Both the position numbers and the translations under genes were made by a program. This document shows positions 1-64,000 of a stretch of DNA of 64,000 bases, piece by piece. The DNA is from Bacteroidales bacterium (GTDB taxonomy: Bacteria; Bacteroidota; Bacteroidia; Bacteroidales; Bacteroidaceae). Under the pieces are notes generated by a model. The model ran no database searches. It was not told where the DNA came from and saw only the letters and a list, made by a program, of their open reading frames with translations. The stretch spans positions 1 to 64,000 of the forward strand of contig JAAYDO010000139.1 in NCBI GenBank assembly GCA_012729225.1, in the 5' to 3' direction. Position 1 is the first letter of the stretch. Each line of letters starts with the position of its first letter.

Positions 1-54
1 GACAGTTTTGGGGTAGCATCCGTACATCTTCCCCACAGGGTTTGTCGGGTGCGC

Positions 55-744
55 CTAGATATAGGAGAAGAGGGTAGCACCCACAACAGTTAATACTCCA
101 CTTACCACAATGGAAAGTCCACTCATTGCTCCTTCCACATCACCCATCTCCATCGCTTTGGCAGTACCCATGGCATGTGAGGCACAACCAATGGCAATTC
201 CCTTTGCGATGGGGTCTTTGATGCGACATATCTGCAACCATTTCTCAGCAATCACATTGCCCAACACACCTGTGATGACAATGCTGACCACCGTCAGCGA
301 TACAATGCCACCTAACTCTTCCGACATGCCAATACCAATGGCTGTCGTGATGCTCTTAGGCAGTAGCGTCACATAAATCTCATGATTGAATTGGAAAGCC
401 AATGCCAGCAGCAGGATGGTGCAAAGGCTTGACAGCACACCTGCCGTGATGCCAAGAATCACAGCTCTATAGTTTTTCTTCAAAAGTTCCACCTGCTGAT
501 ACAGTGGCAGAGCCAAACAGATAGTGGCAGGAGTCAATAGATAGTTCAATCCGTCAGCCCCTTCACAATATGTTTGATAGTCCATGCCTGTGATGAGCAG
601 AAAGGCAATGACCATGATAATAGATATGACCAGCGGATTGATCAGACTCAACTTCGTCTTCTTTCTCAGCCACATGCCAATGCCATACGAACCCAGACTA
701 ATCAAGAGACCCACAAATACCGAATCTTGGAAAAAATCTTTCAT
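55..744 (-). CDS. lrgB: LrgB family protein (CidB/LrgB, murein hydrolase export regulator)
   Basis: 229 aa multi-TM ORF with LrgB-like sequence (KSITTAIGIGMSEELGG, GNVIAEKWLQ, IGCASHAMGTAKAMEMG); abuts an LrgA-like ORF. Confidence 0.9.
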   Translation of the reverse strand: MKDFFQDSVFVGLLISLGSYGIGMWLRKKTKLSLINPLVISIIMVIAFLLITGMDYQTYCEGADGLNYLLTPATICLALPLYQQVELLKKNYRAVILGITAGVLSSLCTILLLALAFQFNHEIYVTLLPKSITTAIGIGMSEELGGIVSLTVVSIVITGVLGNVIAEKWLQICRIKDPIAKGIAIGCASHAMGTAKAMEMGDVEGAMSGLSIVVSGVLTVVGATLFSYI

Positions 745-1097
745 GACTTTCCCTCCTTTCTTTTAATCATCCATTGTGTAGCCCAGCCTGCACCAGCCAT
801 CACCACAAATGTGCTAATGACACATACGGCAACAAACGTCAGCCAAGAATCCTGCACCAGTATCCATGCGTCAATCAGTCCTACCGCTGCAGGAATAAAC
901 ATCACAGGCATGATGGTTACTAAAAAGAAACTCACTTCCCTAATGTCTTTCACTTTCACCCATTTCATTTCCAGAGCAACAAACAGCAGTGCTATACCAT
1001 AGATGCTTGCGGGAATGGGTAGTGGAAGTACTTTGTGCAACACCTCACCTATAAATGAAAAGGCAATGATGATCAAGAATTGCTTAATGTACGTCAT
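741..1097 (-). CDS. lrgA: CidA/LrgA family protein
   Basis: 118 aa, LrgA-like (GEVLHKVLPLPIPASIYGIALLFVAL); 4-bp overlap with lrgB. Confidence 0.88.
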   Translation of the reverse strand: MTYIKQFLIIIAFSFIGEVLHKVLPLPIPASIYGIALLFVALEMKWVKVKDIREVSFFLVTIMPVMFIPAAVGLIDAWILVQDSWLTFVAVCVISTFVVMAGAGWATQWMIKRKEGKS

Positions 1098-1370
1098 GTT
1101 ATGATAATCCTAAAGTCAATCTTCTCAGGTCTAATCTCTCATATTTCATGAGAAATCCCTGTTTCCAGAACTATAGTTCCTTTTGCAAGGCATGTAAACC
1201 TTGAAAACTTCTGCAAAGTTACGATTTTTTATCTATACCCCATTATCTTATCCTTATTAACCATACTTCTTGCCTCGCTTCTGGATGATTTGTGCATAAA
1301 AAATCCCTTTTGTTTTGCAGGTCAATGAAAATACACTAACTTTGCCAACAACATTTCATATTCAAACACG

Positions 1371-1912
1371 ATGATAGACAAAATTCGGCTTTCAACAAAT
1401 CCTTTGTGTCTCAAAAAGGCTATGAACAGTATGCGACAGACAAATATCCTGACAAGAAACTCGCAGTGTTGAGTTGCATGGACACCCGCCTCTCCGAACT
1501 TCTCATGGCAGCACTTGGGCTGAAAAATGGTGATGCTAAAATCATCAAGAACGCTGGAGGGCTTGTCATCTCTGCTTTTGATTCTGCCATGCGCAGTTTG
1601 ATAGTGGCTATTTATGAACTTGGAGTGGAACAAATTATGGTGATTGCCCATACTCATTGTGGAGCATGCCACATGAACTATGACCACATACATGATGGGA
1701 TGATTGCTCGTGGTGTGACAGAAGAGACGCTTGCCACTATCCGTAAATGCGGTGTTGATCTTGATGCTTGGCTGGAAGGATTCAAGGACACGACTACTTC
1801 TGTGATTCGTACCGTAGAGACCATCAAGACTCATCCTTTAGTGCCTCATGATGTCAATGTACGTGGTTTCATCATAGATTCAGAGACTGGTGAACTCAGT
1901 GAGATATGTTAG
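1371..1912 (+). CDS. Beta-carbonic anhydrase with apparent -1 frameshift near codon 6
   Basis: Frame at 1388-1912 reads AFNKSFVSQKGYEQYATDKYPDKKLAVLSCMDTRLSELL...HTHCGACHM (beta-CA CxDxR and HxxC motifs) but has no ATG. ATG at 1371 encodes MIDKI in another frame; adding one base at about 1386-1387 joins them as MIDKI-x-AFNKSFV. Confidence 0.8.
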
Positions 1913-2214
1913 CAACGAATGACCACATGGGTTTGGTCTTTTGTGGAGTTGTCTTTTGTTGGGTGCAAACGTGGTGTGATTTTTAGAGAGTGTGTAGTTG
2001 TGAAGAACGAGTGTTGATGGTTTGCGCATTGTGAATGTAGTGCACTTCCTGCTCTGCTTTTCTTCGTGATTGCTGACGATTGATGTATAGTTGTCCAAAT
2101 TATTTTTTTGAAGTCGTTTTGATTCTATTCAGAAAATATGATGGCATTTTACTTGCATCCCCACTGAAAAGGCTTATCTTTGTGGCGGTTTCACCTTTAA
2201 ATTCAACTTATTAT

Positions 2215-3642
2215 ATGAAGAAAATCTTGATTTACATGGTAGCATTGTCTCTTGTTGCCTTTGCTGGCAGCTGTAAAAAAGGACAATCGGGGCATGCGGA
2301 TGATGTGGATTCGTTGGCATTGGATTCTACATCAGAAGACTTGTTGCCTATGTTTCTGTATTATCACAATCCTGACAATATGCAGATTATGTTTTGGACT
2401 TCTTTGGAAAAACCCTATGAACCAGACTCTGCCTGGACTTTGCAGGTAAAGACACGGAAATATGAGCAGGAATATACAAAGTTGCTTGTGAGTGATGGCA
2501 GGTGGGTGGATGTGAAGTTCAGGGATGAACAACTGAAGGATCCAGATGGAAAGGACCTGATGATATGGGCTCTCCATCGTGAAGAGGTGCCTTCGTGTGG
2601 TATTAGATATGCGTTTGAAAATATCTCAGACACGTCATACATGAAGGGTGAGTATGGCGCGCAGATGTTGGTTTTGGTTACAGATGATTATCTGAAGACT
2701 CATAAACAGTTGAAGGTGGAGAGTTTTGGGTGGGAGAATAGACGTAAGATGGATGCCTCTGTTGTTGAAAAGTTGGAAGAGCAATATCAGATGAAAGCAC
2801 AACGCTCCGTGATGACATGCAAGATGGAGGATGGAAGATATGCCTATGGTGTGGTACAGTTCAAACCTCAGAACAAGAAGGTTATGGCATTGCAGGTGCT
2901 GACTGATGGCACGGAAATCTATGTAAGTGAAGAAGAAAGGACTGTGGACGAGGACGAAAGTTCTATTTGGAATGTGGATGATGGGGGTGAGTATGTGCCA
3001 AGTAATATTTTGGCGGCTTTTGAAGGTGCTAAGGGGCTACATCTCTGCTATGTTCGTCATGCTGCGGAGAGCACAGAAACAGGATGGATTTCAGTAGGTA
3101 AAGACAAGAAACTGAACATTTTCCCCAATGCTAGTTACTATAATTATGTGGATGAACCATTGCCTTTTTATCATGTGGATATGGCAAGGCTTGTGAAGAT
3201 TTTGAGAAGACATGATTCCATGTTTGAGAATGTGAAGATGACGAAGTGGGCATATTGGGATATAGATAATGATGCGGAGGAGGAAGTCTGGATAGAATCG
3301 GAGGATGGGTATGGTGCTGTCTTTAGTCTTGTGGACGAAGAGCCTAAGTTGATAGTGGCTTATGACACAAGAATGACTCCAAAGAAATACATGAGTGGTG
3401 CTATCATGCTCAAGGGTTCTTGTGGAAGTGGCTGTGAGCGTGTGGAAATAGTCAAGATGGAAAAAAGCCGAAAGAAGCATGTCCTGACAGAAGTTCACTA
3501 CTATCAAGATGAAGAGAGAGAGGAAGCACAGTATGAAATGGATGGAAAGTCTGTGAGCAAAGAGACTGCGGAACAGTGGAAAGAAAAGGTGCTGGTAAAA
3601 GAAAATACTTATGGTCCTTATTTCAGGAGTTTCGGAGATTAA
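2215..3642 (+). CDS. Hypothetical lipoprotein
   Basis: Start at MKKILIYMVALSLVAFAGSCKK (lipobox) inside ORF 2080..3642; no family recognised. Confidence 0.75.
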   Translation: MKKILIYMVALSLVAFAGSCKKGQSGHADDVDSLALDSTSEDLLPMFLYYHNPDNMQIMFWTSLEKPYEPDSAWTLQVKTRKYEQEYTKLLVSDGRWVDVKFRDEQLKDPDGKDLMIWALHREEVPSCGIRYAFENISDTSYMKGEYGAQMLVLVTDDYLKTHKQLKVESFGWENRRKMDASVVEKLEEQYQMKAQRSVMTCKMEDGRYAYGVVQFKPQNKKVMALQVLTDGTEIYVSEEERTVDEDESSIWNVDDGGEYVPSNILAAFEGAKGLHLCYVRHAAESTETGWISVGKDKKLNIFPNASYYNYVDEPLPFYHVDMARLVKILRRHDSMFENVKMTKWAYWDIDNDAEEEVWIESEDGYGAVFSLVDEEPKLIVAYDTRMTPKKYMSGAIMLKGSCGSGCERVEIVKMEKSRKKHVLTEVHYYQDEEREEAQYEMDGKSVSKETAEQWKEKVLVKENTYGPYFRSFGD

Positions 3643-3956
3643 GGACTGCTTTACCTGTCCACTTAAAATAACGTGAGTCTGGCGAATTTGCAAGATAAGG
3701 CACTTTGTTTTGATTGTTAGCGCATCTTTTCAGTCACGCTCTCCCCTTCCTTTTTGGTCATAATTCATGGGTAAAGAGATTGAATTTACATGTTGTGGAA
3801 GAAGGGTGAAGTGATTCTGGCAGTTTTTGTCGCAGAGCAACTCTTCCAAGCATGTGAATGATGTTGCTTCCATTCCTTAGATTCTTTATATCTTCTTTAT
3901 AGACAATGGTTTATGGGTGGCTGAGAACTCAATGCAGATGAGGGGGAAACGCACGC

Positions 3957-4066
3957 ATGGTTCATGGGTCATCGCACCATTGTTCATTGGCACTTGAAGC
4001 ATTGTTCGTTAGCCATTGAACCATTGTTCGTTGGAGCATGAAGAATGGTTCAATCCAGTACTTTGT
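3957..4066 (+). repeat. 22-bp tandem repeat array, locus A (4 units plus degenerate fifth)
   Basis: ATGGTTCATGGGTCATCGCACC / ATTGTTCATTGGCACTTGAAGC / ATTGTTCGTTAGCCATTGAACC / ATTGTTCGTTGGAGCATGAAGA / ATGGTTCAATCCAGTACTTTGT; period exactly 22. Confidence 0.9.
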
Positions 4067-4178
4067 CAAATAGCAGGGAAAACCAACCATCTTATCTTTG
4101 CACACGCATGCTTTTCTTTTCCCTCCTCGATGGTAATAGGGGTGAGGTTTTATGATGTTATGGTACTCCCGTTAAAAT

Positions 4179-4216
4179 ACAAATGCGGCTTGGAAATCTT
4201 TCCAAACCGCATTTGT
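4179..4216. terminator. Hairpin terminator between convergent genes
   Basis: ACAAATGCGG-c-TTGGAAA tc TTTCCAA-a-CCGCATTTGT; 10+7 bp stem with one mismatch. Confidence 0.8.
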
Positions 4217-4312
4217 TATTGTATTGTGATTGATGTTGTTTTATTCAGTTCTTGATTTGTTATCATTGTGACACCAATCAGAACCTACTCCGTTTCCCTC
4301 TTTTTATAATGG

Positions 4313-5671
4313 TTAGAAACTTGAGTAGATGACCTCGAGTTTGATAGGATTGTTCTTGCCTCCCACCAGACGGGCGCTGTTCATGCCAAAATCATGGTTG
4401 AGTTTGACAATGCCACCGCTTGAGTCCTTGGTGGTTTCTACAGGAATGATGAGCACCTTGTTCCAATTTGCTGTTGCTTTGCCTGCTTTCTTCTCTTTTG
4501 CCATTCCGGTTATGAGGCGAGCAATGTTGTTGAATGTGTAGGTGTTGGTACTGCTATTGAATGAAGCAAGATAAGACTCTCTGCCGTCTTGTATTTGATA
4601 GTTCTCGAAGAATCCATTGAGATAGTCGTCAAGACGAACGAGCAGTACTGTTTGAGGAATATTGAGTTTGAAGTTGCTTTCAACTTCATCATTATAGCGT
4701 GTGAGCGTAAGTTTTGCAGAGTTGATGGTGTCTTCCACATGAATCTGGTCTGCTGGGATGGTTGCCATAGTGAAGATCCCTGCCGGACTCTTCAGGTATG
4801 TGCAACTCTCGTCATTGACAAGTTGGTCAAGGTTGGTATTCTCGAAGTGTGTGGCTTCGACCACGGCATCGGTGGCAGCAAAGGTGCACATGCCGATGGT
4901 GTCTTTTGCTAACGTGCCATCGTAATATCTGAAGAAGAGATTCATTTGCACGAGGTCGATGTAAGCCATCGCTCCATCGCCATATTCAAGCTTGAAGTAC
5001 AGTCCCTTGCTGCAAGGATTCTCGCTCTTGAGCCATGCGGATGTGTTGGCAAAGTGTTCAGGGTGCTGACGATAATCACGAAGTATGCTTGTGCCAAGAT
5101 CAACAGGCAGGCTTATACGAATATTGTTGGAATAGTCTGTCTTCCATCGGTCTGCATCCGAGATGGTTCGGTCGCTGATGGTGAACCACTTGGTTGCTAT
5201 GGGTTGGGCTGTTGCATCAATGTACTCTTCTGGATTGATGTTCGTGTAGTAGTCTGCATTGGGATCGAGTGATTTGTTGAGTTCATACACGCTGAGTTTG
5301 AATGACTGGAGTGAGTCACCAACAAAGTTGTCGATAAAGAGACGTACGTCAAGGCGTGTGCAGGCATCATCGTTGCGGATGATTTCAGGCAGGTTGAATC
5401 CTTCTTCACAGTGAAACTGTACCATGAAGTCACTTGCTATGGTTGTGTTGGTCTCAGGGTCTGTGAAACGACCAAAGTATGATTTGTTGGTGCGTGCCAG
5501 CACTGCGTCGCCCACGGCATAGGACTCTGTGGTCACATCGTAGGTTTTGAAGTTTTTGGAGACAATATCAGTGGAAGGCATCATGTCAATGCCTAATGTT
5601 GCCGTGTTGTCATCGCACGAAGCAAGCATGAAGATGCCCAATCCGTATGCTAATAGATGTCTGAGGTTCAT
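4313..5671 (-). CDS. DUF4270 domain-containing lipoprotein
   Basis: MNLRHLLAYGLGIFMLASCDDNTATLGIDMMPSTD...; lipobox, DUF4270-like; start moved from 5710 to 5671. Confidence 0.75.
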   Translation of the reverse strand: MNLRHLLAYGLGIFMLASCDDNTATLGIDMMPSTDIVSKNFKTYDVTTESYAVGDAVLARTNKSYFGRFTDPETNTTIASDFMVQFHCEEGFNLPEIIRNDDACTRLDVRLFIDNFVGDSLQSFKLSVYELNKSLDPNADYYTNINPEEYIDATAQPIATKWFTISDRTISDADRWKTDYSNNIRISLPVDLGTSILRDYRQHPEHFANTSAWLKSENPCSKGLYFKLEYGDGAMAYIDLVQMNLFFRYYDGTLAKDTIGMCTFAATDAVVEATHFENTNLDQLVNDESCTYLKSPAGIFTMATIPADQIHVEDTINSAKLTLTRYNDEVESNFKLNIPQTVLLVRLDDYLNGFFENYQIQDGRESYLASFNSSTNTYTFNNIARLITGMAKEKKAGKATANWNKVLIIPVETTKDSSGGIVKLNHDFGMNSARLVGGKNNPIKLEVIYSSF

Positions 5672-5675
5672 CTTG

Positions 5676-6491
5676 TTAAAATAATGTTTCGTAGAAATCA
5701 CTGTATTCATTTTTGAATGAATCTGCGTCTTGTGCCACTGGTCTCAGCACTGGAAGTCCTAATGATTTGGCATATTCAATGATGGAAGAATCAACATCTT
5801 TGCTCTCCACGATGACTCCATCAGAGAATTTGACTCCTATTTTTTCAAGTTCAGTGTGTCCGTAGGCGTTTTCACAGATGTCTTGAATATCGCTGTAGTG
5901 TGCGTCTTTGTATTCAACAAACTTGGCCTTTTCAACTCCAAGGTCGTTGTTGAATTCTTTTGCGGATACTTCCATCACGACTTTAGTGTCGCGGAATGAT
6001 GGTTCGTCCTTGTAGGCTTGTTTGATATAGAATGGAGCCAAAGCGGAAATCCAACCATGACAATGGATGACATCAGGACACCATCCGAGTTTCTTGACTG
6101 TTTCAAGCACACCACGAGCATAGAAGATGGCACGTTCGCTGTTGTCATCATATTCCTTGCCTTCTTTGTCGGCAAGGATTTCTCGCTTCATGAAATAATC
6201 GTCATTATCAATGAAATAGATTTGCATCTTTGCAGAGGCCAAAGTGGCTACCTTGATGATAAGCGGATGGTCTGTGTCATTGATGATAAGGTTCATGCCT
6301 GAAAGGCGAATAACTTCATGAAGTTGGTTTCGACGTTCATTGATGTTACCCCATTTGGGAGAGAATGTTCGAATTTCGTGACCAGCCTCTTGAATGGACT
6401 GAGGCAGAATGCGACCTTTGAGTGAATGCTCGCTTTCTGCCACAAGTGGTTCAATTTCTGTGGTGATAAATAATACTTTCTTTGCTTTCAT
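5676..6491 (-). CDS. Glycogen/starch synthase N-terminal (GT5-like) domain protein, short form
   Basis: MKAKKVLFITTEIEPL... WCPDVIHCHGWISALAPFYIK; only about 271 aa. Confidence 0.75.
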   Translation of the reverse strand: MKAKKVLFITTEIEPLVAESEHSLKGRILPQSIQEAGHEIRTFSPKWGNINERRNQLHEVIRLSGMNLIINDTDHPLIIKVATLASAKMQIYFIDNDDYFMKREILADKEGKEYDDNSERAIFYARGVLETVKKLGWCPDVIHCHGWISALAPFYIKQAYKDEPSFRDTKVVMEVSAKEFNNDLGVEKAKFVEYKDAHYSDIQDICENAYGHTELEKIGVKFSDGVIVESKDVDSSIIEYAKSLGLPVLRPVAQDADSFKNEYSDFYETLF

Positions 6492-6659
6492 TCTTTGCTT
6501 CTTTCCGATGGATTCGGAAATTTATTGCAAAGATACATATTTTAAATGAAAACGTGAAAAGTTATCAGTTAAAAGTTCTTTCTCACAGGTTGCTGGTAGG
6601 CTTCTCCCTGCTGTTTTAACTTTTCATTGATAACTTTCCACGTTTTAAGAGTAGTCCTC

Positions 6660-7538
6660 CTAAAGAATGAAAGGACCTGTGGGTATTTTGCGACGTAGGA
6701 TTTCGAGTGAAAAATCTACGCCTGCAATGATGCCATAACTACGCAGAATGGACTCAATGGTCTTGCGTGCCAATTCTGGATGGTTGTTCTCTTCGCTGAG
6801 GTGGCAAAGCCACACATTTTTAATGTCGGTGTGAAAGTTCTCTGCCAAGGCTTGGGCGGCTTTCTTGTTGGATAGATGTCCACGGCCACTCACAATGCGA
6901 TCTTTCAGAATCTGCGGATAGCGTCCTTGCTTAAGCATTTCTTCATCATAATTGGCTTCAAAAATGAGGTGAGTGCTCTTGGCAATGTATTGTTTCACGT
7001 TCTCTGTCACATCTCCCACATCGGTCATCACGGTGAAACGATAATCTCCGATCTCAATGTGGTATCCCATATTCTCGGAAGCATCATGGGGTAGTGAGAA
7101 TGCTGTGACACGGAAAGAACCTACTTGGAATGATTCGTCGCTGGTGATGTTGTGACGATTCTCTTCTGGTATCTTGACTGAGCTTTGCCAACTTCTATCC
7201 ATCCCTTCATGAATGAGGGATGTGGTGTAAACAGGAATAGCGCATTCTTTGCTGATTTTTCCTGCTGCTTTGATGTGGTCAGCATGGTCGTGAGTGATGA
7301 GTATGCCTTTCACCTTACCGATCTTCATGCCGTATTCCATCATGCTCTTCTTGAAACTTCGAAGACTAATGCCACAGTCGATGATGATGGCTTCTGTGCT
7401 TGTAGCCAGATAATAGCAGTTGCCACAACTTCCGCTTCCGAGACTGAAAAATGTGAGTTGGCTTTCGCCTTCTTTTTCCTTGCAAGGGATGGTATGAGTG
7501 ATTTCCTCTTCCATTCTTGCTACGTTCATCGGTTGCAT
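6660..7538 (-). CDS. MBL-fold metallo-hydrolase (YycJ-like)
   Basis: LTFFSLGSGSCGNCYYLAT...GILITHDHADHIKAAGK; HxHxDH motif. Confidence 0.88.
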   Translation of the reverse strand: MQPMNVARMEEEITHTIPCKEKEGESQLTFFSLGSGSCGNCYYLATSTEAIIIDCGISLRSFKKSMMEYGMKIGKVKGILITHDHADHIKAAGKISKECAIPVYTTSLIHEGMDRSWQSSVKIPEENRHNITSDESFQVGSFRVTAFSLPHDASENMGYHIEIGDYRFTVMTDVGDVTENVKQYIAKSTHLIFEANYDEEMLKQGRYPQILKDRIVSGRGHLSNKKAAQALAENFHTDIKNVWLCHLSEENNHPELARKTIESILRSYGIIAGVDFSLEILRRKIPTGPFIL

Positions 7539-7544
7539 GAAATC

Positions 7545-9305
7545 TTATTCTTTAGGCAAATTGATTGAGATGAAGTCTTCGTCGAGTTGTTTTTGATCCA
7601 CAAATGATGGTGCATCAAGCATTACGTCTCTACCACTGTTGTTCTTTGGGAAAGCGATGCAGTCACGGATGGAGTCGAGACCCGCAAAGATACTTACCCA
7701 ACGATCGAGACCATAAGCCAGACCTCCATGAGGTGGCGCACCATACTTGAAGGCATTCATGAGGAAACCAAATTGCTCTTGTGCCTTTTCTGGCGTGAAG
7801 CCGAGAATCTCGAACATCTTAGCCTGTAGCTTGGGATCATGGATGCGGATAGAGCCTCCACCCACTTCGATGCCATTGCAAACCATGTCGTAGGCATCGG
7901 CGCGTACTGCTGCAGGGTCGGTGTCAAGCATAGGGATGTCTTCTTCCATAGGGTGGGTGAATGGGTGGTGCATGGCCATGAAACGTTGTTCCTCCTCACT
8001 CCACTCGAACATGGGGAATTCTGTGACCCACAGAAGTGCAAACTTGTTTTTGTCACGAAGACCAAGGCGTTCGCCCATTTCAAGACGAAGTTCACACAAC
8101 TGTTTACGAGTCTTCATCGCATCATTACCGCAGAGGATGAGAATGAGGTCGCCAGGTTGGGCATTCATCTTCTGCTTCAGAGCCTGAAGGTCTTCTTGTG
8201 AGTAGAATTTATCGACAGAAGATTTGACGGTGCCATCTTCTTGTATGCGAGCATAGACCAATCCCTTGGCACCAATCTGTGGACGCTTAACCCATTCGGT
8301 GAGTGTGTCTATTTCTTTTCTGGTGTATGAAGCACAACCTGTAGCACATATACCACCAATGTAGGCAGCTTCGTCAAAAACAGCGAATGTGCCCTTCTTC
8401 ATCACATCGTGAACTTCCACAAACTCCATGCCAAAACGCATGTCGGGCTTGTCTGAACCAAAGCGTTTCATACATTCAATCCATGGTAGTCGGAGGAAAC
8501 TTCCTTCTATCTCCACACCGATGAGTTCCTTGAAGAGGTGTTTTGCCATACCCTCAAAAGTCTGGATGATGTCTTCTTGGCTGACGAACGACATCTCGCA
8601 GTCAATCTGTGTGAATTCTGGTTGGCGGTCTGCACGTAAATCTTCATCTCGGAAGCATTTGACAATCTGGAAGTAGCGGTCGAAGCCTGCCACCATGAGT
8701 AATTGCTTCAAGGTCTGAGGAGACTGTGGGAGTGCATAGAACTGACCGGGGTTCATGCGTGAGGGCACGATAAAGTCACGTGCACCCTCAGGTGTTGAAC
8801 CTATAAGCATGGGAGTCTCCACTTCTAAGAATCCAAGGTTGGAGAGGTAATTGCGTACTGCAATACAAAAGTGGTGACGGAGTTCGATGTTTTTTCTGAC
8901 AGTGGAACGACGAAGGTCGAGATAGCGATACTTCATGCGAAGATCATCTCCACCATCGGAATTGTCTTCGATAGTGAATGGTGGTGTAAGCGACTCGTTG
9001 AGCACATTGAGTTCGCTGACTTCTATTTCAATATCTCCTGTGGGAATGTTCTTGTTCTTGCTATAGCGTTCAGCCACTGTTCCTTTTATCTGAATGACGA
9101 ATTCTCGGCCCAGTTTGTTGGCACGGTCGCATAACTCTTGGTTTGCCTCCTCGTTGAATACTAACTGTGTGATACCATAGCGGTCACGCAAGTCCACAAA
9201 AGTCAGTGCACCCATTTTGCGTGAGCGCTGTACCCATCCAGCAAGTGTTACTTGCTTGCCTGCATCGGAGATTCTCAACTCTCCATTTGTATGTGATCTG
9301 TACAT
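7545..9305 (-). CDS. aspS: Aspartate--tRNA ligase
   Basis: 586 aa; [32 protein letters not shown]...[18 protein letters not shown]...GLAYGLDR. Confidence 0.98.
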
Positions 9306-9476
9306 ATATTGTTTGTTTTAATTTTATGCAAAGTTAGTGAAATTAATTTAGATTTGACAACGGACAAAGAATTATTTCTTTGGATATAGGTGTTTCCGAC
9401 ACATGTCTCTTGTGTCTTCCCTTTTTTTACATCAAATCTTGTGAGAACAGAGAAAAGAATCTTTTTAAAAAGAAAA

Positions 9477-11774
9477 TTAAAAAGGAAGTCCTACAGCAAA
9501 ATGAAATGCGAAATCTCTATTGAGATTAGGACGAATGATTGGATAATGCTCAAGACCAGTCATGGCTGGATTGATAGCCTTCATACCTGCATCAAAACGC
9601 ACGATGAAGAAGTTGGCATCCATTCGAAAGCCAATGCCATAGCTGGCTGCAATCTGCTTGAAGAAGGTGTTGAAATGAAATGCTCCTCCAGGCTGATCCT
9701 TGTAGTCTCGTATAGTCCAGATGTTGCCAGCGTCTATGAAAGCCGCTCCACTAAATTTCCAAAAGAGTTTGGTTCTATATTCCAGATTGATGTCAAGTTT
9801 TATATCACCCGACTGATTGAGGAAGTTAATACCTTTATCTTTGCCATTGTAAGTTCCTGGTCCTAATGAACGTACAGACCATCCACGCACACTGTTAGCA
9901 CCTCCAGAGAAGTATCTTTTCTCGAAAGGTAATTGAGAAGAGTTTCCGTAGGGGTAGGCGATACCAAATCCTGTATGGAATGCCACAGAGTTGTTGGCGT
10001 CAATTCGGAAACTCTTGGTGAAGTCAAAATCCCCTCTCACATATTGTGCATAAGCAATTCCGCAGAAAGTGTATTGCCCCTCGTCATTGGTTTTTCCATT
10101 GACAAGATGTGTAAGAGCATTGAGCAGATTGCCTGAGGTCTCGATGTTAAATCGAATGGTATAGGCATTTTTGCCATAGGTCTGCATTTTTGCTCCAAGA
10201 GAATTGTAGGAATAGGTGTAGCCCGTCATGGTGATGAGGAGATTCTCGTAGTTGTATTTCAAGATGGCATTTGTCTTGCCCAACGAATCAAGATACTGCT
10301 CTTTGAATGTACGAGAAATCCATGGCATATAGACATAGTTAACCTCTATAAGGTCGAAACGGTGTTGCTCATGTTGTTGGCGAGTGTTCCACTTATAGCG
10401 CCATGCTGCTGTGAGCACTCGTCTTTGGAACTCAGGACGATTCTGCAAGTTGTATTGTAGCGAAATCTCTGAGGAGGCATTATGTTCTGTTCCCCATTCT
10501 CTTTTTACATAAGGGAATAAAAATGCAGGAAAGCCTAAGGTTGCTTCTGCTCCCACCTCAACATAACTGTCTCCGTCATATCCTTCCAATCCTGTAATGG
10601 CTTCATATGCACCACGGATCTTAAAGGTGAAGGATTCTGAACCACGGAAAAGATTGCGATTCTGGTAAGAGGTGGATAGGGCTGCACCAAGGTCTCCTGC
10701 AGAGTTGGTTGCCTCTACATCAACTCCAAAAGAATGTGGTTTGGCATGGTTGGCGACGATGATGCAGTCGAGTGTGTCAGTGCCTGGTCTTTCTTTCATG
10801 CTGATATTTGAAAAAGAAATAGCACCGAGGCGTGAGAAGTTGGTGTAGGTACGACGGAAATGATTTTCGTTGTAATAATGCCCAGGTTTAATTAGTGAGT
10901 GACTTATGAGTAATCGCTTGCGGAAATGTAAACGATTTTGGTGGACGAATCCATAGCTATGATAATTCATGCTATCTGTAGGTTCGTCTGGTTGGGTCAC
11001 ATCTGTTTTAAAGGTAACACTTCCTATCGTGTATCGCTGATGATCATGAGCTTCTGTTCTTCCATCGTCTTGTTGTCTTTTGACACGCATTTGAACATCT
11101 ACAAGGGTGGAATTGATGGCTGTGTCGGCGCTGAATCGGATGTCTTCTTTTGTGAACTTGTAATAACCGTGATTTCTTAGAGAGGTGGAGATGCGATTGC
11201 GTTCATTGTTGAGCGCTGTCACCTCGAAAGGAAGTCCTGGCTTCAAGAGAGAATTGGCCGTGTCTTCTTCTGTGATGAAGTTACGCAGACCTTTATCCTC
11301 CACGGTTCTATAAACATTTCGGAGGGTATAGCGCTCTTTGGGACGGATGTTATAGAGCACATTCATCTTTTTACCTTTTATCATCTTGAACTCTTCCACT
11401 TCCGCTTTCATGTAGCCTGCATTGTTGAGCACTTTCTTCATGTCCTCTATGGCTTGTTCAGATTTGATGCTGTTAAAGAGTACAGGTGCTTCACCCAGTT
11501 TCCTCCAAAAGCGGTATGAACTCTTCGTTGTGTCACTTCCCGAAAGCATATACATTTTAAGTGGAACACGTGCTCCAAACCACTTAGTGTTAGTGTGCTG
11601 GTTCACGTAGTCTCCTAAAGCGTATGTTTTCAACACTTCTTTGTCGTCGCATGTGACAGTTATTCCTGTGAGCATGTGCTCTCCTTCTGGGATATATTTA
11701 TCTACAGAGCATGATGTGATGAACATGCTCAATAAGAATGTGGTGATATAAATATATATGCTAAAGAGTTTCAC
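9477..11774 (-). CDS. BamA/TamA family outer membrane protein
   Basis: 765 aa; signal peptide/lipobox, POTRA-like region, C-terminal barrel with FSGGANSVRGW motif. Confidence 0.85.
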   Translation of the reverse strand: MKLFSIYIYITTFLLSMFITSCSVDKYIPEGEHMLTGITVTCDDKEVLKTYALGDYVNQHTNTKWFGARVPLKMYMLSGSDTTKSSYRFWRKLGEAPVLFNSIKSEQAIEDMKKVLNNAGYMKAEVEEFKMIKGKKMNVLYNIRPKERYTLRNVYRTVEDKGLRNFITEEDTANSLLKPGLPFEVTALNNERNRISTSLRNHGYYKFTKEDIRFSADTAINSTLVDVQMRVKRQQDDGRTEAHDHQRYTIGSVTFKTDVTQPDEPTDSMNYHSYGFVHQNRLHFRKRLLISHSLIKPGHYYNENHFRRTYTNFSRLGAISFSNISMKERPGTDTLDCIIVANHAKPHSFGVDVEATNSAGDLGAALSTSYQNRNLFRGSESFTFKIRGAYEAITGLEGYDGDSYVEVGAEATLGFPAFLFPYVKREWGTEHNASSEISLQYNLQNRPEFQRRVLTAAWRYKWNTRQQHEQHRFDLIEVNYVYMPWISRTFKEQYLDSLGKTNAILKYNYENLLITMTGYTYSYNSLGAKMQTYGKNAYTIRFNIETSGNLLNALTHLVNGKTNDEGQYTFCGIAYAQYVRGDFDFTKSFRIDANNSVAFHTGFGIAYPYGNSSQLPFEKRYFSGGANSVRGWSVRSLGPGTYNGKDKGINFLNQSGDIKLDINLEYRTKLFWKFSGAAFIDAGNIWTIRDYKDQPGGAFHFNTFFKQIAASYGIGFRMDANFFIVRFDAGMKAINPAMTGLEHYPIIRPNLNRDFAFHFAVGLPF

Positions 11775-11850
11775 GTGCGTGAATTACAAAATCTTTGCAA
11801 AGTTAGTGAAAAATTAGGATTCTTTTCATACCTTTGTAGAAAAATTTGAT

Positions 11851-12624
11851 ATGATAAGTAAGAACAGGATTAAATATGTGCATTCGCTTGAGATGAAGAA
11901 ATATCGCAAGAAGGAAGGCGTGTTTGTGGCTGAAGGTCATAAATTAGTAGGCGATTTGTTGGAATCTGGTTCTTTTGCTTGTAAGTATCTGATGGCCACA
12001 GATGAATGGCTGGAACAAAATAAGAATCTTTTGGAAGAATCCTTGAAACATGTAGAGATGAATCAGGTAACAGAAGATGAATTGCGCAAGGTGAGTTTTC
12101 AGGAAAAGCCTCAACAGGTATTAGCTATATTTGAACAGCCAGAGTATGTTGTGGATGTAAACGAGGAAGCAAACAAGAATCTTTGCTTAGTTTTAGATGA
12201 TGTACAGAACCCTGGTAATATGGGAACGATTGTGAGAATGGCCGATTGGTTTGGTATAGAGCATGTGTTCTGTTCGATAGGTTGTGCTGATATATACAAT
12301 CCAAAGACTGTGCAGGCCACAATGGGTGCAATGGCAAGAGTGCAAGTACATTATGTGGATATTCCTGAAATGTTGAAGAATCTTGACAAGAAGATTCCTG
12401 TCTATGGCACATTCTTAGATGGAGAGAATCTTTATCAAAAAGAATTAGAGAATAGGGGACTGATTGTGATGGGAAATGAAGGGAAGGGTGTGTCGGAAGT
12501 GGTTGAGTCTTTTGTGAATGAACGCCTGTTCATTCCTAATTATCCTGAAGGAAGAAAAACATCAGAGTCGCTCAATGTAGCCATTGCTACCGCTATTATA
12601 TGTGCTGAGTTCCGCAGGAGATAA
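11851..12624 (+). CDS. RNA 2'-O-methyltransferase, TrmH/SpoU family
   Basis: SpoU motifs: LDDVQNPGNMGTIVRMADWFG, VMGNEGKGVS, SLNVAIATAII. Confidence 0.93.
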   Translation: MISKNRIKYVHSLEMKKYRKKEGVFVAEGHKLVGDLLESGSFACKYLMATDEWLEQNKNLLEESLKHVEMNQVTEDELRKVSFQEKPQQVLAIFEQPEYVVDVNEEANKNLCLVLDDVQNPGNMGTIVRMADWFGIEHVFCSIGCADIYNPKTVQATMGAMARVQVHYVDIPEMLKNLDKKIPVYGTFLDGENLYQKELENRGLIVMGNEGKGVSEVVESFVNERLFIPNYPEGRKTSESLNVAIATAIICAEFRRR

Positions 12625-12891
12625 GACAAGGCGAGAATGAAAAGCTTCCCCATGATGAATGATGATAGTTCCCCCCAACCATTCAGTCATCGGTAATTCC
12701 CCTTCAAGTGGATAGTGATTGACTACTCTGTGTTCGTAAAGCTCCACTACATGATTAGTATGAACCGTATAAAGAGTGCTGATGCCCTCTTCGTTTGAAG
12801 AGAATGCTTTTTCAGTGAAATCTCTCAAATTATTTGTGTTCAAGATATACACTTTTGAAGCAGCAATCCTGCGCAAGCCTTCTTCCATCAT
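12562..12891 (-). CDS. Conserved hypothetical protein
   Basis: 109 aa ORF downstream of DUF4296 gene in the ileS-lspA cluster; 3' end overlaps the trmH-family gene antisense by about 63 bp. Confidence 0.6.
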   Translation of the reverse strand: MMEEGLRRIAASKVYILNTNNLRDFTEKAFSSNEEGISTLYTVHTNHVVELYEHRVVNHYPLEGELPMTEWLGGTIIIHHGEAFHSRLVLSPAELSTYNSGSNGYIERL

Positions 12892-12894
12892 CGT

Positions 12895-13854
12895 CTATCT
12901 GCTTCGGCGTCGAGTTCCATACTTATTAGGAGTTCGTACAGCAGGTGCTGCTTGAATCTTAATCAGTTCTCCGCTTTGATTCTTTAAGCGATATTCTTCA
13001 GGGGTGAGGCGTCGCTCTTGAGAATCTACAGGGAGAGAATCCTTTTCCTGAATACTTGTCTTTATGCTATCCAACTTTACCTCTAAAGCAGAATTCACTT
13101 CATGCATACGCACCAATGAGATGTTGTCTATGAGACAGAGGTTGCGCATCGTCTTCTTCCCTTTGTAGTAGAAAAATCCAGTGACACTCTTGATGTCTTG
13201 GCCTTCTTCAGCCTTCAATGTAATCTGCTGGATACCGTTTCCTGTGATAAGGCGTGTTGTGCCCACATGTTTCCCATTTTTATACATCACGCTTAAGCCT
13301 ACGTTTAGACTGATGTCGTAATCATCTCGATTCTCCTTGAAGAAGATAGGCGTAAGAGTAAGAATGAACTGGTCACGGCGATGGAAACTGGTATCGGCAT
13401 GTATGGTAAAGCTCTCCCGATTCTGTAGTTCCTTGTTGCGTAAAGTAAGCAATTTTGCAGAACTCCACAGATTGGTAGTATCTCCTCCTGTAGCATAAAT
13501 GGCCACCATATCGTTATTCCCATTTACGAGTTGAATTTCTTCATTGATGGCCGTATAACGTTTCTTGATATTCTCGTAGATGCCATGAAGTTCTTTCGCA
13601 TGACGATTGTAATAGATCACAGACGATTCAAACTCATCCTCTGTAATACCATGCTTGGCAAATATAGCATTGATATAGTTTTGTGCTTTATCTTCCTTTT
13701 CATTATCGGGTAATTGATCTATAATACCTTGCATGATGTGGTAGTCATACAATACATCTTCCATCTTGCCTGTGGAAAGCACGCCTTTAGGGCGATTCTC
13801 ACATGCCACGATGAAAAGCAAAGACATGAATATGAAAGGAAGCAGACGTTTCAT
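12895..13854 (-). CDS. DUF4296 domain-containing lipoprotein
   Basis: MKRLLPFIFMSLLFIVACENRPKGVLSTGKMEDVLYDYHIMQGI; DUF4296-like N-terminus next to lspA. Confidence 0.82.
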   Translation of the reverse strand: MKRLLPFIFMSLLFIVACENRPKGVLSTGKMEDVLYDYHIMQGIIDQLPDNEKEDKAQNYINAIFAKHGITEDEFESSVIYYNRHAKELHGIYENIKKRYTAINEEIQLVNGNNDMVAIYATGGDTTNLWSSAKLLTLRNKELQNRESFTIHADTSFHRRDQFILTLTPIFFKENRDDYDISLNVGLSVMYKNGKHVGTTRLITGNGIQQITLKAEEGQDIKSVTGFFYYKGKKTMRNLCLIDNISLVRMHEVNSALEVKLDSIKTSIQEKDSLPVDSQERRLTPEEYRLKNQSGELIKIQAAPAVRTPNKYGTRRRSR

Positions 13855-13857
13855 GGA

Positions 13858-14478
13858 TTAGACCTTTTCATGATAATGACTGATGAACTTGTGGTAGAAG
13901 AGAAGAATCGCTATAATACCACATGAGATAGCGGCATCGGCAAAGTTGAAGATAGGAGAGAAGAATACACAATGCTCGCCAGAATAGATTGGCATCCATG
14001 TTGGCATATCCCATTCAACAAGTGGAAAATAGAACATATCAACAACTCGTCCGTAAAGAAAATCTCCATAGCCTTCTCCCCAAGTTTGCAAATGTGCTAC
14101 TTGAGGGTAGGGAGGATTGTTGAAGATCAATCCGTAGAAGAGACAATCAATGATGTTGCCTGCCGCCCCTGCCGCAATGAGAGTCATGCAGATGATATAT
14201 CCTGTAGGTGCTTTTTGTTTAATCTGCCTATAGATATACCATCCAATCAGTGTGACTGCAACCAAGCGGAACAGCGTGAGGAAGAGTTTGCCACCCCATA
14301 GTTCCCATCCGAACGCCATACCATTGTTTTCCACAAAGACCAAACTGAACCAGCTGGTGATTTCAATGCGCTCTCCTATGTACATGCCAGTCTTCACACA
14401 GACTTTTATGATTTGGTCTATGAGAAGAATGGTAATGAATAGAGTGATGGCAAGGATATAGTGCTTTTTTCTTGACAT
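13858..14478 (-). CDS. lspA: Lipoprotein signal peptidase (signal peptidase II)
   Basis: LFITILLIDQIIKVCVKT, FVENNGMAFG, GRVVDMFYFP, FNFADAAISCG motifs. Confidence 0.95.
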   Translation of the reverse strand: MSRKKHYILAITLFITILLIDQIIKVCVKTGMYIGERIEITSWFSLVFVENNGMAFGWELWGGKLFLTLFRLVAVTLIGWYIYRQIKQKAPTGYIICMTLIAAGAAGNIIDCLFYGLIFNNPPYPQVAHLQTWGEGYGDFLYGRVVDMFYFPLVEWDMPTWMPIYSGEHCVFFSPIFNFADAAISCGIIAILLFYHKFISHYHEKV

Positions 14479-14510
14479 CTGAAGTTCTTGAATCCTTATA
14501 ATAGAGAATA

Positions 14511-17500
14511 TTAGTCTTTTTGTACTGAGATACTTGCCTTGAAGTCTTCAAAATCAATTGGTTCACCTTCAGGGTTGCCCAGTTCAATAGAGTTGGCAAG
14601 AACTTGAGCGGCAATATTTTCTTTGAAGAAATCAAGCACAACCTTGGTCTCAGGAGTATCTGTAATCACTACCTTGATACGGTCAGTAATTTCAAAGTTC
14701 TGCGACTTACGAAGACCTTGAATCTGCTTGATAATCTTGCGGGCATTTCCCTCATTCTTCAATGCAGGAGTGATAGTGATGTCAAGTGCCACAGTAGTTG
14801 TACCCTCGTTGGCAACACTCCATCCTGGAATGTCTTGTGACATAATATCAACATCAGCCAATTCAATGAGTGCATCTTGACCTTCAACCTCTATGGTTAA
14901 TTGCCTCTTTGCTTCAAGTGTGGCAATCTGCTCTTGCGACATGGCTGCAACAGCATTATTGACCGCCTTCATCATCTTGCCAAACTTCTTACCCATCACA
15001 CGGAAGTTGCACTTCACATTCTTGACAAGCATCTTGCCATCCATCAATTGAAGTTCCTTCACGTTCACTTCTTTGGTGATAATGTCCTTCATGCGCTCAA
15101 TGCGTCCACTGAAAACAGTATCTGTATCTGGAATAGCAATAGACTGAAGAGCCTGAATCACGGGAATCTTAACCTTCTTGCGAATGGAGAGACCCATAGA
15201 AGTGACCTTCATGGCAGCCTCCATTGCCTGTTCCAGCTCAGTGTCAATCAGTTTGTCGTCATGTTTTGGGAAGTCTGCCAAATGCACACTTCCATGCTTG
15301 TCCTTGCCCGTAGCATTGTTGAGATCGCTGAAGAGTTGATCTGCGTAGAATGGTGCAATAGGAGCAATAAGACGGCTGAGAGTCTCCAAGCAGGTGTAGA
15401 GCGTCTGATAAGCAGATAGTTTGTCGTCTGTCATCTCTCCACCCCAGAAGCGTGGCTTGTTGAGTCGAATGTACCAGTTAGAAAGGTTGTCTATCACAAA
15501 TGACTGGATAAGACGTCCTGCTGGAGTTGGGTCGTAGTCGTCCAAATAAGTCTTCACGTTCTTGACCAAAGTGTTGAGTTCAGAGAGCAACCAACGGTCG
15601 AAGTCCGGACGGTCAGCATATGCAATGTCTTCCTCCTTATATTCAAATCCATCCACATTGGCATACATGGTGAAGAAGGAGTAAGCCTGTTGAAGTTTGA
15701 TGAAGAACTGGCTTGTCACCTCTTTCACTCCTTCTGGGTCAAATGACAGGTTATCCCAAGGAGAGGAGTTGGTAATCATATACCAACGCACAGCGTCTGC
15801 TCCGAAGGTAGAGATGCAATCGAATGGATTGATCACATTGCCCAAACGTTTTGACATCTTGACTCCATTCTTGTCGAGCACCAATCCGTTAGAGATGACT
15901 GCTTTGTAGGCAACAGAGTCAAATACCATCGTTGCAATGGCATGGAGAGTAAAGAACCATCCACGAGTTTGATCAACACCTTCAGCAATGAAATCAGCAG
16001 GGTAGGCCGTTCCGTTATCAATCAGTTCTTTGTTCTCGAATGGATAGTGAATCTGTGCGTATGGCATGGCACCAGAGTCAAACCACACGTCGATGAGGTC
16101 AAGTTCTCGTGTGAGCGTGTTACCCTGCTCAGACACCAACTTGATATCATCCACATAAGGACGGTGGAGATCAATCTTGTCATAGTTCTCTTGGTCCATG
16201 TTGCCAGGAATGAATCCTTTCTCCTTGAGAGGATTAGATTCCATGACACCTGCTGCCACAGATTTCTCAATCTCCTGATACAGTTCTTCCACGCTGCCAA
16301 TACAGATCTCTTCGTGCGTGTCTCTGTTGCGCCAAATAGGAAGTGGAGTTCCCCAATAACGTGAACGCGAGAGGTTCCAGTCATTCAGGTTCTCAAGCCA
16401 TTTGCCGAAACGACCTGTTCCTGTGCTTTCAGGCTTCCATTGAATCGTTTGGTTCAGTTCAAAGAGGCGTTCCTTCTTGGCTGTAGATTTGATGAACCAT
16501 GAGTCGAGAGGATAGTAGAGCACAGGCTTGTCCGTGCGCCAGCAGTGAGGATAGTTGTGGACATGCTTCTCAATCTTGAAAGCAGAGCCCTCTTCCTTCA
16601 TCTCCAGACAGATGATGACATTGAGATCCATATCCTTGTTTGCGGCAGCCTCGTCATATTTCCCCTCCTGGTTATATTTAGGATTGTACGCATTCTTCAC
16701 AAAGTCGCCACTATGCTTCCAATAACTTTCATTGACGCAGAGTTTGACAAAATCCTCATTCATATCTTCCTTCACAAAATACTTACCTGTGAAATCAACC
16801 ATAGGACGAGTGTCGCCTGCTTTGTCAATAACAAAGAGCGATGGAATGCCAGCATCCTTTGCCACCTTGGCATCGTCAGCACCAAAAGTTGGAGCGATAT
16901 GCACAATACCTGTACCATCCTCCGTTGTGACATAATCGCCAGAGATAACACGGAAGGCTTCAGACTCCTTGACAACCACTTGGTTGCCTTCCAGTGCACA
17001 TGGCTTTATCCAAGGCAACAACTGCTCATAGTGCAAGTCGATGAGGTCTGCTCCCTTGCCCTTCCAAATGATTTGGAGTGGAATCTCGTTGCCTTCCTCA
17101 TCCTTCTCCATCTGAAAATAGGCAGAGAGGCGTGACTCAGCCATGATGTAGATGGCTTCCTTGCCAGTGTATGGGTTCTTGCTCTTTAGAGCCACGTAGT
17201 CTATCTTCAGTCCAACACAGAGTGCTGTGTTGGAAGGCAAAGTCCATGGCGTCGTGGTCCATGCAAGAATATACACAGGAAGGTCCGCATTGAAGGGGAC
17301 TTCGCCCTTCACCTTAAATTGTGCAGTCACCGTGGTGTCCTTCACATCACGGTAGCAACCAGGCTGGTTCAATTCGTGAGAGGACAAGCCTGTGCCTGCT
17401 GCTGGTGAATATGGCTGGATGGTATATCCTTTGTAGAGCAAATCCTTGTTGTAGAGTTGCTTCAGCAAATACCATAGGGATTCTATGTATTTGTTGTCAT

Positions 17501-17951
17501 AAGTGATGTAGGGATGTTCAAGATCCACCCAATATCCCATCTTCTGCGAAAGGTCAGACCATTCGCTGGTGTACATCATCACGTTCTTGCGACACTCGTT
17601 GTTATAATCATCCACACTGATCTTCTTGCCAATATCTTCCTTGGTAATGCCGAGAGACTTCTCCACAGAAAGTTCAACAGGCAGTCCGTGAGTGTCCCAG
17701 CCTGCCTTGCGCTTCACTTGGAAGCCCTGCATGGTCTTATATCTGAGGAAAGTATCTTTAATGGTTCTGCCCATCACGTGGTGAATGCCTGGATGTCCGT
17801 TGGCAGAAGGAGGACCTTCAAAAAAGATAAACTGAGGACAACCCTCGCGTTCTTCTATGCTCTTGTGGAACATGTCTTCAGCGTTCCAATGTTCCAGTAC
17901 CTCCTTGTTGATATCTGAGAGGTTCAGTTTCGTACGTTCTTTAAATTTCAT
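14511..17951 (-). CDS. ileS: Isoleucine--tRNA ligase
   Basis: 1146 aa; GPPSANGHPGIHHVMGR (HIGH region), KMSKRLGN (KMSKS). Confidence 0.98.
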   Translation of the reverse strand: MKFKERTKLNLSDINKEVLEHWNAEDMFHKSIEEREGCPQFIFFEGPPSANGHPGIHHVMGRTIKDTFLRYKTMQGFQVKRKAGWDTHGLPVELSVEKSLGITKEDIGKKISVDDYNNECRKNVMMYTSEWSDLSQKMGYWVDLEHPYITYDNKYIESLWYLLKQLYNKDLLYKGYTIQPYSPAAGTGLSSHELNQPGCYRDVKDTTVTAQFKVKGEVPFNADLPVYILAWTTTPWTLPSNTALCVGLKIDYVALKSKNPYTGKEAIYIMAESRLSAYFQMEKDEEGNEIPLQIIWKGKGADLIDLHYEQLLPWIKPCALEGNQVVVKESEAFRVISGDYVTTEDGTGIVHIAPTFGADDAKVAKDAGIPSLFVIDKAGDTRPMVDFTGKYFVKEDMNEDFVKLCVNESYWKHSGDFVKNAYNPKYNQEGKYDEAAANKDMDLNVIICLEMKEEGSAFKIEKHVHNYPHCWRTDKPVLYYPLDSWFIKSTAKKERLFELNQTIQWKPESTGTGRFGKWLENLNDWNLSRSRYWGTPLPIWRNRDTHEEICIGSVEELYQEIEKSVAAGVMESNPLKEKGFIPGNMDQENYDKIDLHRPYVDDIKLVSEQGNTLTRELDLIDVWFDSGAMPYAQIHYPFENKELIDNGTAYPADFIAEGVDQTRGWFFTLHAIATMVFDSVAYKAVISNGLVLDKNGVKMSKRLGNVINPFDCISTFGADAVRWYMITNSSPWDNLSFDPEGVKEVTSQFFIKLQQAYSFFTMYANVDGFEYKEEDIAYADRPDFDRWLLSELNTLVKNVKTYLDDYDPTPAGRLIQSFVIDNLSNWYIRLNKPRFWGGEMTDDKLSAYQTLYTCLETLSRLIAPIAPFYADQLFSDLNNATGKDKHGSVHLADFPKHDDKLIDTELEQAMEAAMKVTSMGLSIRKKVKIPVIQALQSIAIPDTDTVFSGRIERMKDIITKEVNVKELQLMDGKMLVKNVKCNFRVMGKKFGKMMKAVNNAVAAMSQEQIATLEAKRQLTIEVEGQDALIELADVDIMSQDIPGWSVANEGTTTVALDITITPALKNEGNARKIIKQIQGLRKSQNFEITDRIKVVITDTPETKVVLDFFKENIAAQVLANSIELGNPEGEPIDFEDFKASISVQKD

Positions 17952-17965
17952 TATTGATAGACCTC

Positions 17966-18421
17966 TTATTTCAATTTAATATCTTTCAGTTTCTGTTCTT
18001 TGCCACAATAACGGCATTTGAGTGTTTGTGTGTCCATGCGATAGAAGACTGTCTTCATGGGTTCGTTGTTTGTGATGCACACAGGGTTGGCGCATTTCAC
18101 AATGTTGGTAAGCGTGTCGGGAAGCGTCACCTGTCTCTTCTCCACCACCTGATAGTCCTTGATGACAGTCAGTCGGATGTTGGGACATACCACGGCAAGT
18201 TTGTTGATTTCGGCCTCGGAAAAGAACTTTCCTGCAATTTTGATAAGTCCCTTGCGAGTCATGATCTGGCTGTCCAGATTGTTGGCAATCACCACTTCCT
18301 CTTTGAAGTTCTCCAGTTCAAGGAGCTGGGCAATCGTGAAGAGTTTGTCTGTTGGTATGTGGTCGATGACAGATCCGCTTTCCAGTGCTGCCACCATCAT
18401 GTGTTCTTTGTTCTGTTCCAT
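17966..18421 (-). CDS. pyrI: Aspartate carbamoyltransferase regulatory subunit
   Basis: ALESGSVIDHIPTDKLFTIAQLL and C-terminal zinc Cys cluster (CANPVCITNN, LKCRYCGKEQ). Confidence 0.96.
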   Translation of the reverse strand: MEQNKEHMMVAALESGSVIDHIPTDKLFTIAQLLELENFKEEVVIANNLDSQIMTRKGLIKIAGKFFSEAEINKLAVVCPNIRLTVIKDYQVVEKRQVTLPDTLTNIVKCANPVCITNNEPMKTVFYRMDTQTLKCRYCGKEQKLKDIKLK

Positions 18422-18468
18422 AAGAGTAATATGCTAAATGACAAGGTTGATGTTGCCCGTCACAACTT

Positions 18469-19416
18469 CTATTTGATGATTGTTCGGTCGTTCCTCACCT
18501 CGTCCAGTGTGATGCCCAACACGTCGCAGATAAGTGCTTCACGTGCATACAAGCCATTCTGTGCCTGCTCAAAATAGTAGGCGTGCTTGGAATCATCCAC
18601 ATCATATTCAATCTCGTTCACACGGGGCAGTGGGTGGAGAATCTTCATGTTTTCCTTGCACTTGCCCAACATGTTTGCCTTCAGCACATAGGCATCCTTC
18701 ACACGTTCATACTCCATCAGGTCGGTGAAACGCTCGCGCTGCACTCTTGTCATGTAGAGAATGTCGGCATCTGCTATTGTTTCTTCTGTGAAGTCCTGTT
18801 GCTCTATATATTTGATGCCATTTTGCTTGCAGTAGAGTTTATACTCTTCAGGCATCTCCAGTTCCTTGGGAGCAATGAAATGAAAAGTAGGGTTGTATGT
18901 TCTCATTGACATCAGCAAGGAGTGCACGGTTCTACCATATTTCAGGTCTCCCACCATATAAATGTTCAGGTTCTCAAGCGTGCCCTGAGTCTTGTAGATG
19001 GAATAGAGGTCGAGCATGGTCTGTGAAGGGTGGAGGTTTGAGCCATCACCTGCGTTGATGATTGGTATATTAGTCACCTCGCTGGCATAGAGTGCCGCTC
19101 CTTCCAGCTTGTGGCGCATCACAATCACATCGGCGTAACTGCTGACCATCTTGATGGTGTCTTTCAGAGTTTCACCCTTTGAAGAACTTGTTGCTTTAGG
19201 GTCGCTGAACCCAATCACCTTAGCACCCAGACGATTGGCGGCTGTCTCGAAAGAGAGGCGTGTGCGTGTTGATGGTTCGAAAAACAAAGTGGCAACCACT
19301 TTACCCTTCAGCAACTCACGGTTGGGATGGGTTTCGAATTCTCTCGCCATATCCAGCAGATACTGTATTTTGTCCTTCCTGTAGTCGGCAATCGAAACAA
19401 TGCTTCTATTTTCCAT
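18469..19416 (-). CDS. pyrB: Aspartate carbamoyltransferase catalytic subunit
   Basis: [28 protein letters not shown] motifs. Confidence 0.97.
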
Positions 19417-19456
19417 AATCGTATGCGTGATTATTGTTGTCTGTCTAAAAATCGTA

Positions 19457-19487
19457 CAAAGTTAGTATAAATTGACCACACTTCAAA
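19457..19487 (-). promoter_or_regulatory. Bacteroidetes-type promoter for pyrBI
   Basis: Minus strand TTTG-N19-TAACTTTG about 45-70 bp upstream of pyrB. Confidence 0.65.
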
Positions 19488-19902
19488 AGGAAAAGAAAAA
19501 AAAATGGTTTTTAACGTGCGTTCGGTGAATACAGACACGATAAAAAGAGTTTTTTCATTTTCTGATGGAGAAGAAGAGGGGCAGGCTGTGACTCATGTCA
19601 TCCTCCTCGTGTAGTAAGTGTTTTTTTCTTCACGTAGAAAACATCTCGCTTCGGAATAGGAGGTGTCAAAATAGGAGAGGTTATCTCCATTCGGAGATTG
19701 TATATCAGTATGATGGTTTTTGAGGTTCCTTGTCTATTGTGATTGTTGTTTCATCATTAGGGTAGATATTGTTGCGAGGAAACTCTTTCAGGAAGGTTGA
19801 TGAAATGATTCTGGAAGGATGAAGATTGATTTATATCTACTTGATATATAAAGGATTATTTTCGTTCTTGGAACGGAATGCTTGTGAGAGAAAAAAGGAA
19901 TA

Positions 19903-20034
19903 CTTGTTCGTCGGTCATTGAAGCATTGTTCGTTGGTCATTGAAGCATTGTTCATTTGCCATTGAAATATTGTTCGTTTGCCGTTGAAACATTGTTCGTT
20001 TGCCGTTGAGGTACACTTCGGTCATTCAATGCAC
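19903..20034 (+). repeat. 22-bp tandem repeat array, locus B (5 units plus degenerate tail)
   Basis: CTTGTTCGTCGGTCATTGAAGC / ATTGTTCGTTGGTCATTGAAGC / ATTGTTCATTTGCCATTGAAAT / ATTGTTCGTTTGCCGTTGAAAC / ATTGTTCGTTTGCCGTTGAGGT. Confidence 0.92.
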
Positions 20035-20114
20035 AAAATTTCAGTAGAAATCCTGTGGTTTTGCCTTTGTCCGCACAGATCGTATTTAATCACCCCACAG
20101 GAGGGATGGCAGGC

Positions 20115-20624
20115 TTACTCTTCTTCGTGATTTTGGGGCGCAATGAAATTGGGGTTGGGGTGAATGCTCTCAAAGATTCGTTCAAAGACTTTCTTTCCTT
20201 TCTCTTTTGATTTGGAGTTTGATGTCACCTGAATGCCACAAAGATACCCGTTCATACATTTTGAACCGTCAATCACATAGGTATTGTCCGCTTTTCTCCA
20301 ATTGAGCACATAGAGGCTGTCTGTCTTCACGATTGCCTCTTTGTCATAGATGTTCTTCTCATGCTTCTGGTAGAGGTAGTCGTAGAATTCGTTGAACTGA
20401 TAGTCCCGAATGAGGGAGAGTTCGCCGATGTCGCATGAGATGACAATGCTTCTATCTGCATTGTAGAATTTGATGAGCACAGGACTTGACTCGCCCATGT
20501 TCCAGTCGGTGGGAATTTCCACGAGATAGGGAAGTCGCCCGTTCTCGTAGGTCTTGTATTTCTCACATGATGAGAATGTGAGGAGGACAAACAAGGCTGT
20601 GATGAAGATGTGAATATTTTTCAT
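20115..20624 (-). CDS. Hypothetical lipoprotein
   Basis: MKNIHIFITALFVLLTFSSCEKYKTYENGRLPYLVEIPTDW; lipobox. Confidence 0.7.
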   Translation of the reverse strand: MKNIHIFITALFVLLTFSSCEKYKTYENGRLPYLVEIPTDWNMGESSPVLIKFYNADRSIVISCDIGELSLIRDYQFNEFYDYLYQKHEKNIYDKEAIVKTDSLYVLNWRKADNTYVIDGSKCMNGYLCGIQVTSNSKSKEKGKKVFERIFESIHPNPNFIAPQNHEEE

Positions 20625-20634
20625 TTGCTTGGCA

Positions 20635-21906
20635 CTACAGAGAGTTCTGGGTTTTCAGGTGTGGGTATCGGAATAGAATGGCAAACAGCAGTGCTATACC
20701 GATAAGAAGGGGATAGTAGAGGTATGGAAGGATGTGGATGGGGTTCACTCCCGATAGCCCTGCTGCGATAAGCACTTGTGCGCCATAGGGTAAGAGACCT
20801 TGGGCAAAGCAGGAGGCTGTGCCGAGGATGGACGCTGATTTCCTCGGGTCTATATGGAAGCGTTGTGCAATGTCTTTGGCTATAGGTCCTGTGGTGATGA
20901 TGGCAATGGTGTTGTTGGCAGTGCATACATTGACAAGGCAAGTGAGTGCAGCGATGCTGGCTTCTCCTCCTCTTGCACCGTGGATGTTTCGTGTCAAAGC
21001 CTTGATGATGAGGTCGATGCCTCCGTTATGGCGAATGACTTCAAGCATTCCGCCTGCCAGTATGGTGACAATAATCAGTTCAGACATGCCCATCATTCCC
21101 TCGTTCAGTGCGGCAAACCAGCCAAACACGTCGTAGATTCCCAGTGAGAGTCCTATGATGCCAGTAAGTGCAATGCCTATGCCCAGCACAAGCAACACGT
21201 TTATTCTGCAGATGGCCAAGAGGATGACACTCATGTAGGGAAGAATCAGCCAGAAGTTTGTTGCTCCGATTTCGGCAGGTGCTGACACATTCTTCCCTAA
21301 AAAGAAGTAGATGACAAGCATGATGAGGGCAACGGGAGCAATAATCCGAATGTTGGTCTTGAATTTGTCGCTCATGTTGCATCCTTGTGTTTGGGTAGCC
21401 ACAATCGTTGTGTCGCTGATGAATGACAAGTTGTCGCCAAAATATGTGCCACCCACTACCAGCCCAATCATCAGTGGAGTGTTGATGTCGGACTGGTGTG
21501 CAATGCCTACGGCTAAGGGGGTGAGTGCGGCAATGGTTCCGCTACTTGTTCCTATGCTAAGAGAAATGAAGCATGATGCCAGAAATATGCCAGGCAGGAT
21601 GGCTTCTTCGGGCAGGATGCTAAGTGTGAAATTGACAGTGGCATCCACTGCTCCTAATGTTTTTGCAGATGTGGCAAAAGCTCCTGCGAGGATGAAGATG
21701 GCAAGCATCAGCACGATTGTGGAGTTTCCTGCCCCTTTGGCAAACACTTTGATTCGCTCGTTCATTGTTCCTTTGATGGTCAGCAGTGCATAGACGGAAC
21801 TGACCAGAAATGCCACAGCGATGGGCACTTTATAGAAGTCTTGCGCAATGATGCTGGTGGCAAGGTACAGAATGAGAAAAACAATGAGTGGTGAGAGTGC
21901 TTTCAT
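20635..21906 (-). CDS. NhaC-family Na+/H+ antiporter-like transporter
   Basis: 423 aa, multi-TM; SIGTSSGTIAALTPLA, GGTYFGDNLSFISDTTIVATQTQGC. Confidence 0.88.
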   Translation of the reverse strand: MKALSPLIVFLILYLATSIIAQDFYKVPIAVAFLVSSVYALLTIKGTMNERIKVFAKGAGNSTIVLMLAIFILAGAFATSAKTLGAVDATVNFTLSILPEEAILPGIFLASCFISLSIGTSSGTIAALTPLAVGIAHQSDINTPLMIGLVVGGTYFGDNLSFISDTTIVATQTQGCNMSDKFKTNIRIIAPVALIMLVIYFFLGKNVSAPAEIGATNFWLILPYMSVILLAICRINVLLVLGIGIALTGIIGLSLGIYDVFGWFAALNEGMMGMSELIIVTILAGGMLEVIRHNGGIDLIIKALTRNIHGARGGEASIAALTCLVNVCTANNTIAIITTGPIAKDIAQRFHIDPRKSASILGTASCFAQGLLPYGAQVLIAAGLSGVNPIHILPYLYYPLLIGIALLFAILFRYPHLKTQNSL

Positions 21907-23429
21907 AATGTTACTCCTGTCTTGAAGATGGCGATTTCTTGATAGTCCTTCTTCTCATTCCATGTTAGTTCTCCACTGGCTATCTCCACGACTTTCTGCG
22001 TGAAACGCTTGAAGGCGTCTTCCATCTTTTCACCTTCCACGATGGTGCCTGCGTTAAAGTCTATCCATGTGGGCTTTTGGTGGAAAAGGGTGGAGTTGGT
22101 GCTGACCTTCATGGTGGGCACAAAAGTGCCAAAAGGTGTGCCTCGTCCAGTGGTGAAGAGCACGATGTGGCATCCTGATGCCGCCAGGGCTGTTGATGCC
22201 ACAAGGTCATTTCCTGGAGCGGAGAGAAGGTTGAGTCCCTTCACGGAAAGTCTTTCTCCATATTGTAATACGCCTGTCACGGCACTCTTGCCACATTTTT
22301 GTGTGCATCCCAGGGCTTTCTCTTCAAGGGTGGAGATGCCTCCAGCCTTGTTGCCAGGAGAGGGGTTTTCCCCTACAGGCTCGCCGTGTGAGAGGAAGTA
22401 TTGCTTGAAGTCATTGACAAGGCTGACGGTCTGGTCGAAGAGTTTTGCCGTTTCGCATCTGTTCATGAGAATGGTTTCTGCACCAAACATCTCGGGTACT
22501 TCTGTAAGGACAGTAGTGCCTCCTTGGCTCACAATGAAGTCGCTGAAGACACCCAAGAGTGGATTGGCGGTGATGCCAGAAAATCCATCAGAGCCTCCAC
22601 ACTTCAATCCGACGCGCAGTTCGTTGAGTGGAATCTCTTCTCTTCGATCCTTTGAAGCAATGGCGTAGAGATTGCGGAGAATCTTCATGCCTTCTTCCAC
22701 TTCGTCGCCTTCTACCTTTTGGGTAACCATCATGCGGATGCGCTCCTTGTCATATGTCCCTAGCAGTTCCTCGAATTGGTCTGGCTGATTGTTTTCACAA
22801 CCCAAACCAACCACAAGTACAGCACCTGCGTTGGGGTGGAGCACCAGATTTTTCAGCACCTTTCGGGTGTTTTCATGGTCTTCTGATAGTTGAGAACATC
22901 CATAGTTGTGTGGGAATGCTACCGCACGAAGCTTGGGTACTCCGTTTTGGGAAAGTTGGTCTATCTCCTTGTTCAGAGCCGACGCAAGTTGATTGACCAC
23001 GCCATTCACGCATCCTACAGTGGGCACAATCCATATTTCGTTGCGGATGCCCACGTCTCCATTCTTTCGTCGATAGCCTTGAAAGGTTATTCGCTCCTTG
23101 GGAAACCACTTCTCGTAGGTGGAATTGGTGAGTTCTTCCTTTCCTACAGGCTGGTATTCATAATGGAGCAATCCTGAGAGATTTGTCTTGATGTGTTCGT
23201 GACAAATATAGTCTCCTTGCTTGTGGTCTTCTGTCAGATGACCTATGGGATAGCCATATTTGATGATGTTATCTCCCTGTTTGAGATGGGTGAGCAGAAT
23301 CTTATGACCTGCTGGCACATCATTGTTGAGGGTAATGACCTGTCCGTCTATAGATATTTTTTCACCGGCTCTGAGTGGCTCGATGGCTACTGCCACATTG
23401 TCGGCAGGGTTGATTCTGATAGTTTTCAT
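21903..23429 (-). CDS. Altronate dehydratase / UxaA family hydrolase (SAF domain plus catalytic domain)
   Basis: 508 aa; N-terminal SAF-like region, then FQGYRRKNGDVGIRNEIWIVPTVGCVN, FPHNYGCSQL, LKCGGSDGFSG. Confidence 0.93.
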   Translation of the reverse strand: MKTIRINPADNVAVAIEPLRAGEKISIDGQVITLNNDVPAGHKILLTHLKQGDNIIKYGYPIGHLTEDHKQGDYICHEHIKTNLSGLLHYEYQPVGKEELTNSTYEKWFPKERITFQGYRRKNGDVGIRNEIWIVPTVGCVNGVVNQLASALNKEIDQLSQNGVPKLRAVAFPHNYGCSQLSEDHENTRKVLKNLVLHPNAGAVLVVGLGCENNQPDQFEELLGTYDKERIRMMVTQKVEGDEVEEGMKILRNLYAIASKDRREEIPLNELRVGLKCGGSDGFSGITANPLLGVFSDFIVSQGGTTVLTEVPEMFGAETILMNRCETAKLFDQTVSLVNDFKQYFLSHGEPVGENPSPGNKAGGISTLEEKALGCTQKCGKSAVTGVLQYGERLSVKGLNLLSAPGNDLVASTALAASGCHIVLFTTGRGTPFGTFVPTMKVSTNSTLFHQKPTWIDFNAGTIVEGEKMEDAFKRFTQKVVEIASGELTWNEKKDYQEIAIFKTGVTL

Positions 23430-24346
23430 AGAGTTTTGTATTCTTTTGGGGTGTAACCCGTATGCTGCTTGAAGTATTTTGCAAAGAAACTTTGATTGGC
23501 AAAGTTGAGTTTGTTGCTCACCTCTTTGATGGAGATGCCTTTGGTTCTCAAGAGGCTCTTTGCCTCAAGAATGACATACTGGTTGATCCAGTCTGTTGCA
23601 TAATTCCCGCTGACTTCATGTATGATGCTTGACAGGTATTTGGGAGAAACAAACAGTTGGTCGGCATAGAAGCCGATGTTGCGATTTGTCATGTAGTGAG
23701 CTCTCACCAGTCTCATGAAGCTGATGTACAACTCTTCTTTTCTGCTGGGGGGCTTCTGATCCTGTATTTGTTTGGTTTCAAGTCTAAATATCTGAAAGGC
23801 GTTGCATTGAAGAATGTGTAGATAGCTCTTTGCCACTTCCTCTTTGTATAGATAGTGTGGGGTTAGGAGTTTGCGTTTGAGCGATTGGTAGATGGATAGG
23901 CTTTCTTGCAATTCCTCTTCGGAAAGTTGATAGACAGGCATTTCTCTCAATGCTCTTCCAAAGTCGATGCCCAGTTTTACATCGCCTGAATAGTTGAGGA
24001 AGTCGGGTGAGACAGCCATAAATAGACATGTTGTTCCTTGCTTCAAGTGTTTCATCTGGAAGAAACTGCCAGGAACTACAATGGCGCTCGCTCCGTCAGT
24101 GAGAGTGTGTTGTCGCAGGTCGATGCTCATATCTATCTGTCCTTTCACGCAGATGAAAATGACTGCCATGTTCAACTGTACGGGAAAGTTAGGGCGGTTC
24201 TTCTCTTCTGAGTCGAAAGATTCTCCATTGAGATTGTCTGCTAATACCAGCTTGTTGGGTATTTGGGCAAAGCGCTCGTCGGTTGGAAAATGAGAGAGAT
24301 CTACCTTTATTGTTTCTGCCTGATGCCTGTTGGATGTATTGACCAT
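23426..24346 (-). CDS. AraC family transcriptional regulator
   Basis: C-terminal double HTH (ISIKEVSNKLNFANQSFFAKYFKQHTGYTPKEYK). Confidence 0.93.
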   Translation of the reverse strand: MVNTSNRHQAETIKVDLSHFPTDERFAQIPNKLVLADNLNGESFDSEEKNRPNFPVQLNMAVIFICVKGQIDMSIDLRQHTLTDGASAIVVPGSFFQMKHLKQGTTCLFMAVSPDFLNYSGDVKLGIDFGRALREMPVYQLSEEELQESLSIYQSLKRKLLTPHYLYKEEVAKSYLHILQCNAFQIFRLETKQIQDQKPPSRKEELYISFMRLVRAHYMTNRNIGFYADQLFVSPKYLSSIIHEVSGNYATDWINQYVILEAKSLLRTKGISIKEVSNKLNFANQSFFAKYFKQHTGYTPKEYKTL

Positions 24347-24426
24347 GATTGTATAGGTTTGATTGAAGAAGGTTTTATTGCTTCTTGTAAAACCGTTGTT
24401 GTCCTAATGGATGGCAAATTTATATA

Positions 24427-24482
24427 AAAAACATCATAAAACGGGAGAAAAGTATGTCTTTCTCCCGTTTTATGATGTTTTT
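24427..24482. terminator. Long perfect hairpin, probable intrinsic terminator
   Basis: 24-bp perfect inverted repeat AAAAACATCATAAAACGGGAGAAA - agtatgtc - TTTCTCCCGTTTTATGATGTTTTT. Confidence 0.88.
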
Positions 24483-24505
24483 ATGTGTGTAAGTTCTACT
24501 AAATG

Positions 24506-24997
24506 CTATTTCAGGGCTGCTTTTGCCAATGTGGTAGCCTGATCATAAGCTTTCTCCCAGTCGGTGTCAAGGCTGAATGGGGTCAGTGTTTTGTGATCAT
24601 TCACGTATGCATTGGCTCTTTCCTTGTCTGTGTCCTTGAAGAGTGGATTGAACTTGCTTGCATCGGTGTAGATTTTGATAATCTCGGTGCGCTTGGCAGA
24701 TGAAATCAAACGAGCCTTCTCAAGATTTACCTGAAAGTCTGTAACGAAAGAAGCGAGATTGACAGCCTGGCTATCAAAGAAATATGTGTCTTTCTTCAAA
24801 CCACGCTTTTGTACCATCATGCCAATGTAGTTGAGGGCTGTCACCTTGAATTGGTTGATCTGTATTTCCTCATCAGAAGATTTAGGATTGTTTACAACCT
24901 TTGTTGCGTTTTCACGCACAGTGTTGAAAAGGCTCTGAGCCTGAACGCCTGTCACTGAAAGTAGCAGTGCAAGCAATGGAAGAATAAATTTTTTCAT
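24506..24997 (-). CDS. Hypothetical secreted protein
   Basis: Signal peptide MKKFILPLLALLLSVTGVQAQS inside ORF 24506..25021; no domain recognised. Confidence 0.7.
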   Translation of the reverse strand: MKKFILPLLALLLSVTGVQAQSLFNTVRENATKVVNNPKSSDEEIQINQFKVTALNYIGMMVQKRGLKKDTYFFDSQAVNLASFVTDFQVNLEKARLISSAKRTEIIKIYTDASKFNPLFKDTDKERANAYVNDHKTLTPFSLDTDWEKAYDQATTLAKAALK

Positions 24998-25122
24998 ATG
25001 TCTTCTTTTATACTTTATCAATTATACTTTATCAATATAATGTTGCAAAGTTACTCTTTTATTATATAAGTATATGAAATATATGGGGGTAAACGCTAAT
25101 TTATTAATGTAGTTTAACATTG

Positions 25123-26145
25123 TTACCTTGCAAACTCGCTGATTTCGTAATTATTGGCAACAGCCAGTCTAGCACAGTTCTGAAGGAGTGTTCTGTTTGA
25201 GTTGTTCACAGGTCCTTTGTCTGTATTCTTTCCATATACAGTGTTGTCATCTCGTAGGTTGCGATTTAGACAAGGTGCAATCAGGCTCTCGAAGAATGTG
25301 CATGCCAATAGGTAGCGTCCCGAGTGGAGATTGATGTGAGTGCCATCTCGTGTAAGTTCATTGTCCACATTCAATGCGCTGATCTGTCGTGCATTCTGTA
25401 CCGCAGTTCCACAAGGGATTATAATATCGATACCTGTTTGCTCCTTCATCTGTTTGACTGAAGCACAGATGCTTTTCCACATTTCGACAGGTGTTTTGTA
25501 TTTGGCAATGTTCTTGTTGTTGGAGGCATAAGCCCAAGTTTCGTTGAAGGCAAAAGTAGTGCGGGCTGCTCGCTTGTTGATGTGATATGCCTGAATTAGT
25601 TTTGACAAATAGGGCTCATAGGTACTATAGTCTCCCGACTCGAGCGAGTATTGCTGGAAGACAACAATATCATAGGGAAAGCGTGCCATCACATCGCTGA
25701 TGCTGGTGGACTTCTCCAGTTGTTGCTCTCCTTGGCTGTTGTAGCGGTAAAGCTCATATACCTTTTCCGTACTTTTGTAGAACTCGTAATGCTGCTTCAT
25801 GGAACATCCTCCTTTATAAAGCACATACACGTTTACATTGGTGATTCCTAAAGAATTGAGGATTGAGGGCAGAGCGGCACTGGTGTCTATAGAGAAGGAA
25901 TTGCCAATGAAGAGTATGTCAAGTTTGTCGGGCATGTAAGGCAATGGTGGATTGCACATATACCCAGTGGTTACGACATTGGTTGCAGCCGCCTTTTGTG
26001 CTTGCTGCTGTTTGGCGGTCTTCTCGTTGAAAGCAGCCTTGTCAGTCTTCTGTACTGTCACTCTCTTGACGGTTGTTGTCGTCTTCTGGGCATATCCCTG
26101 CATACAACAGAGAAGGAGTGAGAGAATCAATAGGAATCCTTTCAT
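25123..26145 (-). CDS. DUF4886 domain-containing (SGNH-hydrolase-like) secreted protein
   Basis: Signal peptide; DILFIGNSFSIDTSAALPSIL, VFQQYSLESGDY, TRDGTHINLHSGRYL. Confidence 0.8.
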   Translation of the reverse strand: MKGFLLILSLLLCCMQGYAQKTTTTVKRVTVQKTDKAAFNEKTAKQQQAQKAAATNVVTTGYMCNPPLPYMPDKLDILFIGNSFSIDTSAALPSILNSLGITNVNVYVLYKGGCSMKQHYEFYKSTEKVYELYRYNSQGEQQLEKSTSISDVMARFPYDIVVFQQYSLESGDYSTYEPYLSKLIQAYHINKRAARTTFAFNETWAYASNNKNIAKYKTPVEMWKSICASVKQMKEQTGIDIIIPCGTAVQNARQISALNVDNELTRDGTHINLHSGRYLLACTFFESLIAPCLNRNLRDDNTVYGKNTDKGPVNNSNRTLLQNCARLAVANNYEISEFAR

Positions 26146-26165
26146 TTTTTTTATTGCAAATGTTG

Positions 26166-26972
26166 TTACTTCTTCAGAGCCTCATAGAGCAGGTCCATGG
26201 CTGTTGCGGCATCTTGGGTTTCCTCATAGAGATTCACAAACTTACTTCCGATGATGGTGCCAGCGGCATTCTTTCTTGCTGATTCCAGAGTCTGTTTGTT
26301 GCTGATGCCGAAGCCAATCATGCGTGGATGCTTCAGGTTCATCTGATTGATACGAGAGAAATATTCTTGTTGAGTGTCATTGAATTTTTCTTTAGATCCC
26401 GTAGTCGAAGCTGTGCTGACCATATAAATAAAGCCATCGGTGTTTTCATCAATGAAGCGGATACGCTCATCGCTTGTCTCGGGTGTGATGAGCATGATGA
26501 TCTTGATGTCGTATTTGTCTGCCACAGGTTTGAACTCTTCCAGATATTCTTTGAAGGGAAGGTCTGGGATGATAACACCGTCTATTCCCACCTCTGTGCA
26601 TCTCTTGCAAAAGTTTTCAAAACCAAACTGGAGGATGGGGTTGAGATAGCCCATGAGGATTAGGGGTATATCAACAGCAGACATCGTGTCTCCGTTTTCG
26701 TCAGTCTGTGGTTCTCTGATGCCTTCCAACTGAGAAAAGAGTTTCTTCAGCGACATGCCATTGCGAAGAGCCTTGGTTGCTGCGTCTTGGATTACAGGAC
26801 CATCTGCCATTGGATCAGAGAAAGGAATGCCTACCTCAATCATGTTCACGCCTTTCTCTTCAAGAGTTCTGATTGTGGATGCTGTGCCTTCCAGTGTAGG
26901 ATGGCCAGCGCAGAAATAAATGGAAAAAATATTGTTGCTCTTTGAAGCAAAAAGTTGATTAATTCTATTCAT
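26166..26972 (-). CDS. trpA: Tryptophan synthase alpha chain
   Basis: GVNMIEVGIPFSDPMADGPVIQ, GVIIPDLPFKEY; next to trpF. Confidence 0.97.
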   Translation of the reverse strand: MNRINQLFASKSNNIFSIYFCAGHPTLEGTASTIRTLEEKGVNMIEVGIPFSDPMADGPVIQDAATKALRNGMSLKKLFSQLEGIREPQTDENGDTMSAVDIPLILMGYLNPILQFGFENFCKRCTEVGIDGVIIPDLPFKEYLEEFKPVADKYDIKIIMLITPETSDERIRFIDENTDGFIYMVSTASTTGSKEKFNDTQQEYFSRINQMNLKHPRMIGFGISNKQTLESARKNAAGTIIGSKFVNLYEETQDAATAMDLLYEALKK

Positions 26973-26991
26973 GAGTTTGTTTTTGTGTTTT

Positions 26992-27612
26992 TTAGTTGTT
27001 CAGTTTCTGAATGAAATCCTTGATTGTATTTGAATCTTTCAGTCCAGGGGCTATCTCAAAGCCTGAGTTGAGGTCAATGCCCACAAACATTGGGTGGCTG
27101 TAGGCTTGCACTTTCTCAACATCGGATGGTTGAATGCCTCCAGTAATGAGAAAAGGCTTCTTTCCTTGATAGTGGTGCAGGATGTTCCAGTCAAATACTT
27201 TTCCGCTACCTCCATAACCAGAGAACTTTGTCTCGAAAAGTAGATAGTCCACGCAGTGCTCATACATTTGTGACTTCTCCAGATCCTCTTCTGTTGCGAT
27301 GGCAATCATCTTGATAAGTTTTATCTCTGTGCCCAATATGTTGCGTAGTTGTTGGCAGAAATCAGGGGTTTCATTCCCATGTAGTTGGATCATCTGAAGT
27401 CCGAAGTCCTCCACATGTTTTGCGATGATGGATGGGGACTCATTGACAAACACACCCACTCGCTTCTTCTCCTGTGGAAGATAGCAGGGAACAGCCTTCA
27501 CATATCTGAGTGATGGAGGATAAAAGATAAAGCCTATCCAGTCGAGCCCGTTGATATGGTCGAGTTCTTGAATGTTTTTTGCTTCTCGCATGCCACACAC
27601 TTTCACAATCAT
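26992..27612 (-). CDS. trpF: Phosphoribosylanthranilate isomerase
   Basis: IVKVCGMREAKNI, PFLITGGIQPSDV, GIDLNSGFE. Confidence 0.96.
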   Translation of the reverse strand: MIVKVCGMREAKNIQELDHINGLDWIGFIFYPPSLRYVKAVPCYLPQEKKRVGVFVNESPSIIAKHVEDFGLQMIQLHGNETPDFCQQLRNILGTEIKLIKMIAIATEEDLEKSQMYEHCVDYLLFETKFSGYGGSGKVFDWNILHHYQGKKPFLITGGIQPSDVEKVQAYSHPMFVGIDLNSGFEIAPGLKDSNTIKDFIQKLNN

Positions 27613-28412
27613 GCTTCCACCTCCTTGATGAATTGCTGTAAGGCTTCTCCAGGGTTGTCGGCCCTCATGAAAGTCTCGCCAATCAGAAAGCCTCTGAAAC
27701 CAATATTGCGCAACTCTCTTACTGTTTTTGGATCAGAGATACCACTTTCACTTACTAATAGATAGTCTTTTGGCAAAAGAGATACCAAACGGTAGGAGTT
27801 TTCAATATCAGTGTGGAATGTGCCAAGATGTCGGTTGTTTACTCCAACCATGTCAATATTGTCTCCTGCATATTCCAGTTCCTCTTCAGAATGAACCTCT
27901 AAGAGTGTTTCCAGCCCCAATTCGTGAGCAGTATATGCCAATGCTTTGCAGTCTTCCTTCTTTAGGGCCGCTGCTATTAGAAGAATGGCATTTGCGCCTA
28001 TTGCCTTTGCCTGATAGAGTTGGTATTCATCAATGATGAAATCCTTTCTTAAGATGGGACACTTGACCATCGGTCTTGCAATACGGATAAATCCCATGTT
28101 TCCACCAAAGAACTTCTCATCGGTTAAGATAGAAAGTGCGCTTGCTCCATTCTGACAGTATAATGCAGGAATCTCCTCTGGTTTGCCATCTTCCTTAATC
28201 CATCCTTTAGAAGGACTCTTGCGCTTGAACTCTGCAATGATGCCTGAATTGCTTAATGCGAGGGATGTCTTCATGGAGATGACAGGTTTTGTGTTCTCTG
28301 TGATTAATTTAGCTACATTACTATAAAGGAAAGATGGAGTGATTTGTTTTTTCTGGTTCTCCACCTCAATGTGCTTATAGGCAATGATTTCTTCAAGAAT
28401 GTCGTGTGCCAT
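27609..28412 (-). CDS. trpC: Indole-3-glycerol phosphate synthase
   Basis: IIAEFKRKSPSKGWI, LSILTDEKFFGG, VGVNNRHLGTF, SESGISDP. Confidence 0.97.
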   Translation of the reverse strand: MAHDILEEIIAYKHIEVENQKKQITPSFLYSNVAKLITENTKPVISMKTSLALSNSGIIAEFKRKSPSKGWIKEDGKPEEIPALYCQNGASALSILTDEKFFGGNMGFIRIARPMVKCPILRKDFIIDEYQLYQAKAIGANAILLIAAALKKEDCKALAYTAHELGLETLLEVHSEEELEYAGDNIDMVGVNNRHLGTFHTDIENSYRLVSLLPKDYLLVSESGISDPKTVRELRNIGFRGFLIGETFMRADNPGEALQQFIKEVEA

Positions 28413-28425
28413 TTTTGTTGATGGA

Positions 28426-29421
28426 TTAAGAGTTTATAGTTACAAAGTTCTTGAAGGTCTCAAGTGCTTTTCCACTTTCGAGAGATTCGCGTGCTACGGC
28501 TACGGAATCTGACATGGTAATGTTGGGATTCATGATGCTGATGCCACATGCTGCATTGGCAATGACCACATTCTTCTGAGCCTCAGTGGCAGTTCCTTCC
28601 AGTACGGAATCAAAAATCTTGATGGCATCTTCAGGAGTTTCTCCTCCATAGATGTCTTTTTGCTCAACGTATTTCAGTCCTAAATCCACAGGAGTAAGTA
28701 CCTTTTCAAAGTGTTTGGTGCAGATTTTGAAGCCACTGGTCAATGAGATTTCGTCATACCCGTCATAGGAAGTGATAACGCCATAGTTGTCACCCAAGTA
28801 TTGATGCAGATGGGTGTAGAGGCGAAGTTGTGATTGATTGGCTGTTCCATGTAGAGAGTTCTTAGGGTGGCAGGGATTGACAAGAGGCCCTAATAGGTTG
28901 AAACAGGTAGGTGTGCCAAGTGCCTTACGGGTAGGTCCCACAAACTTCATGCCATAGGCAAAGAGTGGGGCATGGAAATAGCAGATGCCAGTTTCTTCCA
29001 ATGAACGCTTCAATTGATGGATGTCGTCTGAAAACTTCACACCATGTCCCTGCAAGACATTGCTGGCGCCACTTACTGATGAAGAACCGCCATTACCGTG
29101 CTTTGTCACTTGATACCCTGCTCCTGCAATGATAAAAGCAGAACATGTGGAGATGTTGAAGGTGTTCTTTCCATCGCCTCCCGTGCCTACTATATCAAGC
29201 GTGTTATATTCAGAGAAGTCCATGTATTTGCCTGTCTCTAATAGACCTTGACGAAAGCCTAATAGTTCGTCCACCGTTACACCACGAGTTTGAATGGCCA
29301 TCAGCAGAGCAGCAATTTGCTGTACATTATATTTTTCTTCAACGATGTTGAGCATGATTTGATGAGTATCCTCCATTGAAAGAGTATTACCATCAATAAG
29401 TTTCAAAAGATATTGTTTCAT
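28426..29421 (-). CDS. trpD: Anthranilate phosphoribosyltransferase
   Basis: DIVGTGGDGKNTFNIST, KHGNGGSSSVSGASNVL. Confidence 0.97.
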   Translation of the reverse strand: MKQYLLKLIDGNTLSMEDTHQIMLNIVEEKYNVQQIAALLMAIQTRGVTVDELLGFRQGLLETGKYMDFSEYNTLDIVGTGGDGKNTFNISTCSAFIIAGAGYQVTKHGNGGSSSVSGASNVLQGHGVKFSDDIHQLKRSLEETGICYFHAPLFAYGMKFVGPTRKALGTPTCFNLLGPLVNPCHPKNSLHGTANQSQLRLYTHLHQYLGDNYGVITSYDGYDEISLTSGFKICTKHFEKVLTPVDLGLKYVEQKDIYGGETPEDAIKIFDSVLEGTATEAQKNVVIANAACGISIMNPNITMSDSVAVARESLESGKALETFKNFVTINS

Positions 29422-29502
29422 TCTTTATTTGTTAGAAATTTTATAATGCCATTAGGTAATGAAGCCTATGGTTCTAAATTTGTTTTTCCCTTTAATGGTA
29501 TG

Positions 29503-30069
29503 TTATCTTTTCAACCAGTTTTCAATGATTTTCTTTCCCACTGGAGTCAGCACGCTTTCAGGATGAAACTGAATGCCTCTGATGTCATATTCCTTGTGTC
29601 TTAGTGACATAATAAAACCTTCCTCACTCACGCTGGTTACTTCCAGACTATTTGGAAGATCCTCTTGGCTCACCACCCATGAGTGGTATCTTCCCACTTC
29701 TATTTGTTTAGGAAGGTCTTCAAACAGTTTGTCGTCTTTGGTGATATTGCTAGGGGTGGCCACACCATGATACACTTCACTAAGATTGGTCAGTTTTGCT
29801 CCAAAGCATTCTCCTATGGCTTGATGTCCCAGACACACTCCCAAGATAGGCTTCTTGCCAGCATATTCCTTTATTACATTGAGCAGCAGACCCGCCTCGC
29901 TTGGTATGCCTGGACCAGGAGAAAGGATAATCTTGTCGAATCTCTCCAGCATATCCATCTCAAATTGGTCGTTTCTCAAAACAGTCACTTCTGCACCCAG
30001 TTCTTTTACAAGATGACTTAGATTATAAGTAAATGAGTCGTAGTTGTCGATAATTACGATCTTTTTCAT
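29503..30069 (-). CDS. trpG: Anthranilate synthase component II (glutamine amidotransferase)
   Basis: IIDNYDSFTYNL, LSPGPGIPSEAG, GVCLGHQAIGE, IQFHPES. Confidence 0.95.
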   Translation of the reverse strand: MKKIVIIDNYDSFTYNLSHLVKELGAEVTVLRNDQFEMDMLERFDKIILSPGPGIPSEAGLLLNVIKEYAGKKPILGVCLGHQAIGECFGAKLTNLSEVYHGVATPSNITKDDKLFEDLPKQIEVGRYHSWVVSQEDLPNSLEVTSVSEEGFIMSLRHKEYDIRGIQFHPESVLTPVGKKIIENWLKR

Positions 30070-30095
30070 GTTCTTTTCATTTTTTATGGTGAAAA

Positions 30096-31490
30096 CTAAA
30101 GTTCCTCGGCCATGATGATGGCTTTTCTGAGTGCCCCCAATTTATTGTTTACTTCTTGAAGTTCATATTCCACATTGCTCTTGGCTACAATACCGCCTCC
30201 TGCCTGAAACCATAGTTGATTATTTCGGCTTACAAATGTGCGGATTGTGATGGCTTGATTCAGATTTCCATTAAAACCGATGCTACCTACGCATCCTCCG
30301 TAAGCTCCACGATTGTGTGGCTCATATTCAGAGATTAGTTGCATGGCTCTTACTTTCGGAGCTCCAGAGAGAGTTCCTGCCGGGAAAGTCTCAATAAAAG
30401 TCTTGATAGGGTCTGCATCCTTATTCAGTTCACCACTCACTCTTGATACAAGATGAATAACGTGGCTGTAGAATTGCATGTCCTTATAGAAATCTACTTT
30501 TACATCGTGGCAATTGCGTGAAAGGTCATTGCGAGCTAAATCTACCAGCATGACATGTTCAGCATTCTCTTTCGGATCGTTTTGCAAATAAAGTGCATTC
30601 TTCTTGTCTTGTTCCGCATTTCCTGTACGTTTGGTTGTCCCTGCTATTGGGTCTATATATGCTCTCCTTTCTTCCACTCTACAGTGAGTCTCAGGACTTG
30701 ATCCAAAGATTCTGAAGCCGCCAAAATCCAAGTAGAATAAATAAGGTGAAGGATTGATGCTTCTCAATGCACGATAGAGTTTGAAGTCATCACCTTCATA
30801 TTTCTGTTCGAAGCGTCTTGAGAGCACAATCTGGAAAACATCTCCTCTCAGACAGTGCTGGATGCCTTTTCGGATATTCTCTCTGTGTTCATCATCAGTT
30901 AGTGTGGATTGATAACAACCCACAGGGTGAAACTCGAACTGTTGGTAAGGACGATGGTTCACATCGTGCTCCAATTGTTTTAAGTCATCCTCTTCCCCTT
31001 CCGTTAGAAGTTCGATGAGAGTCAGTTCGTTCTTGAAGTGATTGAACGCCACATAATCTTTATAAAGAATGTATAGAAGGTCAGGAGCGTCATTCTGGTC
31101 CTGTGTTTCATCCTTCACGTTGATATCTTCAAAATAGCGTACAGCGTTGAACGATGTGTAGCCATAAAGACCGCAATCTTCCGCATGTTCACCTTCCACC
31201 TTGAAATTCCCCAAGAACTCATTGATTAAACAGGATGTGTCATAGTCCTTGGAGATGGTTTTGCGAGTTTCCTTTCCGTCAGGGAATCTCATCACACCTG
31301 TTCCGTGTTCTACCGATACACTTCCGATAGGATGTAGGCAGATAAACGAGCGGCTGTGGCTTCCGTCATGATAATCCGAGCTTTCCATGAGTGCGCTTTG
31401 TGGGTAAGCGTCACGAACGCGTAGATAAACGCTCACAGGGGTATTGAGGTCGCCAAGAATTTTTCTCGTGGCTGTATGATAGTTATACAT
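30096..31490 (-). CDS. trpE: Anthranilate synthase component I
   Basis: DVFQIVLSRRF, SPETHCRVE, PIAGTTKRT, FPAGTLSGAPKVRAM. Confidence 0.96.
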   Translation of the reverse strand: MYNYHTATRKILGDLNTPVSVYLRVRDAYPQSALMESSDYHDGSHSRSFICLHPIGSVSVEHGTGVMRFPDGKETRKTISKDYDTSCLINEFLGNFKVEGEHAEDCGLYGYTSFNAVRYFEDINVKDETQDQNDAPDLLYILYKDYVAFNHFKNELTLIELLTEGEEDDLKQLEHDVNHRPYQQFEFHPVGCYQSTLTDDEHRENIRKGIQHCLRGDVFQIVLSRRFEQKYEGDDFKLYRALRSINPSPYLFYLDFGGFRIFGSSPETHCRVEERRAYIDPIAGTTKRTGNAEQDKKNALYLQNDPKENAEHVMLVDLARNDLSRNCHDVKVDFYKDMQFYSHVIHLVSRVSGELNKDADPIKTFIETFPAGTLSGAPKVRAMQLISEYEPHNRGAYGGCVGSIGFNGNLNQAITIRTFVSRNNQLWFQAGGGIVAKSNVEYELQEVNNKLGALRKAIIMAEEL

Positions 31491-31594
31491 AATTGTGTCG
31501 TTTTTGTTTGGTTGATGTATTGTGGCTATTTTGAAGTACCACGTGTTCTATACAGTATTGTTTTTAGTGAGAAGCGAATCCCCGATTCACGATG

Positions 31595-32779
31595 CTACTT
31601 CTTATGATGAAGATAGGTGTCCAAATCTTTATCACCTCTTCCGCTCACAGTGAGCACTACTACTGTATCCTTTGTGAATTGGTCTTTTACTTTGGGCAGA
31701 AGTGCCAAGATATGAGCACTTTCGAGAGCAGGAATGATTCCTTCCATTCGGGTTAGTTCAAAGGCTGCCTCCAGGGCTTCATCATCATTTGCCGCCAGTA
31801 CCAAGGCTCTTTCCTTGTCGTAGAGATTGCAGTGGAGAGGTCCTGTGCCTGGATAGTCCAGTCCTGCGGAGATAGAGTAAGGCTCTATGATTTGCCCGTC
31901 TTCTGTTTGCATCACTTTGATACGGCTACCGTGCAACACACCTACGGTTCCCACTTGCAGGCTTGCTGCGGTCTCTCCCGATTCTACACCCAGACCGCCT
32001 GCCTCGCCCAGTATGATCTTCACTCTCTCATCATCTATGTAGTGGTAGATTGTTCCAGCAGCATTGCTGCCTCCTCCCACACATGCCATGAGACAATCGG
32101 GGTAGTCTCTGCCTATCTTTTCTTTCAGTTGCCATTTGATTTCCTCCGAAATCACGCTCTGAAGTATTGCCACCATGTCGGGGTAAGGATGAGGACCTAC
32201 AGTTGAGCCAATGATGTAGAAGGTGTCTTCTGGATGGCAACACCAGTCTCTGATAGCCTCGTTGGTGGCGTCTTTCAATGTTTTGTTGCCGCTCTCTACA
32301 GGTATAACGGTTGCGCCCAACATCTTCATTCTTTCTACATTCACGTGCTGACGTTCTACATCGAGTGCTCCCTGATACACCGTGCAAGGCATGTTCATCA
32401 GTGCGCAAGCAGTTGCGGTAGCCACACCGTGTTGTCCTGCTCCAGTCTCAGCAATGATTCGTGTCTTGCCCATCTTCTTCGCCAAAAGAATTTGTCCCAG
32501 TGCATTGTTAATCTTGTGTGCGCCTGTATGGTTCAAGTCTTCACGCTTCAGGTAGAGTTTGCAACCATATTTCTCGCTCATGCGCTTGGCAAAATAGAGT
32601 GGTGAAGGACGACCCACATAGTCTTTCAGTAGTGCATGATACTCGGCTTTAAATTCCTCACTCTCCAGAATGGGAAGATATGCCTTCTTCAGATTCTCTA
32701 CTGTCTTATAGAGAATTTCTGGGATGTAAGCACCTCCAAATTCTCCATAGAAGCCATTGTTGTCCACTTGATAACTCAT
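31595..32779 (-). CDS. trpB: Tryptophan synthase beta chain
   Basis: [50 protein letters not shown]. Confidence 0.98.
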
Positions 32780-32834
32780 AATTCTTTTATTGTTAGTAAT
32801 TTTTATTTTTATTGTGAAAGTAAATAAACAAAAA

Positions 32835-32860
32835 GAGCCTACCGCAAGTACGATAGGCTC
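32835..32860 (-). terminator. trp attenuator terminator hairpin
   Basis: Minus strand GAGCCTA-TCGTACTTGCGG-TAGGCTC followed by TTTTTGTTTATTT, about 55 nt before trpB ATG. Confidence 0.82.
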
Positions 32861-32885
32861 TCATTTATATGCTATGCTGTATATT

Positions 32886-32969
32886 TTATCTTTGCATAGG
32901 GGAAATGACCATCTCTCTCGCGATTTTATTGAATCCCAAGCTATGCCAACGCCAATATGTGTTAAACAT
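32886..32969 (-). CDS. trp operon leader peptide
   Basis: 27 codons MFNTYWRWHSLGFNKIAREMVISPMQR* on the minus strand; TGG-CGT-TGG tandem Trp codons just before a terminator and trpB. Confidence 0.8.
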   Translation of the reverse strand: MFNTYWRWHSLGFNKIAREMVISPMQR

Positions 32970-33003
32970 CTGTGTCATTTCTCCGAAATTTTCATTTCGC
33001 TTG

Positions 33004-33036
33004 CAAAGTAATGTCATTTTTTGCAAATGACCAAAC
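33004..33036 (-). promoter_or_regulatory. Putative trp operon promoter with palindrome in the spacer
   Basis: Minus strand TTTG-N21-TACTTTG; spacer contains GTCATTT-gcaaa-AAATGAC. Confidence 0.55.
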
Positions 33037-33064
33037 TTTTTACCTAAAAAAATACTCTTTCGTT

Positions 33065-33844
33065 TTATTTTATCAAGAAAGTCTTTCCTTTTGTCACATA
33101 AGTACCCTTCTGCATGCGCTGAATGTCATCTACTGTCACCTGTTTCGCCACTGTCATACCAGAGAGGTTATACACATCCACTCTTTCTCCCTTCTTCACG
33201 ATAGAGGTCACGCCCGTCACATCCTCGTCAATATGGTTGGTCTTAAGCAGGGTAGAGTTGCCTTTAGACATCTTCACATAACAGCGAGTGGCATAGAATC
33301 CGTTGGTGGCTTCATCCACATTCACAAATGCAGCCTCGCCATTGTTCTTTGCCAAGATACCATACAGACCTTCTGAGTCCAGATGTGTCTGCGCCCCCGA
33401 CATAATAACAGTCTCACCACTACCTTCTGCAGTATAGACCAACTGTGGCGTACCTTTTATAATCTGTGCATTTTCCACCACAAATTTCTTAGATCCACTT
33501 TCTCCAGCATAATAGAGGATATAAGGGGTGTTAGGCTTGATGCCCTCCTTTTTGCAGTTCTGAAAGTTCAGTTTCACGTTCAGCCCGTCGTTCTCCACAC
33601 CCACCAACTTTTCCAGTTTGCAGTCACTGCCAAATACCTCGTCCACCTGTTCGGCACTCATGGCAAACGGGAGAGATAACGTGTTCCACTGGTTAAAGAG
33701 ATAGCGGCTAATGGACACGTTCAATGTCTGACCTGCATACTTTTCCAGATCAGTTCCTTTGTAAGTGCTCAAAGTCAATGTCTGCTGAGCCGATACGCCT
33801 ATGCAACTGAGTGCAAAAGCCGTTGTAAGTAATAGTTTCTTCAT
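33065..33844 (-). CDS. Hypothetical secreted protein with C-terminal sorting-like motif
   Basis: Signal peptide MKKLLLTTAFALSCIGVSAQQ; C-terminus VDVYNLSGMTVAKQV...KGTYVTKGKTFLIK resembles T9SS-type tails. Confidence 0.65.
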   Translation of the reverse strand: MKKLLLTTAFALSCIGVSAQQTLTLSTYKGTDLEKYAGQTLNVSISRYLFNQWNTLSLPFAMSAEQVDEVFGSDCKLEKLVGVENDGLNVKLNFQNCKKEGIKPNTPYILYYAGESGSKKFVVENAQIIKGTPQLVYTAEGSGETVIMSGAQTHLDSEGLYGILAKNNGEAAFVNVDEATNGFYATRCYVKMSKGNSTLLKTNHIDEDVTGVTSIVKKGERVDVYNLSGMTVAKQVTVDDIQRMQKGTYVTKGKTFLIK

Positions 33845-34078
33845 AAGCTTTTATTATATAATAATGTGTAACATGTTTATGTTTGGTAAAGAGTGAAAAC
33901 ATGGAAAACCATTACACCAATGGAAGAACGTTTGAGCAGGCGGTCGCAGTGGTATAAATCGACTTCCCTCTCCTTTTCTGTGAATGTGTTATCACGCTGA
34001 TTCTCCACGGAATGATGATTTTGTGGCAAAATTAAGGAAAATGTTTGAAATGAGCAATGTTTTTTTCTTAAAATGTTA

Positions 34079-34086
34079 TAACTTTG
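34079..34086 (+). promoter_or_regulatory. -7 promoter element TAACTTTG upstream of GSIII
   Basis: TAnnTTTG match 31 bp before the ATG; no well-spaced -33 TTTG found. Confidence 0.45.
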
Positions 34087-34117
34087 CATTCAAAATTCAA
34101 AATCTAAATTTCACTCA

Positions 34118-36307
34118 ATGGCTGCAAGACTAAGATTCAAGGTGGTGGACGAGGCGTTCAAGCGTAGTCCTGTATTTGTGGAACAACCCAAAGAGCGCCC
34201 AAGCGAGTATTTCGGAAAGTATGTCTTCAACAAGCAGAAGATGTATAAGTATCTACCAGCCAAGGTGTATGAAAAGATGTGTGATGTGATTGACAATGGT
34301 GCACCTTTCGACCGCACTATTGCCGATGCTGTGGCTCAAGGCATCAAGACCTGGGCTATAGAGAATGGAGTCACACACTACACCCATTGGTTTCAACCTC
34401 TTACAGAGGGTACTGCACAGAAACATGATGGTTTTGTGGAGCACGACTGGAAGGGGGGCATGGTAGAGGAGTTCGAAGGCAAGTTGTTGGTTCAGCAAGA
34501 GCCTGACGCCAGTTCCTTTCCCTCGGGCGGTATCCGATCCACCTTCGAGGCTCGTGGCTATTCAGCATGGGATCCCACCTCGCCTGTCTTTATCATTGGC
34601 GACACATTGATGATTCCGACCATCTTTATTTCTTATACGGGTGAAGCACTCGACTACAAAGTGCCTCTCAAGAAGGCTCTTCATGCAGTTGATAAGGCTG
34701 CTACAGCCGTGGCTCAATACTTCTATCCTGATACGAAGAAAGTTCTCACCAACCTTGGTTGGGAACAGGAATATTTCCTTGTTGATGAGTCGCTTTATGC
34801 AGCACGTCCAGACCTTGTCATGACAGGTCGCACTCTCATGGGGCATGATTCAGCCAAGAATCAGCAGATGGATGACCATTATTTTGGCTCTATCCCTGCT
34901 CGTGTGGAAGAATTCATGAAGGATATAGAGATTCAGGCTCTTCATCTTGGCATTCCTTGCAAGACTCGGCATAACGAAGTTGCACCTAACCAGTTCGAAC
35001 TTGCTCCGATTTTCGAAGAGTGCAATTTGGCTGTCGATCACAACATGCTCATGATGTCTATCATGAAGAATGTGGCACGCAAGCACGGTTTTCGTTGTCT
35101 CCTCCATGAGAAGCCTTTCAAAGGCGTGAATGGTTCGGGCAAACACAACAACTGGTCGCTCGCTACCGATACGGGTGTGCTTCTGCATGCTCCAGGCAAG
35201 ACTGATATGGACAACCTCCGTTTCGTCACCTTCACGGTGGAGACGCTGAAGGCCGTGTATGACCACAATGGACTCATCAAGGCCTCCATCATGAGTGCCA
35301 CCAATGCCCATCGTCTGGGAGCAAATGAGGCTCCTCCAGCCATCATATCCTCTTTCTTGGGCAAAACTGTCACCGACCTCATCGACCATGTGGAGAAGGC
35401 TGACGATGGCAATCTCTCAATGGCTGGCAAGACTTCCTTCAATCTTCAGTTGCCGTCACTTCCAGAGCTTCTCATAGACAATACAGATCGCAACCGCACC
35501 TCTCCTTTTGCCTTCACAGGCAATCGCTTTGAGTTTCGTGCTGTGGGTGCTGAGGCAAACTGTGCTTCTGCCATGCTCACTCTCAACAGTGCCATGGCTG
35601 AAGCTCTCACAAGTTTCAAAGAGCGTGTGGACGCACTCATTGCCGATGGTAATGCCAAGGAGGCAGCTATCCTCAAGATTGTGCGTGACGATATTAAATA
35701 TGTCAAGCCCATTATCTTCAATGGCAATGGTTACAGTGATGAATGGAAAGCCGAAGCCGCCAAGCGTGGTCTTGATTGTGAGACATCTGCTCCTCTCATT
35801 TTCGACAACTATCTTTCCGAGTCGTCCATCAAGATGTTTGAATCCACTAATGTCATGCATCTCAATGAACTTCAGGCTCGCAACGAGATTAAGTGGGAGA
35901 CTTACACCAAGAAGGTGCAGATCGAGTCTCGCATCTTTGGCGATCTCTGCCTCAACCATATCATACCTGTAGTGACCAAATATCAGTCTATGCTGATTGA
36001 CAATGTTCATAAGGTGCAGGGCATTTTCCCTGCAGAAAAGGCACAGAAGATTTCCAAGGAAAACCTCTATCTCATCGAGAAAATCTCTGATCATGAGTCC
36101 TTCATCATCGAGAATGTTGAGAAGATGGTAAATGCTCGCAAGATTGCCAATCGTATAGAGTCGGTGCGTGAGAAGGCTATTGCCTATCATGACACTGTCG
36201 CTCCTCTTCTTGAAGAGATTCGTTATCATGTGGATGAGCTTGAGACCATCATTGACGATGAGGCTTGGCCACTTCCAAAATACCGTGAACTTCTTTTCAT
36301 CCGATAA
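34118..36307 (+). CDS. glnN: Glutamine synthetase type III
   Basis: 729 aa; RLRFKVVDEAFKR, VTHYTHWFQPLTEGTAQKHDGF, NEVAPNQFELAPIFEE, GSGKHNNWSL. Confidence 0.96.
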   Translation: MAARLRFKVVDEAFKRSPVFVEQPKERPSEYFGKYVFNKQKMYKYLPAKVYEKMCDVIDNGAPFDRTIADAVAQGIKTWAIENGVTHYTHWFQPLTEGTAQKHDGFVEHDWKGGMVEEFEGKLLVQQEPDASSFPSGGIRSTFEARGYSAWDPTSPVFIIGDTLMIPTIFISYTGEALDYKVPLKKALHAVDKAATAVAQYFYPDTKKVLTNLGWEQEYFLVDESLYAARPDLVMTGRTLMGHDSAKNQQMDDHYFGSIPARVEEFMKDIEIQALHLGIPCKTRHNEVAPNQFELAPIFEECNLAVDHNMLMMSIMKNVARKHGFRCLLHEKPFKGVNGSGKHNNWSLATDTGVLLHAPGKTDMDNLRFVTFTVETLKAVYDHNGLIKASIMSATNAHRLGANEAPPAIISSFLGKTVTDLIDHVEKADDGNLSMAGKTSFNLQLPSLPELLIDNTDRNRTSPFAFTGNRFEFRAVGAEANCASAMLTLNSAMAEALTSFKERVDALIADGNAKEAAILKIVRDDIKYVKPIIFNGNGYSDEWKAEAAKRGLDCETSAPLIFDNYLSESSIKMFESTNVMHLNELQARNEIKWETYTKKVQIESRIFGDLCLNHIIPVVTKYQSMLIDNVHKVQGIFPAEKAQKISKENLYLIEKISDHESFIIENVEKMVNARKIANRIESVREKAIAYHDTVAPLLEEIRYHVDELETIIDDEAWPLPKYRELLFIR

Positions 36308-36334
36308 ATGGACTGGAGAAGTCTTATTCGCAGA

Positions 36335-36372
36335 CAAGGAGGGGAGAATGCAATTGCGTTCTCCCCTCCTTG
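36335..36372 (+). terminator. Intrinsic terminator downstream of GSIII
   Basis: 14-bp perfect stem CAAGGAGGGGAGAA - tgcaattgcg - TTCTCCCCTCCTTG. Confidence 0.8.
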
Positions 36373-36380
36373 CCTATGGG

Positions 36381-36424
36381 TAGAGATACTTAATACTGTA
36401 GATAGAGATACTTAATGATGGTGT
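36381..36424 (+). repeat. Two-copy 22-bp-period direct repeat
   Basis: TAGAGATACTTAAT at 36381-36394 and 36403-36416, spacing exactly 22 bp. Confidence 0.75.
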
Positions 36425-36494
36425 GGATTCTTTCAGTTTCGTTACCTGTAGATGTTGCGTGCTTCTTCCTCCAGAATCTTCCTTGTTCTTATTG

Positions 36495-36582
36495 CTTCAA
36501 GAAGTTGTTTTCGCCACTTCAAGAAATCATTTTCGCGGTTTCAAGAGGTTGTTTTCATGCTTTTCGCAAATCACGCAATTCA
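36495..36582 (+). repeat. 22-bp tandem repeat array, locus E (diverged variant, 3 clear units)
   Basis: CTTCAAGAAGTTGTTTTCGCCA / CTTCAAGAAATCATTTTCGCGG / TTTCAAGAGGTTGTTTTCATGC / degenerate TTTTCGCAAATCACGCAATTCA. Confidence 0.85.
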
Positions 36583-36618
36583 TTACTCATGCTTTTTACC
36601 TGCCCCTGTCTTCTGTGA

Positions 36619-36651
36619 GCCTTCGATATGCCTTCGATAAGCCTTCGATAC
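36619..36651 (+). repeat. 11-bp tandem repeat, 3 units
   Basis: GCCTTCGATAT / GCCTTCGATAA / GCCTTCGATAC; flanks also match the copy at 54206. Confidence 0.88.
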
Positions 36652-36788
36652 GAGTCTAACATAATTCCTTCACTTTCCTCCTTTCTTTTTTCATCCTTTT
36701 TAGGCTTTCAGCATGTGTCTTTCCCGTATAGTGTCATCAAACTTGCAGAGAGGAATCGCTTGTTGAACTCGTATTGTATGTGATGTTT

Positions 36789-37520
36789 TTATTGTTCCAG
36801 CAGGTTCTTTAGATTCTGGTCTGTCGGATTCTTGATGGCAACGTTTTGGGCTTTGCCTGTGAGGGTTATCTTTTGTTTTGCTTCGTTCATGACAACGAGA
36901 TTATTGACATCCAGACCTAAGGAGATGGTGGCATTGCTGCGAGAGAGGAGAGTGACATCTTCTGCATAGAGTTGTTTGATGACGATAGGGCCAGAGTTGT
37001 TCGATTGCAGACTGATGGTGGTGCACCTCACTTCGTCAAACTTGAGGTGTCCTGTGCCTATCACACCCAACTGAAGATCGTTGGTCTGAATGGGAGATAG
37101 GGCTTCAAAGCCTCCGTTAGCACAGATGCTCACACACTTAAGTTCTGGTGTGGAGACGTACATCTTGATGTTGGAGGTGTTGCCATAGCGGTTGATGTCG
37201 GAATAGTTGTCAAGTCGGGTGCTGACGGTGAGCACGCCACTGTCGAAGTCGGCTACAAGGTGGGTGAGCGTGAGGCTGTCTCCCTCCACTTCTATGTTGT
37301 ATTCTCCCTGCCTGTAATAGATGTCCACACTGCCCAGATTGGTGATGTAACTGAAGTTGCTGGGGACATTGATGTGCTTCTTCACGATGTTTGCAGGACG
37401 AGCACTTTCTGTTTTGTTGGCAGTCTTTTTATTCTCATTCTTTGCCTGGTTCTTCTGTGCAGTCTGACCGCAGCCACAAAGAAGAAGAGTGGAGAAGAGG
37501 AGGGTAGTCAAGCGTTTCAT
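36789..37520 (-). CDS. GIN domain-containing (DUF2807) lipoprotein
   Basis: Start at MKRLTTLLFSTLLLCGCG; repetitive beta-rich pattern typical of DUF2807. Confidence 0.72.
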   Translation of the reverse strand: MKRLTTLLFSTLLLCGCGQTAQKNQAKNENKKTANKTESARPANIVKKHINVPSNFSYITNLGSVDIYYRQGEYNIEVEGDSLTLTHLVADFDSGVLTVSTRLDNYSDINRYGNTSNIKMYVSTPELKCVSICANGGFEALSPIQTNDLQLGVIGTGHLKFDEVRCTTISLQSNNSGPIVIKQLYAEDVTLLSRSNATISLGLDVNNLVVMNEAKQKITLTGKAQNVAIKNPTDQNLKNLLEQ

Positions 37521-37721
37521 TTCTGTTGTTTGTTTTTTACTTTTTGCAAAGTTAGCAATAAAAGTGTAAAGTGAAAAGTGTAAAGTGAAAAATATAAGTT
37601 TCCATTGTGTGTTTGATTGGACGAGCGTCAAAGTTTATGAATAGAAATGACTGATGAACCGTTTTTTTTTTATATCTTTGCAATCTGAAAAGAAAATAAG
37701 AATACATTATTATTAAATATT

Positions 37722-38300
37722 ATGGAAATAGACAACAAGTACATTACTGTCGCATATAGACTCTTCACCATCGAAGAGGGATTGGAGGACAAAGAACCAA
37801 TGGAAGAGTGTAATGAGATTCACCCATTTCAGTTTATCAGCAAGTTGGGATTGGTTTTGCCTAAGTTTGAGGAGAATGTAGCCGACCTGAACACAGGTGA
37901 TGCGTTTGATTTTACGATTAAGTGTGAAGATGCTTATGGCGACTTCAGCGACGAATTGATGTTTGATGTGGATGCAAACATCTTCAAGGTAGATGGCAAG
38001 ATTGACACCAATCACGTGTATGAGGGTGCTGTAGTGCCTATGCAGGGTGAGGACGGAAGTCGTTTTAATGCAACAATCATTCAGATCAAGCAAGACAAGG
38101 TGACGATAGACTTAAATCATCCTCGTGCGGGTCAGGACCTCCACTTTGTGGGTAAGGTTGTGGAGAGCCGTTTGGCTACTAATGAGGAAATCTCTGAGAC
38201 CTTGAACTCACTCGGTGAGTCTGGTGGCTGTGGCGGTGGTTGTGGCAACTGTGGCGATGGCGGATGTGAAGGTGGCTGTGGTGGCGGATGCCATTGCTAA
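37722..38300 (+). CDS. SlyD-like FKBP-type peptidyl-prolyl isomerase with Cys/Gly/His metal-binding tail
   Basis: MEIDNKYITVAYRLFT...PLPKFEENVADLNTGDAFDFTI; C-terminus GGCGGGCGNCGDGGCEGGCGGGCHC. Confidence 0.9.
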   Translation: MEIDNKYITVAYRLFTIEEGLEDKEPMEECNEIHPFQFISKLGLVLPKFEENVADLNTGDAFDFTIKCEDAYGDFSDELMFDVDANIFKVDGKIDTNHVYEGAVVPMQGEDGSRFNATIIQIKQDKVTIDLNHPRAGQDLHFVGKVVESRLATNEEISETLNSLGESGGCGGGCGNCGDGGCEGGCGGGCHC

Positions 38301-38328
38301 GCAATAGTTAATTAAAAAAAATGATCCG

Positions 38329-39405
38329 ATGAGAAACGTGTGGGGACATATATTTACGCTGACCACTTTTGGCGAGAGTCATGGAGTGGGCATAGGTGGT
38401 GTGGTGGATGGCATGCCTGCAGGCATAACCATTGACGTGGATTTCATTCAGCAGGAACTGAACAGGAGAAGACCGGGGCAGAGCAGACTGACTACGTCAA
38501 GGCAGGAAGGCGACCAGGTGGAGATTCTCTCGGGTGTGTTTGAGGGAAAGAGCACGGGATGTCCGATAGGCTTTCTTGTGCGCAACAATAATCAGCGCTC
38601 TGGTGACTATGAGAATGTGAGACACACCTTCAGGCCCAGCCATGCTGATTACACGTACACGGAGAAGTATGGCTTTCGCGACTATTGCGGAGGAGGGCGT
38701 TCTTCTGCACGTGAGACTATCTCCAGATGTGTGGGTGGCGCAATGGCCAAGTTGGCTTTGAAGCAGCTGGGCATAGAGGTGACGGCTTATACATCACAAG
38801 TAGGTCATATTGCCGTGGAGCGTAGTTACCAGGATTTGGACTTTAGAGAGATAGAGATGAATCCTGTGCGCTGTGCTGACCCCATGAAGGCAAAGGAGAT
38901 GGAACAACTGATTCTGGATGTGAAGAAGGAAGGTGACACCATCGGCGGCATCATCACTTGTGTGGTGAGGGGCTGTCCTGTAGGCTTGGGCGAACCAGCC
39001 TTCTCGAAGTTGCATGCCGAGCTGGGTCTGGCAATGTTGGGCATCAATGCTGTGAAGGGCTTTGATTATGGTGCGGGTTTTGAAGGTGTGGGGCAGAGAG
39101 GCTCTGAGCAGAATGATTCTTTCTATAATGATAACGGACGCATCAACACACGCACCAATCATTCAGGTGGCATTCAGGGCGGTATTAGCAATGGGCAGGA
39201 TATTTATTTCCGTGTGCTGTTCAAACCCGTGGCTACGCAGTTGCGCCAACAGGCTACAGTGGATGACCAGGGCCAGGAAATGATGCTGGAGATGAAGGGA
39301 AGACACGACCCATGCGTGTTGCCTCGTGCTGTGCCTGTGGTGGAGGCTATGGCTGCAATGACGGTATTAGACCATTATCTAATGAATAAAACTGTGAAAT
39401 TATGA
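38329..39405 (+). CDS. aroC: Chorismate synthase
   Basis: [39 protein letters not shown]. Confidence 0.97.
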
Positions 39406-39827
39406 ATAAAGTAATGCTTATCGGTAATGTGGGAGCAGACCCGCAGGTGAAATACCTTGATCAGGGAGTGTGTGTGGCTCAGGTGAGACTTGCCACAACA
39501 GAGAAGGGTTACACCTTGCAGAATGGAACGCAGGTGCCTGACAGGACGGAATGGCATAACTGTATCTTTTGGCGAAAGCAGGCGGAAATTGTGGAGAAGT
39601 ATGTGCATAAAGGCGACAAACTTTATGTGGAGGGAAAGATTCAGACCCGCGACTGGACCAATCGCCAGGGTGTGACACAGAGGACTATTGATATTATGGT
39701 GGAGAGCATGGAGTTTCTTTCTCCCAAATCTTCTCACCAGTCCAATAACCAGACGGCAGAACCTGCTCAACCTTCCACTCCTTCTGTGGTCACTCCTTCG
39801 GAAAACGAAGATCAATATCCTTTTTGA
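39402..39827 (+). CDS. ssb: Single-stranded DNA-binding protein
   Basis: [19 protein letters not shown]...ATTEKGY...[31 protein letters not shown]. Confidence 0.95.
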
Positions 39828-39841
39828 TACCCCAAAGAACT

Positions 39842-40624
39842 ATGGACGAATCTTTTTATAATACGACTGTAAAACCTACCATCATCGCCGGACCATGTGT
39901 GATAGAATCTATGGAATGCTTAGAAGAGGTGGCACAGGAGATGGTGAGACTCAATGAGAAATATGACTTGAACATCATCTTCAAGTCGTCGTTTGACAAA
40001 GCCAACCGCACCAGCATCCGCTCCTACCGTGGACCAGGACTGGAGAAAGGCATACAGATGCTTGCTGACATAAAGGAGAAGTATGGGCTGCGCATCTTGA
40101 CAGACATCCATGAGAGTTGTCAGGCACAGGCCGCTGGAGAGGTAGCTGACGTGTTGCAGATTCCTGCTTTTTTATGCAGACAGACTGATTTGCTCGTGGC
40201 TGCTGCCCACACCGGCAGAATCGTCAATATCAAGAAGGCTCAGTTCCTCTCTGGTATGGATATGGAGTTTCCTGTGCAGAAGGTTAGGGAGAGCGGTAAT
40301 GACAATGTGTGGCTGACGGAACGTGGCAACGTTTATGGCTATAACAATCTGGCAGTGGATTTCCGCAATATAGCGGACATGCACCGTTTCACTGACACGG
40401 TGATAATGGACTGCACGCACAGTGTGCAGCGTCCGGGTGCTGCAGGTGGCAAGACTGGAGGCAATCGTGAATTTGTGCCAGCAATGGCTTTGGCTGCTAA
40501 GGCTTTTGGTGCCAATGGCTATTTCTTTGAGGTTCATCCCAATCCTGATGAGGCACTCTCCGATGGTCCTAACATGCTTTTCTTGAGTGAATTGGATCGT
40601 GTGATAGCATCACTCATTGACTAA
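39842..40624 (+). CDS. kdsA: 3-deoxy-8-phosphooctulonate synthase
   Basis: IAGPCVIESMECLEEVA, FKSSFDKANRTSIRSYRGPGLEKG, DCTHSVQRPG. Confidence 0.96.
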   Translation: MDESFYNTTVKPTIIAGPCVIESMECLEEVAQEMVRLNEKYDLNIIFKSSFDKANRTSIRSYRGPGLEKGIQMLADIKEKYGLRILTDIHESCQAQAAGEVADVLQIPAFLCRQTDLLVAAAHTGRIVNIKKAQFLSGMDMEFPVQKVRESGNDNVWLTERGNVYGYNNLAVDFRNIADMHRFTDTVIMDCTHSVQRPGAAGGKTGGNREFVPAMALAAKAFGANGYFFEVHPNPDEALSDGPNMLFLSELDRVIASLID

Positions 40625-40696
40625 TTGACAGATCTTCGGCTTTTTGAGGAGGCCGAAGGACAGGACGAACTAACAATAAATGATGAATTTGTAAAG

Positions 40697-41641
40697 ATGG
40701 ATGCTAAGATTTATGCTGAAAGGTGTTTGCGTGATGAGGCTCAGACCCTGCTTGACTTAATTCCACAATTAGATAACCAGTTTGAACAGGTCGTGGATCT
40801 TATCCATCGATGCACAGGTCATGTGGTAGTGACAGGTGTGGGGAAGTCTGGTCATGTGGGTGCTAAGATAGCGGCCACATTGTCCTCTACGGGCACTCCT
40901 GCCATCTATCTGAACACGTTGGATGCGCTTCATGGAGACCTCGGCATGATCATGAATGACGATGTTTTGTTTATGATCAGCAACTCGGGTAACACCGATG
41001 AATTGCTTCGTATCACGGCTTCGCTTGAAGAACGCCATATCCCTATTGTCTCGATGACGGGTGATGCTCACTCGCTTTTGGCTCAGCACTCTACTTATCA
41101 TATTCTGTGCAGTGTGGAGAAAGAGGCTTGTCCGCTCAACTTGGCACCCACATCCAGCACCACTGCTGCTATGGCAATGGGTGATGCGCTGGCATGTGCA
41201 CTGATGGAGGTGAGGAGATTCCGTGCTAAAGACTTCGCACAGTTTCATCCAGGGGGCACATTGGGTAGGAAGTTGCTGGTGAGAGTGAAGGATGTGATGT
41301 ACACGGACAATTTTCCTATCATCCCTCCACACGTGCGTCTCTCGGAAGCCATCATGGCTATCAGTGCAGGCAAGTTGGGACTTGGCGTGGTGATGGAAGA
41401 TGAAAAGATTTTAGGTATCATTACCGATGGCGACATTCGTCGTGCTGTGGAAGGTGCGCGCGATAATTTCATCAATCTCACAGTGTGCGAGGCGATGACC
41501 CGCAGTCCTAAGACCATCTCGCCTGATGCTAAACTGACGACCATTCAGCAGATGTTCAGAAATCATAAGATTCACTCTCTTCTGGTGACAGACCATGGGA
41601 AGTTGGTCGGTATCGTGGATTACTTTGCGATTATGAATTAG
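40697..41641 (+). CDS. kdsD: D-arabinose-5-phosphate isomerase (KpsF/GutQ family)
   Basis: SIS domain (VVVTGVGKSGHVGAKIAATLSSTGTPAIYLN) plus CBS pair; start set at MDAKIYAERCL. Confidence 0.94.
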   Translation: MDAKIYAERCLRDEAQTLLDLIPQLDNQFEQVVDLIHRCTGHVVVTGVGKSGHVGAKIAATLSSTGTPAIYLNTLDALHGDLGMIMNDDVLFMISNSGNTDELLRITASLEERHIPIVSMTGDAHSLLAQHSTYHILCSVEKEACPLNLAPTSSTTAAMAMGDALACALMEVRRFRAKDFAQFHPGGTLGRKLLVRVKDVMYTDNFPIIPPHVRLSEAIMAISAGKLGLGVVMEDEKILGIITDGDIRRAVEGARDNFINLTVCEAMTRSPKTISPDAKLTTIQQMFRNHKIHSLLVTDHGKLVGIVDYFAIMN

Positions 41642-41701
41642 GTGCTGTAACCTCTATTCATTGATGAAGAGGCATAGATGTTGTTTTACTCCAAATAGGT
41701 C

Positions 41702-41732
41702 ATTAGCGTGAGTCCATCCAACTCACGCTAAT
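41702..41732. terminator. Hairpin terminator downstream of kdsD
   Basis: 12-bp perfect stem ATTAGCGTGAGT - ccatcca - ACTCACGCTAAT followed by TTT. Confidence 0.85.
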
Positions 41733-42035
41733 TTTATGTTGAACCACTCCCTATTACTACTTTCTTGATGTGTGTGCATCTTCTTCTCCATTCCTTCTTT
41801 TTTAATTTCCTTACCGAAATTTATGGAAGATTCGTATAAAATTCGTTGGTGATTCGTGCTGTTTTCACTTGTTGTGGAATAATGGTTAAGCGAGTTGGAC
41901 AAGTTTTGATGCAGGATGGCTTACACAAGAACGTGAGTGATATTTCCATGACTTCTTTTATTGCTCTTATCTTGTTTATATACAATGAATTATAGATACT
42001 TTTTGCTTAAATGCTTGTGGCGATGAAAATGCACC

Positions 42036-42145
42036 ATTGTTCATGGACTATCGCACCATTGTCCGTTGGCACTTGAAATATTGTTCGTTGGTGCTCGAAG
42101 CATTGTTCGTTGGCTGATGAAGTATGCTTCGGTCATGAGATGTGT
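42036..42145 (+). repeat. 22-bp tandem repeat array, locus C (4 units plus degenerate fifth)
   Basis: ATTGTTCATGGACTATCGCACC / ATTGTCCGTTGGCACTTGAAAT / ATTGTTCGTTGGTGCTCGAAGC / ATTGTTCGTTGGCTGATGAAGT / ATGCTTCGGTCATGAGATGTGT. Confidence 0.9.
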
Positions 42146-42304
42146 ATGATTGCATGGAATATCCTACTGTTTTCACCGCTTCTTTCTCACTTCTTTTGTG
42201 GCCACCCCAACTTTTTCTGAAAGAGGAAGAGGAGTGGGGTTTTCATATATGTCATTCACCAGAAGGAATCAACGCTACAGGTATCAGACTATCACAAAAA
42301 GAAA

Positions 42305-42344
42305 TTCGACGAATCCAGAATAGGGTTTCTGTGGATTCGTCGAA
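42305..42344 (-). terminator. Intrinsic terminator downstream of nadE
   Basis: 13-bp stem TTCGACGAATCCA...TGGATTCGTCGAA, T-rich tail on the minus strand. Confidence 0.8.
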
Positions 42345-42384
42345 CTTGCTATGTTTTCGGGTGTTGCTGGATAGCGGTGCTCCC

Positions 42385-44358
42385 TTATTCAGAGAGGTCT
42401 GCAATCCAGTCTGAACTGCTTGCATCGCTTGGCATGCGCCAGTCACCACGTGGGGATAGTGACACGGAGCCGACCTTCGGTCCATCGGGCAGACAACTTC
42501 GCTTGAACTGTTGGGTGAAGAAGCGACGGCAGAAGGTGTGAAGCCATTTCTTGATGGTGTCTTCGTCGTATGTGCCAACAGCCATACCGTTCTCAGGGGT
42601 TTCGCGATAGGTTTGCTTGACAAAGGCTTGAAGGGCGAGGAAGTAAATCTTAGCAGGTCGGAAGCCAAGGCGCAGCAGATTGTAGAGGAAGAAGTCGTGA
42701 AGTTCGTATGGCCCTACGAGGTCTTCTGTCTTCTGCATAATCTCTCCGTTCTCGTCGGCAGGGATGAGTTCGGGAGAGATAGGTGTTTCTATGATGTCAA
42801 GTAGAGTGGTTTTAGAGGTGTCGTCCACACTGGTGAGGGCAACCCACTTGACGAGATATTTGACAAGAGTCTTTGGTATGGAAACGTTCACGCCATAGTT
42901 GGACATGTGGTCAGCATTGTAGGTGCACCATCCGAGTGCCAGTTCGCTGAGGTCGCCTGTACCTACCACAAAACCATTGCACTGGTTGGCCACATCCATG
43001 AGGATTTGTGTGCGTTCGCGTGCCTGACTGTTCTCGTAGGTGACATCGTGTATGTTTATGTCATGACCAATGTCCTTGAAGTGTTGGATGCAGGCATCTT
43101 TAATGCTGATTTCCTTGATGGTGATGTCGAGCGACTGCATGAGACTCATTGCATTATTGTAGGTGCGGTCAGTAGTGCCAAAGCCTGGCATGGTGACTCC
43201 AATCACTTCCTTGTGAGGTCGGTTGAGCATATCCATCGTCTTCACACAGACGAGGAGGGCAAGGGTGGAATCAAGACCTCCACTAATGCCAATCACAATG
43301 CTGCGTGCGTTGGTGTGGACGATTCGTTTGGCAAGTGCCTCTGTCTGGATGGAGAAGATTTCTTCACACCGCTCGTCAAGTTCTTTTCCGCTGGGCACAA
43401 AAGGATGTGGATCGACATAACGAGTGAACTCGAAGTTGTAGGCAGGATTGACAGTCTGACACTGGATGTCTATGCTGTTGGTGGCGGCAATCTCTCTCAC
43501 GTTCTCTGCAAAAGTGGTGTTCTTTCTGCGCTCTGAGAGTAAACGCTCGGTGTCTATCTCTGAGATAACCATTTGTTCCTCGAGGCAAAATCGTTTGCTG
43601 CGTGCCAGCAGGCTTCCATTCTCATATATCAGTGCATTGCCTGCAAATACAAGGTCTTGGGTGGACTCACCAAAACCGCATGAGCTATACACATAACCTG
43701 AAATGCAACGTGCGCTCTGCTGACTGATGAGCGAGAGGAGATATTGGTTTTTGCCAATTACCTCGTTTGTGGCACTCAGGTTGAAGATGATTTCAGCACC
43801 TTTCAGGGCTAAGTTGCAGCTTGGAGGGATGGGTGACCACAGGTCTTCGCAAATCTCAATGCCAAAGGTTGTGCTTTGGGTGTGGAAGAGTAGGTTGCGC
43901 CCCATGGTGACTTGTTGTGCACAGAGGTGAATCTGTGTGTTGAGCGTTGCTGTGGCAGGTGAAAACCAACGCTTTTCATAGAACTCCTGATAGTTGGGCA
44001 GGTAAGTCTTAGGCACAACACCCAAGATCTTGCCTCCCTGCACCACCACGGCACAGTTCATGAGCAGTGAATCGACCATGACAGGCATGCCGACAATGGC
44101 AATGATCTGAAGTGAGCGTGTGAAGTCGAGCAATTTGAAGAGGCTCTCCTCACATTTCTCCAAAAGCAGTTGCTGTCCAAAGAGATCTTGACAAGTGTAT
44201 CCACAGATGCATAGTTCAGGGAATGTGATGATTTCCACTCCTTTTCCTTCAGCCTGAACAATCAGGCTCTCTATCTGCTGAATATTGTATGTGCAGTCTG
44301 CCACCTTCAGTGAAGGTATGGCTGATGCAACTTTGACAAAACCGTAATTCGAAATCAT
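42385..44358 (-). CDS. nadE: Glutamine-dependent NAD+ synthetase
   Basis: N-terminal nitrilase domain (ITFPELCICGYTCQDLF) plus synthetase domain (VIGISGGLDSTLALLV, GTGDLSELALGWCTYNADHMSNYGVN); start set at MISNYGF. Confidence 0.95.
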   Translation of the reverse strand: MISNYGFVKVASAIPSLKVADCTYNIQQIESLIVQAEGKGVEIITFPELCICGYTCQDLFGQQLLLEKCEESLFKLLDFTRSLQIIAIVGMPVMVDSLLMNCAVVVQGGKILGVVPKTYLPNYQEFYEKRWFSPATATLNTQIHLCAQQVTMGRNLLFHTQSTTFGIEICEDLWSPIPPSCNLALKGAEIIFNLSATNEVIGKNQYLLSLISQQSARCISGYVYSSCGFGESTQDLVFAGNALIYENGSLLARSKRFCLEEQMVISEIDTERLLSERRKNTTFAENVREIAATNSIDIQCQTVNPAYNFEFTRYVDPHPFVPSGKELDERCEEIFSIQTEALAKRIVHTNARSIVIGISGGLDSTLALLVCVKTMDMLNRPHKEVIGVTMPGFGTTDRTYNNAMSLMQSLDITIKEISIKDACIQHFKDIGHDINIHDVTYENSQARERTQILMDVANQCNGFVVGTGDLSELALGWCTYNADHMSNYGVNVSIPKTLVKYLVKWVALTSVDDTSKTTLLDIIETPISPELIPADENGEIMQKTEDLVGPYELHDFFLYNLLRLGFRPAKIYFLALQAFVKQTYRETPENGMAVGTYDEDTIKKWLHTFCRRFFTQQFKRSCLPDGPKVGSVSLSPRGDWRMPSDASSSDWIADLSE

Positions 44359-44407
44359 ATATGTAATAAATTGATAATTATTGATGATGGGGGTAGATAT
44401 GCTCTCC

Positions 44408-46912
44408 TCACTCAGCATTGAGTTGGAGTGTGGCAGTCTTGAGTCCCTTGGCACTCACCTTGACTGTGACTTCTCCTTTCTTTCCATTGTTTTGAATGCC
44501 GATGACGAGCTGTCCGTGGAACACTCTCATGTGTGGCTTGGTGAAAACTTCAAGACTTGTGGCGTCGCCATTGCATATTCCCTTGAAGCGTGCTGCTCCT
44601 GACACATTGACTTGGACGGACTGATTGGCATCAGGCACGAGGTTGCCTTCCTTGTCAAGTACATTGACCGTGATGAAGGTCATGTCTTCTCCATCTGCAC
44701 GAAGAGGCTTGACGGGAGCACCGAGGTCGCCTGTGAGTTGGATGGATGAAGCAGTGCCTGCTGTCTTGACAGTTTGAGAACCAGCCTCTATTCCGTTCTT
44801 GTCATAAACCACAACCTTGAGTTCTCCTGGTTCATATACCACATTGTTCCAGCGCAGACGATAGCGGTCGATGGCAGGGTCGTTGATGTCGGAGATTCTT
44901 CCTTCCTTGCCTGTGCCTTTCGTGGCTTGGGTGTTTTTGGAAATCTTACCTTGTGACTTTCCATTCACAAAGAGTTCTGCTGTGGGGTGATTGGTGTAGC
45001 AATACACAGGGGTTACTTCTCCCTCACGGTTAGGAAATGTCCAATGAGGAACGAGGTGAATCGTGCTTTCCTCTTTGTTCCAATGCGAGCGGTAGAGGTA
45101 ATATCGGTCTTTGGGCAAACCTGCCAAATCGAAGATGCCAAAATAAGAAGAGCGACTGGGCCAATACTCATCATAAGGAGTTGGTTCGCCAAGATAGTCG
45201 AAGCCTGTCCACACGAACTCACCTATCACCCAAGGCTTGTCTTCTTGTAGAAGCCAGTCTTCCTCAGGAATATTAGACCACCAGCATGCCTCCATGTCAT
45301 AACTGGAGCATTGACCATCGGAGTAGGTCTTGCCATCTGCACGTGTGACAGGAAAATGATAGACACCACGTGAGGACACGGTAGAGGCAGTCTCGCTGCC
45401 CAAGACAAAGCCATGCCTCAATCGCTCATAGGCAGACTCATAGCGGTGTGTGCGATAATTGATGCCAGGGATGTCCAATACTTGTGCAAAGCCTGTGGAA
45501 AGGGCATTGTCTATGCGATCCATGCCAGAAGTGACAGGACGGGTCTTGTCCAGGCTATGCAGATAATCCTGCATCTCGCGCACCATGCGGTTGCCTTCTT
45601 TTGAGCCCTGTTCAGGGATCTCGTTGCCAATAGACCACATGATGATGGAGGGGTGAAGACGATGCGCCATGACAAGGTTGTGGATGTCGCGTCTCCACCA
45701 GTCTTGATAGAAACGTGCATAGCCATTCTTGCATTTAGGGTATTGCCACATGTCGAAGCTTTCTGCCATGACCATCATGCCAAGTGAGTCATATACCTCC
45801 ATCTGCATCTGCGAGGGAGTGTTGTGGGCGGTGCGTATAGCATCACAGCCCATACTCTTGAGAAGTTCCACCTGACGAATGAGGGCTGACTTGTTGATGG
45901 CTGCTCCAAGCATGCCAAAATCATGGTGTAGGCACACACCCTTGATTTTGCGAGGTTGTCCGTTGAGAAGGAATCCTTTCTCGGCATTGACTTCGACAGT
46001 GCGTATGCCATATTTGACGGTACGAGAATCTAAGATGTCTCCTGATGCAGAGACAATGCTGACGGTCAGGTCATGGAGTTCTGGATGCTCTGGCGACCAC
46101 GGTTGAATGGCATGAAGAGGGGGGAAGTCTATTTCAGCAAAAGCATAATCAGATAGTCTCTGTAGTTGGACATCGTGTGATTGTCCTTGGCTGACAAAGC
46201 GGACATGAGCGTCATGTGTTTCACCCTCAACCCGAACACTGAAGTGCAGAAGAGCCGTCCGGTCTGTTAAACAACGTGTTTCAGCATTGATGCCCCATTC
46301 GGGAATATAGCAGGAACCTGTGGTGATGAGTTTGACAGGACGGTATAAGCCTGCTCCAGGATACCATCTGCTGCTCTCTTCTACGTTTTGCAGGTGTACT
46401 GCCAAGGTGTTTGGAGAGCCATCTTGATGAAGATAGGGCGTTATATCCACTAAAAATGGTGTGTAACCATATTTCCATTCACCAGCCTTTTGTCCATTCA
46501 CATATACCTCTGGTTCAGCCATGGCACCGTCGAAGTTGAGTACAGCATGTTTGCAATGAGAATCGACCGTGAACGTGTTACGATACCAGCCTTGTCCTAT
46601 CCAAGGTAGAGAACCGCTTCGTCCTGTCTTCTCACTGGCTTCTTCCTCTCCGTTTTGTGTTATAGCCACTGTTTGTTTGTCTATCTCTTTATCAAAAGGT
46701 CCATCGATAGCCCAATCGTGTGGAATCTGTACAGTCTGCCAGTCTTTGTCATCGTATAGTTCTTGAGCAGGAGTTATGCCATCCTTCTCTCCATGAGAGA
46801 AAGTCCAGCCATCACGAAGGGTGATTTCCTTTCGTTGTGCAGATGCTGTTAGGGTAGATGCAGAGATGCCTATCAACAGCAGAATTCTTAAGATGAGTGA
46901 ATGAATGGCCAT
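44408..46912 (-). CDS. Glycoside hydrolase family 2 protein (beta-galactosidase-like)
   Basis: REITLRDGWTFSHGEKDG, KGVCLHHDFGMLGAA, IIMWSIGNEIPEQG, VIGEFVWTGFDYLGEPTPY. Confidence 0.93.
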   Translation of the reverse strand: MAIHSLILRILLLIGISASTLTASAQRKEITLRDGWTFSHGEKDGITPAQELYDDKDWQTVQIPHDWAIDGPFDKEIDKQTVAITQNGEEEASEKTGRSGSLPWIGQGWYRNTFTVDSHCKHAVLNFDGAMAEPEVYVNGQKAGEWKYGYTPFLVDITPYLHQDGSPNTLAVHLQNVEESSRWYPGAGLYRPVKLITTGSCYIPEWGINAETRCLTDRTALLHFSVRVEGETHDAHVRFVSQGQSHDVQLQRLSDYAFAEIDFPPLHAIQPWSPEHPELHDLTVSIVSASGDILDSRTVKYGIRTVEVNAEKGFLLNGQPRKIKGVCLHHDFGMLGAAINKSALIRQVELLKSMGCDAIRTAHNTPSQMQMEVYDSLGMMVMAESFDMWQYPKCKNGYARFYQDWWRRDIHNLVMAHRLHPSIIMWSIGNEIPEQGSKEGNRMVREMQDYLHSLDKTRPVTSGMDRIDNALSTGFAQVLDIPGINYRTHRYESAYERLRHGFVLGSETASTVSSRGVYHFPVTRADGKTYSDGQCSSYDMEACWWSNIPEEDWLLQEDKPWVIGEFVWTGFDYLGEPTPYDEYWPSRSSYFGIFDLAGLPKDRYYLYRSHWNKEESTIHLVPHWTFPNREGEVTPVYCYTNHPTAELFVNGKSQGKISKNTQATKGTGKEGRISDINDPAIDRYRLRWNNVVYEPGELKVVVYDKNGIEAGSQTVKTAGTASSIQLTGDLGAPVKPLRADGEDMTFITVNVLDKEGNLVPDANQSVQVNVSGAARFKGICNGDATSLEVFTKPHMRVFHGQLVIGIQNNGKKGEVTVKVSAKGLKTATLQLNAE

Positions 46913-47322
46913 AATAGGTGATTCTTCATTCTGCAACACTATGGATGAATGATTTGAAGAGTTCTTGAGCAATTATAGTTGTCTCGGATGCTGTCATATC
47001 AGATTTTACCCAACTTAGTGTTGCAAAAGAAATTGGGCAAAAGAACTGAAAGACATGGCAAAGATAACAATAAAAATTGAGGGATTCACACTTTTAGGTG
47101 GAATATTTACAATTGCGGAGCAATAAGGTCAAGCGTTTGAGGAAATGAGGCGTATATGACAATCAAGTGACGTCTTCTGTGATGACAGAGGTTAGGCATC
47201 TGTAGAAGCAGGCTTTAGGGTCTGTGCGAACTGACAAGATGGAGCATGATGTAGGTGTGCCTCCTTTGTTGGATTGATGAGTTCAGTCTTTTGTAGGAAT
47301 GCCAAATGCGTGCTTCATGGAA

Positions 47323-48366
47323 TTAACGAATGCCTCTTTCATTGAGTGCCCGAATGTAGCAAGCCGCATTCTGAAGGTGCTCGCCATAGGAGACTGCATA
47401 GTTGTGAGTGCCAGAGAAGTCTTCTTTAGCACACATATATATATAGTCATTGTTGTCATGATTGAGCACAGCATCAATGCCCGCAATGCTTGGCACGCGG
47501 ATAGGACCAGGAGGTAACCCCATGTTCTTATAAGTATTATAAGGGGAATTTGCTTTTAGGTGCTCGTGAGTGACCCTCTTGATGGAGAAGTCGCCTACGG
47601 CATAGATGACTGTGGGATCGCTTTGCAAAGCCATAGGCTTGCGCATTCTGTTCATGTAGAGAGCGGCGATGATGGGCTTTTCTGCATTGTTGGCAGTCTC
47701 ACTATCTACGATTGAAGCCAAGGTTATTACTTTTTCCTTCGTCATCTTCTCGCCTGCATACTTGCTCACCTCATCGAGTTTTCTCATGCGCTCTTCATTC
47801 CAGAATCGCTCATGCTCTATCTTCATACGCTCCATCATCTTGTCTATACTCATATCCCAATAGACTTCATAGGTGTTGGGGATGAATAATCCCGGGAGAG
47901 ATTCCTTGGTGTAGCCCAGTTCCGTAATCTTATCTGTATTGTTGAGGTATTCAGCAATACTGGCAGAATCTACCATGAGTTGTCGTGCAAGTTTCCCTGC
48001 CATGTCGTTCATGGTTCTTGCAGAGGGGACAATGAGATTGATGGGTTCTTCATGGTGATTGCGGATGTTACGTACCAACTGTAGCATGGTCATCTCCTTG
48101 TTCACCACATATTTGCCTGTGTGGATGCGGTCTTTAAGATTGAGGACTCCTGCAAAGAGATGAAATACCCGCATGTTGGAAGCCTTGCAGTCTCTGTCTA
48201 TCTTCATGCTGATGGAATCTATATTGTCATCAGTATCAATATATATATATACAGGCTTCTCTGTCTCAAATCCACTTCTGTAAAGCCAGAAGCCAATGAC
48301 ACCTGCCACAACAATGAGGCTGCAGAAGAGCACCCATATCCAATTACCCTTTTCCTTCTTAGACAT
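47323..48366 (-). CDS. mltG: Endolytic transglycosylase MltG (YceG-like)
   Basis: TKEKVITLASIVDSETANNAEKPIIAALYMNRMRKPMALQSDPTVIYA, YNTYKNMGLPPGPI. Confidence 0.95.
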   Translation of the reverse strand: MSKKEKGNWIWVLFCSLIVVAGVIGFWLYRSGFETEKPVYIYIDTDDNIDSISMKIDRDCKASNMRVFHLFAGVLNLKDRIHTGKYVVNKEMTMLQLVRNIRNHHEEPINLIVPSARTMNDMAGKLARQLMVDSASIAEYLNNTDKITELGYTKESLPGLFIPNTYEVYWDMSIDKMMERMKIEHERFWNEERMRKLDEVSKYAGEKMTKEKVITLASIVDSETANNAEKPIIAALYMNRMRKPMALQSDPTVIYAVGDFSIKRVTHEHLKANSPYNTYKNMGLPPGPIRVPSIAGIDAVLNHDNNDYIYMCAKEDFSGTHNYAVSYGEHLQNAACYIRALNERGIR

Positions 48367-48553
48367 ATATTCTTTGTTTTCGGTATGAATAGCTAAAAAC
48401 ATGTATTTTGCCATGAGTATGGCAGAAATAATGACCTTTATGCTTTCTTATTATTAATAATACGGCAAAGATAGTGAAAAAGTATCGAAGATGATACTTG
48501 TGTTGCAAAAGATTTGTATCTTTACACGAAAATTCATTATTAATTCAATCATC

Positions 48554-49090
48554 ATGGGAAGTTTTAAGGATTTAGTGCAGTTGCGCCGAAGCGTAAGGAA
48601 GTTTACAGACCAAGAACTTGCGGCAGAGGATTTGCAGACCATTCTTCGTGCTGCTTTGATGTCTCCAACCAGCAAGAGTACCCGTGCTTGGCACTTTGTA
48701 GTGATAGACGATAAGGATTTGCTGGAGAAGATTTCACTCTGCAGACCTATGGGAAGTCAATTTGTGGCAGGTGCTAAAGTTGCCATTGTAGTGTTGGGCG
48801 ATAGGGAAGTGACAGATGCTTGGTGTGAGGATGCGTCTATAGCGGCAGTCACCATGCAGTATCAGGCGGCAGACTTGGGCATTGGTTCATGCTGGTGTCA
48901 AGTGCGCAACCGTTTTATGGAAAACGGAGAACCTTCCGATCATGTGCTTCGTTTCTTGCTTCGCTATCCTGAAAACCTCACGGCTGAGTGCGTGATAGGC
49001 TTTGGGTATCCTGCCATTGAGCGCAAGCCTCAAGATGAGGATAAACTGAAATGGGAGAATGTGCACGTTGGTCCACTGCCTGAATCGTGA
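48554..49090 (+). CDS. Nitroreductase family protein
   Basis: LVQLRRSVRKFTDQELAAEDLQTILRAALMSPTSKSTRAWHFVVI. Confidence 0.92.
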   Translation: MGSFKDLVQLRRSVRKFTDQELAAEDLQTILRAALMSPTSKSTRAWHFVVIDDKDLLEKISLCRPMGSQFVAGAKVAIVVLGDREVTDAWCEDASIAAVTMQYQAADLGIGSCWCQVRNRFMENGEPSDHVLRFLLRYPENLTAECVIGFGYPAIERKPQDEDKLKWENVHVGPLPES

Positions 49091-49133
49091 TGATGAAAGA
49101 ACAAGTTTACTGACAAAATAGAGTTTCAACCTT

Positions 49134-49910
49134 ATGGAAATAGTGTTGATTGGAGCTGGCAATTTAGCCACAAATTTAGGAAAGGCATTGTTCCAGTCTG
49201 GACATGTCATTAAACAAGTGTATAGTCATACAGAAGATTCTGCATCGGCTTTAGGCTCTAAGTTGAACAGTCCTTATACTGCCGACCTGACTCAAGTGGA
49301 GAAGAAAGCAGACCTCTTTATCATAGCCGTGAAAGATTCAGTATTGCCATCAGTGGCTTCTGCTTTGAAAGAAGGAAGAGAACAGCAGTTTTTTGTCCAC
49401 ACGGCAGGAAGCATATCAATGGATGTGTTGCCTTTTGAACGTAGAGGAGTGCTCTATCCTATGCAAACCTTCACGAAGGAAAGAAAAGTGGATTTCAGTG
49501 TGATTCCCTTTTTTATAGAAACATCTGGTAAGAGTGATTATGGCATTCTTCACCGCCTTTCCCTTACAATGTCTGATACGGTCTATGAACTGAATACTGC
49601 CGATCGTCAGTATCTGCATCTGGCTGCCGTGTTCTGCAACAACTTTGCCAACCACTGCTACAATATGGGTGCTCAGTTGCTCAAGCAACATGGTGATATT
49701 CCATTTGCTGTCATGATGCCACTCATAGAAGAAACAGTGGCTAAACTCTATCAGTTCACACCTGCAGAGGCTCAGACAGGCCCTGCTGTGAGATGGGATA
49801 CTAATGTGATGGACCGACAGATGGATTTGCTTTCTGGGCAGAATGACATGAAGAACATCTATCAGATGATGAGCCAGGGCATTCGTGATTACCAGAATAA
49901 AAAAGAATAA
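49134..49910 (+). CDS. DUF2520/Rossmann-like domain protein
   Basis: MEIVLIGAGNLATNLGKALFQSGHVIKQVYS...; F420 oxidoreductase-like fold plus DUF2520 C-terminus. Confidence 0.85.
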   Translation: MEIVLIGAGNLATNLGKALFQSGHVIKQVYSHTEDSASALGSKLNSPYTADLTQVEKKADLFIIAVKDSVLPSVASALKEGREQQFFVHTAGSISMDVLPFERRGVLYPMQTFTKERKVDFSVIPFFIETSGKSDYGILHRLSLTMSDTVYELNTADRQYLHLAAVFCNNFANHCYNMGAQLLKQHGDIPFAVMMPLIEETVAKLYQFTPAEAQTGPAVRWDTNVMDRQMDLLSGQNDMKNIYQMMSQGIRDYQNKKE

Positions 49911-49949
49911 AGAGAAATCATACGAGACAGGAGAAAAAAGAAGAGAGAG

Positions 49950-50468
49950 ATGATTAATTATGATTTGACGAAAATACGTGCAGTATTCTTGGATGTGGAC
50001 GGTGTGCTTTCATGCGAAACTATTCCGCAACACCCCAATGGTGACCCCATGCGAACAGTCAATATCAAGGATGGTTATGCCATGCAGCATGCCGTGAAGT
50101 GCGGATTGGTTCTGGCCATCATCACTGGTGGAAGAACAGAAGCGATACGCATTCGTTATGAGAGCCTTGGGGTGAAGGAAGTGGTGCTGGGGTCTGCGGT
50201 GAAGATTAAAGCCTACAATGAACTCAAGGAAAAGTATCAGTTGAAGGATGATGAGATAGCCTATGTGGGCGATGACATTCCCGACTATGAGGTACTTCAG
50301 GCCTGTGGCTTGCCTTGCTGTCCTGCAGATGCAACACCCGAAATCAAGAACATCTGCACCTATGTCTCTCACAAGTGTGGAGGGATGGGATGTGTGCGTG
50401 ATATACTCGAACAAATATTGAAAGCCCAAAACTTATGGATGCACAACAGCAAGGCCTTCGGTTGGTAG
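49950..50468 (+). CDS. kdsC: KdsC-like HAD-family phosphatase
   Basis: [62 protein letters not shown]. Confidence 0.88.
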
Positions 50469-51034
50469 AAGGATATAAAGTAATCTTGGCCAGCAATTCT
50501 CCTCGCAGAAGAGAACTATTGGGAGGGTTGGGCATAGACTTTGAGGTTCGTACCCTTCAGGATATAGATGAGAGTTATCCCGCCTCGCTTCGTGAAGAAG
50601 AGATTCCTCTTTATATTTCCAGAAAAAAGGCAGAAGCCTATCACGCTTCGATGGCAGACGACGAACTCTATATAACAGCCGACACCATTGTGTATTTGGA
50701 TGGAGAGGTGCTTGGTAAGCCCAAGGACAGAGAGGATGCTTTCAGGATGCTTCGCCGTCTTTCAGGTTGTGCGCATGACGTGATGACAGGCGTGTCAATA
50801 GTTACTAAACAGAAGTCAGTACAGTTTGCTTCTACCACTCATGTGTTTTTTGCTGACCTTACCGATGAGGAAATCAACTATTATATAGATGTGTATCGTC
50901 CTTTCGACAAGGCTGGTGCTTATGGCGTGCAAGAATGGATTGGCTACGTGGCAGTCACCCGTATAGAGGGCTCTTATTTCAATGTGATGGGATTGCCCAT
51001 ACAGCGACTCTATACAGAACTGAAGCGTTTCTAA
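50435..51034 (+). CDS. maf: Maf family nucleotide pyrophosphatase
   Basis: [55 protein letters not shown]. Confidence 0.95.
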
Positions 51035-51093
51035 TCCCGGATACAGGTAAACCAAGGCAGATTCAATCTTCAAGAAAACTCAATAGAACATAT

Positions 51094-51567
51094 ATGAATA
51101 CTTTTTCACACGAATTGGATGACACCGACCTTCAGATTCTTCGTATTGTGCAGAAAAATGGTCGTTTGACAAACAAGGAAATCTCACAGATGATTCATCT
51201 TTCAGTCACCCCTACCTACGAGCGTTTGCGACGATTGGAACGTCTGGGCTATATCAAGGGATATGTGGCAATACTGGATGCTCACAAGATGGAGCGTGGC
51301 TTCATGGTCTTTTGTAGTGTCACCATGAATCAAATCAACAAGCATATTGCTCAGGACTTTTGTGAAACAGTAGGAGAGTGGGATGAAGTCACTGAATGCT
51401 ATAATGTGTCGGGTGATGGTGACTATCTTCTAAAGGTTTGTGTCAATAGTATGCAGAAATACCAGCAGTTTATTCTGGAAAAATTGGGCGCATTCCCTCA
51501 TGTGTTTCATGTGCGTTCCACCTTTGTGATGGACACTCTCAAACTCACTTATGGATTTCCATTTTAG
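51094..51567 (+). CDS. Lrp/AsnC family transcriptional regulator
   Basis: ELDDTDLQILRIVQKNGRLTNKEISQMIHLSVTPTYERLRRLERLGYIKGY; start set at MNTFSHE. Confidence 0.94.
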   Translation: MNTFSHELDDTDLQILRIVQKNGRLTNKEISQMIHLSVTPTYERLRRLERLGYIKGYVAILDAHKMERGFMVFCSVTMNQINKHIAQDFCETVGEWDEVTECYNVSGDGDYLLKVCVNSMQKYQQFILEKLGAFPHVFHVRSTFVMDTLKLTYGFPF

Positions 51568-52381
51568 GATTCATCAGGTCTTTCACATCGTCATATCCTA
51601 AGCAAATGGTGGTCGCCCCATAAGCATAAGGGGCAATGTCATATTCGTTATAGTAGAATTCAATACTGTCTTCTCTCAGGGCAAAGTTAGATGGGATGAA
51701 CAAATCAGTCATCTCAAGAAAGCCCTTGGCTTGCAGTTCCTTTAGAGTCTTCACTCTATTATACTCCATCAATTTCTTGAGGAGTCGTTCTTTCAGTTTG
51801 TTCTGTTGATAAGTAGGAAAGACATCTTCGAGAGACATAAAAGCCCCGGTCTTCGTGTCAAATCTAAGGATTGTCATGAGTTTGTAGGGATGTGCTCCAC
51901 CTGTAAACACGTCCTCCTGCAACCTGTAGTTCAATACATTCTTTAAGCCATATTCTGCAATGCCCTTCACTTCATTATAATAAGTGTTGGCAACCTCACT
52001 GCTGTAAAACTCCGACTTCTTGTCTTCCACGTATTGGCTCACTGCCTCTTCAATGGTTTGCTCGCTCGACTGATTGAGCAAAATTTCCAGAAGATGACTG
52101 TTAATGAGTTGGCACACCTTCTTCTTTTCCTCTACCTCCGACTCAAGAAACTGCATGCTTACCTGCACATTCATCTTACGACCTTTCTCGGCATAAAAGT
52201 CATCCGGCTCTTCCGTATCATCCAAGGTGTCATCACCTGTCTTCTCCACCAGAGACTCTTGCTTCTCCACATTATAGAATGTGATTTGTTTTCTATCCTC
52301 ACCCGAACCGCATGCCAATATCAATGCCGTGAAAGTGAATCCTAAAAACCAATATATATAGTATCTAATTGACCTTTTCAT
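51545..52381 (-). CDS. DUF3298 domain-containing lipoprotein (RsiV-like)
   Basis: LACGSGEDRK lipobox; FTGGAHPYKLMTILRFDTKTGAFMSLEDVFP. Confidence 0.78.
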   Translation of the reverse strand: MKRSIRYYIYWFLGFTFTALILACGSGEDRKQITFYNVEKQESLVEKTGDDTLDDTEEPDDFYAEKGRKMNVQVSMQFLESEVEEKKKVCQLINSHLLEILLNQSSEQTIEEAVSQYVEDKKSEFYSSEVANTYYNEVKGIAEYGLKNVLNYRLQEDVFTGGAHPYKLMTILRFDTKTGAFMSLEDVFPTYQQNKLKERLLKKLMEYNRVKTLKELQAKGFLEMTDLFIPSNFALREDSIEFYYNEYDIAPYAYGATTICLGYDDVKDLMNPKMEIHK

Positions 52382-52502
52382 TGCTCATTTCTGTAAATCG
52401 AGCGCAAAGGTAGCAATTTTTCTGTTCTACATACATTTTATTTCGACAATAATAGTTAATTTTGCCAAGAAATTCATGTAATTAAATTAATTATCATACA
52501 AT

Positions 52503-52973
52503 TTGATGCAACACAGAAATTCCTATAGCGATTTGGGGTTGATTATAGCGGTCGGTGTCTTCATTTGCCTTCTCATCAAATGCTTGCTCTTTGGGTTCAC
52601 TTGGGTAAGTATTATCTGGCTCATTCTTTCATGCGTCTATTTCTTCATTTCCAAGCGTTACAGCTCGGAGAGTGTTGTGGTGAAACATGCCACGACAGCC
52701 TTTTTGGCACTCTCTGCATTAGCCATTGTGGGCATCCTCTTGTTCGACAAGAACGCACGTCCTGCTGTGCGCGCCTTTGAGGGTACGGGCGATACCATCC
52801 GTGATGAAAGGGTTGTGGAGGAAGAGCCTATTGTGCCTATTAAGATAGAAGAAGAGGTGGACACTTTGGAGAAGGACTCAGCTGTCATGATGGAAGCGTT
52901 GATTGACACGGTTTCTGCAAGCCACGCAGGAGCAGACCTTGCTCCTGCTGCTGATTCGGTCAAGAGGCAATGA
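52503..52973 (+). CDS. Hypothetical membrane protein
   Basis: 156 aa with several N-terminal TM helices and an acidic C-terminal tail. Confidence 0.6.
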   Translation: MMQHRNSYSDLGLIIAVGVFICLLIKCLLFGFTWVSIIWLILSCVYFFISKRYSSESVVVKHATTAFLALSALAIVGILLFDKNARPAVRAFEGTGDTIRDERVVEEEPIVPIKIEEEVDTLEKDSAVMMEALIDTVSASHAGADLAPAADSVKRQ

Positions 52974-53070
52974 AATAAAAGATCATTTTATGATCGGGTA
53001 ATAGCAGATTGTGAAATCAAAAGATATTTATTATTACATTCAATATTAGATTGTATAAAACTATTTTATT

Positions 53071-54153
53071 ATGTCATTAATCAAATGTCCTGAATGCGGT
53101 AGAGAGGTGAGTGATTTAGCCGCATCCTGTCCTCACTGTGGATGTCCTATCAATGAGCATGTGGCTCGTCTTGTGGCAGATAGGACTTCAGGCGAAAAGA
53201 AGAATCAAAACTCACCTGCTCCCAAGAAACAGACAAGAGCAACCGCTACAATAGTTGTCATGTCTCTGGTCATCTTATCACTTGCAGGCGCAGCTGTTTG
53301 GTTTCTCTTCTTTGGTAGAGGTTCTGATATGGATGAGCGTGCGGCTTACGATCGGATTATGCGTTTTGAAAAAGAACGTCAGTTTGATTCACTGGATGTG
53401 GCTCTCAACGAATATATCGACACCTACAATTCTGATGCTTTCCACTATTCGCAGATCAAGGAGTTGAGTGACCGTTTCTCTACCGAACGCTCTGATTGGG
53501 AGGCTGTCAAAGGTGTCATGTCATTGCAGTCAGTGCGTCGTTTTCTGGATATGCACCCAGATGGGTTCTTCCACAAAAATGCTGATGAGAAGTTGGACTC
53601 TCTCTCCTTTGTTGAGGCGGAGAATGAAGACACCAAAGAGGCTTATGACCGCTATCTCAGCGAGTTTAACAACGGCAGGTTTGCCGAAGAGGCTCACAAG
53701 AAAATATCTGACCTCGACAAGGAAGAACTCACGATAGAGGAACAGTTGTCTGTCAAGAAGGTGCTTTCAACTCATTTTGATGCTTTGGCAGACAATGACA
53801 AGACCTCCATTGCTTCCACTCTTGCTTCCCGAATCAACTCCTATATTGGTAAGGCAAATCCTGAGATGGAAGATATTTATGCCTATATGAGCGGTATGCA
53901 TTCATCCTCCCGCCAGATTGTCTTCAATGTTAAGACAGGTAATGTCACAAAGGTGAAGGTGGGTGACAGGTCTGTTTTCAATGCTCAGTTCGTTCTTGAA
54001 GAAGAGGCGATGGCTGCGGGTCGTCATAATGGTCTTGACACAGAGTATGGCAATGCTGAAGAGAAATCATCTTCGGGCAATGTCAAACGCTTCATCGGTA
54101 CTGCTGTTCTCAACGAAAACATGAAGATCACTTCATTGGTGTTGAGGCAGTAA
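53071..54153 (+). CDS. Zinc-ribbon domain-containing membrane protein
   Basis: MSLIKCPECGREVSDLAASCPHCGCPINEH, then one TM helix (IVVMSLVILSLAGAAVWFLFF). Confidence 0.8.
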   Translation: MSLIKCPECGREVSDLAASCPHCGCPINEHVARLVADRTSGEKKNQNSPAPKKQTRATATIVVMSLVILSLAGAAVWFLFFGRGSDMDERAAYDRIMRFEKERQFDSLDVALNEYIDTYNSDAFHYSQIKELSDRFSTERSDWEAVKGVMSLQSVRRFLDMHPDGFFHKNADEKLDSLSFVEAENEDTKEAYDRYLSEFNNGRFAEEAHKKISDLDKEELTIEEQLSVKKVLSTHFDALADNDKTSIASTLASRINSYIGKANPEMEDIYAYMSGMHSSSRQIVFNVKTGNVTKVKVGDRSVFNAQFVLEEEAMAAGRHNGLDTEYGNAEEKSSSGNVKRFIGTAVLNENMKITSLVLRQ

Positions 54154-54205
54154 TATTTCTCTCAGGAAGGAGTGTGTGGATAACACTCTCCCCATGCTTC
54201 TGCGA

Positions 54206-54238
54206 GCCTTCGATATACCTTCGATAAGGCTTCGATAG
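54206..54238 (+). repeat. 11-bp tandem repeat, 3 units (second copy)
   Basis: GCCTTCGATAT / ACCTTCGATAA / GGCTTCGATAG; flanks TCTGCGAG...GGAGT...ATAATT align with 36611-36664. Confidence 0.88.
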
Positions 54239-54357
54239 GAGTATGGGATAATTAGCGTGAGTTCAACAACGATTTCACGCTCTGTTTCTATGGTTAAAGA
54301 GGCTGAATAAAAGCAAGTGCTTGAGAGGATGAGATGGTGGGATTTCCCTTCCATTTG

Positions 54358-54489
54358 CCCCCTCACGTGATTGAAGCATTCTTCATGCCTCAACGAACAA
54401 TTGTTCAATGGCTAACGAACAATTATTCAAGTGCCGATGAACAATGCTTCAAGTGCCAATGAATAATTGTTCGATGACCCATGAACCAT
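54358..54489 (-). repeat. 22-bp tandem repeat array, locus D (5 units plus degenerate sixth; minus orientation)
   Basis: Minus strand: ATGGTTCATGGGTCATCGAACA / ATTATTCATTGGCACTTGAAGC / ATTGTTCATCGGCACTTGAATA / ATTGTTCGTTAGCCATTGAACA / ATTGTTCGTTGAGGCATGAAGA / ATGCTTCAATCACGTGAGGGGG. Confidence 0.92.
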
Positions 54490-54704
54490 GCGTGCGTTTT
54501 TGTCCCTATAAGCATGAAGTTCTTGAGTGTCTATAAATCGTTGTGTATAGACAGGATATAAAGATCCCTTCGGTCTATGCTGACATCATTCGCTTTCTTG
54601 GGTGGGTGGTCCTGCGACAAACTCTGAGTTTGGCGTACTCATGTGGATTGAAGTCCCAAACTTAGGCAGTTCCTCATGACCGCCTTGGGGATGAGAGAGT
54701 GGCT

Positions 54705-55295
54705 TTATACACCTTCATCACTGAAGTCCTTGCTCATTTCATTGCTGAGTGGCCCTGTCTCCAGATCTTGTGCTTTCTGGAAGGAATGAGAACCATCAGG
54801 GTTTACCTTCAATTCAAGCGGATAAGCCATTCCATCTGAGGTCTCGTCAGGATCACCTACTGTCACAATGAAATAAAGGGCAGAACGGTCTTTGTCGCGC
54901 TTGATGTAGTTGTAGTTCACACCTATCATGGTGGATGTCTTCAGGAAGTCGCTTGGTACAATATTGCTGAAGTTGCTTTTGTAGAACGTTTTGCTAAAGA
55001 CCTTTGTGCTGTCTCGCCTGATGTCAATCCTTACTCTACTCTCATGGTATTCAAGCCCTTGGGAGTTGATGAGCACGGGCATGGTATCAACATGCTCAAA
55101 CTTGCAAGTATATCGATACAGTTTGCCGTTGATGTGAATGGTGTCATCAATCGTGTAGTCGCACAGTGATGTGACACCTGTTTGAGAATCAGTTTCTTCC
55201 ACTACATGTGGCGTTGTCATCTCTTTTTTTTCTTCTTTGCATGATGTTGCCGCCAAGGTAAGTAGCGTGATGAACGCTATGCTGAATAATTTCAT
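54705..55295 (-). CDS. DUF4738-like lipoprotein
   Basis: MKLFSIAFITLLTLAATSCKEEKKEM lipobox; start set downstream of 55346. Confidence 0.65.
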   Translation of the reverse strand: MKLFSIAFITLLTLAATSCKEEKKEMTTPHVVEETDSQTGVTSLCDYTIDDTIHINGKLYRYTCKFEHVDTMPVLINSQGLEYHESRVRIDIRRDSTKVFSKTFYKSNFSNIVPSDFLKTSTMIGVNYNYIKRDKDRSALYFIVTVGDPDETSDGMAYPLELKVNPDGSHSFQKAQDLETGPLSNEMSKDFSDEGV

Positions 55296-55606
55296 CTTTA
55301 ATTCTATTATAAATAATGTGGTTTTTTGTTTTGCGGGTTTCTTCATGCAAAATTCGTAAAAGAAAGTGAATTAATCAAATGAAACATGAAAATAATTGAA
55401 TAAACACCTACATTTGGTGTATTGTGTGCAAAAAAGATTGTAACTTTGCATTTGGAAATCATGGATGCATGTGAGTTTACACAAAGCGACCTTTATGGTT
55501 CTTTTGTTCAACCATTCTTGTGTCATCATAAACAACGCTTCAATTCGGCATTGGTGTGCAAGATGATTTCTCTATGTGGCATTCATTATATTATGGTAAA
55601 AGAAAG

Positions 55607-56470
55607 ATGGGACTATTGAAAAAGTATCCAAGAAATTGGAGTGTGAAGAGTGGACAGCCACTCACGGAGATGGATAAGAAGATTTTGAGTTTTCAGAACA
55701 AGGGTCACTTAGTCCCCACACGTGATTTGATCAAGACTCCAGAACAGATTGCCGGCATTCGCAAGGCGGGTGTGCTCAACACGGCTGTGCTTGACCTCGT
55801 TGCTGAAAAGATTTGTGAGGGCATTTCGACCTTGGAGATAGATAGGCTTGTTTATGATTTCACCATCAAAAATGGTGGTGTCCCTGCACCCCTCAACTAT
55901 GAGGGTTTCCCTAAGAGTTGTTGTACAAGTGTCAATGAAGTGGTTTGCCACGGCATTCCTTGCGAGGATGAAGTGCTGGAGGAGGGTGACATTATCAATG
56001 TGGATTGTACAACGATTGTTGATGGCTATTATGCAGATGCCAGCCGCATGTTCATTATAGGCAATACCACTCCAGAGCGCGAAAAGCTTGTGCAGGTGGC
56101 AAAGGAGTGTATGGATCTTGGGGCTGAGGCGACCAAACCCTACTCATTTGTAGGCGATTCGGCGGCGGTTATTACCAAGCATGCTCATAAGAATGGTTTC
56201 ACAGTGGTGCGTGATCTTTGTGGTCACGGCGTGGGCAATCAGTTTCACGAAGAACCGGACATGGAGCATTGGGGCAAGAAGGGTACGGGCATGTTGCTCG
56301 TGCCTGGAATGGTGTTCACTATAGAACCGATGATCAATGCTGGAGACTGGAAGGTTTTTGTGGATAGTGAAGATGATTGGACTGTGGTGACAGAAGATTA
56401 TAGCGATTCTGCTCAGTGGGAGCATACCTATCTGATGACAGAAGAGGGTTTGGAAATCTTGACCTATTAG
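55607..56470 (+). CDS. map: Type I methionine aminopeptidase (start uncertain)
   Basis: APLNYEGFPKSCCTSVNEVVCHGIP, DCTTIVDGYYADASRMF, GHGVGNQFHEEP, FTIEPMIN; starts at MGLLKKYPRNW or upstream at 55556. Confidence 0.93.
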   Translation: MGLLKKYPRNWSVKSGQPLTEMDKKILSFQNKGHLVPTRDLIKTPEQIAGIRKAGVLNTAVLDLVAEKICEGISTLEIDRLVYDFTIKNGGVPAPLNYEGFPKSCCTSVNEVVCHGIPCEDEVLEEGDIINVDCTTIVDGYYADASRMFIIGNTTPEREKLVQVAKECMDLGAEATKPYSFVGDSAAVITKHAHKNGFTVVRDLCGHGVGNQFHEEPDMEHWGKKGTGMLLVPGMVFTIEPMINAGDWKVFVDSEDDWTVVTEDYSDSAQWEHTYLMTEEGLEILTY

Positions 56471-56519
56471 GATGGAGTTTCCTCGTCTTTTTACTTAATA
56501 CTTTATTACTCTCGAAGAA

Positions 56520-57533
56520 ATGTATATACTTGCAATAGAAAGTTCGTGTGATGATACGAGTGCTGCAGTCCTGAAGGATGGAATCTTGTTGAGCAATGTG
56601 ACAGCCTCACAGGCTGTTCATGTGGAGTATGGCGGTGTGGTGCCAGAATTGGCAAGTCGCGCACATCAGCAGAACATTGTGCCAGTGGTAGATGCTGCCA
56701 TCAAGCGTGCCGGCATTGCCAAAGAAGATTTGAATGCTGTGGCATTCACTCGTGGTCCAGGTTTGATGGGTAGCCTTCTTGTGGGTGTGAGTTTCGCAAA
56801 AGGATTGGCACGTAGTTTGGGCATTCCAATGATAGATGTCAATCACCTTCAAGGCCATGTGTTGGCACATTTCATTCGTGAGAGTGAAGACGACCATGAG
56901 CAGCCTTCCTTCCCTTACCTCTGTCTGCTTGTCAGTGGCGGTAACAGTCAGATTGTGAAGGTCAATTCATATAAGGACATGGAGATTATCGGTCAGACAA
57001 TAGATGATGCGGCAGGTGAGGCTATTGACAAATGTTCTAAGGTGATGGGGCTTGGCTATCCTGGCGGTCCAATCATTGACAGGCTGGCACGCCAGGGTAA
57101 TCCTGATGCCTTTGAGTTTGCCAAGCCTGATATAGGAGGCTACGACTATAGTTTCTCTGGTCTCAAGACTTCTTTTCTCTATCATCTCAGGGATTGGCTC
57201 AAGGATGATCCCGACTTCATAGAGCATCACAAGGAAGACCTTGCCGCATCTCTCGAAAAGACTGTTGTGGATATTCTCATGAAGAAACTGCGTAAGGCTG
57301 TGAAGGATACAGGCATCAATCAGGTAGCAGTGGCAGGTGGTGTGAGTGCTAATAATGGGCTTCGCAATGCCTTTAAGGATCATGCCAAGCGTTATCGCTG
57401 GAATATCTTCATTCCTAAGTTCTCCTATACAACAGATAATGCAGCGATGATAGGCATTACAGGCTATTTCAAATATCTTGATAAAGATTTTGCTTCTATA
57501 GGTTTGCCTGCCTATGCTCGTGTGACAAAATAG
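56520..57533 (+). CDS. tsaD: tRNA N6-adenosine threonylcarbamoyltransferase
   Basis: ILAIESSCDDTSAAVL, VPELASRAHQQNI, RGPGLMGSLLVG, GGVSANNGLR. Confidence 0.97.
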   Translation: MYILAIESSCDDTSAAVLKDGILLSNVTASQAVHVEYGGVVPELASRAHQQNIVPVVDAAIKRAGIAKEDLNAVAFTRGPGLMGSLLVGVSFAKGLARSLGIPMIDVNHLQGHVLAHFIRESEDDHEQPSFPYLCLLVSGGNSQIVKVNSYKDMEIIGQTIDDAAGEAIDKCSKVMGLGYPGGPIIDRLARQGNPDAFEFAKPDIGGYDYSFSGLKTSFLYHLRDWLKDDPDFIEHHKEDLAASLEKTVVDILMKKLRKAVKDTGINQVAVAGGVSANNGLRNAFKDHAKRYRWNIFIPKFSYTTDNAAMIGITGYFKYLDKDFASIGLPAYARVTK

Positions 57534-57564
57534 CCGTAGAGATTCTCAACAATCCATACTCAAG

Positions 57565-58308
57565 ATGAAAGAAGTCCGTTATTTTTATGTTCCTAATGCT
57601 TCTACAGATGTGGAACTGCCTGAAGAGGAAGCCCAGCATGCAGTGCGTGTGTTGCGCATGCAGATGGGTGACGAGATGATGCTCATGGATGGTAGGGGAA
57701 CGTTCTACCGTGCTGTGGTGACAGAGACTGCCAAGAAGCGTTGTGGCTATCGGGTGGAGGAAGTGCTTCCACAGAATCGTCAGTGGCCTGCTCATCTTCA
57801 TGTGGCTATAGCCCCAACAAAGAATATGGACAGAACAGAGTGGTTTGCTGAGAAGGCAACAGAGATAGGTTTTGATGAACTGAGTTTCTTGAAGTGCAGA
57901 TGGTCAGAGCGTGAGGTGATGAAGACAGAACGTGTGGAGAAGATTCTTGTGTCTGCCATGAAACAGAGCCATAAGGCTTGGAAACCCTTGTTGAACGAGA
58001 TGATGGCTTTCCGCTCTTTCATTGAAAAGATACAGAAGGCGGAACAAGAGAGCGGAAGAGTCATGAAGAAGTTCATCTGCCATTGTTATGAAGAAGAGGG
58101 TTGGGAAGATAAGAAGCCCTTGAAGGATGTGCTTCAAAAGGGTGAGGACACCTTGGTTCTGGTTGGTCCTGAAGGTGATTTCTCTATTGATGAAGTGAAG
58201 ATGGCAGAAGCGGCAGGATACCAGAGCGTGACACTGGGACAGAGTAGGTTGCGCACGGAAACAGCAGCTCTTGTGGCGGTTCATCTCATGAATCTTGCCA
58301 ATCAATAG
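57565..58308 (+). CDS. rsmE: 16S rRNA (uracil1498-N3)-methyltransferase
   Basis: EEEAQHAVRVLRMQMGDEMMLMDGRG, LVGPEGDFSIDEV, LGQSRLRTETAALVA. Confidence 0.94.
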   Translation: MKEVRYFYVPNASTDVELPEEEAQHAVRVLRMQMGDEMMLMDGRGTFYRAVVTETAKKRCGYRVEEVLPQNRQWPAHLHVAIAPTKNMDRTEWFAEKATEIGFDELSFLKCRWSEREVMKTERVEKILVSAMKQSHKAWKPLLNEMMAFRSFIEKIQKAEQESGRVMKKFICHCYEEEGWEDKKPLKDVLQKGEDTLVLVGPEGDFSIDEVKMAEAAGYQSVTLGQSRLRTETAALVAVHLMNLANQ

Positions 58309-58385
58309 TTGAAGTGAACAAGTTTTGTATGAATTGGGGAATAAAGCCTATTCATTCTATTTCAATAAAGTTATAACGATTTTTT

Positions 58386-59852
58386 ATGAAACATCTTCAT
58401 TTATTATCTGCTTTAGCAGTGGTAGCATTCATTTTTTGCTCATGTAGCAATACTGACTATCAGCGTGTGATTCCTGCAGATGCATCGGCTGTTGTGAAGA
58501 TAGACGTGAAGTCTCTCACAGAGAAGGCGGATTTCTCTCATTCTTCAGCAAACGAGATGCTCGGCAGTATGCTTGCTGCTGTGGTGAAGGGGAAAGATGT
58601 GAAAAAGATGCAGTCTTATATCAATGACCCCAGTTCCATGGGACTCGACTTTAGCATGCCTGTTTATGTGTTTATGGTGGGTCAGCATTTCGGTGTTTCT
58701 ATCAAGGTGGATGATGATGGAGACCTGAAGAAGTCCATACAGATGCTTCAGAAGCAGGGAATGGCAACAAAGCCTATAGAGAAAGAAAGCCTGATGTGTG
58801 GTTCTCTGCTGGATGATATACAATATACATATAGCAGTAATACATTTCTCCTTTTGACAAGTTTGGAGGGTGGCAATGCCTCTACTGGACGTATGGCTCG
58901 CCAGTTGATGAAACAGGATGAAGAGGATTCCTTCAGTTCTTCTGAAGCACATCTCAAGATGAATGAGCATCAGGAGGATGTGGTGATTTATTCTCAACTG
59001 AACAAGAATAATATGAAGGCTTTGTCTGGTCTTGAAAATCTGTTGGTGTGGCTTCCTTTGTCTAAACAGAATGTTCAGATGGAGGCACTTAATACGATCA
59101 ATTTTGATGAAGGAAAAATCTATTTTAGTGTGAAAGTGTGGGGAAAGGATGAGATGTCTCAGAAACTCATTGACGATGCAAACAAGAATCTCCGTTCCAT
59201 TCAAGCCACTTATGCGCATCCTTCAGTCAATATGGTTGTTTGGGGTGCTGCTAATCTGAAGGGAGACTGGCTGCTCAGCCACATGAAGGAGAGCAAGCAG
59301 GCAAAGGAAATGCTTTTCCTCATGGAGAGGGCTGTTGATATAGAGCAAATGTTGCGTGCAGTGGATGGTGATGTTGCTATTGAATTGCAGAATCTGGGTA
59401 ATAATGATATTGCTTATTTGGCACAAGTTCAATTGTCCAATTCGGATTTTCTTGCTGATGTGGATTATTGGAAACAAAGCATGAAGGAATATGGCTTATC
59501 TATGCAGAGCAGAGGGAAAGACGCTTATTCCATGCAGATGGAGAGGGACACTTATCTATGGGGTGTGAAGGAGAAGAAGGAACTTTTCTTTGCTTCGGAA
59601 AAGGCAAACATGTCACCTGCTCCACAATCAGTGTTGGATAACTACATGACCGACATCAAGAAGAGCAAGTTCTTTATTTATGTGGATTTGGCAGCACTTC
59701 ACAATACCATGATATTCCAGATTCCTTGGTGGGGAGAAAAACTGCGTGCGTTGAAGTCTATTGTAGTAAAGTCTGCTTCTGCTGACGAGATGACCATGGT
59801 CGTAGAATTAACCGATAAGAAAGACAACTTTTTGAAACTATTATTTAAATAA
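58386..59852 (+). CDS. DUF4836 family lipoprotein
   Basis: LALSALAVVAFIFCSCSNT-like signal/lipobox; YQRVIPADASAVVKIDVKSL; 488 aa. Confidence 0.78.
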   Translation: MKHLHLLSALAVVAFIFCSCSNTDYQRVIPADASAVVKIDVKSLTEKADFSHSSANEMLGSMLAAVVKGKDVKKMQSYINDPSSMGLDFSMPVYVFMVGQHFGVSIKVDDDGDLKKSIQMLQKQGMATKPIEKESLMCGSLLDDIQYTYSSNTFLLLTSLEGGNASTGRMARQLMKQDEEDSFSSSEAHLKMNEHQEDVVIYSQLNKNNMKALSGLENLLVWLPLSKQNVQMEALNTINFDEGKIYFSVKVWGKDEMSQKLIDDANKNLRSIQATYAHPSVNMVVWGAANLKGDWLLSHMKESKQAKEMLFLMERAVDIEQMLRAVDGDVAIELQNLGNNDIAYLAQVQLSNSDFLADVDYWKQSMKEYGLSMQSRGKDAYSMQMERDTYLWGVKEKKELFFASEKANMSPAPQSVLDNYMTDIKKSKFFIYVDLAALHNTMIFQIPWWGEKLRALKSIVVKSASADEMTMVVELTDKKDNFLKLLFK

Positions 59853-60496
59853 TGAATAAGATTCAGTTGAAGAACACTCTGCCCAATGTTTTTATCCATC
59901 GAGATGACATGGTAAGCGATATTTGGAAGCAGGATGTTGAGTTTGAGAAGGGAAGGATTTATTTGGTGGAAGCCAATTCTGGTACAGGCAAGTCTTCCCT
60001 TTGTAGCTACATCTATGGTTATCGACATGACTATCAGGGACAGATTCTTTTTGATGGTGAGGATATTCGAGGATATTCTGTGTCAAAATGGACTAATATC
60101 CGACAATGTCACTTTGCTCTCCTTTGGCAGGAACTTCGCATGTTTCCTGAACTTACAGCCATGGAGAATGTAGAGATTAAAAATAAACTCACAGGTTTTC
60201 AATCCCAAGAACAGATTCTTCAATGGTTTGAGATGCTGGGTATCACAGATAAGATCAATGCCAATCTCGGACGTATGTCATTTGGTCAGCAACAACGTGT
60301 AGCACTCATCCGTGCTCTTTGCCAGCCTTTCGACTTTCTTTTTGTAGATGAGCCTATCAGCCACCTTGATGATGCAAACTCTGAAATCATGGGGCGCATT
60401 ATGATTGCTGAAGCTCAGAAACAAGGTGCGGCTATCATTACTACAAGTATTGGCAAACATATCAACCTGAACTATGATCAGGTGTTCAAACTCTAA
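59852..60496 (+). CDS. ABC transporter ATP-binding protein
   Basis: Walker A-like EANSGTGKSSLCSYI, signature MSFGQQQRVALIRAL, Walker B FLFVDEPISHLDD. Confidence 0.93.
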   Translation: MNKIQLKNTLPNVFIHRDDMVSDIWKQDVEFEKGRIYLVEANSGTGKSSLCSYIYGYRHDYQGQILFDGEDIRGYSVSKWTNIRQCHFALLWQELRMFPELTAMENVEIKNKLTGFQSQEQILQWFEMLGITDKINANLGRMSFGQQQRVALIRALCQPFDFLFVDEPISHLDDANSEIMGRIMIAEAQKQGAAIITTSIGKHINLNYDQVFKL

Positions 60497-60517
60497 CCCT
60501 ACACGTATATATTCATC

Positions 60518-61717
60518 ATGAATTTAGTTTGGAAACTTTTACGTCAGCATATTAGCATTCCTCAGTTTATGGGGTTCTTCTTCGCAAACCTTGTAGGTGT
60601 GGTTATTATTCTTCTTGGAGTGCAATTCTATCAAGACTATCAGGCTCTTGACAGTGAAGATAGTTTCATGAAGGCGGACTACCTCATTGTTAATAAGCGT
60701 ATAGGTGCTATGTCTTCCCTGATAGGCAAGGAGAACACTTTCACCGCTTCTGAGATTGATGAACTCAATGAGGAGGCTTTTGTTGAGCATCTTGGTGCCT
60801 TCACTCCCAGTTCCTACAGCGTGAGAGCACAGTTCGATGTGGATGGTTTTGTGAACTTTTCCACAGACATGTTCTTTGAAAGTGTACCAGATCAGTTTGT
60901 AGATGTCAAGAGCGATGATTGGGACTATCATGTGGGAGAAAAAGAGATTCCCATCATTCTACCAAAGAATTATCTTGACCTTTATAATTTTGGTTATGCT
61001 CAAGGTAAAGGTCTCCCCAAACTCAGCGAAGGAATCTTAGGTGCGATGAAACTTAAAGTACAGATTAATGGCAATGGCAACAACGACACTTTCAGCGGGC
61101 GTATTGTAGGATTCTCTTCCCGACTCAACACAATCCTTGTACCAGAGAAGTTTATGAATTGGGCCAATCAGCAATATGCTTCGCAGGATGCTCCCAAAGA
61201 GCCTACACGACTTATCATGGAGGTGAATAACCCGGCCGACGACCGCATTACTTCTTATTTGCAGGATCGTGGTTATGAGACGGATGAGGATAAGCTTGAT
61301 GCTTCTAAGACCACCTTTGTTCTTCGTGTCATCGTGAGCATAGTGATGGTGGTGGGTGTGGTCATCAGCATGCTTTCCTTCTATATTCTCATGCTCAGCG
61401 TTTTTCTGTTGGTTCAGAAGAATAGTTCTAAACTTGAGAACCTCCTGCTTATTGGCTATTCCCCCGGTCGAGTGGCTTTGCCTTACCAACTTCTTACTGT
61501 TGGTCTCAATGTCCTTGTGCTTGTCCTTGCAGTAGTCATCATGCTTATGGTGAGAGGTGTCTATCTTGACATGTTTGAGAACTTCTTCCCCGACCTTGAG
61601 ATTCCAGGCATCCTTCCTTCTCTTGGTGTAGGCTGTGTCCTTCTTTTTATCGTCAGCATCTTCAATATCATCGCTGTGCGCAACAAGGTCATGAGCATTT
61701 GGAACCGTAAAGATTAA
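60518..61717 (+). CDS. ABC transporter permease (FtsX/MacB-like)
   Basis: N-terminal TM, large periplasmic domain, three C-terminal TMs; directly follows the ATPase. Confidence 0.85.
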   Translation: MNLVWKLLRQHISIPQFMGFFFANLVGVVIILLGVQFYQDYQALDSEDSFMKADYLIVNKRIGAMSSLIGKENTFTASEIDELNEEAFVEHLGAFTPSSYSVRAQFDVDGFVNFSTDMFFESVPDQFVDVKSDDWDYHVGEKEIPIILPKNYLDLYNFGYAQGKGLPKLSEGILGAMKLKVQINGNGNNDTFSGRIVGFSSRLNTILVPEKFMNWANQQYASQDAPKEPTRLIMEVNNPADDRITSYLQDRGYETDEDKLDASKTTFVLRVIVSIVMVVGVVISMLSFYILMLSVFLLVQKNSSKLENLLLIGYSPGRVALPYQLLTVGLNVLVLVLAVVIMLMVRGVYLDMFENFFPDLEIPGILPSLGVGCVLLFIVSIFNIIAVRNKVMSIWNRKD

Positions 61718-61748
61718 TTCTTGTATTCTCATTTCCCCTATATCTATA

Positions 61749-63293
61749 ATGGAACGTATCAAAGAACTTTATGTCACATTGACAGGTGTAGAGCCTAAAG
61801 ATATTGCACCACTTGCAGGAGCAGGTAGCAATCGTCGTTATTTCCGCATTCAAGGAGGAAAGGAACTCTCTCGTTTTGACGCAAAGACCTTGATTGGTGT
61901 GATAGGTACTCATCCAGAGGAGAATGAGTCCTTCATCTTTATTGATAAGGCTTTTCGTCAATATGGTTTGCCAGTGCCAGAGATATTGGCCGTTTCTGAC
62001 GATCAGATGGTTTATCTTCAGCAAGACTGTGGCAACCTCTCGCTTCACGACATCATCATGTTGCCTCGTCAAGCAGATACATCTTTCTGTCCAGAGACAT
62101 TCTCCATCTTGTGTAAGGCTATTCAGTCTCTGCCACAGATACAATACCTTCCCGTTGTACATCCCGAAGCCAAAGAGATATTCTCACATTGTTTCCCGCA
62201 GCGTGAAATGGATTTCACCAGTGTGATGTTCGATCTCAATTACTTCAAGTACTGCTTTGTCAAGTTACAGCCTGTTGAGTTCAATGAACTTAGACTCCAG
62301 CATGACTTCGAGCAGTTGGCATCCGATCTCATGGGTGATGGTGAGGATACTTTTCTCTATCGTGATTTTCAGTCTCGCAATGTAATGATCAAGGATGGTG
62401 AACCCTTCTTCATCGATTTTCAGGGTGGTCGCAAAGGTCCCATCTACTATGATGTCGCTTCCTTTCTTTGGCAGTCCTCTGCAAAATTCACTGATGCAGA
62501 CAGAGACCTCCTCATCAATGTTTATCTCAAGGCTCTCAAGCCCTACAAAACAATCTCCAAGCCAGAATTCCTTCAGCGTCTTCACCTCTTTGTGCTTTTC
62601 CGCCTCTTGCAGGTGTTAGGTGCTTATGGCTATCGTGGTCTTTGGGAGAAAAAGGCCTACTTTATCAATAGCATTCCTCTTGCTCTGCACAATCTTCAGC
62701 ATGAACTTACTCTTGGCGTCTGCAAGCCCTATCCGTATCTTCAGCATCTCTGTGAGCAACTCATTCGTCTGCACGCAGAACAGAGCCAAGCCATAGATGC
62801 GGAAGAAGAAAAGAAGAAGAAGAAGGTGGCCAACTGCCTCAAGCAGGATGACACCTATCTCAATACCTCCTCCGACAAGCAACCCCTCGTGGTGCAGATC
62901 TATTCCTTCTCTTTCAAGAAAGGAATACCTGCCGATGAAAGTGGCAATGGAGGAGGCTATGTGTTCGACTGTCGCAGCACTCACAACCCGGGGCGTTATG
63001 ATGAATACAAACCTCTCACAGGTCTTGACCAGCCTGTCATTGATTTTCTGGAGGCTGATGGTGAAATCCTCGCCTTCCTTGAGAGTGTATATCGATTGGT
63101 GGATTTCCATGTGGAAAGATTCAAGGAACGTGGCTTCACCCATCTGCAGATCTCTTTTGGATGCACAGGCGGTCGCCATCGCTCAGTCTATTCAGCCCAG
63201 CATGTGGCAGAACACATTCATTCCAAACATGGTGTGGAAGTTCACATTTGTCATCGTGAACAAAACATCTCTCAAATTCTCCCTCGCTCATGA
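61749..63293 (+). CDS. Fusion protein: AmgK-like aminoglycoside-phosphotransferase-fold kinase + RapZ C-terminal domain
   Basis: N-half APH-fold: AGSNRRYFRI, FLYRDFQSRNVMIKDGEPFFIDFQGGRKGPIYYDVASFL; C-half RapZ-like: IYSFSFKKGIPADESGNGGGYVFDCRSTHNPG, ISFGCTGGRHRSVYSAQHVAEHI. Confidence 0.88.
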   Translation: MERIKELYVTLTGVEPKDIAPLAGAGSNRRYFRIQGGKELSRFDAKTLIGVIGTHPEENESFIFIDKAFRQYGLPVPEILAVSDDQMVYLQQDCGNLSLHDIIMLPRQADTSFCPETFSILCKAIQSLPQIQYLPVVHPEAKEIFSHCFPQREMDFTSVMFDLNYFKYCFVKLQPVEFNELRLQHDFEQLASDLMGDGEDTFLYRDFQSRNVMIKDGEPFFIDFQGGRKGPIYYDVASFLWQSSAKFTDADRDLLINVYLKALKPYKTISKPEFLQRLHLFVLFRLLQVLGAYGYRGLWEKKAYFINSIPLALHNLQHELTLGVCKPYPYLQHLCEQLIRLHAEQSQAIDAEEEKKKKKVANCLKQDDTYLNTSSDKQPLVVQIYSFSFKKGIPADESGNGGGYVFDCRSTHNPGRYDEYKPLTGLDQPVIDFLEADGEILAFLESVYRLVDFHVERFKERGFTHLQISFGCTGGRHRSVYSAQHVAEHIHSKHGVEVHICHREQNISQILPRS

Positions 63294-64000
63294 ATGCACT
63301 TATCTTTGCAGCAGGTCTTGGCACTCGACTCAAGCCTCTCACAGACACAATGCCAAAGGCTTTAGTGCCTGTCAATGGCAAACCTCTTGTGCAGATTCTC
63401 ATAGAGAGGCTCAAGTGTATAGGAGTCACAGAAGTGGTTATCAATGTCCATCACTTTGCTCAGCAGATCATTGATTATGTTGAGGATAATGACTCTTTTG
63501 GCATCAACATTCATTTCAGCGACGAGACCTCCATGCTTCTCGAAACGGGTGGGGGACTCAAGAAGGCTTCTCGCCTTTTCTCCAACGATGAGCCCATTCT
63601 CGTCCACAACGTGGATATTCTCTCCAATGCTGATCTTCAGGCTCTCTATGCTCAGCCTGCCACAACACTTCTCGTGTCAGCACGCCACACTCAGCGTTAT
63701 CTCCTTTTTTCTCACACCAACCGTCTTGTAGGATGGGTCAATATTGCCACGGGTCAGGTCAAGTCGCCCTTTCCTGAAATCAAGGCTCTTGACTGCGAAG
63801 GTCATCCAGACCTTCTTCCTCTCAACAGGGAAAACCTCACTGTTTCTCTCGATTCTCTTCCTTCAACCCACTTCCCTCAGCCTTCAACTCTCCACCTCTA
63901 TGCCTTTTCGGGCATTCAGGTGTTTCATCCCTCCCTTCTTCCCTTGATGGACGCATGGGAAGGCAAGTTTTCCATCATTGACTTTTATCTTAGCATCTGC
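63290..64000 (+). CDS. MurU-like sugar-1-phosphate nucleotidyltransferase, truncated by window end
   Basis: Open frame from ATG at 63290 (ATGA overlap): MNALIFAAGLGTRLKPLTDTMPKALVPVNGKPLVQILIERLKCIGVTEVVINVHHFAQQI...; absent from the ORF track because no stop lies in the window. Confidence 0.92.
   Translation, partial: MNALIFAAGLGTRLKPLTDTMPKALVPVNGKPLVQILIERLKCIGVTEVVINVHHFAQQIIDYVEDNDSFGINIHFSDETSMLLETGGGLKKASRLFSNDEPILVHNVDILSNADLQALYAQPATTLLVSARHTQRYLLFSHTNRLVGWVNIATGQVKSPFPEIKALDCEGHPDLLPLNRENLTVSLDSLPSTHFPQPSTLHLYAFSGIQVFHPSLLPLMDAWEGKFSIIDFYLSIC

Follow-up and report, generated by a model that had tools for sequence, protein, structure and literature searches.

The stretch of DNA analysed here (the window) comprises the first 64,000 nucleotides of one contig from a Bacteroidales bacterium. 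It holds four copies, A to D, of a single non-autonomous transposable element, which is about 500 bp long, has terminal inverted repeats of some 18-20 bp and is flanked by a 5-bp target duplication (Table 1). Two cores of 11-bp repeats belonging to another intergenic family also lie in the window, one of them directly against D. Copy A is complete and contains no open reading frame of 100 or more amino acids (3670-4173). Its terminal inverted repeats are degenerate (AACGTGAGT...).

Table 1. Repeat elements and their parts in the window
Feature	Position	Strand	Basis
Target-site duplication AAAAT, left of A	3665..3669	+	Read directly; exact match to 4174-4178; boundaries from the inverted repeats
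Element A, complete 504-bp copy, assigned with high confidence to a MITE	3670..4173	+	Inverted repeats 16/20 and 13/20 at the family's fixed distances; exact target-site duplication; HMM match 3751-4156
A, 5′ terminal inverted repeat AACGTGAGTCTGGCGAATTT	3670..3689	+	End scoring
A, conserved head and 22-bp repeat array	3950..4042	+	TRF; head and unit pattern matches; array and head identity across copies
A, 3′ terminal inverted repeat GATGTTATGGTACTCCCGTT, degenerate	4154..4173	+	End scoring
Target-site duplication AAAAT, right of A	4174..4178	+	Read directly
Family copy B, ends decayed, 22-bp array 19904-20009	19756..20104	+	HMM score 163; TRF
Second sister core, 11-bp repeats	36600..36668	-	TRF 36618-36650; pattern match C42 36648 (-)
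Family copy C, ends decayed	41838..42230	+	HMM score 254; BLASTN to A, E 1e-22
Sister core, 11-bp TATCGAAGG repeats, abutting the 3′ end of D	54186..54253	-	Direct reading; pattern match C42 54235 (-)
Element D, shortened copy of about 392 bp, 5′ (left) part lost	54254..54645	-	BLASTN to A, E 2e-39; HMM 54275-54627
D, 3′ inverted repeat GAACTCACGCT	ends at 54254	-	End search
D, 22-bp array	54391-54472	-	Within element D
D, 5′ inverted repeat CACATGAGTACGCCAAACTC	54645-54626	-	14/20, direct reading

A preliminary description of the window had proposed that A and D are homologous well beyond their 22-bp units, and this proved correct. When 3401-4600 was compared by BLASTN with reverse-complemented 53901-55000, 225 of 319 bp were identical (71%, E 2e-39), a similarity that is not limited to the units. 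The alignment runs from TTTGTCGCAG (3826) to TGCTTTTCTT. B and C, too, emerge as relatives from the BLASTN search. As the description had it, a 27-base head, AACGCACGCATGGTTCATGGGTCATCG, is identical in the two copies, the tail aligns without gaps, and the array is longer in D by exactly one 22-bp unit. The size of 250-300 bp given for the element has to be revised: homology passes both of the proposed ends, and A, whose ends and target duplications the description had rightly suggested looking for, measures 504 bp, with AAAAT on both sides. Nor do the data uphold the proposal of a single segmental duplication in inverted orientation. It would suit a pair of copies some 50 kb from each other and on opposite strands, but A and D are just two of about 170 copies dispersed on both strands, which refutes it and leaves it with practically no credence.

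The abundance of the family is seen in several searches. Across the whole genome, 311 bp of A used as a query match 42 times and the pattern of the 22-bp unit 182 times, against none for the reversed control pattern; the A-D match is thus far above chance. A profile search finds 87 copies in 1.41 Mb of sampled contigs, which extrapolates to about 178 per genome, from a sample that is somewhat biased, as it consists partly of contigs chosen for their hits and may count a few contig-end copies twice. The draft genome is fragmented into 213 contigs, about half of whose bases were sampled, and the genes are those of a simple caller. One family copy appears to be shared between the end of contig C196 and the start of C129, which are probably neighbours.

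The ends of the element were found from the most similar pairs of copies, in which homology begins at AACGTGAGTT. The motif lies 79-84 bases before the start of the profile, and an inverted copy of it lies at the profile end. When 20 bases at each end were scored (95th percentile of the null, 12), at least 12/20 was reached by the 5′ repeat of 23 copies out of 81 and by the 3′ repeat of 43 out of 82. The best reach 19/20 and 17/20, respectively, at fixed distances. Both ends score at least 12/20 in 13 copies, and among these the identity of the two flanks peaks at 5 bp (0.46 vs. 0.28). The target duplications are AAAAT in A, AAGAC in a second copy and ATGTTT in a third; most other copies have none, presumably because they are too old.

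The same ends occur on degenerate IS982 remnants in this genome, one in C183 (AACGTGAGTTCGATGAATTAT...GAATTCGTCTTACTCATGTT) and another in C131 (...GTCGAACTCACATT), which were identified as IS982 by matches to NF033520 (1.7e-12) and PF13612. Since the family ends match IS982-family elements of the same genome, the copies are IS982-type MITEs. The inverted repeats, target duplication, shortness, lack of a transposase gene and high copy number are all those of a MITE, and we regard this identity as very probable. An intact-looking element with ends AACGTGAGTTCGACGTAAG stops many contigs. We call it IS982-type from our own reading of its sequence; its short end fragments, searched alone, gave no family match. 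The ends of A are closer to those of the degenerate remnants than to those of this element. Nine contig ends (L201 to L207, L209 and L210) stop about 100-240 bp inside it, and at C28 and C154 its ends abut copies of the family as if it had inserted into them. Among the sampled copies of the family, a genome search with PF13612 matches just one, C34 29974. The left half of this copy (L213 1351-1656, about 30.2 kb in C34) is missing, and what remains is joined to an antisense fragment of an IS982 transposase; insertion or recombination probably caused the fusion.

Two known elements invite comparison. MITECca01 of Cardinium, also in the Bacteroidota, is an IS982-derived, lineage-specific MITE of 169 copies (3.5% of the chromosome), similar in number to the present family and likewise mostly intergenic; it differs in being about 240 bp long and in having an intact parental IS, and the accessible part of the report mentions no tandem array, regular spacing or array conservation (PMC9769881). 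BrickBuilt of Porphyromonas gingivalis resembles the present family in its leader, minisatellite, tail, terminal inverted repeats, target duplication (of 4 nt) and intergenic location, and in being essentially confined to its own lineage; in contrast, it has about 19 copies, inverted repeats of the IS5-family type and an unrelated 23-nt unit, AGAYCATARTATCCTCTCRTRTG, and the accessible text describes neither a spacing rule nor array retention (PMC4596501). As far as these accounts go, each covers one half of the features seen here. The family is not BrickBuilt, its unit being CATTGTTCRTTGGYCATYGAAC rather than AGAYCATARTATCCTCTCRTRTG and its ends AACGTGAGTT rather than IS5-type. The BIME-2 elements of E. 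coli are likewise intergenic repeats with palindromic units (PMC6379681); they are, however, REP-based and unrelated in sequence to this IS982-type MITE, whose unit is only an imperfect palindrome. Assignment to BIME/REP was rejected because such imperfect palindromes lie here inside an element with inverted repeats and not in REP mosaic arrays. What goes beyond an ordinary MITE is an array conserved amid decaying flanks and a spacing of at least 6.2 kb.

The family is confined to this genome among those searched. In a scan of 393 genomes of the order it alone exceeds single chance hits of the unit, the other 392 giving zero or one chance match each. No match to the family was found by blastn among 44 congeners, or when 470 kb of DNA from congeners was searched with a profile. 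The nearest congener, judged by one protein, shows 76% amino-acid identity. The element is absent from nine congener loci around the gene of that protein and from nine around the gene adjoining D. Convergent gaps average about 400 bp here vs. about 180 bp in two congeners. One GTDB match and one viral match, considered as relatives, were rejected as chance matches inside coding DNA.

The family is old: its flanks and inverted repeats have decayed and its inner array has not. Among 39 full-length copies, pairwise identity is 82% in the array and head, 55% in the left flank and 56% in the right. The contrast is not an artefact of searching with the array, because profiles of the flanks alone match 62 and 69 places and the array is present at every one; no array-less relics were among these matches. 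The 22-bp register is held in 236 of 238 unit pairs.

Uniformity of the array could also be kept by gene conversion between loci instead of selection, and short repeats common to about 170 dispersed loci could indeed recombine. Yet unit types that are specific to their position persist, units within a locus being no more alike (0.678) than units at different positions across loci (0.685), and identity falls sharply at the edge of the array. We think it improbable that conversion is the cause. Homogenisation within single arrays was rejected on the same comparison; units at the same position in different loci are 77-81% identical vs. 68% for different units of one locus, so there is no local homogenisation. 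That selection maintains the array is, in our judgement, an even chance or slightly better.

The copies might instead be a structured RNA gene or a family of bidirectional terminators. Copies do lie at gene ends, and the consensus contains a stem, AAATGGCAGG/CCTGCCATTT. But RNAalifold finds no consensus structure in 39 copies on either strand, the stem decays without compensation (0.707 paired vs. 0.712 in shuffles), and Rfam has no match, all of which makes this reading highly implausible.

Nearly all copies are intergenic, and many occupy convergent gaps. None of the 87 sampled copies lies inside a called gene: 38 are in convergent gaps, 28 in tandem gaps, three in divergent gaps and 18 at contig ends. 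The sampled half of the genome has 98 convergent gaps, and a copy sits in 38 of them. Neighbouring copies keep apart. The smallest of 39 spacings is 6.2 kb, where 13-16 below 6 kb were expected among the first 27-39, and none of 2000 permutations reproduced the spacing, whether the null was uniform, per-contig or by gap class. A further 16 spacings, from pattern coordinates alone, have a minimum of 6.96 kb, giving 55 in total with none below 6 kb. A null restricted to convergent gaps gives a weaker result (for spacings below 8 kb, P is about 0.005; for those below 6 kb, 0.054). One possible inverted unit beside an array (C78 6603) was left out of these counts. Loss by recombination between nearby direct repeats was rejected as the cause of the spacing, since neighbours on opposite strands are also at least 8.0 kb apart. 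The orientation of copies is weakly biased with respect to replication (it follows GC skew in 53 of 82, p about 0.02); this bias is not used in the argument.

The second intergenic family, with 11-bp TCTCGAAGGCA units, was likewise not found among the 44 congeners. Its core is 86% identical between copies vs. 49% and 44% for its flanks. The end motif is common to the two families in at least one clear copy (C10 377-836), and from such sequence similarity the sister family appears to share its ends with the 22-bp family. The two also avoid each other: distances of 0.6-4.5 kb between them number 5, against 15.6 expected (0 of 2000 permutations). The avoidance is strong but not absolute, as some distances of 1.9-2.5 kb exist once copies known from coordinates only are added. 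Other modules occur nearby. A different 22-bp tandem array (TGGCGAAAACAACTTCTTGAAG, minus strand) adjoins an 11-bp-repeat core at 36495-36556 of the window. Beside several 11-bp cores (e.g., C46 7727 and C10 803) lies a third intergenic module, with TGTCTCAATTGTCTCAATC at one boundary and the inverse sequence at the other. At 41704-41730, downstream of the gene at 40625-41641, a short near-perfect inverted repeat, TTAGCGTGAGTCCATCCAACTCACGCTAA, looks like two element ends back to back.

The main rival to selection accounts for these features by insertion itself. The copies would be ordinary MITEs, neutral once inserted, with the spacing set by a transposition machinery that rejects sites close to a resident copy (target immunity) and the array kept because transposition required it. 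Both sister families seem to share an inverted repeat and to keep their distance from each other, as one machinery would bring about, and array-less relics are absent between copies, a lack that is explained equally well by exclusion at insertion and by selection. Conservation for the sake of transposition, however, predicts that the inverted repeats should be the best-kept parts; yet the 5′ repeat is recognisable in just 23 of the 81 copies scored, while the arrays are intact. For IS982, target immunity is to our knowledge not an established property, and a literature search turned up no account of it. We consider this explanation rather unlikely.

We favour, with somewhat better than even confidence, the combined view that the copies are IS982-type MITEs whose arrays were exapted as putative protein-binding platforms. 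Judging from the sequences, an IS982 transposase would have spread the MITEs in this lineage; with less certainty, selection may then have kept the arrays. A period of 22 bp, close to two turns of the helix, could let the units form a platform for a putative DNA-binding protein. Such a platform would occur once in roughly 12 kb, with a preference for convergent gaps, the places at which positive supercoils meet; this may point to a nucleoid or topoisomerase role. A comparable role in genome organisation has been proposed for E. coli BIMEs through gyrase binding (PMC6379681). Against exaptation, the regular spacing could arise at insertion, and no positive evidence of selection on copy position was found.

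In a bolder form of exaptation, both sister MITE families would have been domesticated in one species. Intergenic arrays of 22-bp and 11-bp phased units, one every 8-12 kb or so, would make up a lattice of putative protein-binding sites that anchor the chromosome topologically or load topoisomerase; we offer this tentatively, as a doubtful proposal. Diffusible supercoils are described, in the accessible part of one report, as moving in 10-kb domains (PMC3420936). The spacing of the array lattice is near this reported size of bacterial supercoil domains, a match of scale that is not evidence of function.

In closing, MITEs are usually treated as passive debris. A MITE family whose inner array outlasts its decaying ends, and whose copies stay at least 6 kb from one another, would either have been exapted genome-wide into the architecture of the chromosome or be evidence of an unreported spacing rule in IS982 transposition.
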